From: Saccoglossus kowalevskii | Lineage: Eukaryota; Hemichordata; Enteropneusta; Harrimaniidae | Direction: 5' to 3' | Length of the DNA: 40,826 nt | NCBI RefSeq assembly: GCF_000003605.2 | Contig: NW_003146776.1 | Span: 63,400 to 104,225, forward strand | In this document: piece after piece, positions 1 to 40,826 of the stretch | Layout of the letters: every line of letters starts with the position of its first letter | How positions within the stretch are numbered: the stretch's first letter is position 1 | Position numbers and translations under genes: made by a program | The notes under the pieces: generated by a model | What the model was told of the DNA's origin: nothing | The model's database searches: none | What the model saw: the letters and a program-made list of their open reading frames with translations, nothing else

Positions 1-142
1 GCCTAAAGTACAGTTTTTTGAAAGTTTTTGGCCGCTGGTTTCACCATTTGTGGTTGTCAGACGAGGAAAATCTTGGATATTCACTCCTGATAATAAATTA
101 CTTCCTTTCGAATATCAACTAATTTTCCCAAATTCTTTCCAG

Positions 143-246
143 GAAGTCCCCGTGATTTTATTGACAGGCACAACATGACGATAAAGTTGCGGCTGAACTA
201 CTGACTGATGATCACCTCAGGCAGAGTGTTTCAGACTTATCTGGAG
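143..246 (+). pseudogene. P450 exon with internal frameshift (PRDFID to LLTDDHL block)
   Basis: The acceptor is ttctttccag ending at 142. From codon 145 the frame reads SPRDFID and continues to a TGA at 202-204. From 183 a different frame reads [12 protein letters not shown], which matches the conserved block just before the I-helix of CYP17-type enzymes. One missing base near 181-183 would unite the two. The exon end that keeps the frame is 246, giving a GC-AG intron (donor gcaggt). The GT at 251-252 would put the next exon out of frame. Confidence 0.7.
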
Positions 247-2256
247 GCAGGTCACATATTTTATAATTATACACTGGTGTGAATACCATTGATCCTTGTT
301 AGTTCGTTTGATTTGAATATAAAATGTGGACAATATTAATATCAAAATAGATGAGCTTTTCAGCTCTGCAGTCGACTTTGTCAACGGAGCTAATCATACG
401 AGTGATTGTCTGTAGTCGACGTCCATGTCAACTTTTTATTTTATTTGCAGTATTTGGGAACTTTTATGCAATTCAGGTACCTTTATATTACCGGGGTAAT
501 ACAGTACATGTATTATTAAAACTACAAAACATTATTATATTGTAACCGTATAAATTTATAGTTACCTGAGTATTTATTTAATTTATATCCTCAGATAGTC
601 TGATAAGACTTTATGCTTAATTTTTATTCAATATTTAATATTTAGATCACAACAGGCAAGTTTGTAATAGTTTTACTGTTTTGTTTTTTTTTGAGATGAG
701 ATCAAGGTGGTCAACTGCTTGGTGGTGATCAAGTTAATCTGGGATGCAGTGAGACCCAATTGTCATCCGATACATGTATACCTTAATTTGTTTGTGGTCT
801 GATCGAATTTAACCGACTGACTGACAAAATCCAAGAACGTCATTACAACCATGATGGCAATTTCAATTAAACTCACACATGGATGCCATTATAACTTATT
901 TCTTATCCGCCTTTGAATCTACCTCCTATTTCAGCTGCCATAGCTCAAACAAGACATGCTGTAGAGTGGACAATAGTTTACCTGGTACATTTCCCTGATG
1001 TACAAGCCAAAGTTCACCAAGAAATTGAGGAACAGATTGGTGTTGACTGCTTACCGAATATAAGTGATAAAGACCGCTTTCTGTTTTGCCAGGCAGTGAT
1101 AATGGAAATAATGAGAGTGAGGACTGTGGTGCCATTGTCTTTACCATTGAAAACCACATGTGCAACAACTCTGGGTGAGTCAGTTAATATACCCCTGTAT
1201 TGGAAGTGTGCACCAAACTTTAGAGTCGCATGCTTTTCCCTAATGTTCATTTCACTGTACATAACAGTTTTTAGCTGTGGTATGCTTTATATTATGATCA
1301 TTTAATAATATCTCAACCATTAATGAAATGTACATCCACATTCTAATCGGTGAATAAGAGATCAATTTCAAGATGCTCATGTCTTTGGATACGTGTATTA
1401 TAAAAGGATGTGTAAACTTTTTTGACAAAAATAAAACTGATGAATGAATGAACTTGGTTATGCATTTAAATTGAGTTAGCTGCCCAATCAAAATAATGTA
1501 ATGAGGACTGCACTCCACAATCCCTGGATCAGGGCATCCAATTTGCCCAATGACATATCAAAAATTATTAATTATTGTGGAGTCCTAACATATGAATTAT
1601 ACTGAATTACTCATGAATGTGTTTACAGGTGGCTTTAATCTTCCAAAGAAAACCGTTGTCTGGCCAAATTTATGGGCATTACATATGGATGAACGCGAGT
1701 GGGACAACCTTGAATTCCACCCAGGTATGCTGTGCATTAGTTTGTTCCAGGCATATATTATTCATATGAAAGCTTTGCTGTTCATGAAAGCATTACGTAC
1801 TAATATTGTACAGTAAATATGGCACCATTAAAGTTATTAAATCATTCTGTGTCATCAATTCATCATTCAAACTTTTTTACATTCTCGTTTTGTCAACAGG
1901 AATTGTGAATTTTTATTCGGTGCTAATATCTTTCCCATGATGCAAAACATGAAACAGCATCAACATGTATTTGGGATACTGAAAATACAATTCTCTTCAC
2001 AGAACGTTTTCTGAATGACGAAGGCAATCTGGCACCAAAGCCAGAAAGTTATCTCCCATTCTCTGCCGGTCGACGTGGATGTCTTGGAGAAGCGCTTGTC
2101 AAAGATGAATTATTTCTCATGTTTACTTGCCTGCTGCAGCAATTTGTATTTACTGTACAACCGGGAGCTGAAAAACCTAGTTTGGTTCCTTATTGTGAAG
2201 CTTTTAACTTAAGATGTCAAAAGTATGAAATTATTGGTAGAAAACAGAACAAGTAA
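143..2256 (+). CDS. Cytochrome P450, CYP17/CYP1/CYP2-type, 3' half (4 exons, frameshift in first)
   Basis: Haem-thiolate monooxygenase, presumably ER-bound and oxidising a steroid-like or other lipophilic substrate. Exons read at 143-246, 935-1174, 1629-1724 and 2003-2256 (stop TAA 2254-2256). Blocks in order: PRDFID (CYP2-clan signature), LLTDDHL, I-helix, ExxR (EIMR, 1105-1116), NLWALH followed by PERF across the last intron, and [11 protein letters not shown] with the haem-ligand cysteine at 2080-2082. Block order, spacing and wording are closest to CYP17A (17-hydroxylase/17,20-lyase). The N-terminal half lies outside the window. Oddities: a frame change inside the first exon, a GC donor after it, and loss of the acid-alcohol pair in the I-helix. 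It could be a functional P450 with an assembly indel, or a recent pseudogene. Family assignment is firm; exact subfamily and substrate are not. Confidence 0.88.
247..934 (+). other. P450 intron
   Basis: AT-rich, 688 bases, acceptor ctatttcag at the end. No further exon or recognisable element seen. Confidence 0.6.
935..1174 (+). CDS. P450 exon: I-helix to K-helix
   Basis: 240 nt, phase 1 in and phase 1 out, donor ctgg|gtgagt. It encodes [11 protein letters not shown], then a [10 protein letters not shown] segment, ISDKDR, EIMR and PLK. The alignment with CYP17 is nearly gap-free. At the oxygen-activating site, where P450s usually carry AGxET or a close variant, this copy reads AAIAQT, so the acidic residue is replaced. 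That change could alter the chemistry or reflect relaxed constraint. Confidence 0.88.
1175..1628 (+). other. P450 intron
   Basis: Canonical GT-AG intron (gtgagt ... tttacag). AT-rich; nothing else seen. Confidence 0.75.
1629..1724 (+). CDS. P450 exon: NLWALH segment
   Basis: 96 nt, phase 1 in and out. It encodes [10 protein letters not shown], then [12 protein letters not shown], ending at FHP just before PERF. Acceptor ttacag and donor g|gtatgc are good. This is the beta-sheet stretch between K-helix and PERF in CYP17-type enzymes. Confidence 0.88.
2003..2256 (+). CDS. P450 last exon: PERF and haem-binding loop
   Basis: 254 nt ending in TAA. The first codon, split with the previous exon, gives the E of PERF. 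The haem loop [13 protein letters not shown] fits FxxGxRxCxGxxxA. It is followed by the L-helix (KDELFLMF) and a usual-length C-terminus ending GRKQNK. No disruption here. Confidence 0.9.
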
Positions 2257-2500
2257 ACAGTTTTTATCTCATGATGATGGTTCAAAATTTCCCAAATCCA
2301 CTGTACAAGTAATTTTTATTATCATTTTTCCAAATCCAGTGAATTTAGTGTCAACTTTTTTTATCCAACATCGATGCATTTATTTTGATTTGAAAATGTC
2401 GTTGAAGTTGTGCTTATATTTTGATTTTCCCTGAAAATGTAATTTTTCTTCTATTTTTTCTAAAAATAATTGATTTCATGTATAATATTCGATCAAACCC

Positions 2501-2720
2501 ACATGACGTTTTAGAGCATTAACAGATTCTCAAATTGCTACATTATTGTGTTATCACATGACGTTTTAGAGCATTAACAGATTCTCAAATTGCTACATTA
2601 TTGTGTTATCACACGACGTTTTAGAGCATTAACAGATTCTCAAATTGCTACATTATTGTGTTATCACATGACGTTTTAGAGCATTAACAGATTCTCAAAT
2701 TGCTACATTATTGTGTTATC
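2501..2720. repeat. 55-bp tandem repeat, 4 copies
   Basis: Copies start at 2501, 2556, 2611 and 2666. They begin ACATGACG or ACACGACG and are otherwise nearly identical, so the expansion looks recent. It lies about 250 bases past the P450 stop. Confidence 0.95.
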
Positions 2721-5278
2721 ACACGAGAATATTTCTTAATAATCTTGTCATTTAATATATTCATTTTTTCAAGTTGGTTACAAAAATTGAGTATAACCGA
2801 AGTGAAAGTGAAAATTGTATTTTTATATTAAAGCGCGGTGGTCATCGTGCAATGCTTGTTCAAATTTCATGTATTTTACACACGTTTTATACGTTGCTAT
2901 GAGTCCCATATCGAACAGGGCGCGACGACTGCCACCCTTTAATCAGATCGCTGTGTTAATGTATTCCCAGCAAAATTTGACATGAAACAGTTGTGTTATT
3001 TGCAAAATTCTTGCTAATAGCGAATCACCAAGCAATTTTTGAATTTTCAGCATCTCAGGGGGTCATTAAGACACCATATCAAACACAGGATTTTCTTTTC
3101 AAGCGAACTTTGAACATTGTTATAAAGTGCATACATATACATGCAAACCATTTGAATAATGTAATATTAAAAAGAAATGTCCATTGCATCTTGTCATGTG
3201 GTATCATGGGACCTGCACTATGTATACTGCATGTTTAGACAACCATGTACACCCTGGAGAGAGTTTATGGATAAATTAAACACTTAGAATGCTTTTTCAA
3301 ATATTTACACCTGCAACAAAATGATACAAACCCTGAAATTTGCATAAAAAAACATCCATATACGAATGGTGGGGAAAATACAAAGTACCCCCCCCCCCCC
3401 CCAATAATTGTCAGTGAAGAGAAGTCCAACTGTTGCACGGAAAGCTACTCATAAGAGCACTTAGCTATACAAGTGCTATCGTTTAGCGAATCAAAAAAAA
3501 AAAATATTTAAGCACAGGGTTGCTTATTGGATTAATTTTCAGATTTTAACAAAAGTATTCAATGGTGCAATCTTAGGGATTTAGGAGCTCCAGTTTAAGT
3601 TTGTGACACTAACAAGGTTAGTCTTACCGCCATTGGTGTACATCGCCCTCATAAGGTCAATTTATGCCACTGTTAGGCAAATTGAAAATAACATCACTTC
3701 TTCACAACTCCAAGCAATTGGAGTCTCTACATTACATTTTGATTTAATTTTGAGTTGAAGATTGAAGTACGGTACTTCAATGGATGTCACTACAAAAAGA
3801 CAATATGATGCAGCTTGAGGGGGTATTACTGCCACTGACAGCATTTTATTGTAGTAATTCGTTCATATTTATCTCTGTACAACAGTACAAAATAGACATG
3901 CATATACATCTCAATGAAATACACATAACTTTTCACAAAAATATTTTTTTTACAATCATAACTTAAACTTGTCATTACAAAATAAAACAGCTGCAAACTA
4001 TGACTGTGGATCTTCCCTGTCAATTTGTGTTTCTCATGAAAACGACTAAGGTTCAATGGAGTGGGAACAAAATGTTGAGCATACGATTAATGTGGGTGAG
4101 GGAATTTGAAAAAAAGTATCTGGGAATGGTGGTCTACAATTAATGCAAAATGTTACTCTTCTAAAAATAGTTCTGTTGAAAAGCTGCAATTGCATTATTT
4201 AAGTACAGTTTCTATGGTGACCTGTGATTTCACGTCCTACTACTTCAATTCTGCGTAGGAAACGGGAAAAAAAAAAGTTCAAGTACTAAAAGTACAAAGC
4301 AGAGTTATACTGCCCTCTAGCAAATAGAATTAAGGAAATGGCGCCCTCAAGTGTTAGATATTGGTCGATGGCACAACATATCCTTCCATACTACTGGGGG
4401 TCGGTGGACATACCATATTTTTTACCATTCAACACACATTTCATTGATATTTTGTGATCATTTTTTAAAAACTTACAGCAGTTCACATTGCATCATCACA
4501 ATTAAAATTGTTCATTTCAAATTTGTACCAAGATTGGAAAAAAATTAACAGTTTGCAAATGCCACTCAATTGTAAAATGTCATTCTTCTACATTGCTATA
4601 ACACGTCATCAAAACAGAGGAATGGACAGGACATAGTTGAAAATTGAACTCAAGCTATGAAAGCACTTCACCACCCCCACTCGCATCTCTGAACCCCCAT
4701 CCACACCCCAACCCTCCTCTATTTTAGACATCCCTTTAATCAATAAATTATTAAACCCACTTATTTTGTCACACTATGCATGGACTGTACTATTAACGTA
4801 TGTAACTGGTTAAAACTAGAAAAAATATACTAAACAACAAAACTATACAAGACTTTTTTTTTCAATATAAAACATTCATCTAAATAAAAATACCTCTTTT
4901 TAATTAAAGCTTTCAAGACAAGCAATGTCTTGATAGTTTTTTGGGTTCCACAAAAGCATCGTCTTTCCATAGATTGTCCGTGGAACCAGAGAAAAAATTG
5001 CTATCAAAAATTTATACAATTTCACCGCCAAGTCTTAGGTCTTCAGTGAAACCTCTCTGAACCAAAAAGAAGTGGTGTGACGGAGAGCTTTATATGTGCA
5101 AACCAGTACAGAAAAAAAGCATTCGAATCAGACAGGTTTCTGATTTACATGCAGAACATATTTCAAGACTGAAAAAGATTGACATTGGCGGTGAAACCAC
5201 AAGAAAATGCCCACGAATAAAATTGCATAATAAATATTTTGTTAAGTTTGATTGTTTTTCAGCCTGAAAGTCATGTTT
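2721..5278. other. Intergenic, no gene recognised
   Basis: AT-rich, with a C15 run at 3388-3402 and several poly-A tracts. The short open frames are interrupted, have no family resemblance and no coding-like composition. It lies between the convergent P450 and neuregulin genes, so it may include 3' UTR sequence of either; no polyadenylation site could be assigned with confidence. Confidence 0.5.
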
Positions 5279-5500
5279 TTCAGGGATTGTCAGAATGATA
5301 AATATGGTTGCTATAAATGTAGTTGATGATGCCAATACATTCATATTTGAACTGTTATCTGACAAGTAATTTTATAGAATTTGAGCTAAGTTTTTTGAAA
5401 ACATTTTAGATTCACAATAAAGAATTAAGCTTAAACGAGTTCTTGCACAGAAACAGAAAAGATTATGCAAGACTGGCATCATGAACTTGTGAATATGCAT
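5279..5500. repeat. Left copy of a duplicated block flanking the minisatellite
   Basis: The stretch starting cagggattgtcagaat, through ccaatacattcata and ttgaaaacattt to aagactggcat, recurs at 6205-6440 with scattered differences. The two copies are direct repeats bracketing the GAATATGCAT array. Confidence 0.85.
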
Positions 5501-6185
5501 AAGACTAGTATTAACTCATGAATATGCATTATACTGGTCATTTACTCATGAATATGCATAGTACTGGCCTTTTACTCATGAATATACATAAGACAAGCAT
5601 GAATATGCATAGATACTGTCTTTTACTCATGAATATGCATAAGACAAGCATGAACTCATGAATATGCATAGATATTGGCCTTTTACTCATGAATATGCAT
5701 AATACAAGCATGAACTCATGAATATGCATAGATATTGGCCTTTTACTCATGAATATGCATAAGACAAGCATAAACTCATGAATATGCATAGATATTGGCC
5801 TTTTACTCATGAATATGCATAAGACAAGCATGAACTCATGAATATGCATAGATATTGGCCTTTTACTCATGAATATGCATAAGACAAGCATGAACTCATG
5901 AATATGCATAAGACAAGCATGAATATGTATAGATACTGGTCTTTTACTCATGAATATACATAAGACAAGCATGAATATGCATAGATACTGACCTTTTACT
6001 CATCAATATGCATACAACGAGCATGAATATGCATAGATACTGTTCTTTTACTCTTGAATATGCATAAGACGAGCATGAACTCATGAATATGCATAGAAAC
6101 TGGTCTTTTACTAGTGAATATGCATAAGACGAGCATGAACTCATGAATATGCATAATACCTGTATTTTACTCATGTATATGCATG
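5484..6185. repeat. Minisatellite of about 25 ATGAATATGCAT-like units (60-bp higher-order unit)
   Basis: The core ctcatgaatatgcat recurs about every 30 bases. Two diverged 30-bp halves form a 60-bp unit; the four units at 5641-5880 differ from each other by only about two substitutions. Because 60 is a multiple of three, the minus strand shows long but purely repetitive open frames with a 20-residue period, which I do not regard as genes. The core is one base from the palindromic POU-dimer element ATGCATATGCAT. Confidence 0.95.
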
Positions 6186-6204
6186 AAACTGGTGCATATT
6201 ATTT

Positions 6205-6530
6205 CAGGGATTGTCAGAATAATAAATATGATTGCTATAAAAGCAGTTGATAATGCCAATACATTCATACTAAACTGTTACCTGACTAGCAGTTGTATAG
6301 AATGTGATCTTGATGAGCTAAGCCCAACCAAGCTAATTTTTTTTGAAAACATTTCAGGTTCACAATGGCGCATAAAGCTAAAATACAGACACAGAAAGAA
6401 ATATGTACAAGACTGGCATGAACTCATGACTACAAATAATACTGATCTTTCACTCATGAATATGCATAAGATTAATATGAACTCATGAATATGCATGAGG
6501 CTGGCACCATGAATTTAAGAATATGCATAA
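6205..6530. repeat. Right copy of the duplicated block
   Basis: Direct repeat of about 5279-5560. It starts cagggattgtcagaat and ends with three more GAATATGCAT units (near 6459, 6488 and 6520). Confidence 0.85.
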
Positions 6531-7579
6531 TACTAGTTCTGGAGCCTAATGAGGCTACACAAAAAAAACTTGTCAACAAGAAGACTGATAGGTTGAACCC
6601 CAATCTAAGTTAATAATGCAGTCCAGTAAGGACACTGAAAACAAACTAGCTAATTCTAAATGAACTTCTGAGAAGATAATGCATTATAAATCCCTTTGTA
6701 AAAAAAAGTATTTTCTTTTAAGAACACAAATATTTACAAGTACACAGATAACAGTCCCCCCCTCCCCCAAAAAAACAACAAATCCAAAAATCTGTATCAA
6801 ACTTAATATAACAATAATTTAGACAATACAAAAAACAGATGTAAAGTATGTCATTTTGGAAAAAACAAACTAATGGTCACATCATAAAATTCATTGTGGT
6901 GGTTGAATCCATGGTAACATGACACAAACAAAGTTTCATTAAAGGAACGTTGACGCAACATACTTTCCAAGGAAGGTATTGAACCTTCTTTCAGATGCTA
7001 ATGAATTTTGACCGGCACAAATTCAGTAACACTGTGTAACGCAAGGATGAATGCCTTTGCGAATACCCCCTCGTTGATAACACTGATAAGAGAAATCATG
7101 TTTATCATATAACCAAACTGGTTTGAACTTGTTAACTAGATCTGGTTTAAACTAGTTTATACTAGATCTACAATAAGAACAGTTGTGTTAAAATTATGTG
7201 GATTGCTCAATATACAAATAGGTTCGTTATAAAATAAATTATATGCGAGGGATATCTTAAAATTCTTAAAAAAGCAATGGTGCTTTATGAATAATCATTT
7301 CAGTTCAAAGAAATGGCAGAATTTGAAAATCTGGCAGCCAATGAAGAGACGAGCTTAGTTTTTTCTTCAAAGTTAAAGATAATTAAAGTTTTCTTCCATA
7401 CTGGCGGTTGTATCAAAATTGGTTAAGTAGTGAACATGTGACAAATATATATTGTTAGACATTAGATGACATTCTTGGAACATCATAGTTTCATTTTGAA
7501 AATAGTTTGTTTGTATTTAAATTTACATATATTACTAAGTTTTTTGTATTAGAACTATTCATGTTTTTGTTTTGTTTTT
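6531..7579. other. Downstream of neuregulin stop; probable 3' UTR in part
   Basis: Lies just 3' of the minus-strand neuregulin stop codon. AT-rich, without large repeats. Some of it is expected to be 3' UTR, but no AATAAA signal is obvious on the minus strand close to the stop. Confidence 0.4.
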
Positions 7580-8662
7580 TTATATTTTAAGAGTTTTCTG
7601 GTTTTCCATCATGTCTTTCAAACGAGAAAGATATTCTTCGTCTGTCACCATTTCCTGGTTTCTATGTTGATTTGGGGATTGTTGAGGACGAGCGTAAAGC
7701 GGGTTGCTGGCATAGTGGTTTGCAATCGGGGCAGTTCGTTGAGGTTGTTGTCGTTGTCTGTGTTCAGGTGACGGATTTGTTACTGCATGGGGATTGGCAA
7801 AACAATGCCTTGGTTGATTCGCCTCAGGATGTTGTAGGACAGTCAAACCCTCATCGTCCCAAGCATATTCCCCACTTTCTTTATCGCTCGGCATGTACGG
7901 TTGTTGTAGCGTTTCAAGAAGAAGATTTGGAATGGTGTTATCATCACTACTTGATGATGAATCGCTAGCGCTACTTGATGAATCACTATCTGATTCGCTG
8001 GCATTAGTTGTTACATCGCCATCATTGGTGTAAACACTACCGTCTTCAGCCTCAGCCAAGGAAAAGTCGTTGGATCCTACTTCAAATGAGTCTAGCATGG
8101 GTCGTATAAAGGCATGTTCAGGTACAGGCTCATCTGGTTGTTGGCATAGATAAATATAGCTATCATCAAGATTGCTGTCTTGATCTTCCTCCTCAGTTTC
8201 AGCTACAGGCATGCGTGGCATTTCGTCTTCTAGATCTGAATCAGTCTCGTGGATTGCAAGATTCATTCCATTATGCAAGGGTGCGTTCACATCATTTTCC
8301 CCACCGCTCTGATTATACATGTTATTGTGATCCGGATTGGCATACGACGGGTTGATAGACTCGATCGTTAATGGAACGTCCTGAAGTGGAGAATGTGTTG
8401 GACTATATGAGTGATTTCTAAAATTGTGTCGAGGACTGCTTTGATGAACGCGCTGAGGGCTGCCACGATGGCTGCTGTATGGACTGTTGTTGCTATGCCG
8501 ACTACCAAGACTGTGATGTGGACTACCATCTCCATAGCAACCATCTGGTGATGCCTTATAGGCGGAGGATATTCCGCTATTGTGTGAGAGGGGACAAACA
8601 AATGAAGTTTCCTCTTCTCGCTCCAGTTCATCTTGTACGTCATCTGGATCGTTCTTCATAGA
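7580..8662 (-). CDS. Neuregulin last exon: cytoplasmic tail
   Basis: Acceptor ctttctgttctcttag; phase 0; 360 codons, stop TAA at 7582-7580. Residues 350-709 of the short isoform. Counting from the first Met of this exon: EREEETSF at 13-20, serine/histidine-rich repeats with SP motifs to about 95, NPSY at 103-106, acidic stretch 139-165, serine-aspartate tract 221-240 (likely CK2 substrate), NPLY at 319-322, and C-terminal EEYLSRLKDMMENQ, which resembles the C-terminal EEIQARLSSVIANQ of NRG1. The two NPxY motifs are potential PTB-domain or endocytosis signals. No catalytic domain. Confidence 0.9.
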   Translation of the reverse strand, partial: SMKNDPDDVQDELEREEETSFVCPLSHNSGISSAYKASPDGCYGDGSPHHSLGSRHSNNSPYSSHRGSPQRVHQSSPRHNFRNHSYSPTHSPLQDVPLTIESINPSYANPDHNNMYNQSGGENDVNAPLHNGMNLAIHETDSDLEDEMPRMPVAETEEEDQDSNLDDSYIYLCQQPDEPVPEHAFIRPMLDSFEVGSNDFSLAEAEDGSVYTNDGDVTTNASESDSDSSSSASDSSSSSDDNTIPNLLLETLQQPYMPSDKESGEYAWDDEGLTVLQHPEANQPRHCFANPHAVTNPSPEHRQRQQPQRTAPIANHYASNPLYARPQQSPNQHRNQEMVTDEEYLSRLKDMMENQKTLKI

Positions 8663-11600
8663 CTAAGAGAACAGAAAGAGAAAATTAATCAATTCGTAAA
8701 TTTTTTTTTTTTATCAAACAGCGGTTTTCACAATGCTCACTCAGGTGCACTGCATAGGAATAAAACCAACCTCATTCAGGGCGACTCACCTACTTACCCC
8801 ATTCAAGGGCTATTACCTGTATTGCAGTATATTAATCCTCATTCAGGGGCCACTCATATGCATTAGTGGGTAACAAACCTCATTCAGCGGCCACTCACTT
8901 GCATTGGTGTATAACAATCCTCATTCAGGGGCAACTCTCTGCATTGCGGTATAATAATCCTCATTCAGGGGCCACTCGCCTGCATTGTGGTATAACAATC
9001 TATATTCAGGGGCTATTACCTGTATTGGTATATAACAATCCTCATTCAGGGGCCACTCACCTGCATTGGTGTATAACAATCCTCATTCAGGGGCACATCT
9101 CCATTAATCCTATTTACAGGATATGTCATCAATTTTTCTTTCTCTTTTTCCTTCTTTCTCTTTTCTTTTTCCTTCTCCTTTTGCCTTTTCTGGTATTTTT
9201 TCTTCCCAGTCCTGAAAACAGAAATTTGTCAAACAAGAAAAGTATGAATACATACTCTAAGGCACTAAAAAAAACAACTGCCAGGTACTAATCAGCATAT
9301 TATGTAACTCCACCTACATTGTGTAAAGACATGAACATAGTGAAACAATTGTGAGCTTGCCATCTGTAAAACTGAATTAATACCTGCTTGGTCATAAATC
9401 TTAAAAGATGATGGTCACATGTTCAGTTCCTGATTTCTAATTGTGCAGTACCCGAACAAAGAACGCATTTTACATGTGTTGTACAATACCCATATTAAAC
9501 ACTACATTTCATGACGATCGCCACCCTTCAAGATAGTAAGTTTGAAACTTACAGACTAGCACACCAATCACAATAGATGAAATACACATTACACCTTGTA
9601 AATGCAAGAATTGGACTTTTTTTACAGCATTATCAAATACTCCACCCAGGAGATTTAAACATGTGTCAAAAACCCAAGGGCAGGGTGAGAGCTCTACTAT
9701 CAATTTATATGTGGACACTGTCAAACTCCTCAACATCATGGCAATTCAGAATCCTGTTTTAGATTAGTTTTTTGTGCCATAGCACTTATTTGAATTTTGC
9801 ATAAGAAATGCATTTTGCACATATTACATATGTTGCAGGGGGCCCACATCAAACACAAAGCGGTGAAACAACTATGGCACTTAAAATCAATGCATCTGGA
9901 AATATGTCTTTAGAAGTTTTCACACATCTTGTTAAAACATCACCTGCTGGAAACCTTTATAGAAATGAATGGGGAAACAAAATAGTGCCAGCAAGTGATA
10001 TGTTAACAACGACAACATGCTAACAGTTTTAGTGAAGATAATAATGCTTCAACCTGTTTATACCAATACTTAATCTTAGATTAAAGTGGGAGGGTCATCA
10101 ACTGCGACGATAACAACACACGCTAAAACACAAAAGCTCATGGGTAGACGCTCGTTTGTAAACAATGACACGCTATGGCCATCTGACGCATACGCAGGTG
10201 ACAACTCCCCCGCTTTAATCCTCAAAGCGACAACATTTTCGTACTTGACACTTGTTGGATTCAACGCATGGGACCCATATAAAACACCACACAGTGCAAC
10301 AATCTGCGGTGTATCATCACTGGTATTACTTATATAAGAACTTGTTAAACCACCTGCTCAAAAAAATCCCTCCAGCAAAGGTAAGGCTGACACAATTTTA
10401 TGAGATGAAAGTTTCAACATGACTGGAAACCTACAAAGGTTGTTGTATTGAAAGCCAACAATACCATGGAGCTGCTCAATAACAAACCAGCTTTTCAGAA
10501 AACAAGTCTCAGCTTAAGCTTAAGCTTGCTCTATAAATGGTACCCACCCTCTTTGAAAATGGAATGTTCCAGAACTATTAAAAGAAAGAGATTATTTTTA
10601 TTACCATATAATATTTCAAAATCTGGCCACCCACCTAGATGACAAAACTCTTATCAGCCACCAAACAAAGATATATTTCAGTTCTTAGTGTCCTGTACAT
10701 TGCCATTAGTCAATTCTTTGCTTTGTTTTCTAAAAGTCTAAAAACCTGGAAAAAGTTGTTAGGGACATGTTTTAAATGAGCATGCACCAGTAATTTAAAT
10801 AGTTTTTTCTGGGTCTGACAATTTATACCAATGGGGTCAAAGGTCACTCGAGAAGCAAATGAGTGGGTTGTCATTTATTTATAAATATTCCTATTCTTAA
10901 TACTTTGAGATCATTCTTTATTGGGGCTTGAGACTATTGTGTAAAATAGTTTCTGATCTGTTGAGCCGTGGTCGTCACACTACATTGTGTTTGATATAGG
11001 ACTCTTGGCAATGTATACATATGTTAAATACATTGCTTACACAGAATTTGAACATGCCCTGCATAACAACCACCAATATTTAATAAAGCTATAAAAATTA
11101 AATAACTATAAGATCACTTCCTGCCACAATTATGAAAATCGTGAACTATTAATAATTCAAAAACAAATTTGGTTTTGCCAAAAAATAGTTCCAAACGCAT
11201 TTTATTATGTTTACTTAATATGTGGACGATGAATTCAAGCTTACAGTTTTTAGTTTGAACTTTGAATTTTTTATTTGTGAAGTCAATTGTCAATCACCAG
11301 TGAAGATAGCCATGTAGAAAGCGGCCATTTTGATAATGATGAAGACAACCGTAATTGAAACGAAATCTAATAAATGTACAGTATTTGCTCATATAGTAGC
11401 ATGCACTCACTAAATGACAGGTTTGGGTTAAAATAAGTCTTAATGTAACAATCCAGCATGCAATACTGTAGAATACTTTATTTTCGCTTGGAATTTATTT
11501 TCGCTGAAGGGATGATTCAGTGAGAATAAAATCCAGCGAATATACTTTTTTTCCTATACTTCACATTAAACTCATCAAAAAACAGTGAAAATAAATTCCA

Positions 11601-14600
11601 AGCAAAACGCCCAAAAAGCCTTTTCAGCGAAAATTAATTCCAGCGAAAATAAAGTATTCCACAGTATATGAAATTTTTGTTTTAAATGTGCTTTTATTGG
11701 AGTTGCACTTCTAATAGTTTAAGAGCAAATAGGGTGACAGTTATTTTCCTATGGATGGATATAATTTCTTATTGATTTTGATCAGCAACGTTTTGGAAAG
11801 GGAACAATAGATGACTTTTCCAATCATGTGTAGATTGGGTAGACATGTTGTTCTAACAGGAANNNNNNNNNNNNNNNNNNNNNNNNNNNNNNNNNNNNNN
11901 NNNNNNNNNNNNNNNNNNNNNNNNNNNNNNNNNNNNNNNNNNNNNNNNNNNNNNNNNNNNNNNNNNNNNNNNNNAAAAGATGTGTCTAGTTTTAAAAATA
12001 TCCTAAAATTGGAAAATTAATGATATTGCCGCGAAATAGAAAAATCTGGCAGAGGCCCACCTAAGTTTCAAAGACATTGGGCGGGTTAGAAGTGGAAAAT
12101 GTTGATGGATGACTGGCGACGAACAATCACCTATATGAACGTATCTGTTCTATCATCTTAGATGACATGAAGCTAATAAAACAGTTTAAAATACAGGCAT
12201 GTTAAGCTTGCAAAGTCATTTTCAAAAAAGAGAAGGTAGAATTTGTCGTTAACCTTCATGCATTGTATGAACCAAATTCTAGATGCAGTTTGAAAGTTGA
12301 AGGATATAGGATTAGGACACTGTTATAGTAAGGCTTGTTACCCATTTATACCCGGTGCTTATAGAAAAAAATGGAATAACAGATACAATAGAATACATTA
12401 TTTTCAGTGGGAATTATTTTTTCTGTCCCCCCACCCTCATTGTTTGTGTATAATTTATGACATTATCAAACAGATAGTGGATTTGGAAGACAAACTACAG
12501 GCATGTTAAACAGAACAGAGTCAGTAGAATACAAATACAAACAAAATATACATATTTATTTTATAAAATTGACAACCTAGGATACAAAAATAAAATGTAC
12601 ATCACAAACAAAAACATTAGTAGTTAGAGAATTGTCATGGTTGTAACCATGGCAACATTATTGTTGATCTATACAAGTTCATGAGAGTATTCATAGGTAT
12701 GTAGATATGCAAAAGTTCACTGAAGAGAAAATAGAGATGTAACTAAATAATGATGTATTTTATAAAAAAAAAAAGAGCTTGAAATGCTGGTTTGTAGTTT
12801 AAAAAAAAACTAATTTAAATTTTTGATATTTATCTGTAATGAAATAAACCAGTTAAATTAAGCTTTCTTGAATGTCGTCAAACAACCATTATGATTTAGT
12901 TAGACATTTATAATCGAGGATCAATAAGTAACGATCTGTTGATTGGCAGTTATTTGATTATATAAAACAAAAGACCGACCACATTTTCAATTGGTCAGAA
13001 TGCATCACATGATCAACCGATGATTGAGTGATTGGTCAGAATTCATCACATGATCAACCGATGATTGAGTGATTGGTCAGAATTCATCACATGATCAACC
13101 GATGATTGAGTGATTGGTCAGAACTCATCACATGATCAACTGATGATTGGTCAAACAATGCAATAAAGAAGCATACTCTTTTAGAAGAAAGAACACCTCA
13201 ATTTTTCTCTTCTTTGAACCTAACTTTTTTACGTTTAATTTTAGTTATTTCAAAATACTGGCAAGAAACCACGGTTGGGACTTCACATATAAAATTATAA
13301 TATATACAGGGCACAAGTGTATTAAAGTGTAATAAATAAATAATCATCTATACGATACTATTACTACTACTGGTGGTAAGTATTTTAACACAATAACCAA
13401 GAGGATTATCATCCAAATAATGGATTTCACTAATTAAATTTAAATTAAAACAAAAATATCAAGAGTTTTCCCCATCAAGCAAAATCGTACTACAATTAAA
13501 AATAACAGAATCATACTTTGGGGGTTTTTCTTCTTAAAATAACCCTCATTTTAGTTTTGTGTCAGTTACCATTCTCAAAAATAAATTGAATAAGCTAGAA
13601 AACACAATATTTAAGAAATAAAATAAAAATTATAATATTTTGGTAATGGTAATAAAGAACCTATTTATATTAATAAATTATCACCTGTTGGAACACCTGG
13701 AAAATGGACACATCATGAAAGTGGATTGAAACAGAGACACCAGTGAGCTGTATAAAAAGTTATACTGTAGACTGGGCTTGGAATGAAAAGCAGGTGCAGG
13801 TGTACACCTCTAAAACTGTCAATGCCGGGAAATCAAATAATCCATGCTGTAGCGTTACTTTAACAAGTTGATATGTACATACTGAACAGCACCAATTTAT
13901 AAAGTATGTAGACAATACAACATTTGGAGCAATATGTAGACTTTTATGATTTAAAATAAAATTTAGAAATAAAATTATACCTCTACCATATATGCTCCAA
14001 TTAGTAGCACATACTAATATGTAAATGACAGATGTTTCTAGGGTTACAAATGGTCATATTTCAAAGATCTAGCATTTAATAAATGTAATTTTGGGTTTAT
14101 GTGCGCTTCTATTAAAAATGCACTTCTAATAGAACAAATATGGTATCCACAACCCTCGTCATTCCCCCGTCTTTCCCACCCCATTATTTTAGTGAGCTAC
14201 ACCGGAGTGGGCTCGATGGGCTCAGTAGTCCGCACAGAGTAATGAGTACAATTATGATCTGACCTGCAAATAGAAAGAAATACTTTCTTTATTAAAAACA
14301 AATTCTAAATGAAAAATTTTTGACACTTTGTAATGTTAGATAGATGACATCTTGAGCAGTTATTCAAGAGCAAAATTCATTATTCATGGAATAATCAATT
14401 ATTTATGAGCAGGATTCACTATTCATGGCAATAATCAATTATTCATGAGAAAAATAGAATTATTCATAAGAACGGTAAATTATTCATAGGTGAAAATTCA
14501 TTGAGTGTGTGTACTACTATAATAATGAAAATTTACAATGACAGAGGAATATCAACCGACGAATAAGTCGATGTGACCACATTCAGCAGGGTATCGTCTG

Positions 14601-17600
14601 ACAAAGAAGTCAAAAAGTCCATTTTTATTATACATCTTCTCAATCTTAGTGCATAACAAAATGTGGTGATTGACACATACACGAACATTGCACTTTTACT
14701 ATTCTGCCATTGTGGGACACAGTCATAATGTAACTCACAGAAGATATGCCGATACATATTCTATAATACTATAAAACAACAACAACAACGCGCAACCACT
14801 GCTATTCGTTTTTTTTATTTTTCGCTGAAATTGCCAGTGCTACCAAGATGGTCAGACACACAAGAAGTGTCAACTTGTAAGCTCAGATCTCTTCTAACCT
14901 TTTTACACACAAAAATGACCAACACAAAAAACAAACAGTAGAATAAATCTAAAACTTGGAGAGCCAACAAGATACTGGTACGAAATAACATCACATTCAA
15001 CAGCCAATGGTTAAACCACATGTAGTCACATGACACGTAATAGCCAATTAAATCACAGCTACATAAACATTCACAACCACCATAAATAAAACACACAAAA
15101 ATATCACAATATAAGCAACCAAAGGTTATTGTAATGATTAGTAAGTTGGGAGCCAATCAATGCTGCCTGTATTGATCATGTGACCATCACATGACCGTGT
15201 GCAAGTCATTTGATTGGCTTGGGCGTTCTCACCTGGCTTTGCACCATGCTATGATGCAGATGATGATTAGAACCAACAAGGCAACAAAGATTCCGACAAC
15301 GGTAAGAACTCGCTTCGCTTGCAACTGTTCTGCATCTGAATACGCAAAACAACAAAAACTAAGTGTAAGCTAAAACACAGAAAGGTGATTAAGGTTAAAA
15401 AAAAAAAAAAACATGCAGGGGAGGTGGTAAGCAAAATAACATTGTTAAAATATCCATGCCTTGTCTATCAAAGTAAAAATCAGTCCTTCATGCAATGCAA
15501 TAAGTAATAAGGTTTCATAAATATGTTGATTAAAAAAATAACATTAACTTTACAAACGAGAATATACATACAAACAAAAAAAAACTACAGAATACGAACA
15601 GGGAACAAAGAACATAATTCATAATACAAGCAAATAAAAAAAAAACTGAAAAAAAAACACAGCATACATTGAATATGATTCCCTAACTACGTCTCCGATG
15701 CTTGAGATTTTTTTTCCAATTTGCTTGGAAGAGAGTCCACGTGCCAGGGATATACCATTTTATATCCAGGGGTGATAGGGGTGGAATTGAGGCACTTACC
15801 TTCTCTAGTTCTTTCAACATGGAATGGATCCTTATACTGGCATCTTGGTCCGGTATGCGGCGCTGGACAACTGAAAACAAAATGAACAAAAAAGGTGTGC
15901 CAGATTAGAACATTTTTGAGGAGGTGCGCAATTTTACCAATTTGCAAAAAAAAATTAAATAAATAAAGTGCGGTCAGAAACCACCTTTAATACCTTATAA
16001 GAAGCAATGGGGGGGTGGTATTGAAGTCAGACGATAAAACAAAATAGTTAGCTTTAAATTATGCATATAATTAAAACACCACTTAATAAAAATGAATATA
16101 TTAAGTATATACATGTATCTCCATTTATGATAGAGTTTGTTAGCTAGAAACAAAGTAGTGCATTGAAAAAAACAAAACAAATAGTTTATTTTATTATTAC
16201 TATTAACATGGAGCAAAATAAATTAATTAAAAAAAAATTGCTTTAATTATTATTTTTCCTTCTTCAGACAAGAATCACACAGTTTTCTTTTATATGAAAA
16301 AATACTTTATTCCAATAAAATAAATTCCACTGGCAAAAGAACCTGCCACCAAAAAAATTTCAAACTGTAAGATAAAATGAAGATCTTTATAAACTCTTTT
16401 TATACATAATGTAATAATATGAGGCATGGAAAAAATGCACTGTAAACTGCTCAACCTTTTCATCACCAGTTCCCTCCTTTTACAACAAATTCACAATTGT
16501 TTATAGATTGAAACAAAAATAGCCAAATTTGTTTTGAGTAAAAACTGAAAACTGACTCAAATTTTGTCTGTTGGCTTCAAAGTTATGGTTTATTTCCAGA
16601 AACATTGAAGAATATAAGAAAAAGTGCAGACAAATTTGGGCAAGAGGTCCAGTGGTGAAAAGGTTCAATTGCGAGAGACTGATCTGACGTTGGAATTCAA
16701 GATAACATTCTGCAAGACAGGGTTTTTATGATGTGCAGTCCTAAAATCAAATCCAGATCCAGCATGAATAACTCAAGAATAATGCAACTTGTTAATTTCA
16801 ATTATGGATCAAAATGGCACCAGTTGAAAATCAAACAGCAACTTTATAATAATTTATACAGTGAACCCTGGTTTATCATCCTGTCCAAAGAAAAGAAAAA
16901 ATGGAATGCCAGCTATGAACAAGCAACTTTAGAATACCACTGGGGCAGTCTCTTTGGAAATATTGTACAGGTACCACAAGCTGCTCCGAAGAAATTAACA
17001 ATGACGAATCTGTATTAAGCAAGTTGGATAGAGGAGAGGTACGATAGGGAAAAGAATTTGATTCAACAGAAAAGTTTTCAAACCCTAGACCACCCCTCCC
17101 CTCTCCAAAATTTAAACGGCAGATCCCTTGCATGAAAGTCTAATCCGAGGTCAGGTGGAATGACCTCTAATGAAGTATAAATGACACAAATTATATAATT
17201 ATTAAGTTTTATCAAATATGTGATCATTTTAAAAGAATTTTTTTTTCTATAATGTAAAAGTCAACATCCTAATTGTAAAATATATTCAAAGGCTAATGAT
17301 TAGAAAATTTATATTTGATAGTTTGTACCAAAATATTCAAATGTGAAAATAAACAAAAGGGTAGCCAGGCTTGTTTCCATGGACACAGAGTTATGTGCCA
17401 AAATTTAGGAAGCGGAGTATAGTTTGACATTTTTTTTGGTTATTGAAATATGTTGCTGCCCAAATTTGAGATAATAAATTTTTTTGACGTCTAATTTCAT
17501 TATCGTAAAAAGTTCAATTTTGGTCACATCCGTGTGAGGAATGAAGTACAGAAAAACAATTAAAGCCAGGAAAAAATTTAAATTAGGGAAAGAATCAATG

Positions 17601-20600
17601 AACACATGATTGGCACAAGCTCCAGAAAGGTTGCAAAGTTATTCTTTATAACCATTTGGGAAAGTTTGAAGAAAAGAATAGAATTAACTGTCTAATTCAA
17701 AATGGCTGCTATTTTTATGCTAATTACCACATAAAAGTTTTTGTCAGCCAGCAAATTAGTCTTTTGTTTTTTAAATGAATGTCTGTTCCTTTTAAAATGA
17801 TCTTACATAAGTTTAATTTTTTTTTAAATTTCACAAAGCTGCAACTATCTTCAAAATTTACCATCACAATACAAATTGAATTATGTAATGACAGAGCAAT
17901 GTAACTCATATTAATCAAATTGTATTCAAAATAATGTACATAATTTTTAGCTACATAAAAAAATATTTTATTTATTGTAGCATTTCTTAGTTGCACCTAA
18001 GTTTTCTAGATTGAATTCAAATCTTAGTTGCACCTAACAAAAGCTTTCTAAATTGAAATCAAATTTTGCCTGTGCCTAATGAAGCATTCAAAATTCTATT
18101 CAAATCATTGTTGTACCTAACAAGAGCTTTCTAAATTCAATTCAATCCTTCTTTATGCCTAAAAAAAGCTTTCTAAACTGAATTTAAACACTAGTTGTAC
18201 GTAATGAAGCTTTCCAAAGTGAATTAAAATCTTAAAGTTGCACCTAATGATGCTTTTGAAATTAAATTCGAATCTTACAAAATGAAAGGTTATTTTGATT
18301 TGAATTATATTTTGATGAAGATGATAACATACATAAATACTAATCACTTACAAAAATATACAATTAAGATAACATATTTGGGTATTTTTTTTAACTTGTC
18401 ACGGCTTTCAACAACAACAAAAATTATTGTAACAGGAATATTCCAATACAGACATACCGATAGTCATTGGTGAATTCAATTGCCAAGGAGTGGACAAAAG
18501 ACACTAGACAATACAGGGACATGCAACTGAGGCAAACATTAATGGGAAGAGTATTCCGTATGACTTCTGTGAAACCTTTCTTAGTTCATCTGAGTCCATT
18601 ACACAAGTGTCCAATCGTCCCCATCTCATATTTTCCATACGTAACCAGTTTTTAAAAACATGCTGAATAATATACGGTATGTTCAGAACAGACAAGTTTA
18701 GGTACCACGGTTCAAGTACATGTACTAAGAACTTGTTCCTGGTAAAGATATCTCATTTTCCATTCCTCGGATCATGTAACAGACAAGTCGCTTAAAGTAA
18801 ATGCAGTCTATCAACGGCAAGCAATTTTTATACACATAACCTGTTTAATTAATGTGTTACGTGAACAAGTTTTTTGATTAATTCGAACATCAATAAAGAT
18901 AATCAACATTTTCTTGATTTTGTAAATTGTCTTGGAGTAGTCCAACCCACAGCTCAGACGTTTAAGGTGCAGTATCATATTTAGATCCCGAAAGACGTTA
19001 CGCATCGAAAAAAATACCGTTGTTGCCTGTTCCTGTAATTTCTAGCATCTTTGACAAGCTTTCTCCTTGATGAAAACATGACAGAAGAATCATTGTTGTA
19101 CTACGACAATAAAAAAACAATTTAATGACTCACAAAATGTGCCCTGGTAATCCTAACAGCTATAATAACCCAATGTTAATTATTTTTTAACATTTGTGAA
19201 TACTTTCAGTATGTATTCTTGAGTAGCAATTCTATCAGTAAAAAAAAATATATGTGGTGTAGTGTCATACTTTTGTGGAATTGTCCAGCTTGAAAGGAAA
19301 AATTTTTCTTTTTTCATTTAAATTAAAACTAGTGATAGTCTAATCTGTTTTCAAAACAGAAATATAAATCAACAGTGTATATAAAAAGAATATCAGGTAC
19401 TGTACTGCTTCAGAAATGGTGTACTAAAAACAGTTGTAAATATAAAATTGAAGGTAGAAACCTACTCATAAATAAAAAAAAAAAATAACAAGATAATTCA
19501 TTTTTGCAATAAATTGTACTCCCAGTCAATATATTGACTTTAAGTTACCAGCTTAATTTTTTCAGAAAATGTTTGTATTTATAGTTAATTGCGACTATAT
19601 TAAGTATTATAACGCTTTTATTATTAGTTTTTGTGTCATATCTCAAGTTGTTAGGTAGCTACATAGGTTGAACAAATTATATAACAGGATTGATGGGGTA
19701 GTTATTATTATCCTGAATTATTTTAAAAAGTTTTAAAAAATGACACAAAATGCAATTTTTTTTCAACATTGGGTTCCATGAACTTGTTCTAAAAATAGTG
19801 ATTTTTGATTATTAGGACAATGTTCTCTAAAAAAAAGCTCTATGTTACTATGGAACTATAGGATATACCTCCACAGTAGTGCACAGTAAACCAATTGTCA
19901 TGCAATTTTTGAATAACTTTCTCAAACATTATAAGTAGGCTTCTACCTTAAAGTGAACCCTACAGAATTGGGAAAAAGTCCTTGAATTTTTTAAGCAGAG
20001 TTCTATTATTAAAATAGAGGGTTTGGCAGGTTGGTGTTTTAATTAATATTATTAAAATATTTGCATAATCTGCATCACAAATTACATGGTGCAAAAAAAA
20101 AAATAGGCTGCACTTGATGTATTGGAGAGAAAATCAAAATTAATACTATTTTTTCTATAAACCCTTTGAACGCCACTTTGTTCCATATATCTTCACAACT
20201 TTGGATGTCGATAATAAGAAACCATGTCTATTTGGTCCAAAATGAACAACAAATTTTAAAAATAAATAAAACGTGCAAAATGTCTGACCATTTATTGGAA
20301 ATTTATGGCGTTCAAATGGTTACAATTTCAAAAGCGAGGATTAAAATTTCGTATCCTCTTGTTGCTATGCCAACAAAAGGTAGAGGCATTTAAAAAAAAA
20401 AAAAACTTTTTAATTTTTTTTTATCAATTTTTTTTCAAAAACACTTGAAAGCTGCACTTCATCAGCTGGGGAGAAATCTGAAAACATTAATCTCAAGAAA
20501 ATGCAGCTTTCACAAGATGTGTAACCTAAAAAAAGTACATTATGCACAAATTTAAAAAAAAATTCAATAAAATTGTTCAATACCCGACTGAACACTGTGG

Positions 20601-23600
20601 AAAATACTATAAACATACTATAATGTTACCATAGCAACATACAAATAATACAATATGTGTCATGTCATAGTTCATGACATAGTCATTACTGGAGGAAATA
20701 AGGAACACAAATATTTATACAAATATTTACATTAATAATAATAATATTGAATTGCACACATGTCAATAAAAGAAAAAGTTCTGTCTGGCAACCATGAAAA
20801 CGAACATAAAATAAGTCCAATTTGTCCTTAACTATTCTCAATAAGAAAAAAATAGTTGGAAGGCAACAAGACACAGAACCAAACTGCCAAGCAAAAAACA
20901 TTTCAGGCCCGGCCTAAGAAAATACTGTTCTCATTTCAGCTCAGGCCTTTTGCCACAGATTTTTATGTCAGTATTTTTCAATTGTGATCCATAACCCCAA
21001 AACGATAATAAATAAATAAATAAATAAATAGTAATAAAATATAGAAGTTCTCTGTCCAAAGAACAAGAAGTTTTTTAGGCCAAGTCCACAATTTTGAGTT
21101 TCCAGCCATGAAATTGCATTTCACAACTACCCAGTCTCTAGCTAAAACAACAAACTTTTGCAGTTCTACCAGTTGTAAATAAGAGTTAAAAGGGGATCGT
21201 TTGAAAAAATGTTTCAGACAGAGACAGAGAAATATAATACATTAGATAGAAACAAAGACTGTCACACAGCCATAAGAAGATTTGTGGTGGAGCATCACAT
21301 GCTCATCACATGCTCATCACATGAACAACCAATGACAAATTCAGAATTGAATAGGTAATTTGCATAATTGTAATTGTTGTTCTGGTAACCAGAAATGACG
21401 GCTATTGAAGAACAAGTAATTTCATGACTGAAAATTACCCATTACAGAAATTAATTTTTCCATTATTATGACAAAATGTCCTTTCTTTGCCTTCCTTGGA
21501 TTCTTGGGACGTTATCTATTGCAATGTATTCTTGATTTTCCCAACTTTCAGGGAGGGCTACATTCTACTTACTTGCAGACAATCTGGTTAATTTCATCAA
21601 GGAACTCGCATGTACCTCCATTTAAACAGTAGTTGCAGTTTTCACTTGAGTTACCAGAGTGCTTGCCTCCCGGCTTAGGATACTGGCACCTGTGGCCGTT
21701 ATAATTCCGCTTACACCTGTGAGGGGGGTTGACGAGATCAGAAACTGGGCCGCACTACAACTACCCTGATTCAGGGGGGCACTCTATAGACCCCTTAGGT
21801 TATAGCAAAAAAGCAAACCTGCGCCAAATCAGCTGTTTTTTAAGCATAACGTGAATAAGGAACAGGAGAATTTTTATTTTCCAACAAATTCTTCAATTTA
21901 TGTCAATCATTCCAACCACACTCTGTTCCAAGCAAAGTGCATGCTACCTTATTTTACGATTAACCAATCCTGTTCTATGCTTACAAAAGTTGTCATTTTC
22001 ATTTGTCTACCCACTTCCCTACCATTTCTATAAGCACCTAGGGGGTCCATAAAGGGAGGGTCAATTATAGTGCTGGCAACATGCAAGAGTTAAATAACAG
22101 TAAAACAAAAGAAAAAATGCAATGCGTGGAGAATTTTTTCTGAACACACAAATAATGATATTCCATGCAGTTACAAAAGCATAACATATTCAATACAATC
22201 GATTTGTTTTGCCTTGTTTTAGTTTTTCGTATCTTGCAAAAGAAACTACAACAGAGACCATCACCAGAAAAGGGTCAAGACAGCATGCAGGAAGCAGTCA
22301 AAAAAAAAAAAGTGGTGGTGAAGTTGAAGCATGCGTTGTTGTTTTTTTGTGTTGTTAATTAGTTTTCTCGTATTATGTTTTGTGGTGTATTTTTGTTGTC
22401 ATTGAATTCTGAACTTTCAAAGTATAACATAAAAGACATACACATGCAGATGTTACTAAGCAAAATACAGTTGGTAATATCAAGGCAACAAACCACAAAT
22501 TAAAAATTTCAAGCAATATGCAGATGGGACAGGTGAAGTGGGTAGAATGAACATAATCAATTTTTGTAGTTGTTGATGGTAGCTAAATTGCAGTTCCCAG
22601 TATTTGATCTCAAGTCATTTCACCTCACAGTGGGAGACTTGACAAAATTCAAGCTTGCAAAGTGAGCACGATCAATGATAAGCAATGTCTGAACCAAGTC
22701 TCAGGCCACAAGACGTAACTTTCAAACTATGAAGACTATAGACAATAACTATGATGGTGCCTTTTAAAACAAGCCAACACCGCATACCATGAAAAACATC
22801 ATTTGACTGTACCAGTCCCAAAAAAATAGCGTCTGAAAGGCGGTGTATTGGTAAGCTGAAAACAAACACCAACTCCTTATAATATATCATCGGAATTGAG
22901 TTCTGTTGCTTTGTGGGCACAAGGAATAAATAACCAACAAACACACAACTCACGAAAATGTTAAACAAGTAAAAAAAAAAACGTGTTTTTCCTCAAATTC
23001 TGGAGCAATCAAAAAATTAATGATATGAATTAACATGTATCAATGAGGAGAATCTAATACAGTTTAAATTCATTCAATTATAATGTATTGTGAATTTTTT
23101 TTGTTTTTTTCAAGGGAAGCAATCAATTAACCAAATGATAAATTGAGAGCCAGTTTTGCTAGCAAGATAGACACATCATTTCCATTGATTAAAAAATTCG
23201 CTCAACACATCATGGTGTGCTGTTGACTCAATACTGCCCTCTTGTGTTTGAGGGGCGCCCTCTAACAGTGAAGTAAAGCACAAGAGTTAGGATTCTTTTA
23301 TTTTGTTAGTATTGACATTTGCATTTAAGAGAAAAGTGGATACTACCCCTCCCCCACCCCGACTCCCAATCTTTAGCTGTCTTATTGAAAAGACTGGTTA
23401 ACCTTTTGACCTTTAACCCTATGACGCAACGTCATCTTTCACAAAATTAAATCTCTGCAATTTATCCCACACTTTTAAAAAAAAAAGTTTCAAAACCTGT
23501 AGGTAATGGGAAATTACATCCAAGAAAAATAAAGAATATTGTGCACAATATTGCATACACATTTTAGCGGGAAACAATTAGACATTATAAAAGGTTAACC

Positions 23601-26600
23601 CTGCCAGTAATGCAAGAATTAGAGAAGAGCACACCAATGAAAATGGAAATAAATGTAGCCTTTTATATGTGACAAGAATGAGATTTATGAAATAATGAAA
23701 ATATACAGAGATGGCAAGCACAGAAAAAATGGTCAATTGTTACAATACCAATTTTGTCTGTCGAGTGTAGAGCTTCAAAAATGTTGAAGTTAGCCACCTA
23801 AAATTTACAGCTTTTTGCAGAAAAATAACACAGCAGGTATTGCAAGAAAGTAGCCTTTTTCACCTTTAGATTGGATAAGAAAAAGATAAAACTAGTCTTT
23901 TTGCAATATTGTCGACCATAATGAATTAGGTTTGACCTGAATTGACCTAAAACTGATTTTCATATCAATGTGTCAAAGTTCAATTCAAAATGGCTATCTT
24001 ATGGCTGTGACTCAATTAAAACTTCATTGTAGACAAAATGTATTATTTCAATATAAATCATTACTTACTGGCATATTTTTTCTCCAATATCTGGAAGATA
24101 ATAACATTTCCCTTGGTTGAGACAAAAATTTTCAACTTCACAGGGTATACCATGTTGAGGTGTTGCTGAAAAAAACAAACTAAATTCTTCAAAAAATGCT
24201 GTTCTGAAGGAATTTCAAACAAAAATATGGCAATCACCAAAATGGTGAAACAGATATTTTGTGATTAAGGTCAGATTTTTACAGTATGATTTGATTTTAT
24301 CTTGTTGTTCACATAAAAACATTGGGATTTGTACCAGGTAAAAACACTCAAAAGACTATGGTATATGTCTAAATATCTATAGTCAAACAGCACTCTTGAA
24401 TTATAGTGATAAACCACCTTGAAGTTATTATTGAAAGCAGTTGCTGAAACTAAACATTTCCAAAAATGAATCCTCTCAAAAAGATTTTCCCACAATATGT
24501 AACTATATCATATAGCAATCAATATCAGCATGAAAGATTGAACCACTAATTTTAAAAACATTTATACGATATTGAAATTAAACTAACCTGTTTCACATAA
24601 ATCACCCTGCCAACCATACTCGCAATTGCACTCGCATTTTGGCACATCTAAAGCACCATGAGCTCCACATGTCACCTTCGGACATTGAGGAACAGTAACT
24701 GCAAGGACAGTCGTAGTGGCAATGGATGTGACATTACAAAATTCACCAGAATAACCATCATCACAAATACACTTGCAGCTGAAAGAGAAAAAAAAACGGC
24801 TATGGTTTTAAACACATTATATAGGAATACATGGTCTGATGTGAAAATGGACTTGTTCACAGCCCCCTAAATGTAAACAATAAACAATCCTGATTTATAA
24901 TTTCTCCTAATCATTTTTTTAGTTAATTTAGAACTATTATTATTTAAAAGAAAAATAATTATATACTGTAAAGTACATTAAATTCGCTTGGAATTAATTT
25001 TCGCTGAAGGAATGATTCAGGGAAAATGAAATCCAGCGAATATACCTTTTTTTTTTTATATTTTACATTCAACTTGTCAAAAATCAGTGAAAATAAATTC
25101 CATACAAAACTCCCAAAATGTCTTATCAGCAAAAATAAATTCCAGCTAAAATAAAGTTTTTTACAGTACATTAGCGTAAGTAAACCTAGAAAATAAAATG
25201 TACAACTTTTAGGAAACAAAGTATCAGAAGTACAATTTTTAGGGATCAGAAAATATCAGGAAGTCAGACACTTAAGTATCATCTAATACCAGGATGTGGG
25301 ACACTTAAAAACCAGCAAGTACTGAACATACAACCTTTAGGGGTCAGGAATAGTTTTCGCTGACAATTTAGCATTGGATATCAATCAATAAAGAACTCTA
25401 TAAATATGCAGATATTGAACTGCAGAACTGAAATATAAAATAAGTTTTAAATTGCTAACAATTTAAATTACAAAATGTACCAACCTTTCTTTGTTCAAGG
25501 AACCATGCTTGCATTTTTTGCTATGACAACTATTTCTCTCTATATCGCATTTTTCGCCTTTCCAATTGTCTTCACATTTGCATCGGCACTTTTTCAAATT
25601 AGGTTCGCCATGGACGCACTCTAAACTACAAACACCTAAAGAGGAGACATAGAAAAATCGAGAGAGAGAGAGAGAGAAGAAACAGAGTGAACCTTGAGTA
25701 AAATTATTATATAACCATGATGACATTCCAGGAGATAAACGAGGTCATGTGACTACATATACACATGTGCTAATTATATTTTAATTTTTAGATTAATTTC
25801 TAGTGAAATTACTGTAATAGGACAACCTCAAAATTATAAATTAGTTTTTTAGTCGTTTACACTAGCTGGTATATGTGCATAGAAAGCAGTAAAGGCATTC
25901 CATGCATACCAATCCAGTGATCCCTTTCAACTGCAGTGAATAACGTCACCTTTCTTTTAGACACTTTGAATTTTAAACTATTGTCAGAATTGCACAGCAG
26001 GTTTTCTTTCTGTCTCGTTATTCACTCGATTCTCATGACTCCCCCCCCCCCCCATCCAAAAATAGTACTGCTTCTTCAGCGGTGTATTCATTCTTATTTT
26101 ACAATGGTTTTTGGCAGAGCATAACAATTTACACACCAACCATAGTTTTATTTCACATTCTAAGAATAAGCATTTTGTTTAATTTTTTTTCTTTATAACA
26201 AGCCTCAGCCACAGGTGAAATCATCATATTTAGTAGGTGTGCGCAGAACGTACTTGTACATCCTAACTGACACTCCTACACTCCAGCAATGTCCACAGGT
26301 GTATATATATTGACACCCTGCAATTCCTCGAAGGAATAGACATCCGGATTCAGTCGGAATGGGATGGACATGAGAATTCAATTATAAACAGACTGGCCAC
26401 TACTGGACAAAAACCTGAAAGATTGGCCGGATATGATATCGGAAGTACTAGACATTCAGAACAATTGGAGCGTAACTGTATAGTAGTACCATAGGCTGTT
26501 GTAGGTTTGTTTAGGTTACAATTATACTGCTGAAAGTAAACATCACAACAATAAAAACTCCTTTCATTTACATCAGAGATATACACTTGAAAACTTGAAA

Positions 26601-29144
26601 TGCCATTTTTAAATTCTTTTTATTTCACATATTCAACACTTCAGAAAAGTTATTGGTAAAAAATCAGGTATTATCATTTTCATGTTTCTTTTTGACGTGT
26701 AGCAAACATAATTTTTTAAACATACTTTAAGCATTTTGTTTGGAAGCAGACAGTTATACTAATGGCCATGTTGAGTGTAATGTACTGAAAGTTGTAATGA
26801 ATGGTTTAAAAGATACAATTCATTGTTAGACACACCCCACTGGGGAATTTCCCAAGACATGAATAAGGCAAACCCAAAAACACCCAAACACAGACACCCT
26901 TTGAGAAGAGACTAAGTTCAGATGTGGTATATATATAACCCTTCCTTTCCATAAAACATTTACCCTCTTCTTACATATTTTTCTCAACTTGTTTTCTTGA
27001 TGTTGGATTGAACAGACATAATTTCATATTTATCATAGGCTATAATCTTTTCACTGCCAGTCACTTTTTTTTCATCACAAATTTACAAAATAGTCCTTTT
27101 AAAGTCTAAATAGCCTCATTTTTTGAGTAAAAACTGAAAATTCACCCAAATGCGCCAAAATTAGGGTTCATTTCCAGAAATATGAAAGAATATAAGAAAA
27201 CAGAGTGTAGTCAATTTNNNNNNNNNNNNNNNNNNNNNNNNNNNNNNNNNNNNNNNNNNNNNNNNNNATACAGTATTACCACTGAAGTACATGACTCTCA
27301 AATAAATGCGTTAAATCAACCACAATTTTAACAAATTTAACAATGTTCTAAACATTCAGAGAAAAATCAATTGTGGCAAAAATTTTGATTTTTGACATAA
27401 AAATTACTGATATGACTCATTTTGGATTTGGGATAAAAACTACATAGCATATTGGAAACAGTTTAGATAAAGAAAAAGGATTGATAATGCATGATGGGAA
27501 CATCACCACCAACATATAACTGGTGAAGGGGATCAGTAATTAATCATCTAATTAAAATTAATTAAATACAGACAAAGATTTATGGAAAAATGTATGGGAA
27601 CTTGTCAAAAGCAGGATCTCACCATGAGAAAGCATTTATCAGTGTTTGCTCAGTTCTTGTTTTAGTTTTTTTGAAATGTTTGGTAAATGGAAGCAAAGCA
27701 GCCTGATAAGACGGAAACCAATCCTATGAGATAAGGGTGAGGCTGGAGATATCCAGCAGCAGAGGTCAGAGGTCGGTCAGGATCATTTCATCAACTCCCT
27801 GTGAGACACAAGTGTGTTTAGCGTTTCAACGAAATGCAACAGGGTAAATTCAATAATTTACAAGTTGGAGGAAATGAAGGAAGCACATCTAATATCAGAT
27901 TCTTCTCTGCAAAGCTGATATATATGTGTGACACAGTCAAAATAAATTTTTCTGAAATATGGGTTTTCAAGTTTGCCATACAAGCATCCCTATTTGAATC
28001 AATAAATTTAAAAACAATGATTAGTCAGAGTTCAAAGTACAAGAGACCTGACAAAAATTGACAAAAAAAATGTTAATAATTAAATTGATACTTTATAATA
28101 ACTCAACAAGACATATGGTGAGGACTAAGCCACCTGAGATGGAGGAAGGGGGCTGGGCCAGATTCTTAAATTAAAATTAAAAGAAATTCATTTATAATCA
28201 TCATTCTATTCAATATATCCTCTAATTTGAGGGGAAAACTTTTTATTGATTCGCTCCTGTAGTTAAAATGAAAATATCCATTTAAATTTCCTACATAGAA
28301 GTCACTTATGAGACACTCTCCTTCAAAAAAGGCCATAAGTGAAACCCCCAAATTGACCGCAACATTTACAACCCAAAAAATATTCAAAATTGTGACATTT
28401 TTTTAAATAATAAAATGAAACAAGACAATACTGTGGAGTAGATCCCAAAGTGCAAAAACTCCTTCTATCAAGTTCACATTAACTTGGTCAATAAAATTTG
28501 GAGTCTTATAATACCAGTGCCCAACCTTAATAAAATTAGGGTATGAAAAGAATTCCATTATTTCCCGAAATGATTGATCACCCATGCGTGGGATTCCCTA
28601 ATCATGACCTCATGTCACCTGCCGTCCAAGATTTCACTATTAAAGAAATAATACGCAAGCATGTTTAGCCGAAAAAACTGATATCACTGTCTGAGTCTGC
28701 AAATACACTGATGTCTCTGTCTCAAAGATAAATTTCACACATGCATATGAGACAGGGTCACATGAGACTGGCGAAACTAAAACATACAGAAGGGAACCGT
28801 GATAATCGTAAGGGGTACTTTACACATGGTCGACACAAACATTTACCATTTTTTTGTCATTGCATAAATGCAAAAGTATATGTATTTCATGAACCGCAAA
28901 TACTGATAAGCAACGCAAATAAGTAGAACAATGACAAGCAACATACTTCTGAACACAGGTATGTGAACGCAATGGGTGTATATGACAGTACGGTGACACT
29001 CCTACCTGCCAGTGTGCTATGTACAGGTGAATAGTCCTCGGTGACGGTCACACTAAAACCATAACCAAGCGTGGCTAACAGTGTGGTGATTAAGATGACG
29101 GGGACACTTATAGAAGTGATCGCGCGAGCTGTACTTGAAGACAT
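7580..29144 (-). CDS. Neuregulin homologue, short (non-Ig) isoform, 9 exons, 709 aa
   Basis: Predicted membrane-anchored ErbB-family ligand. Exons (5' to 3'): 29144-29006, 25635-25485, 24778-24588, 24165-24069, 21716-21573, 15870-15800, 15335-15233, 9211-9061, 8662-7580. All junctions are GT-AG, all phases agree, and the total of 2130 nt gives 709 residues plus stop. Layout: hydrophobic N-terminus (about 12-34), compact EGF-like modules (49-76, 83-111, 129-158), neuregulin-type EGFs (169-203, 220-251), juxtamembrane stretch, TM (274-295), basic exon, cytoplasmic tail. The strongest family evidence is AEQLQAKRVLTVVGIFVALL just before and in the membrane, against AEELYQKRVLTITGICIALL in vertebrate NRG1; EREEETSF in the tail against EREAETSF; and a serine/acid tract and C-terminal ending like those of NRG1. 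The EGF introns fall between the fourth and fifth cysteines as in NRG1. Five EGFs rather than one is unusual. Exon structure is prediction, not transcript-proven. Confidence 0.9.
8773..9100 (-). repeat. 41-bp minisatellite carrying a 5' splice site
   Basis: About eight units (attcag anchors at 8773, 8801, 8841, 8882, 8923, 8963, 9004, 9044 and 9085). On the minus strand each contains a version of AATGCAGGTGAGTGGCCCC. The outermost unit overlaps the last codons and donor of the lysine-rich neuregulin exon; the others lie in the intron behind it. Donor-like sites remain at 9060 (the true one), 9019, 8979 (GC form), 8898, 8816 and 8789; others are mutated. Confidence 0.9.
9061..9211 (-). CDS. 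Neuregulin exon: lysine/glutamate-rich juxtamembrane cytoplasmic segment
   Basis: 151 nt, phase 2 in, phase 0 out. Acceptor tttctgttttcag, donor CAG|GTGAGT. Residues 299-349: TGKKYQKRQKEKEKEKRKK and more KE repeats, then NRINGDVPLNEDCYTPMQ. It occupies the place of the basic KKQRKK exon after the membrane in NRG1, a stop-transfer and probable nuclear-targeting region there. A 50-nt unbroken purine run on the sense strand (9182-9133) codes the KE stretch and is rich in GAA-type splicing enhancers. This is the only exon found that restores frame between the TM exon and the tail exon. Confidence 0.87.
11464..11666. mobile_element. TA-flanked MITE, copy 1
   Basis: Begins TA CTGTAGAATACTTTATTTTCGC and ends with the reverse complement (gcgaaaataaagtattccacag TA). 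About 200 bp with inverted ends of about 40 bp and TA on both sides, as expected of a Tc1/mariner-type non-autonomous element. Other copies at 24964-25168 and 31518-31729. Confidence 0.8.
11863..11974. other. Sequence gap (112 N)
   Basis: Run of unknown bases inside a neuregulin intron. Confidence 1.
12991..13154. repeat. 41-bp tandem repeat with ATTGG (CCAAT) and TCACATGATCA
   Basis: Units start at 12991, 13032, 13073 and 13114, with a truncated fifth at 13147. Copies are almost identical. Related phrases (catcacatga-caacca-tga) recur at 21295-21335 and 15165-15215. Confidence 0.9.
14197..14263 (-). CDS. Candidate alternative terminal exon (short-tail neuregulin)
   Basis: Acceptor tttctttctatttgcag is strong. 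Joined in phase to the TM exon (ending GCC AG), it reads 22 residues: R, SDHNCTHYSVRTTEPIEPTPV, then TAG. Base composition is less AT-rich than its surroundings. It would make a membrane-anchored form lacking nearly all of the tail. Alternatively it is a cassette using the poor donor ccg|gtgtag, whose phase 0 also fits, or a chance open stretch. No clear homology seen. Confidence 0.3.
14345..14505. repeat. Degenerate attattcatg-rich repeat
   Basis: Repeated aattattcatgag / attcactattcatgg phrases about every 35-40 bases. Confidence 0.7.
15233..15335 (-). CDS. Neuregulin exon: transmembrane segment
   Basis: 103 nt, phase 1 in, phase 2 out, acceptor gtattcag, donor AG|GTGAGA. Residues 265-299: DAEQLQAKRVLT, then the hydrophobic run VVGIFVALLVLIIICIIAWC, then KAR. 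The (A/E)E-x-L-x-x-KRVLT motif before the membrane and the following GI-x-x-ALLV are hallmarks of vertebrate neuregulins. This is the single best piece of evidence for the gene's identity. Confidence 0.95.
15336..15799 (-). other. Neuregulin intron, A-rich on the + strand
   Basis: 464 bases with several poly-A runs (poly-T on the gene strand). Nothing else seen. Confidence 0.7.
15800..15870 (-). CDS. Neuregulin exon: C-terminal half of EGF5 and juxtamembrane stalk
   Basis: 71 nt, phase 2 in, phase 1 out; acceptor ttttgttttcag, donor AAG|GTAAGT. Residues 241-265: CPAPHTGPRC completes the receptor-proximal EGF, followed by QYKDPFHVERTRE. The G-x-R-C ending keeps the arginine found in EGF-receptor ligands. 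Corresponds to the NRG1 alpha/beta exon position. Confidence 0.93.
16453..16665. mobile_element. MITE-like element with AACCTTTTCA inverted ends
   Basis: Starts aaccttttcatcaccag and ends ccagtggtgaaaaggtt, whose reverse complement is aaccttttcaccactgg. About 213 bp. A related internal sequence (gagtaaaaactgaaaa ... atttccagaaa) lies at 27045-27217. Confidence 0.7.
17988..18275. repeat. Degenerate tandem repeat of about 41 bp, 7 copies
   Basis: Repeated ttgcacctaa...agctttctaaattgaattcaaatc. Units begin near 17991, 18028, 18071, 18111, 18154, 18196 and 18238. Confidence 0.85.
20158..20322. mobile_element. MITE-like element with TTTGAACGCCA inverted ends
   Basis: Starts aaaccctttgaacgccac and ends tggcgttcaaatggtta. 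About 165 bp, with inverted ends of about 15 bp. No clear target duplication. Confidence 0.65.
21573..21716 (-). CDS. Neuregulin exon: end of EGF4, linker, start of EGF5 (symmetric exon)
   Basis: 144 nt (48 codons), phase 2 in and out; acceptor cccctcacag, donor AA|GTAAGT. Residues 193-241: CKRNYNGHRC closes EGF4, a GGKHSGNSSEN linker follows with an N-glycosylation site (N215), then C-NY-C-LNGGT-C opens EGF5. Skipping it keeps frame and fuses the first half of EGF4 to the second half of EGF5 as one complete EGF. This looks like the product of an internal exon duplication. Confidence 0.93.
21717..24068 (-). other. Neuregulin intron
   Basis: AT-rich. Contains a TTAACC-ended element at 23398-23599 with an 18-bp perfect palindrome. 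No exon recognised. Confidence 0.6.
23398..23599. mobile_element. Possible TTAA-ended MITE
   Basis: Begins TTAACCTTTT and ends AAAAGGTTAA, about 200 bp. Contains the perfect palindrome aatattgtgcacaatatt (23535-23552). The inverted ends are only 10 bp, so this is tentative. Confidence 0.4.
24069..24165 (-). CDS. Neuregulin exon: N-terminal half of EGF4
   Basis: 97 nt, phase 1 in, phase 2 out; acceptor tttttttcag, donor CA|GTAAGT. Residues 161-193: C-EVENF-C-LNQGK-C-YYLPDIGEKI-C, comparable with the KTFCVNGGEC start of the NRG1 EGF. The intron after the fourth cysteine matches the NRG1 position. Confidence 0.93.
24588..24778 (-). CDS. Neuregulin exon: end of EGF2, Thr/Val linker, EGF3
   Basis: 191 nt, phase 2 in, phase 1 out; acceptor ttctctttcag, donor CAG|GTTAGT. 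Residues 97-161: CKCICDDGYSGEFC, an NVTSIATTTVLAVTVPQ linker (sequon N112), then C-PKVT-C-GAHGALDVPK-C-E-C-N-C-EYGWQGDL-C. The CxCxC pattern is the compact EGF form often seen in invertebrate modular proteins rather than the ErbB-ligand form. Confidence 0.9.
24964..25168. mobile_element. TA-flanked MITE, copy 2
   Basis: Same family as 11464-11666: TA CTGTAAAGTACATT ... ttttttacag TA, with the matching interior cagtgaaaataaattcca. Confidence 0.8.
25485..25635 (-). CDS. Neuregulin exon: EGF1 and start of EGF2
   Basis: 151 nt, phase 1 in, phase 2 out; acceptor ctcctctttag, donor AAAG|GTTGGT. Residues 47-97: C-SLE-C-VHGEPNLKK-C-R-C-K-C-EDNWKGEK-C, then NSCHSKKCKHGSLNKE. The acceptor phase fits both the short first exon (29006) and the second Ig exon (32515), so this is the first exon common to both isoforms. 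A (GA) microsatellite at 25660-25678 lies just upstream of the acceptor, giving a (TC) run on the gene strand. Confidence 0.9.
25636..29005 (-). other. Neuregulin intron
   Basis: 3.4 kb, AT-rich, with a C-run at 26041-26053, part of an AACC-type element (27045-27217) and a sequence gap. No exon recognised. Confidence 0.6.
27218..27267. other. Sequence gap (50 N)
   Basis: Run of unknown bases, truncating a repeat element. Confidence 1.
29006..29144 (-). CDS. Neuregulin short-isoform first exon (hydrophobic N-terminus)
   Basis: ATG at 29144; 139 nt; donor GCAG|GTAGGA, phase 1, matching the EGF1 exon. It encodes 46 residues: MSSSTARAITS, a hydrophobic stretch (VPVILITTLLATLGYG) and a short acidic/Ser/Thr segment ending VHSTLA. 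It acts as a signal peptide (cleavage perhaps after GYG) or an N-terminal anchor. No Ig domain is present in this form. The short, locally GC-richer 5' flank carries a TATA box. Confidence 0.8.
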
Positions 29145-29212
29145 GGAGCTTTTGTGGAATGGGTTGAGATCGAACGTACTGTGCGTGATGAGCTTGATGT
29201 ATCAACTAAAAC

Positions 29213-29252
29213 TGACTGACGCTGGGTGGGTCACATGAGCTTAACTTATATA
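29213..29252 (-). promoter_or_regulatory. TATA box and initiator for the short isoform
   Basis: On the minus strand TATATAA lies at 29252-29246. An initiator-like GTCAGTCAGT (A at 29217 or 29213) sits about 35-39 bases downstream and about 70 bases before the ATG at 29144. Confidence 0.55.
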
Positions 29253-29976
29253 GAATGTGTGGTCAGGTTGATTTAAATGCTTTGTTGAATATTGTAATGG
29301 GGAATCCCAATACGTATATACGTAATATTCAAATTACAGTCTATGACCGCCCACGAATGGTAATGCAATAAACTAGCTGACCCCAACAAGCTCAATGATA
29401 AAGGATTGCAATGGGCGGGTCAGGTGACCAGCCTAATATGGAAAGCGGTGTTTTTATTAGTAACTGTTGTTAGGAAAACGTATGCTGAGTGGGCCAATCC
29501 ATTTTTCTATAGGTGGGTCAGGTGTAAAAAGGTTGTGAAGTTCATTCACCTGACAGAGTCAAGGGAGAAAATGATCGGGAAACCCCACCACATGAAGATA
29601 GACAGTTCCTTTAATAGTCAACGTCACAATGTTATATTTGAAAAAGCACTTTCACTTGGGTGATCCTTGCAGTGAGAAAATCCACTCATGCAAAAAAACA
29701 AAATTGGACAAAAGCCAACGGTGACATCACACAAAACTGCATGGTCTATATATTCAACCAAGTAATGAACCATTTGTAGTTTAAGTAATAAAATACATAC
29801 TGCTCTGTGTGTGAACCTTGTAACCTTAGCTGAAGGGTCAGTCCATTGCAGATAGCCTGCTATAAGACATGTACCTTTCATGGTTCATGTGATTTTCATA
29901 ATTTATGTTACGTAAATTTATGAACAGGGATTCCCCGAAAACCGGAAGGGGACTCTTCCTACAAAAATGATCTATG

Positions 29977-30004
29977 TTCTGTGAAAATTGTGATTTTCAC
30001 AGAA
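29977..30004. repeat. Perfect 12-bp hairpin
   Basis: ttctgtgaaaat, loop tgtg, attttcacagaa. No run of T follows that would suggest a terminator role; function unknown. Confidence 0.8.
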
Positions 30005-31517
30005 AAATATACTAGATGATATAATAAATAAATACACGTGTGTATTTTACTGGTAAATCTATATCTGAATATTTGACAGAATCAAATAACAGTAGTCTTA
30101 TTGCAGAGCTGCCAACCTTGGAAAATCAGAATTAGTACTCAGCACCTACTAGATTCATATTTTCAACCCAAAATTTGTATTGTTTTAAGTTGCACTGTTT
30201 TACCTATATAAAGATCTGATCATGTGTTATCGCAGCGCTAATGCATACATAGGGTGGGTTATATGCTTACCGAAGTCCTCAACATTTCTACAAATACATG
30301 TAATATACTGTCAGGATTTAACCAAGTTTGAGTCGTAGATTGAAAATGCAGTCCTAATAAATCGTGTCAATTAGCTGATGATCCCATGAAATTTACACCA
30401 CGTGAATTTTAGCAAAGATTACTTATTTTTCTTGGCTGCAGTAAAGACAGCCTATAGTACATGTTCGTATGTGACATTAGCTAATAAACCAAAAAGGTGA
30501 ATTTCTGTTCGACACGAGATGTTACATAATGCTTGAAAGTCACAGACAAAACGACTGATGCAAAAATCAAAAACTTCTCCCTTTTTTATCCTCGGGGGCG
30601 GACATCCGGGCATTTTCTACCACCTGGCAACCATCGCGGTGAAAACAAAGACCAAAAACTCGCAGAAAACGGTACTTTGCGATGGTTGATGAGAGTCCCC
30701 TGAACAGTGTAACAAGATTAGCCCTACGTGTGTAACATATATGAATTTGGTTGTTCAGGATTACTTCAAAGTTGAGTTTGTGTTGTTTTCTCGAGTTTTC
30801 CCCAGCTCCACTGGCGTTCAACACAAAGCCCATAGAAATACGTGGTACAGTGGAGCGCGTCTTAGCAAGGTAGAACGTCCGTGACGTAGCTCCGCCCCTG
30901 AGGATAGCACAATGTCAAAGTGCTGAGCTACCAGAGGGTAAATTACATTGAGATACCTTTACTTCATCAAAATTGACCATCATCAAACATAGCACAATAT
31001 TAAATGTGAAAATGATCTTGTCAAATCTCATGCAAAGTTTTAATGTCACTAGGACACTATGATGTTTATTTGTTTGTTAAGTTTTTATGTTTGAGATCTC
31101 GCAGTGAGCGGGAAAGGGTTCATTTACCAATGTTAGGTATACAGCCTTATGCTATTTAGAGGAATAAATTGCCTTGATGAAATACTTATACGCTCCTGAG
31201 AAATTTCCTTGGATAAAAATAAAAAAACATCTTATTTTAAGCTTGCGTGTTATTTGTTATGTTATTCAGCATACTTCGCAGCTTGTTCTTTTATCGCATT
31301 CAATACATCAAGAGGTCTATATATTCAGGTAATGTGACGGAAATATTTGAATCATGATAATTTGCCGTCTTTATAAAGGTGATACCAACATCAGATAATC
31401 AAAGTAGGCTTAGAAAGGACTTCTGTGTGCTGAAGGTATTGGAGGAATACTGTATTTACGAGTTTCATTGAAATGTCATGAGTGGTAAAGTGGTACTCAA
31501 GTTATCTGTGGAGCACC

Positions 31518-31729
31518 TACTGTGGAATACTTTATTTTGGCTTAGAATTAATTTTCGCTATTTTCACTGAAGCAATGATTTAGTGAAAATAAAATCTAGC
31601 GAATATACCTTTTTTCCTATATTTTACATTTAAATCGTCAAAAATCAGTGAAAATAAATTCCATACAAAACACCCAAAAAGTCTATTCAGTCAAAATAAA
31701 TTCCAGCTAAAATAAAGTATTTTACAGTA
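31518..31729. mobile_element. TA-flanked MITE, copy 3
   Basis: TA CTGTGGAATACTTTATTT ... aaagtattttacag TA. Same family as copies 1 and 2. Confidence 0.8.
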
Positions 31730-31799
31730 AATTAATTAAACTATGTACCATGTTTCTTTGGAACTGATGAGTGGTTGAGATATTGATAGAAAAGTTGAA

Positions 31800-32372
31800 T
31801 ATTGGCTAATTAATATGCAAATTAGGTCATTAATATACATTACGCCAGAGCAACTATGTATCAAGTTTCATTGAAATCTGTTGAAGAGTACATGAGAAAA
31901 TATTAAGGAGGCTTAACTAATATGCTAATTAAGTAATTAATGCGCACAGAATTTCAACCAAAAACTAATTATGTCTGTGCTTTACCTTAAGGCATCTATG
32001 TGCAAAGTTTCTTTGAAATAAATTCAATGGTACATGAGAAGCAAAGTGAAAATGCTTAAAATTGACTAATTATTGTGCAGATTAGGTCATTAATATGCAC
32101 AGATTTCAACCAAAAACTAATTAGATCTGCGTATTATCCCAGAGCATCCATGTATAAAGTTGAAATCTGTTGAATAGTACATAAGAAAAAGGTGAAAATG
32201 CTTAAAATCAGCTAATTAATATGCAAAGTAGGTCATTAATATGCACAGATTTTAAACAAAAAACTAATGAGGTCAGAGCATTATCCCAGAGCATCTATGT
32301 ACCAAGTTTCATTAAAATCTGATAATTGGTCCTCGAGATATCAGTGAAACATACACACACACACACACACAC
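31800..32372. repeat. Modular repeat (gcaaattaggtcattaatatgcac) ending in (CA)n
   Basis: About four modules of 110-150 bp, each with ggtcattaatatgcacagatttcaacc, and phrases like accaagtttcattgaaatctg. It terminates in a CA microsatellite at about 32351-32372. A related copy with the same CA tail is at 39910-40160. Confidence 0.8.
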
Positions 32373-32380
32373 AGATGCAA

Positions 32381-32446
32381 TAACTGTAAAGACTCCCATT
32401 GTTTGCTTCGCACTAACTGTAAGGACTCCCATTGTTTGCTTCGCAC
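32381..32446. repeat. 33-bp tandem duplication
   Basis: taactgta(a/g) followed by gactcccattgtttgcttcg and cac occurs twice in a row, at 32381-32413 and 32414-32446. Confidence 0.9.
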
Positions 32447-32514
32447 ACAAGGGGTCGAAAAGAACCTAAACCACCCTCATAATTGTAAAGATCAAGAAAA
32501 AAAAAAAAACATAC

Positions 32515-32627
32515 TGATAATGGCTGACGTTGACACCGGTGGATCAACCCAGTTGTTCCCTATACAAGTGTAATTCCCTGCGTGCTTAGACTGCAATGCT
32601 TTTTTAACTTTTACTCTTGAACTTGAC
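32515..32627 (-). CDS. Neuregulin exon: second half of Ig domain
   Basis: 113 nt, phase 2 in, phase 1 out; acceptor cttcactgtag, donor A|GTATGT. It encodes SSSRVKVKKALQSKHAGNYT, then C-IGNNWVDPPVSTSAII. AGNYTC is the F-strand signature (GxYxC) of an Ig C2/I-set domain. NRG1 likewise splits its Ig domain over two exons, followed by the EGF region. The end phase lets it splice in frame to the EGF1 exon. Confidence 0.88.
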
Positions 32628-33502
32628 CTACAGTGAAGAGGAAAAAAGAACAATGTTTCAATAATCGGCACAGAAGCGTTAATCACTTGGACAAACATTT
32701 GTATAGCATATGCAATACCTCACCACAGTATTCGCCTACATGAATATCTAAGCTTTCAGATGATATATAGTTTGTCATAGTAGCATGACTTTTAGAGAAT
32801 ATCTGAATCACAGATCAATTTATAAATTATCCCCTGTTGCTACATTAATATACATGTACCTATATTATTTTCAAACCAAAATTTGTAACTTAAATTATTT
32901 TTATTTTAATCACAAAAGCCACAGATCGCCATCATACAATTCTAAATAGGAAGAGGACAGACCGGCAAGCAAAATTATTATGAAAACATTTTTTTACATC
33001 ACAGAGTGCCTACATCACAGATACACCATAAAGTTTCATTCTCAATTTATGTACTATATAAAGGACAGCTCCCACTGATTATTGTGATCACAAGAACTTT
33101 TCTTTCACTTCATTACGGGCAAGCTAATAAAACAATCAGCTAGGTTAGTAACAAATTCTGTTGTGGTGTCTAATCACAAAATCAAACATAATTTTCATTG
33201 TTTTAATCACTTTATTTCAGGAAGGTCTCCTAAATTTGATACCAGAATTCTGTTGGATAAGATTCCTCATGGACTGCACAACCAAAAGACCTTATCATAA
33301 TTACAGAGGTCAGTGAGAGGTTTTCTGCAGAACATACAAAACAGAAATGCAACATTAAATTTCTCATATTTTAAATATTCTGAATACAATTAAAAACACT
33401 GAACATGCATCTCTATTTTGAGGCTCCCCCATTAAACATGAAAGAGAGTATAGAAAGTCTACTGAACTAATGTTAAGTTAGATAACAAATTTTACTACTT
33501 AC
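32628..33502 (-). other. Intron between the two Ig exons
   Basis: 875 bases, AT-rich, canonical ends. Nothing else seen. Confidence 0.75.
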
Positions 33503-33656
33503 TTTTTTGTTCTGACTCCTTGCGTTAAAACTTCACCGTCTTTTGTCCAACTAATTTCAGGTTGTGGAAAGCCTGCTATACCACATTTTAATGTAAATTT
33601 GTTTCCATCAATAACTGTTTTATTTCTTAATCTTTTCTTTATAGTGGGAGGTTGCG
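33503..33656 (-). CDS. Neuregulin exon: first half of Ig domain
   Basis: 154 nt, phase 1 in, phase 2 out; acceptor tttttatctacag, donor AA|GTAAGT. It encodes PPTIKKRLRNKTVIDGNKFT, then LKCGIAGFPQPEISWTKDGE and VLTQGVRTK. B-strand cysteine (LKC), C-strand tryptophan (ISW) and KDG turn are typical of a C2/I-set Ig domain; the partner cysteine is in the next exon. The preceding exon must end in phase 1 and was not found in this window. Confidence 0.9.
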
Positions 33657-34384
33657 CTGTAGATAAAAAACAAAAGAAATGTAAGAATTCATTATCACCA
33701 CTAGAGGGGGCTGTTACATATCAAAACTATGAACAAAGTTTTATTTGTCTCAGCCAGTCAGGAAGCTGAGAATTGTGCAAGGCATGTCAGTTATAGAACA
33801 CTTCTTGAGATTAGATAATTTAAATAATTTGCACACAACTACAGAACTGAGATAGGCGTTCAAAGCAAACAGTGCCCTCTATACTCTATAAAACTACCAG
33901 GATAGCCACCTGTCTGTTTACGTAAACGGAAACTTGAAAAATGATCGGTATTTATTGGTAATCCTGTGAAAACAAAAATAGCCTTAGACAGAAAATGATG
34001 ACGGAATAGAAGGCTTAGATGAAGTATGCGAAAGCTTCGCGTTCTGATCTCAGTTCACCAGGAAAGGAAGTTACAGTCACAGGCATGCAATAACTTTACC
34101 CTCAGCATATTTATTAAAATAAGACAGGCTGGAATGGCCTATATATTTGCAGAGATCTCTTTGCAATCAAAGCAAATTAATTTATATTACAATTATTGAT
34201 GGGGTAGGGTAAACTACATGGACAGTGTGTTAACCCACAATTTCGTGTCAAAATCACAGTGACTGACACCTTATCACCTCCATCTTTAATTTGTTTCTAG
34301 TCAAAAATTTGGTACACTATTTTTATGTATTTTTACATAATTTGTTTATTTTGAACAAATAGATATAATTCCCGATTTGGCAAC

Positions 34385-34790
34385 ATTTAGAAAGACGAGC
34401 AGCCTCTTGGCTGAGACAGCTCCACTGTTAGCAATGCAAATTTCAATTAGAGAATTGCAGATATCGTCACAAAATTGAAAAATCTGGGATCTGTTCACAT
34501 GAGGTACCTATTTGTATAATATCAAAGCCATCAAACTTGCAGTTGTCAATAAGTAGAAAAAAATGTCACTTTTTATCAAAAATTACAAAAATATTCACCA
34601 AAATTAGAGAATTAAAGCTTATCATGAAATGAACAAATCTAAGTGAGGTCTACCCAAAGCAATCAGGCTTGCAGTAAAAAAGTAAAAGTAAAAAAGTTGA
34701 TGTGAACAATGGGTGATAAAAATTCACTCGTATGATAAGCTCCGCTTGACAAAGTTGACAACGGAACTAAGAAATTGGAAAAATTATGTG
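34385..34790. repeat. Dispersed repeat, copy A
   Basis: Shares agc-ct-ggct-aga, ccactgttagcaatgca, accaaaattagagaattaa and related phrases in the same order with 36610-36990. Confidence 0.85.
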
Positions 34791-36609
34791 GGTTTAATTT
34801 TGTGAAAGCTGACAATGATGACTATGGCGTTCAAGGGTGTAACATTGCAGATGTTAGATATTACTAGTGACACAATAAGACCATTCCCTTCATTCATATA
34901 AATATCTATAAATTTCACAATTCAAAATGAGATGAGAGCCAATGGAATAACATTGGCACATTTTCAACTAATGACATAGCACTCTGCGCTCGTTGATTGG
35001 CTGCCATACCATTGAAATTTATAAAACAACGGGTTTGTTGTGTCGATAGTAATGTGTAAGTGTCACTTGTGTATAACAAGTCACCAAGTGATAAACTCCT
35101 GTCTGCTAAAAATCCTGTGAAAGTTTAATTTGCTTTGAAACAATATGTTTTGACAATCAAAACAAAAAAGCTAAATATATTTCTTAAAACGAGAAATCAT
35201 AATTGACACATTTTTCTGAAAACTTATCAATATGCGCTACACGACCTCAAAAAATTTGTACATTGTTGCTGTTATGTACAACAAAACCCAGAAGTACCAG
35301 GATGTGTAAATTTTTTCACCATTCACAAAATAATCTGCACAAATTATTTTCTTCACCTAATGGCAATACAAAATTTGGGGAAATACTTCAATGTACATAA
35401 TGTTGTACCAAAGTTTTGGGGACAAAAAGATGGTGTTGAGATGTTTAAAATCAAGTTAAGATTTTAGAAAATCGGCTGTCACAAACTGCAGAAAATATCT
35501 CTGCAAACAATTACAAATTACAGGAGTTCAGGAATAAAGAAGAAAAAAGTTTCCAAAATTCAGCACAAAAATGACAGGAAATGTGCAAAGTTGAGTCTGA
35601 GGGCTGAATACGCTAACTAGGGTGGGTTCACATAAATTTTTAAAAAGGTCAAAGGTTAGGGTAATACAAAAGATAAAAGTGGGGGAAATTCCTGCACCCT
35701 AAACTAAACACGCATTCCAGCCCACGCAATATTAATGACCTAGTTACACGTGTGCGTGAATGGCTACAAAATCACACACCGATGGACCGGACATCCGTAT
35801 AAGGTGAAACTCATGAATATTCAGAACATGAAACTCTTTGCACTCACACCTGGCAACCAAATAAGGAAGTCAGTCATTGAGGCACTTTGCCAAGCCTCCA
35901 CAACGACCATAAATGGCCATACACGCACAAATCTAAGTAGTATTCTAACTGGAAGTACTCAACTTCCGCCAGGCTTTTCTACGTCACGCAATAAATTATG
36001 TGAAATTTTGGGTGGCCAGAAGCCTGAGGAAGTAACAAAAATTAACATCAAATGTCGGAAAGTGAGTGGAATACATAACCAGGGGGGTTTTAACACAGCT
36101 CAGAGAACCGTGGTTCAGATGACATGTGGGTGGTATACTCAACACATAGAACAAAATACAGTAGAATGGTGACTAGTATAGCTGTGACACACTTTTATAA
36201 ACCAAACAGATTACATGAGAACATGTTTTTGTATTTTTTACAATTATGTAATTTTCTTGAGCAAGAATTTCATTTTCTGTGTTTCAAGAACACAGCACAT
36301 ACGTTTTTAGAAAACTCACTGTCTTAAGAATTAACTATTAGATTAGAACTACGCACATTTTATTTCACTTTATTTTGACCGATTATTTATTTCCTAGATG
36401 GTGTGTTATTTTTATTTTTCTATATATAGTTTTTTTTATTTTCTTATTCGTTCCTGTGTAGACCCCCTCCCTATATTTCTAATTATCAAGCCCTTAATCC
36501 ATCATAAAAAAGCAACCTGGATATATCCTAAATATGCCAGACAGATTATCATCGTAATTGAGATTTATCATTTTTTTTGATAAATTTTATAACAAATTAA
36601 ATGTCAGAC

Positions 36610-36990
36610 TAAGAAAACATGCAGCCTGTCGGCTAAGATAGTTCCACTGTTAGCAATGCACATTTCAATTAAAGAACTGAAGATATCATTAGAAAATGAA
36701 CAAATCTGAGAGAGGTCTACCTGAGGTACCTATATGTATAGTATCAAAGCAATCAGACTTGCTGTTTTCAACAAGAAGTCAAAAATATCACTTTTTACCA
36801 AAAATTACAAAAATATTCACCAAAATTAGAGAATTAAAGATATCATCACGAAATGAACAAATGAGGTCTGCCAAAGGTACATATAGACCAAGTATCAAAG
36901 CATTCAGGTTAGTAGTTTTCATAAAGAAGTTGAGAAGTAAAAAGTTGATACGAACGACAAAATCGACAGTGGAGCTCAAAAATATAGTGA
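36610..36990. repeat. Dispersed repeat, copy B
   Basis: Direct-orientation relative of 34385-34790. The 144-codon open frame at 36696-37130 lies largely inside it and is not taken as a gene. Confidence 0.85.
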
Positions 36991-39220
36991 ATTTTTATTT
37001 AAAAACTGTCAAAAAAAGTTGTTCTTTTATTTTGATTTGTTTAGAACATTTGTTCATTTATTTAAAACACCATAAAAAAGCTGTTATCATAATGATGACA
37101 AGACATATGAATATTTTAAAGAATTATTAATAAATAAATAAATAAATAATTAAATAAATTGTCATTCTAATCAAACATTAATATAGAATGTGGTTAAAGT
37201 AGCAATTAGTTTTCTAATATGACCATAATCACATCAATTATTTGGAAGCCACATTTTTCCCGCCAACATTTTGCACATTTTTTATTAATTTTGAACCAAA
37301 CAAATATAATTTCTCATTGTTTACAAAATTGTTGAAGAAAAAAAAACATGGAAAAAATGATGTCTTATTTATTATTACTACTATTATGTGAAATATGACA
37401 CAAGGTCAACAAGTTCGAGAGATGACCCATTAAAAACACTAAGCAACTGTGCAAAATATTTAAATTATTTACTTAATTTTGGGAAAGAACTTTTTTTTTC
37501 TGGATGATGATGCTGCATTTTTAATCAGAATATTTCATTTGCTGGACTTGATTAAGCAGTGATATTTGGAAAAACAGAATAGTTAACTTTTGTACATCTG
37601 TTCATAGTTGTCGTAAAATAGAAGAGAGAAAACATCAGTACATGTACTTGAACCGAATTGTAATTTTTGATATATTAGGAATCTTGGGTGTGGCCGAGCA
37701 ATCACGCTTGATTATGTTCATTTGCTACATGCATCTTAATGTCTGTAAGATATTTCATATACAATAGCTAAAGTATGTGAAACACTTAAAACTAAACTCT
37801 AGTATCTAATAAATCATGCCAACCACGAGAATTGGCTTAAATCGATTTATTCTCCACCCAAAACGTCAACATATTGTAAACTTCAAGATACAGCGTACTG
37901 GGACAAACTGAAACAGGAGTACGGTACGTACGAGTACGGTACGTCAACAAACACTCCGGCGAGAACTATGAATGAACTTTGAAACAGCAACAACAAACAA
38001 GAAGAGTGAAGGAGCTTTCAAATCGGCAACAACTTAAAAGCCGTTCTTTAAAGAGGCGTGTGCATTTGTATTTGTTTCAAAATTCAACTATTTCCAACAC
38101 TCAATGTTTTATTGTTACCGCGACAAACACTTGAAATGGTAACCATAGCAGTCGCTATGTAACAAACTTGTGAACGTCAATATTAGGAGCACAAATAACC
38201 TTGACCTTAGAGCAGAAACATGTTTGATACCTGGTCTGTGATCCAATGGTGAATTACACACAAGTCTGTTTAGGCTTGTGAAATACAATTGGCTAATTAA
38301 TTGTTATGCACCATTTTTGTCGGCAATGAATGTCAGATAAACAAATTTTAAAAAGCCAAACAATTAGACCACACAGTGAGTTCTATTTTGTTAGAGATGC
38401 ATTATCTTTCCCTGAAACTATAGCAACAAATATCAAAATAGCAGAAATATCATGAAAGTTGAAACCAAATATCCCAGTACATCAAGGCAACTGAGAAAAT
38501 TGTTCTAGCTACAGAAAGATTTCTATTTTCAACTAAGTTTTAGTTAAGAAGGTTACAAGTAAACTAATAAATTCAGGCAGCTAAAATAATTCCTGTTTTG
38601 CAGATTTAACAAATTTTCAATTCAAAATGGCTGCCAGAGAAGTTTTTAACATGAGGATATCACAAAATCACAGTTTTTAAGGAATTAAGCCAAGTTCTTT
38701 TTTTATTGGCTCTTCTTCCTTTATTTGATAAACCACTCAGCAACATATCAAGAACTTGTAGGGTTTTTAAATATCCCATGATGACAGAGACAGAATTTAG
38801 CCTATTAAAGTGACTTCCTGTCTCAAAGACGACATGAAATAATCATCATTTCAATTCATCACTTAGGAAAATTAAATTTAAACTGGGAATTTACAATTCT
38901 GAGATGATGTAACAAGTATAATGAATATAGGGGGAATTTTTATTTTCATCATATGCGAAGACACATGTTTTATTTTGAATGAATATATGGTGGTACTATT
39001 TGAGAAACTGTACGTGTTGTCAGCGACTTGTATGTATGATTATACACGCCACAATAGTGAACGACACAAAGCGATATGAAAATGTAGAAATATTCATAAT
39101 TTTAAATTTCTCATTATTTGTTTTACATTTACACCACATATTTAATCATGTTTAAAAACCTTTTTTGCAGTGTTGAATACTGATTTGGTAGTTCTATCCC
39201 AAACAGTTGTTACAAGCACC

Positions 39221-39376
39221 ATGATTGGCCAATTCATACAAGCATTATGATTGACCAGTTTATACAAACATTATGTTTCGCCAGTGGATACAAGCATTAT
39301 GATTGGCCAGTGGATACAATCAATATGATTGGCCAGTGGATACAATCAATATGATTGGCCAACTGATACAAGCATT
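39221..39376. repeat. 26-bp tandem repeat with ATTGGCCA core, 6 copies
   Basis: Units begin atgattggcc at 39221, 39247, 39273, 39299, 39325 and 39351. Each carries an ATTGG (CCAAT) motif, degraded in two units. Confidence 0.92.
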
Positions 39377-39909
39377 TTTATGAATAGTACCATTGGATGT
39401 TGTTGAAATGCCACCTAGCAAAGAAGATTTTATGGAAAATAAGTCATAAAACTTTCACCTCCTCTACTCAATTGCCAACTAGTACGCCCTCAAACTGACA
39501 AGTCAGAAAGGTAAGTTGTAGTTTTGTCTATTGTCACGTTAAACACAATGCTGCGGGACATCACCAGTAGATCGTTTGACCTTTATAAACCATGACCTGA
39601 AAATGGAGGTCAAGAGTTGTTTTGACATGTATAATGATTAGCCTGGTTAATAACAGATTAGACAACTATCTTCTTGGCACAATTAGTAAAGCCCAGAGAT
39701 GACTAATCACTGGTCTGATCAGAGTTTGGTTCAAAATAAAGCAAACTGCTGCAATGATACACAAAAAACATACTGAAGCAGGTTGATTGTTTTGCAAATT
39801 AGACCACTTCAACGGAAAGATTGATTCCAAAGAATTATCACTCATGGATAAAGCTTCAGTTCAACTGTTATAATATCGACTGTTAAACATCCAGGTTAAT
39901 TTCAAAGTC

Positions 39910-40160
39910 ATTTCAGTCAACACAGTATATGCAAGTACCAAGTTTCAATGAATTTGAGCAAATAAGTTGCAAAGATATGGAAAACACACCTTAAAACTGG
40001 GCAATCATTATGCAAATTACCTAATTACTATGCAAATATTATACCAAAAACTATTCAGATCTGAAGTTTATGAGTTAGCTGCATACCAAATTGCATTCCA
40101 AACCACCCAGTGAGATATCGATGGAACAAGATTTCACACACACACACACACACACACAGA
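39910..40160. repeat. CA-tailed modular repeat, second copy
   Basis: Phrases accaagtttcaatgaa, ttatgcaaattacctaat and ataccaaaaactattcagatctg, followed by (CA) and (CAGA) repeats. Same family as 31800-32372. Confidence 0.75.
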
Positions 40161-40361
40161 CAGACATACATAAGCACGACAATAGATGAATATATTTTTT
40201 CTATTATAATTAGGCCGGACTTTTTTTATTCCTTGTTTCTCGAGTTTTTATAAGTTAATTTTTTTAGGAGGATGGAAAAAAAATAAAATTAATTATTACA
40301 TATGTACTGCAGTTTATTTTGATTCGTCCCTGAAATCAAAATCGGTATTTCCACAACCCAT

Positions 40362-40599
40362 ATGCAAATGAGGTCTGAGAGCAAACAAAGTAGTCCCTTC
40401 AGGAGTACAGTTTTTCGGAATAAACAATATTTAGAAGTACGATATTTTCCCCTTGGGGTACATGAATATACTTGCCGAATGAAATGAAATTTGAACAACA
40501 GTAATGGTACTTTTAGGCAGTCACTTATTTTGGCCCAAACTAATTTGCATATCACCCATGCAATAATGTTTTCGGTATTTTCACGGTCGATATGCAAAT
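40362..40599. promoter_or_regulatory. Cluster of three POU octamers
   Basis: ATGCAAAT at 40362-40369 and 40592-40599, and the inverse ATTTGCAT at 40543-40550. The outer two share a longer phrase, cggtattt ... atatgcaaatga. Confidence 0.35.
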
Positions 40600-40826
40600 G
40601 AACATGGTATTTTCATTGGCTACCGAACTATTTTTATTTTGAAAACACATTTTTGTCTGCTATTTTTATCCAGTTCAAATCGTTCAACAAAATTTTTGGC
40701 ATGTCAGGTGTACATCACATGGAATATTACGATTGGGAGAACTTAATGTGTGTTGACCACCTGGAAACTGAGTTTTATAAACCTTGAAGGGCTCTCAGAA
40801 GATCCACCAGCAGTAAAATCAGCGAT

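Follow-up and report, generated by a model that had tools for sequence, protein, structure and literature searches.

A probable mirage-type minisatellite across a predicted 5' splice site of a neuregulin-like gene in Saccoglossus kowalevskii

In Saccoglossus kowalevskii, a tandem array of a 41-bp unit was identified which extends across the predicted 3' edge of a lysine-rich exon of a neuregulin-like gene and continues into the following intron. The stretch of DNA that was analysed, here called the window, comprises 40,826 nucleotides of contig NW_003146776.1, and all positions given below are those of the window. Since the unit spans an exon-intron boundary and many, but not all, of its copies keep splice signals, the array would by definition belong to the mirages. 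It is very probable that this is a mirage-type array in which splicing takes place at the donor at 9060 and the intronic copies are near neutral; most likely, the array is inert.

The minus strand of the window holds the 3' part of the gene, consisting of Ig, EGF-like, transmembrane, lysine-rich and last coding exons (Table 1). By the combination of Ig, EGF and a transmembrane segment the gene looks neuregulin-like, and ligands with these three elements occur across bilaterians (PMC4914847). At the last four junctions, where the exons were joined by prediction, the open frame is kept and the ends are GT-AG. The joined halves of the membrane-proximal EGF-like domain matched EGF chains in the PDB with a best E of 2.6e-7, heregulin alpha following lower in the list with 1.7e-4, and reached 16 bits against Pfam EGF, which is below the cut-off of 21.5; the EGF-like exons further upstream are all below the Pfam cut-offs. 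With E values of up to 10 admitted, the Pfam scan gave no row for a neuregulin domain. For comparison with NRG1, a stretch of the human protein served as reference, and 300 shuffles were used. The score was reached by none of the shuffles for the transmembrane exon and by none for the EGF exons, by 3 of the 300 for residues 1-80 of the last exon (with the LEREEETSF segment) and by 47 for the last exon as a whole. The lysine-rich exon gave nothing above chance against the NRG1 stretch (156 of 300 shuffles), and is predicted from its frame, its acceptor and its place in the gene.

Table 1. Features of the neuregulin-like gene and of the exon-edge array (a slash marks the splice junction; scores are U1-match scores)
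Feature	Positions	Strand	Remarks
First Ig piece	33648-33502	-	I-set 38.1 bits, Pfam cut-off 23.7
Second Ig piece	32626-32519	-	placed by eye; no Pfam row
EGF-like pieces	25.6 kb, 24.7 kb, 21.6 kb, 15.8 kb	-	
Exon, first half of membrane-proximal EGF-like domain	21573..21691	-	5' end of exon not fixed
Exon, second half of membrane-proximal EGF-like domain	15800..15870	-	
Transmembrane exon	15233..15335	-	DAEQLQAKRVLTVVGIFVALLVLIIICIIAWCKA; assigned by eye and from its likeness to NRG1
Lysine-rich juxtamembrane exon (predicted)	9061..9211	-	TGKKKYQKRQ...PLNEDCYTPMQ; acceptor tttctgttttcag/G
Last coding exon	7580..8662	-	360 aa, presumed cytoplasmic tail
Intron	8663..9060	-	398 nt; acceptor ttttctctttctgttctcttag
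Intron start at predicted donor	9052..9060	-	GTGAGTGGC
Predicted donor	9060	-	CAGGTGAGT; score 8.5
In-frame TGA	9046..9048	-	reached from any distal donor or by retention; VSGP, then stop
Copy c1	9053..9093	-	33 nt exonic and 8 nt intronic; identical to c1-c7 consensus
Intronic copies c2-c9	8749..9052	-	by TRF and register alignment
Full-length intronic copies c2, c3, c4	starts 9052, 9012, 8971	-	40-41 nt each
Full-length intronic copies c5, c6, c7	starts 8931, 8890, 8849	-	40-41 nt each
Copy c5	8891..8931	-	40/41 identical to c1; sole difference donor -1 G>A (CAA/GTGAGT)
Truncated copies c8, c9	from 8809, from 8783	-	26 nt and 35 nt
Distal donor-like site 9019	9014..9022	-	CAGGTAATA; score 7
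Distal GC-type donor-like site 8979	8974..8982	-	CAGGCGAGT; score 7.5
Distal donor-like site 8898	8893..8901	-	CAAGTGAGT; score 7.5
Distal donor-like site 8816	8811..8819	-	CAGGTAATA; score 7
Distal donor-like sites 8797, 8789	8784..8800	-	GGGGTAAGT, score 7.5; TAGGTGAGT, score 8

On the same strand, a putative alternative terminal exon was seen by eye at 14263-14197 (acceptor tatttctttctatttgcag, then SDHNCTHYSVRTTEPIEPTPV and TAG, in the phase of the transmembrane exon); if real, it would be a simpler source of a short tail than the array. On the plus strand, the window contains pieces of a cytochrome P450 gene (895-2256), the first of which has its closest PDB matches in CYP17 chains and the second of which passes the Pfam p450 cut-off. 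The G+C content of the window is 33.6%, that of amphioxus about 41%; the low value would speak against amphioxus as the host.

Alignment of the copies in register revealed that the unit runs head to tail on the minus strand from 9093 to about 8749. The unit is composed of 33 nt of the exon end and 8 nt of the intron (CAG/GTGAGTGG), the last 33 nt of the lysine-rich exon being part of c1, and the copies comprise one exonic, six full-length intronic and two truncated intronic ones. TRF called the array at 8834-9094 with a period of 41, 6.4 copies and 79% matches. The stretch at 8748 was unconvincing as a tenth copy, with 50% identity to c1; without the array copies, about 86 nt of the intron remain. 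With a unit that spans the boundary at 9060, the proposal of the first-pass annotation that a 5' exon-intron boundary had been amplified as a minisatellite was borne out, as were its 41-bp unit, its roughly eight intronic copies and its intron of 398 nt. The existence of the array within the limits given there also stood, but its end lies nearer to 8749 than to 8773. DNA searches of the assembly (572 Mb, very common words and some stretches being outside the search) matched a single place, the array's own locus, both with the intron plus exon and with the array alone as query. Capture of a dispersed repeat at the edge of the exon is unsupported, since within this scope the array query matched that one place.

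The exonic copy is the consensus of c1 to c7, and the exon edge is therefore the likely source of the array. Identity is 88% between c2 and c7, which share changes, including a GTAATA donor, and 98% between c1 and c5; these likenesses fit block duplication or conversion. While c2, c3, c4, c6 and c7 differ from c1 by a mean of 6.4 changes in 41, c5 carries a single one (Poisson p 0.012, c5 having been chosen after the data were inspected). Decay would be insufficient to explain the nearly unchanged c5 unless a recent exchange had occurred, and the array may be read as an old one in which blocks were duplicated and c1 and c5 later exchanged sequence at least once. According to the preferred explanation, a 41-bp segment astride the 3' edge of the lysine-rich exon would have been duplicated in tandem, presumably by slippage or unequal exchange, and would have expanded to about nine copies, partly as multi-unit blocks. 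Splicing would have been retained at 9060, the first donor met, which keeps the reading frame and has the best U1 match; since splicing stayed there, the later copies would have turned into intron and decayed, and we infer that they are near neutral.

Three other minisatellites are present in the window, at 2500-2723, 5598-5910 and 12990-13149, with units of 55, 60 and 41 bp and 97-98% matches. They are probably far younger than the exon-edge array, and probably better candidates for length polymorphism. On the plus strand, a stop-to-stop frame of 151 codons (8836-9291) runs through the exon-edge array and is probably a by-product of the repeat.

Donors were ranked by a simple U1-match score with a maximum of 9. 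The site at 9060 (CAG/GTGAGT) has the top score and is the only one to reach 8.5 on either strand of the window. Donor-like sites are kept in five of the eight intronic copies (c2, c3, c5, c7 and c8) and lost in c4, c6 and c9. In a stretch of 315 nt which includes 9060, seven GT sites score at least 7, compared to 0.76 per kb on both strands of the window, so that the density of donor-like sites in the array exceeds chance. The scan recovered all five distal donors listed in the first-pass annotation (9019, 8979, 8898, 8816 and 8789), while the list proved to be incomplete, a sixth site at 8797, which is off the unit's own donor position, having been overlooked.

A function for which the intronic donors were kept finds no support in their sequences. 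All six full intronic copies have lost the exact donor, and changes were no rarer in the donor columns than in the others (10 of 54 cells versus 23 of 192, p 0.26), so that selection preserving these donors is unsupported. Counted as distinct changes, the figure was 8 of 26 (p 0.19). Within the G/GT core, 6 of 18 cells had changed, compared to 27 of 228 outside it (uncorrected p 0.021, Fisher test); these comparisons comprise six copies and ignore their shared ancestry, and the excess may be taken as a weak sign that the core decayed faster than the rest of the unit. Sequestration of U1, also proposed earlier, would involve few and mostly weaker sites in one transcript, and would act at most in cis.

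The eight distal sites that score at least 6.5 would all yield one product, in which VSGP is followed by the TGA, in agreement with the stop after four added residues that had been predicted before. This results from the unit length of 41, which is not divisible by three, and from the CCCCTGA at the beginning of the unit. Mis-splicing at a surviving distal donor would thus meet a stop five codons on. With the stop located in the first intronic copy, the protein made from a distal donor would be the same at any copy number, and the idea that copy number tunes the product does not hold; what varies is the distance from the stop to the junction, which is 26 nt for 9019, 66 for 8979, 147 for 8898, 229 for 8816, 248 for 8797 and 256 for 8789. 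By the 50-nt rule, a stop less than 50 nt from a junction would escape NMD, so that a stable short-tail mRNA would be expected from 9019 or from retention only. When segments from an AG to a donor scoring at least 6.5 were enumerated, four candidate mini-exons proved to be in frame and free of stops. One of 36 nt (8934-8899, LPLNEDCYTPMQ), larger than the other three, uses c5 and would lie between an intron of 126 nt and one of 236 nt. The residues PLNEDCYTPMQ are intact in c5, whose single substitution, CAG to CAA, is silent.

These distances could be taken for a regulated switch, in which 9019 or retention gives a stable mRNA that lacks the 360-residue last exon, and the other donors lead to NMD and set the level of the gene. 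The stop 26 nt from the junction of 9019, compared to 66-256 nt at the other five sites, would suit such a switch, as would the scores of the distal sites (7 to 8 of 9), the shortness of the 398-nt intron and the C. elegans minisatellite over-represented near alternative splicing (PMC4039745). However, 9060 outranks all these sites, the distal donors have degenerated and show no preferential retention, and the mirages examined by others are reported to splice normally (PMC3087553, PMC3902484); a switch of this kind is improbable. Still harder to credit is a micro-exon in the making, in which splicing would include c5 as an in-frame exon of 36 nt that repeats the last residues of the lysine-rich exon. 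The segment is in frame and free of stops, c5 keeps PLNEDCYTPMQ with one silent change, and intron gain from mirages has been modelled in print (PMC3087553). But the AG at 8935 follows a pyrimidine fraction below 0.55, compared to 0.94 for the real acceptor, further AGs precede it by 2 and 4 nt, and its donor would be CAA/GTGAGT. The exchange between c1 and c5 explains c5 equally well, and with three other in-frame mini-exons in the same enumeration the one in c5 may be due to chance. It is very improbable that these elements act together as a splicing module, in which the full tail comes from 9060 and a stable, tail-less form ending in VSGP from 9019 or retention, the more distal donors lead to NMD, and c5 is an occasional micro-exon. 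If this were true, c5 would duplicate PLNEDCYTPMQ and add a second Y-x-x-M, and a mirage would have been turned into isoform control, possibly outside the cephalochordates.

Selection against decoys, by which intronic donors were broken since strong copies harmed splicing, is compatible with the preferred explanation, and is unlikely, though it deserves to be weighed. The excess of changes in the G/GT core would speak for it and hints that the copies are not purely neutral. Against it stand the absence of a correction from that test, the six copies with their ignored common descent, the higher p values for all nine donor columns and for distinct changes, and the sites at 8797 and 8789, which are still fairly strong. 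The mirage-type array with splicing at 9060 agrees with a unit made of exon end and donor, with an exonic copy equal to the consensus, with the locus being the only match within the scope of the assembly searches, with the loss of the exact donor from all full intronic copies beside a top-scoring 9060, and with the shared anatomy and reported regular splicing of the amphioxus mirages (PMC3087553, PMC3902484). What fits this explanation less well is the almost undecayed c5, the origin of the cited mirages from amphioxus, and the link of an intronic minisatellite to alternative splicing in C. elegans (PMC4039745).

Of the window, 2563 bases (6.3%) belong to arrays with periods of 10-200. A density sample of 20 further 10-kb stretches, mostly contig starts and thus non-random, gave 15 readable stretches, six of which were almost wholly satellite; with these six excluded and the window included, arrays make up 7,746 of 121,974 readable bases. 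At this density an array over some boundary is not improbable, although selection on exons would thin such cases, and one of four donors checked in the neuregulin-like gene lies inside an array. Three tandem CAGGTRAGT motifs with gaps of 20-50 were matched 325 times versus 38 for the reversed pattern, nearly all of the matches listed being on two contigs, and with gaps of 44-64 they were matched 60 times on 13 contigs versus 230. Since one array can contribute many matches and the two reversed-pattern controls disagree in direction, neither enrichment nor rarity of donor arrays was concluded. One contig (C1113, 15.9 kb) carries a 41-bp repeat with CAGGTRAGT in successive units over at least its first 7 kb. 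Another array dense in this motif is located at C998:891602-892515; no exon was seen by eye upstream of it on the donor strand. Among other families in the assembly, 135 pieces match sialyltransferases (PF00777), many of them grouped together on shared contigs. A large expansion of this family is thereby suggested, and the number of pieces would fit an invertebrate deuterostome.

With vertebrate neuregulins, the gene shares Ig, EGF-like and transmembrane segments and a long tail, and its transmembrane and EGF exons resemble human NRG1, whereas its whole last exon aligns no better than chance. We know of no exon-edge array of such a kind in vertebrate NRG genes, and none was reported for any neuregulin gene among the matches listed in a literature search that left most subscription papers outside.

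Tandem copying of a whole boundary had been called unusual in the first-pass annotation. However, minisatellite-like tandem repeats spanning exon-intron boundaries were described in amphioxus as mirages, and PMC3087553 and PMC3902484 name Adh3, troponin C, the globins BflGb6 and BflGb9, and PGBD5, the last added by PMC3902484, in which troponin C is cited. Unit lengths range from 10 to 72 bp in Adh3 and are about 150-160 bp for the globins, either the 5' or the 3' boundary may be duplicated, many but not all copies bear AG/GT signals, and regular splicing is reported to proceed without interference (PMC3087553, PMC3902484). The array described here has in common with them a tandem unit across a boundary and splice signals in many copies; it differs in its 41-bp unit, its 5' splice-site boundary and its neuregulin-like host, and in being known from DNA sequence alone.

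A model of intron gain from mirages was put forward in PMC3087553, and intron gain through tandem duplication was described for proto-splice sites in Drosophila (PMC2891723) and for the potato RdRp gene (PMC4974935). There, too, a sequence with AG/GT was copied in tandem and one copy turned intronic. In contrast, the unit in the window already holds intron bases, so that the intron would have pre-existed and the event would have lengthened it rather than created a new one. In a survey of C. elegans, one intronic minisatellite was tied to, and over-represented near, alternative splicing, which implies that intronic arrays need not be inert (PMC4039745).

The neuregulin-like gene joins the short list of genes with boundary-spanning minisatellites named in the papers cited here, and with a host other than amphioxus the mirage phenomenon would be widened. 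Arrays of this kind offer a natural test of how the spliceosome chooses a donor among near-identical tandem copies, and of how an intron grows when a duplicated exon edge is turned into intron.
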